Below are positions 1 to 6,879 of a DNA stretch of 6,879 nucleotides, piece after piece. A program made the position numbers and the translations under genes. The notes beneath the pieces are model-generated. The model saw nothing but the letters and a program-made list of their open reading frames with translations, was not told the DNA's origin and ran no database searches. Location: NCBI GenBank assembly GCA_021817025.1, contig JAKAWF010000180.1, forward strand, positions 1 to 6,879. The letters are read 5' to 3'. Within the stretch, counting starts at the first letter, position 1. Each line of letters starts with the position of its first letter. The DNA comes from a bacterium (GTDB taxonomy: Bacteria; Chloroflexota; Dormibacteria; UBA8260; Bog-877).

Positions 1-1255
1 CTGACAGCCCCGCCCGGACCGCATCGCGCACTGGAGTTGCGCCATCCACGTCCTTGACCAGCTCGATGAAGAGGCGATTTAGCTGGTTGGCGGGCACCTG
101 GCACAGGAACCGGCGCACGATGAAGGACTCCAGGTAGCTGAGCGCCAGGCGCAGATCGTCGGCCTGGCACTTGCCCGCGTCCTGCAGCGCGAACAGCTGC
201 ATTATCAAGGGGTAGGTCGTCTGGGCTCCCCAGCGGTTCAGCCGCCGCAGGCTGTGGCGCACCTCCAGGTCCTTCTCGCGACCTGGGTCAACCAACCTGG
301 CGTAGAAGCAGGCTTGATGGGCCAGCTCCCGGACTTGCTCCGCCACCTGGTCTTCGTGTCCGGCGAGCGGCTCAAGGCGCTCCTGGTGGCGACGGTAGAC
401 CTCGTCCCGGGTGACATCGATCCCGCGGCGCTGCAGGTCCACCCGCGCCAGCCCTTCGAGGTTCTCCTGGGTGCGGAGAAGGTCTTCCATCGGGCGCCAG
501 ATTTTTGCGTGGATGTCCTCGCCGCTTCGGGGAAGGAGCATGAAGATGTAGTTGCGCAGCAGGTCCGCCTGGGTCAGGCCCACGCCGGTGCCGTTCAGGG
601 AGGCAAAGATGGCGTACGGGTTGTCGTCCGCTTCGGTTGTGATCTCGACCACTGCCAGCCGGTCGACGATGACCTGGCTAATTAGCTCGAGATCGAAGCC
701 CGTATCTTTGCCGCCATCGGCCAGAGGCGGCCCGGCCCGAAGCGACTGCTGGAGGAAGGCGAAGCTTGCGGCGATCTTGCTGGTGCTGGCGATTGCCGGC
801 TCGCTGTCCATGCAGGCGAAGAAGGCCTCGCGGTCCGCCTTGGCGGGGAGCACCTTGTACTGGTCCAGGCCAGTCGCGTACTCGTTCTTGAGGTAAAGCC
901 CATCGTATTTCGCCCGAGCCCCGGGGTCCCTCGCCGACTCCAGGTCTCGCAGGGCCGCGAGGGCCAGGAAGAGAGTGATCAGCCGCTGCTGCCCGTCGAT
1001 GACCAGGTAGGGCGAAACGCTACTTGGGCCCGTTGGGATTGGCGCGAGCACGAAACTGCCCAGGAAGTGGCGGGATCGCTTGGGCCAGCTGGATCCCTGC
1101 TGTTCCGCCTGGAGAAGCTCGTACTGGGCCAAGATGTCGGCCCAAAGCTGCTTCAGCTGGGTGCCCTCCCAAGTGTATGGCCGCTGGAAAATTGGCACCC
1201 GGTACTGCTTCTGACCCTCGATCAGGGGCTTGAGCGTGGTGGGTCCGGCCTTCAT
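1..1255 (-). CDS. DUF262 (GmrSD N-terminal-like) protein, partial; C-terminus beyond the window
   Basis: The frame is open from an ATG at 1255 to the left edge without a stop, giving about 418 residues of N-terminal sequence. Hallmarks of DUF262 are visible: a YRVPIFQRPYTW block at residues 18-29, FLGSFVL at 64-70, the signature DGQQR at 87-91 followed by LITLFLAL, and FASLNGTG...DLLRNY at about 217-236. DUF262 has a ParB/Srx-like fold and is the N-terminal half of GmrSD-type enzymes, which use nucleotides and cleave modified DNA. These proteins usually end in a DUF1524 HNH nuclease domain, which would lie outside the window, so nuclease activity cannot be judged here. An in-frame TGA about 12 bases upstream of the ATG supports this start. 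The gene is divergent from the dprA-like gene. The family call is strong; a restriction role is inferred from the family. Confidence 0.88.
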   Translation of the reverse strand, partial: MKAGPTTLKPLIEGQKQYRVPIFQRPYTWEGTQLKQLWADILAQYELLQAEQQGSSWPKRSRHFLGSFVLAPIPTGPSSVSPYLVIDGQQRLITLFLALAALRDLESARDPGARAKYDGLYLKNEYATGLDQYKVLPAKADREAFFACMDSEPAIASTSKIAASFAFLQQSLRAGPPLADGGKDTGFDLELISQVIVDRLAVVEITTEADDNPYAIFASLNGTGVGLTQADLLRNYIFMLLPRSGEDIHAKIWRPMEDLLRTQENLEGLARVDLQRRGIDVTRDEVYRRHQERLEPLAGHEDQVAEQVRELAHQACFYARLVDPGREKDLEVRHSLRRLNRWGAQTTYPLIMQLFALQDAGKCQADDLRLALSYLESFIVRRFLCQVPANQLNRLFIELVKDVDGATPVRDAVRAGLS

Positions 1256-1263
1256 GGGCGGAT

Positions 1264-1269
1264 ATCATA
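1264..1269 (-). promoter_or_regulatory. Possible -10 element for a leaderless DUF262 transcript
   Basis: Read on the minus strand the hexamer is TATGAT, one mismatch from TATAAT. It ends 8 bases before the ATG at 1255, and no Shine-Dalgarno sequence lies in between. That spacing would place the transcription start at or within a couple of bases of the start codon, as in the leaderless mRNAs common in high-GC Gram-positives. No convincing -35 box is seen in the GC-rich sequence upstream, so this is only a candidate. Confidence 0.3.
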
Positions 1270-1712
1270 GGGCGGGGCGCCGGCTCAGCTCCGGGCGGCA
1301 AGGCGTCCACCCAGGTGCTGGCGCTGGCCGACTCCGCGAGGCTGCGGCGAGAGCTTCCTTGCTGCAACCCATCTCCCGGCTCCCGCCACTGGCGGCGGCC
1401 GAGCACGCCCCCAGCCGGATGGGCCGCGCAAGCCCCGATTCCCAGGTGGAGCCGGGTCGGCTGTTCCCCGGCGCTCGGCCGGCGAGCATCGTGGGCCAAG
1501 GGGAGTGGGCAGCAATCGAGAAGCGCGGTCGCGGCGGCAGCGGTGCTGGCGAAGCCGCCCGGAGGTGCCCGTGAGGGCTCGGAGCGCGTGCGGCACGCCA
1601 CATACGAGCCAACATCCGGTCGGGACATCCTCTCGCCCTTCCATTCTCGACCTGGCCGCCATATGCTGGGCGGCAGGCGCGGTCCCGGGAAGCGACCTCC
1701 GGAGGACTCTCC

Positions 1713-1718
1713 AAGGAG
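1713..1718 (+). promoter_or_regulatory. Ribosome binding site AAGGAG for the dprA-like gene
   Basis: A strong Shine-Dalgarno match, AAGGAG, lies 6 bases before the GTG at 1725. This favours that GTG over the in-frame ATG at 1743, which has only a poor upstream match. Confidence 0.65.
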
Positions 1719-1724
1719 CAGGGA

Positions 1725-2681
1725 GTGCGACAGGGTGATAGGATGACACATATGTTCGTGGCGCCCCCGCAGGCCCGCCTCGACGAGGCAGCCGCGGTCC
1801 TTGCGCTGGCTGCCGCCACCGACGGCCCCTGGTACATGACCGCGTCCATGATTGAGGATGCGGGCAGTGCCCTGCGCATCCTGCACCGAGAGTGGTCGGG
1901 TCTGGAGCTAATGCCCGAGCCGGAGCTTGCAGCTCTCGTGAACCGCGTCACGCCCGCGGATATCTCACGCTTTCAAGCCGTGATCGAGAGCCAACAAGCG
2001 GTAGGGGTCCGCGTGGTCACGGTACTGGATCAAGACTACCCGGTCAATTTGCGCCAGATCTACAATCGTCCTCCGTTTCTCTTCGTGAAGGGATCCCTTC
2101 ACGAGCAGGACGCCAGGTCGATTGCCGTCGTTGGGACCAGGAAGGCTTCAGACCGTGGCCGCGATCTGGCGGGTCTGCTGTCCTCGAGGCTTTCCCGCCA
2201 TGGCATCACGGTGGTTTCCGGCATGGCGCGAGGGATCGATGCAGCGGCCCATCGAGCCGCCTTGGCCGCCGGGGGACGGACGATCGCCGTCCTGGGCACC
2301 GGGATCGACCGAGTATATCCGCCTGAGCATGCCGGTCTGGCCCAGGCGATAGTCGACTCCGGAGGTGCCTTGGTCTCGCAGTTCCTGCCGGGAGCGGGGC
2401 CGACCCGCTTTTCCTTCCCGATGCGCAATGTGGTGATGAGCGGCATGGCCATCGGCACCGTGGTTGTCGAGGCTTCAGCGACCAGTGGAGCGCGGCTCCA
2501 GGCCAGACTTGCACTCGAGCATGGGAAGCGTCTCTTCCTGGTGCAACCGCTGGTCTTGGAGCAGGAGTGGGCCCAACGCTACTCGCGCCGTCCAGGGGTA
2601 AAGGTTGTGCAGTCGGTCAGTGACATCCTGGGGGCACTGACCAACGTTGGAGCGCCACCCGCCCAGTTGACACTCCAGTGA
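1725..2681 (+). CDS. DprA/Smf-like SLOG-fold protein
   Basis: This 318-residue protein has the DprA Rossmann core in order: VVGTRKAS (135-142), SGMARGIDAAAHRAAL (165-180), AVLGTGIDRVYPPEH (188-202), FSFPMRN (229-235) and VVVEASATSGAR (246-257). The DprA family binds single-stranded DNA and loads RecA during transformation; the wider SLOG superfamily binds nucleotides. Residues about 20-90 form a helical N-terminal region in place of an obvious canonical SAM/HhH domain. There is no room for the C-terminal winged-helix domain found in many DprA proteins. The usual RNRIIAGLS and SGSLITA segments are altered to RNVVMSGMA and SGARLQA. The gene lies 6 bases before a phosphoribosyltransferase gene, with no competence or topA/trm genes nearby, so it is probably an accessory paralogue rather than housekeeping dprA. 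The family call is secure; a defence role is inferred. The GTG start is chosen for its AAGGAG site. Confidence 0.9.
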   Translation: MRQGDRMTHMFVAPPQARLDEAAAVLALAAATDGPWYMTASMIEDAGSALRILHREWSGLELMPEPELAALVNRVTPADISRFQAVIESQQAVGVRVVTVLDQDYPVNLRQIYNRPPFLFVKGSLHEQDARSIAVVGTRKASDRGRDLAGLLSSRLSRHGITVVSGMARGIDAAAHRAALAAGGRTIAVLGTGIDRVYPPEHAGLAQAIVDSGGALVSQFLPGAGPTRFSFPMRNVVMSGMAIGTVVVEASATSGARLQARLALEHGKRLFLVQPLVLEQEWAQRYSRRPGVKVVQSVSDILGALTNVGAPPAQLTLQ

Positions 2682-2687
2682 GAGCCG

Positions 2688-3431
2688 GTGCCCTCCGCTC
2701 AGGAGCTCGCCGACTCTGCCGCAGGGTACCTGGTCCCCGTCCCAGCAGCCGCAGACGGCGTCTGCGACATCTGCCACGGGGCGCCCAACCCTGGCCACCG
2801 CCGCTGCTTCAGCTGTGCTGAGACATCCGCGCAGGTAGCTCATCCTGTGGCCAACGTGGTCCCCATCTCGCTGTACCAGGTCGGAGGTCAGCTGCACCAC
2901 GTGCTGCGGGGATACAAGGATGGCCCTGACCCCACCGTCCGGTATCAGTTCTCGCTCATTGTGGCAGCGCTGCTCGCAAGCTTTCTCCAGCGCCACGGCA
3001 CCTGCGTGGCGGAGGCTGCCGGCGAGTCCTGGGACCTTGTGACTACCGTCCCCTCAGGCCGTGGCCGGGAGCTGCCGCATCCACTGGATGGGGCAATCGA
3101 GCTCTCGCCCTGGCTACGGAGCTGGTGCCATCCCCTGCTCGCCAAGGGAGGCGGGGATGTCCGGCACAACCACGCCGACGAACAGGCCTATGTGGTCACA
3201 GAGGAGGTGCTCGGGCTGCGGATATTGCTGTTAGACGACACCTATACCACTGGCGCCGCGCTGCAGAGCGCGGCATCGGCGCTGAGCGCCGCCGGCGCCC
3301 GGGTGATAGGCGCCGTGCCCATTGGCCGAGTCATCCACCCCGAGTTCAACGAGCAGACCCGCAGGCTGTGGGGGCGCGCGACCGCCTCCGCCTTCGACTT
3401 CGAGCGGTGCTGCCTGTGCGCCAATCGGTGA
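2688..3431 (+). CDS. ComF-like phosphoribosyltransferase with N-terminal zinc finger
   Basis: This 247-residue protein begins at a GTG 6 bases after the dprA-like stop, so translational coupling is likely. Residues 26-43 carry a four-cysteine zinc-binding knuckle (C26, C29, C40, C43). A type I phosphoribosyltransferase domain follows, with VTTVPSGRGRELPHPL at 118-133 and the PRPP-binding loop LLLDDTYTTGAAL at 180-192 after hydrophobic strands. The two acidic residues and TTG expected for binding ribose-phosphate and pyrophosphate are present. The layout resembles ComF, whose biochemical role is unsettled. The tail is unusual: it ends in FERCCLCANR, with three more cysteines at 241, 242 and 244. 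Together with the DprA-like partner this suggests a two-component nucleotide-linked system rather than purine salvage or DNA uptake. The base or nucleotide substrate cannot be read from sequence. Confidence 0.87.
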   Translation: MPSAQELADSAAGYLVPVPAAADGVCDICHGAPNPGHRRCFSCAETSAQVAHPVANVVPISLYQVGGQLHHVLRGYKDGPDPTVRYQFSLIVAALLASFLQRHGTCVAEAAGESWDLVTTVPSGRGRELPHPLDGAIELSPWLRSWCHPLLAKGGGDVRHNHADEQAYVVTEEVLGLRILLLDDTYTTGAALQSAASALSAAGARVIGAVPIGRVIHPEFNEQTRRLWGRATASAFDFERCCLCANR

Positions 3432-3743
3432 GCCCGGAAGCACCTGTGCGCATGCGACACCGCCGCGCGACCGAGTGATGGCCCAGGTAGGGCCTGGAGA
3501 CTCCATCCGGCGGGGCGAAGCTCGCGCCCTGGCGCCCGCGCCTGGCCAGCGCATCCTCGTTTACACCCGCCGTCCCGGATCCGTTGCGGCGACTGGTTTT
3601 CCACGTGTCCTGCTTGGGCCCGGCCTTAGGGCGGTCGAACGCGTCTTCCGCCAGGTCCCGTCCTGGTTCGGACACGCAGGCTCCTCACTCAGGTGGGGGT
3701 TACGCTTCCCCGCCCCTCGATCTGCTGTCGGGGTCTCTCCTTC
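3432..3743. other. Region without a convincing gene
   Basis: Between the phosphoribosyltransferase stop and the decayed mazF end I see no credible complete gene and no clear terminator hairpin with a T-run. The only coding hint is on the minus strand. A GTG at 3675 has AGGAG (3685-3681) 5 bases upstream, and the first roughly 45 residues look protein-like. That frame then becomes arginine-rich and runs to 3346, antisense to the end of the phosphoribosyltransferase gene. It may be the start of a broken gene that followed mazF in the same transcript. Confidence 0.4.
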
Positions 3744-4006
3744 TTATTCGACCGCCGTTTGGAGCCGTTGATACAGCTCCTGGCCCGAGATCAGTCCGGT
3801 CACCGCCGGCGGGTAGGAAGCTCGCCGCGAGGCCGGCAGCCGGGACGGGCCAGTTGAAGTTCGCCTCGCAAGGCACTCTCCGTCCCAGCGGTGCCGCCCC
3901 GGCTTTGGCACAGTCTTAAGCTCACCGCCACCGCCGGGCGGTGCCGGTGGGCCCCCATATCCTTCACCGGTCCCCGATCGGCTGGGCAGATCTCACCACG
4001 GAGCAT
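3744..4006 (-). pseudogene. Decayed MazF/PemK-type toxin gene
   Basis: MazF toxins are small ribonucleases of about 105-115 residues. From the ATG at 4006 the frame reads MLRGEICPADRGPV, then HRPAVAVS and CQSRGG. This matches the MazF opening (M-x-RGEIW-x-AD-x-GPV ... RRPAVVVS ... N-x-SR-x-G). That frame then degenerates and stops at 3800. The next frame continues with PLGRRVPCEANFNWPVPAAG (3891 downward), like the MazF VPLT...PxxV..P..GG strand region. The third frame gives TGLISGQELYQRLQTAVE and a TAA at 3744, like the MazF C-terminal helix. The remains total 263 bases, shorter than an intact gene and broken by at least two frameshifts. W is replaced by C in the RGEIW motif. The reading rests on pattern recognition of a short family, so moderate confidence. 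Confidence 0.55.
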
Positions 4007-4180
4007 CGGGTGGGATCCCGTCGCCGGCGGTCTGGTCCCAGGCCAGGGTCCCGCCCGATCCCCTCCCACTCCCTGAAGGCTTCCTCGTATTCCAGGGCCA
4101 GGTCCGCCCCGGGCAGGGGACCCACGGTCGAGCCGAGGACGGCAGGCCGCAGGGGACACTTCCAGCCTCGGCGTCTTGAT
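3993..4180 (-). pseudogene. Frameshifted MazE-like antitoxin remnant
   Basis: This lies just before the mazF remnant. One frame (minus strand, 4107 to 4063) reads ADLALEYEEAFREWE, the acidic helical tail typical of small antitoxins. One base later the next frame reads GSGGTLAWDQTAGDGIPP, ending DAPW and a TGA at 3995-3993. Removing one base from the run of four at 4060-4063 joins the two into a single antitoxin C-terminus. That stop overlaps the mazF start by 14 bases, the usual arrangement of a toxin-antitoxin operon. Further upstream a third frame reads IKTPRLEVS, which may be the DNA-binding N-terminus, so a second lesion is likely. The 5' limit is approximate. A functional antitoxin is unlikely unless the base run is a sequencing error and the N-terminus can be rescued. 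Confidence 0.45.
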
Positions 4181-4223
4181 CCGGGAACCCGCCAGCGCCC
4201 GCCGCGTCCCGCGACTTGGCCAG

Positions 4224-4568
4224 TCAGCCGCTAGAGGATCTCCGGGAACGAGTCCCGGCACCAACCGGTCGGGGCGCCGGTTCTCGCAGCGGCTCCAGAG
4301 TTACGCGCCATCCGAGGAGGCTGGCGTACCGCTCCAAGCTGCTGAGCTTGGGATCCACACGCCCCCGCTCCAGGCGTGCCACGTTGGGTTGCTTGGTGCC
4401 GAGGGCGGCTGCGACCCGCTCCTGGCTCAGACCCTGGCGCTCCCGCTCAGCGGCCAGCTGAAGAACCAGCCGGCGGGTCTCCAACTCCGCCCGCAGCAGC
4501 TCGGCAAAGTCCGGCTTGATGCCGGCGCGCGCCGCGATGAAGGCGTCCAGGTCGTCTCGCTTCGCCAT
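4224..4568 (-). CDS. XRE-family helix-turn-helix regulator / antitoxin
   Basis: This 114-residue protein begins MAKRDDLDAFIAARAG and carries an XRE (Cro/C1-type) helix-turn-helix at about residues 41-86. The motif reads ERERQGLSQERVAAALGTKQ, then PNVARLERG, PKLSSLERYASLLG, with the expected Q after the turn and the R-x-E-x-G contact. The N-terminal helical extension and total length match HigA-like antitoxins that accompany RelE/HigB toxins. No RelE-like toxin is visible on either side. The genes immediately downstream on the same strand are mazE/mazF remnants, about 43 bases away. It may therefore be an orphan antitoxin or the autoregulator of that block. The roughly 20-residue tail after LEPL is rich in proline, arginine and serine, and may be non-native. 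A palindrome lies 15 bases upstream of its start. Confidence 0.82.
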   Translation of the reverse strand: MAKRDDLDAFIAARAGIKPDFAELLRAELETRRLVLQLAAERERQGLSQERVAAALGTKQPNVARLERGRVDPKLSSLERYASLLGWRVTLEPLREPAPRPVGAGTRSRRSSSG

Positions 4569-4583
4569 CCCATTGAGAGCCTA

Positions 4584-4603
4584 CCATATCGTACAAGATA
4601 TGG
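4584..4603. promoter_or_regulatory. Palindromic operator upstream of the XRE gene
   Basis: A perfect 7-base inverted repeat, CCATATC, six bases, GATATGG, sits 15 bases before the XRE start at 4568. It is the only AT-rich patch in this stretch. Size and placement fit a dimeric HTH regulator binding site overlapping its own promoter, as in autoregulated toxin-antitoxin operons. The symmetry is seen directly; the assignment to this regulator is inferred. Confidence 0.68.
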
Positions 4604-5023
4604 CATCAGGTTCGGTGAGAGACTGGGGCAAGGGTTCTCACCCGACCCTGGGTGCCAAAACTGGACAGGTGAGCGACGAGGCATCCGCGTGAAGCCGCGC
4701 CGCGGCCCGATCTGCGATTTCGATGGGACTAGGCTCCCGCTGCCGGGCACAACAAGCACATAGGGGTCCCGAACTCCGCCGGCCTAGCTCACCTGCCGGC
4801 CCGCCCTCACGGCTCAGCTGCCGACGCCGGGACAACTGCCTTCCACCTGGTTGGCCCGCCCATCATGCCGACCAGTTATCCACTGAAATCGTGGACCGGG
4901 GGACACTTTTGGTGATCAGCTCAGTGCACTATTCGTGATCGTCCAAAGGTGCGCCCTCTTCCGCGCTGCGGCCACCTGGGACCCGCCCACCCTACAGCTG
5001 CCGCTGCGGGCCACCGACTCAGG
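4604..5023. other. Non-coding region with IS debris
   Basis: About 420 bases lie between the XRE operator and the inverted repeat before the PLD-like gene. Open frames exist on both strands but show no recognisable domain. The only structure I can support is the pair of IS21-end-like repeats at 4904-4940. Any toxin partner for the XRE protein would be expected here or downstream of it, and I could not find one. Confidence 0.45.
4904..4940. mobile_element. Possible IS21-family terminal repeats (remnant)
   Basis: Two direct repeats, CACTTTTGGTGATC (4904-4917) and CACTATTCGTGATC (4927-4940), differ at two of 14 positions and are spaced 23 bases apart. IS21-family ends carry multiple transposase-binding repeats, often close to CACTTTTGGTGATC. 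No istA or istB coding sequence is in the window, so this would be an end left by deletion or a neighbour that moved. The resemblance is from memory of the family. Confidence 0.4.
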
Positions 5024-5092
5024 GTAAACCGGCACCGGCGCAACTCAGGCGAGTCAGGGTGCGACTTGCCAGCCCGGGGGTGCTCGGTTTAC
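5024..5092. repeat. Imperfect inverted repeat upstream of the PLD-like gene
   Basis: The left arm GTAAACCGGCACC (5024-5036) pairs with the right arm GGTGCTCGGTTTAC (5079-5092) with a single-base bulge, across a 42-base loop. A direct repeat CGANTCAGGGT (5015-5025 and 5050-5060, 35 bases apart) is interwoven. The right arm ends one base before the TTG proposed as the start of the next gene. It could be a regulator site, an RNA hairpin hiding the start, or the ends of a small deleted element. Confidence 0.55.
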
Positions 5093-5093
5093 A

Positions 5094-5687
5094 TTGACCG
5101 CGCCGCAGACCGAGGCGGCCACCGATTTCGGTCGGAGGTGGACCCTTGCACCGGCGGAGAACTGGGAAGAGGGACGTTGGACGGCAGACAGGGATGTCGA
5201 GGCTGTGGCCGCCAGGATTCGGCGGGCCATCGAGGAGCGCCCGTACCACTCGCGGCGCATCCGCTGCTACCGGCTGCTCTCTGAGCTTGGCATCCAGAAG
5301 CTCAGTGACGTGATGCGAGCAGCTGGTCCCTGCCATTTCGTCGATCCCTACTGCAGGGAACCACGACTTAACGAACGCGCGAAGGACACCGAGGCGGCGC
5401 GCGTACTCATTGGCCCGAAGGTTGACCCCGAGCGCTTCGATCTCACTCTTGGGAATATCAGGCCGCCTCGCGCACAGGAGCTCCACATCAGCCCCAACAT
5501 TCACGACCGGTACGTCATACCCGATGACGGGCAGGTACCTGTACTCGGCACGGCGCCGACGGGGATCGGAAAGTCCAAGCCATCAGTCTTGGTCCATCTA
5601 GACGTTGCGCTGTCCGGAACAATTCGCCAAGTCCACGAAGAAGTCTGGACAAGAGCGAGAAAGTGGGCACCGCCGCGGCGGTCCTGA
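5094..5687 (+). CDS. Phospholipase-D-fold-like protein with variant HKD motif
   Basis: The frame encodes 197 residues from a TTG at 5094. It is open upstream only to a TAA at 5025 and has no ATG before residue 74, so either TTG is the start or the 5' end has been lost. A VDPYC segment at about 83-87 resembles the strand motif DPY of PLD-like proteins. HDRYVIPDD...LGT at 137-153 then resembles a relaxed HKD motif (H-x-K-x4-D-x6-G-S) with R for K (R139), one extra residue before the aspartate, and GT for GS. GIGKSKPSVLVHL follows, as in the conserved tail of this type of domain. Only one such motif is present, so catalysis would need a dimer, if the protein is catalytic at all. PLD-fold enzymes cut phosphodiesters in nucleic acids or lipids. 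The membrane-protein gene starts 55 bases later. The assignment is by motif reading only. Confidence 0.6.
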   Translation: MTAPQTEAATDFGRRWTLAPAENWEEGRWTADRDVEAVAARIRRAIEERPYHSRRIRCYRLLSELGIQKLSDVMRAAGPCHFVDPYCREPRLNERAKDTEAARVLIGPKVDPERFDLTLGNIRPPRAQELHISPNIHDRYVIPDDGQVPVLGTAPTGIGKSKPSVLVHLDVALSGTIRQVHEEVWTRARKWAPPRRS

Positions 5688-5742
5688 CCGCATCGGGACC
5701 AACGATGCAAACCGAACAGCCCGGCCAGAAGCTTCGATCCAA

Positions 5743-6519
5743 ATGAATCCTGTACGGCGGGTCAGGGCGTGGATACGCCAAACACGGCGGCGAATTGAGA
5801 CACGGATGGCCATTGGTGCCTGGTCACGGGACACAGCGACCGCTGCGGGCTTATTGGAAGCGAAGGCGGACAAAAGCCCTCTTAGGTGGATGTGGCGATC
5901 CCTCTTCGTCCTTGGGGCATTGCTTCCGACTTGGGATGGCGAGTCTACGGTGGTATTCGTAGCAGCCTTCGGTCTCCTTGGAGCGTGGCTAGTGAGTTCG
6001 CCGCTGTTGGTGGCCGGCATTGCCGACCTCGACCTCGCGGGGATGCTGCCTCGGGTACCCGAGCTGTGGAAACGGATCGTGGGGGTTGCCGAAAAGTACG
6101 AAACCGACCTACCCCAACTAACCGAGGCAGACCAGATCAAGCTTGTAGAGGTAGCGCCAACGCTAGCAAAGGAACTGGCGGGAGGAGCCTTCGTGCCGAA
6201 AGTGGCCGGAGTTGCCTTCGCAGTTGGGGAGGGGCTGGCGGTAGCTCTGCTCGGCCTCATGGTAGGACCTCTGCTCCAGCACATTCGGTTCGGCTACTGG
6301 TCGCCGGTCTCTTTGCTGTTCGGGGCGGTCTTACCGAGCCTGGCAATGGCCGCCTCCACTTTGGTGGCCGCGGTATTGGGGCGCGCTCTAGTCGTCTCTT
6401 TGGGCGCAAACGAGCGTATTCAAGTAGCTATCGCCAAGACCGACACCGTGGTGGCCGAACGAGGTAGGGTAGAGCCTGTCCCAAATGGTCAAGAGGGCAT
6501 CGACGACAGCCAAGGCTAG
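5743..6519 (+). CDS. Hypothetical membrane protein with four predicted transmembrane segments
   Basis: I do not recognise a family. From the ATG at 5743 the protein has 258 residues. It starts with a strongly basic stretch (MNPVRRVRAWIRQTRRRIETR), so the N-terminus is probably cytoplasmic. Hydrophobic segments lie at about 52-62 and 68-92, then a roughly 60-residue charged central region, then segments at about 155-178 and 188-220, and a polar acidic tail. The frame stays open to a TTG at 5605, but that would overlap the PLD-like gene by 83 bases and add a low-complexity polar leader, so the ATG is preferred although no good ribosome site precedes it. It lies 55 bases after the PLD-like gene on the same strand, so an operon is likely. 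Its composition is visibly less GC-rich than the left half of the window, which may reflect separate acquisition. A pore or anchor role for a PLD-like partner is speculation. Confidence 0.66.
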   Translation: MNPVRRVRAWIRQTRRRIETRMAIGAWSRDTATAAGLLEAKADKSPLRWMWRSLFVLGALLPTWDGESTVVFVAAFGLLGAWLVSSPLLVAGIADLDLAGMLPRVPELWKRIVGVAEKYETDLPQLTEADQIKLVEVAPTLAKELAGGAFVPKVAGVAFAVGEGLAVALLGLMVGPLLQHIRFGYWSPVSLLFGAVLPSLAMAASTLVAAVLGRALVVSLGANERIQVAIAKTDTVVAERGRVEPVPNGQEGIDDSQG

Positions 6520-6643
6520 AGCCTCGCCTAGAGTGTCTCCCGCTGACCGTCTAATACAGCCTTCTCAAGCCCGGTGGCCAGAATGAGGTGGAGTGGCTGG
6601 CATTGCGTGACCGAGCGCCTGTACGAACCGCAGCGCGAAGATG

Positions 6644-6879
6644 CTACTGAGAGTTCTTGCGAACGTAGTGCCCTGCGCGTGAAGTGGCTTTTACATTAGT
6701 CTGGGGTAGGACCTCACTGGGCGTCTTGACCCACGAGAAGGGATGCTTCGTCTCGTCCCACTCGGCGATGAATTGCTGGATGGAGGCGACCAGAGCGCGC
6801 ACACTGCGGAAGACGCCTCGCTGAATCGCCTTGCGGTGCAGGATCGCGAACCAGGTCTCCACCTGGTCCATCCAGCTGG
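6644..6879 (-). CDS. IS630-family transposase, C-terminal fragment (continues beyond window)
   Basis: The minus-strand frame enters at the right edge reading SWMDQVETWFAILHRKAI, followed by RGVFRSVRALVASIQQFI, then HPFSWVKTPSEVL. This is the conserved C-terminal block of IS630-type DDE transposases (SW-x-NQVE-x-WF ... RKA-x-RRG-x-FRSV ... PF-x-W-x-KT). The glutamate of QVE is the usual third catalytic acidic residue of the DDE triad. The rest of the protein lies outside, so intactness is unknown. The tail after the KT block, about 25 residues, does not look family-like, and the true end may have been altered by loss of the original stop. The left end of the element should lie within about 100 bases downstream, but I could not identify a terminal inverted repeat. 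Confidence 0.8.
   Translation of the reverse strand, partial: SWMDQVETWFAILHRKAIQRGVFRSVRALVASIQQFIAEWDETKHPFSWVKTPSEVLPQTNVKATSRAGHYVRKNSQ

Follow-up and report, generated by a model that had tools for sequence, protein, structure and literature searches.

Several two-gene systems that combine a DprA-like protein with a phosphoribosyltransferase (PRTase) have been described. According to the accessible text of Rousset et al. (PMC9122126), a DprA and PRTase system from a hotspot in P2-like phages protects E. coli from phages T7 and lambda, and the same authors linked this hotspot system to shosTA, psyrTA and rqlHI. The available part of the RqlHI study (PMC4670107) reports that RqlI and RqlH interact and that the toxicity of RqlH is largely lost in mutants of the PRPP pocket. 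For ShosTA, the accessible portion of a review that cites Pu et al. 2025 (PMC12593503) describes ShosT as a phosphoribosyltransferase plus pyrophosphatase that disturbs purine metabolism, ShosA as a DNA-binding protein, and Gp0.7 of phage T7 as a trigger. A preliminary description of the locus studied here stated that such pairs have no characterised mechanism; this is out of date, as ShosTA, PsyrTA and RqlHI are described in the parts of these sources available to us (PMC9122126, PMC4670107, PMC12593503). The conflict-system role that it suggested for DprA-PRTase pairs is the likeliest reading here too.

The pair lies in what we call the window, the whole stretch of 6,879 nucleotides that was analysed. 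The upstream gene (1743..2681, plus strand) encodes a DprA-like (ShosA-like) protein of 312 amino acids from an ATG at 1743. An alternative GTG start at 1725 would give a frame of 318 amino acids (1725-2681, plus strand); the ATG is the likelier start because the closest relatives, P0088 and P0089, are 312 amino acids long. The downstream gene (2688..3431, plus strand) encodes a ComFC/ShosT-like PRTase of 247 amino acids beginning with a GTG at 2688. Six bases on the same strand separate the dprA stop from the PRTase start, an arrangement already pointed out in the preliminary description and confirmed from the open reading frames, and the PRTase gene is probably translationally coupled to the DprA gene upstream. 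No promoter or terminator was found in a scan of positions 1200-3800.

The DprA-like protein matches PF02481 in Pfam (211 bits) and exceeds the cut-off of the NCBIfam 'equivalog' DprA model (195.8 against 191.15 bits). Its predicted structure model has a pLDDT of 91.9, and fold comparison supports the earlier view of the protein as a DprA relative of the SLOG fold. The PRTase falls below the Pfam cut-off (PF00156, 18.8 against 26.3 bits). It had been called a zinc-ribbon PRTase with a complete PRPP loop, and both features are conserved across an alignment of 78 sequences, namely the window protein and 77 relatives from a word-based search (9 of the 87 listed proteins were excluded). The four cysteines of the ribbon, C26-C29-C40-C43 (2763..2816, plus strand), are at least 90% conserved. 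In the PRPP loop, LLLDDTYTTG (residues 180-189; 3225..3254, plus strand), D183, D184 and G189 are invariant, leaving the PRPP-binding acid pair intact in all 78.

Relative to the nearest named relative, a Dormibacterota MAG (L001), dN/dS values were 0.153 (DprA), 0.22 (PRTase) and 0.232 (in-window part of a DUF262 gene). All three genes are selected as proteins; DprA and the PRTase are under purifying selection. It is highly improbable that the locus is a decaying insertion without function, as both window frames are intact and dN/dS is 0.15 and 0.22, even though our frame script called no gene from 3431 to 4224 and one genome of the nearest family (G909) has a DprA of this clade split over two frames, with the PRTase absent from the stretch examined.

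As in ShosTA, the window holds adjacent same-strand genes for a DprA-like protein and a PRTase, and its DprA resembles ShosA (PADLOC PDLC03961, 3.5e-68). We rejected this match as proof of identity, because housekeeping-type DprA proteins match the PADLOC ShosA model as well, as a control of 10 unpaired DprA loci revealed. Similarity of the window PRTase to ShosT is weak: ShosT ranks low both by Foldseek and in the profile search (the E. coli reference structures are PDB 8zva for ShosA and 8zvb-8zvd for ShosT). Whereas ShosT has 432 amino acids, the window PRTase has 247, aligns to ShosT residues 152-413 only and lacks the full ~430-amino-acid architecture. For PRTases of 416-423 amino acids beside DprA in two other loci (L150 and L155), an identity as ShosT was not supported; that of L155 has no sequence match to PDB ShosT.

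The pair also shares with RqlHI and PsyrTA the combination of a DprA-like protein with a PRTase, and the window DprA matches PADLOC PsyrA (1.9e-34). In those systems a DprA-like antitoxin controls a PRTase toxin, roles that are putative in the window pair. Their PRTase forms the C-terminal domain of a RecQ-like helicase, and their toxin gene lies upstream, according to the accessible text on RqlHI (PMC4670107), whereas the window PRTase stands alone, downstream of DprA, and Pfam and NCBIfam gave no helicase match in its 247 amino acids. Structurally, the window PRTase is nearest to ComFC. The pair differs from the ComFC-DprA couple of natural transformation in having adjacent genes with no competence genes found in the window, an accessory distribution and a separate DprA clade. 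A literature search, largely without subscription papers, did not find the compact type described as a separate kind.

The pair is best read as a real, conserved, accessory module and a compact relative of ShosTA, and we consider it probable that the two genes form a ShosTA-type defence module with a compact PRTase. DprA/PRTase defence pairs as such are already known, and the compact-PRTase pair is a variant form of them. The direct support covers the anatomy of the pair, while its toxicity and defence role are putative.

Conservation of the linkage was examined from both genes. Scanning genome contigs with the PRTase alignment yielded 79 loci; because its search pattern was derived from the PRPP loop, loop conservation within these loci is biased. 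DprA lies directly upstream on the same strand in 59 of the 79 (57 by script rule, plus L022 and L056 by inspection), so that the check for conserved adjacency proposed earlier came out in favour of the pair, contrary to the possibility, raised at the same time, that homologues are mostly unlinked. DprA is downstream of the PRTase in L067 and on the opposite strand in L075, and 16 of the 79 loci have no DprA in the stretch examined; in L077 the sequence starts with the PRTase itself, and the match of L078 is no more than weak (45 bits). Genome searches with the window DprA (E 1e-60 in a sample of 301 genomes, 1e-55 in two samples of 296) gave 18 genomes with a clade member (L114-L131). A window-type PRTase adjoins the DprA in 10 of these, including L130, which is broken off before the PRPP loop, and a second, double-ribbon type does so in 6; L131 retains the N-terminal PRTase part only and L122 has no PRTase. 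Pairwise divergence of DprA tracks that of the PRTase (r = 0.85; 59 pairs comprising the window, 56 genome loci, a phage and a plasmid; 0 of 2000 permutations), a correlation to which shared ancestry alone can contribute. DprA and PRTase are a coupled, conserved unit.

We searched 23 of 24 requested genomes for DprA. At least two matches were present in 20 of the 23, and those 20 contain a DprA that, by the pair rule, is without an adjacent PRTase and that scores 84-153 bits against the paired-clade profile. A DprA tree of 92 rows (63 paired versus 29 unpaired) required 3 label changes, against a mean of 24.8 after shuffling. The three unpaired rows inside the paired side are L109, with a double-ribbon PRTase, L067, with its DprA downstream, and L111, with no PRTase. 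In a second tree of 96 rows, nine DprAs of the class to which the window presumably belongs were added (L216-L223 and L226) and L109, L067 and L111 omitted; here a single branch has every one of the 62 paired rows, together with the remnant L227, on one side. The DprA trees are all 'quick' trees that exclude rows of fewer than 170 residues and leave out near-duplicates (L002, L110 and L113 in the 92-row tree; L002, L224 and L225 in the 96-row tree; more in the 114-row tree described below), and the positions of L081 and L108, as well as that of L067 in the 92-row tree, are unsure because of long branches. The remnant L227 (1417-2462, minus strand), from a genome of the family to which the window presumably belongs, is a paired-clade DprA divided between two frames; the stretch examined contains no PRTase.

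The paired clade carries a signature, identified by comparing 60 paired with 24 unpaired rows (L082-L108 minus L102). Q219, S239, Q259, H266 and W282 occur in 53-58 of 58-59 paired sequences, and the commonest unpaired residues at these positions are E (20/24), A (23/24), T (20/24), L (19/24) and S (19/20), respectively. The nine added DprAs lack Q219, Q259, H266 and W282; L216-L223 do have S239. Core residues common to paired and unpaired proteins are G137, R139, G166, G170, D172, H176, R234, E249 and G255. Bit score was rejected as a separator, because the ranges overlap: the unpaired DprAs L216-L223, eight proteins of the class that includes G001, reach 189-200 bits against the paired-clade profile, and the lowest paired DprAs score 179 (L081) and 183 (L008) bits, with a median of 303 and with the two pieces of the split L035 DprA at 129 and 173. 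Thus, paired and unpaired DprAs are told apart by trees and signature residues, not by bits.

The preliminary description held that these would be the housekeeping copies if the genome had no other dprA and comF. This applies to the two nearest MAGs, G001 and G905, where PF02481 and TIGR00201 hit nothing but the paired genes, and not to the 20 of 23 genomes above that contain another DprA. Prompted by G001 and G905, we considered the housekeeping reading and rejected it, as their family is mostly without dprA and the pair is patchy. Specifically, 14 of 18 genomes of this family (of unstated completeness) lack any DprA above the cut-off, the pair occurs in only 2 of the 18, and it therefore looks accessory, not housekeeping, in the nearest family. 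One further member, G907, has what we take to be an ordinary dprA beside topA.

Upstream of the pair, the window encodes the N-terminal 418 amino acids of a DUF262/GmrSD_N protein (2..1255, minus strand; PF03235, 6.4e-33) that runs off the window; the homologous frame in L001 has about 1020 amino acids. The DUF262 gene occupies the same place beside the pair in L001 and L002, with 85.6% DNA identity to both over 1301 bases, and the pair itself is 81-82% identical to theirs. From these identities, the window most likely belongs to the Dormibacterota family of L001 and L002. This common order, a minus-strand DUF262 gene and then DprA-PRTase, stops near 3591 (L001) and near 3525 (L002). A stretch of ~284 bases that is 75% identical between the window (3874-4156) and L001 (2435-2716) is found 3' of the pair in the window and beyond the DUF262 gene in L001, and is perhaps a repeated element. 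The remainder of the window contains a gene for a small XRE-type helix-turn-helix protein (4224-4568, minus strand; PF01381, 7.5e-11), two overlapping open frames (5094-6519, plus strand) that matched nothing in Pfam, NCBIfam or PADLOC at E 0.01, and a weak match to the end of an IS630-type transposase (6644-6879, minus strand; 18 bits, below the cut-off). The absence of topA, trmFO, comE and RNase H beside the pair, as originally noted, was borne out: none of these families matched any of the seven window proteins scanned against Pfam and NCBIfam at E 0.01 or better. Likewise, no com genes or other components of a housekeeping dprA neighbourhood matched among those seven proteins, in contrast to L226, where dprA presumably lies between a ComM-like ORF and topA.

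Occurrence of the pair is patchy, with counts of 9/296, 8/296 and 3/301 genomes in the samples and 2/18 in the nearest family. Records under the names Dormibacterota, Chloroflexi and Actinomycetota supply the pairs most closely related to that of the window. In Gordonia phage Vasanti, the pair is present as genes 30 and 29, with a minor tail gene on one side and a run of small genes toward the integrase and repressor on the other. On the mycobacterial plasmid pMYCCH.01, SIR2, DprA and PRTase genes lie in a row (L081, 3649-6726, with the SIR2-family gene directly upstream of the pair). Among IMG/VR loci, the four closest DprAs (L141-L144) are paired with double-ribbon PRTases, and L145, L147 and L148 have a PRTase of the window type. 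Of the 75 IMG/VR DprA loci, many of the more distant ones have no PRTase neighbour by the profiles used. No relative was confirmed when viral contigs were searched with the PRTase alignment, and the phage evidence therefore rests on other searches, including Vasanti and the IMG/VR DprA loci. A viral structure library returned general PRTases only and nothing useful. The accessible texts of two surveys count ShosTA in actinobacterial prophages (PMC10023795) and in plasmids (PMC10482375); these counts may include the compact type.

The pair could be a DNA-handling one, in which, as in natural transformation, the ComFC-like PRTase would hand single-stranded DNA to DprA to be recombined or protected, with no toxin involved. 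We consider this unlikely. No com genes were found in the window, paired DprAs form a clade apart that has a signature of its own, 20 of 23 genomes contain an unpaired DprA too, and the pair has a patchy distribution and is carried by a phage and a plasmid. A single-stranded DNA-handling role of a mobile element would be compatible with all of these points.

Enrichment near known defence genes had been proposed as a check on the defence role. The neighbours of 52 paired loci matched 193 PADLOC families (143 proteins, of 207 listed for 56 loci), against 4 families for the neighbours of 26 unpaired dprA loci (98 proteins), but none of the 25 families shown was hit by more than 4 members, and many of them are generic (kinases, methyltransferases). 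We regard the defence-island enrichment as weak, in agreement with the available text of a report that ShosTA is under-represented in defence islands (PMC10924106).

The double-ribbon PRTase pairs with the same DprA clade in L102, L109, L115, L116, L118, L120, L126 and L128 and in the viral-contig loci L141-L144. On a DprA tree of 114 rows, 73 with the window-type and 12 with the double-ribbon PRTase, the PRTase-type label changes twice, indicating that swaps are rare. Some Nocardioides, Frankia and Micromonosporaceae loci have a second PRTase near one DprA, or two back-to-back pairs. A second PRTase lies close to a pair in L031, L060, L061 (PRTase-DprA-PRTase in a row) and L063 (an extra PRTase near the pair), and L059 contains two divergent pairs back to back. 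We tentatively raise the possibility that a single DprA lineage works interchangeably, as sensor/antitoxin, with two or more different ComFC-like PRTase effectors, in a modular immune family derived from a captured ComFC-DprA couple. If true, the effector would have been swapped around a constant DNA sensor.

The 16 PRTase loci without a DprA are the weakest point of the ShosTA-type mechanism. The active site is kept in all 15 of the 16 that were scored, and some sit in a repeated chromosomal setting. In L006, L014, L019 and L024, the window-type PRTase has a 1179-base gene upstream (a thiolase in L006, the one tested), and a protein kinase gene lies downstream of it in L006 and L014; these look like a chromosomal use of the enzyme outside toxin-antitoxin pairs. 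Either the DprA-less PRTases are non-toxic, or the PRTase core by itself is not enough for toxicity. Such enzymes with an intact active site, in part in a repeated chromosomal context, would also fit an enzyme of nucleotide salvage or regulation that DprA controls and that has no part in defence. Patchy distribution, carriage by phage and plasmid, tight pairing and co-divergence argue against this for the pair, and we judge it decidedly unlikely.

We favor the ShosTA-type reading because gene order is conserved, the two proteins co-diverge and are under purifying selection, and the PRPP loop and zinc ribbon are intact, because DprA keeps its fold and core residues with a clade-specific signature, and because the pair is carried by phage, IMG/VR contigs and a plasmid. 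By analogy with ShosTA and RqlHI, the upstream gene would encode a DprA-like antitoxin or sensor that binds DNA and the downstream gene a PRPP-binding PRTase effector. In the resting cell, DprA would bind the PRTase and hold it inactive. Infection, by exposing single-stranded DNA or by removing host control, may free the PRTase, which would then use PRPP and disturb the purine nucleotide pool, leading to DNA damage and arrest before phage release. The compact enzyme may descend from ComFC and DprA as they are coupled in natural transformation.

In the literature we found, ShosTA-type pairs have been characterised from E. coli and other proteobacteria. The compact form, found in Dormibacterota and Actinomycetota, would be one in which the effector is reduced to the PRTase core, and it raises the question of what the first 150 residues of ShosT contribute. 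It also has a consequence for annotation, as an antitoxin of this sort would be labelled a housekeeping DprA by the 'equivalog' DprA model of NCBIfam. Finally, with ComFC as the nearest structure, it becomes testable whether toxin-antitoxin pairs of this type arose from competence proteins.
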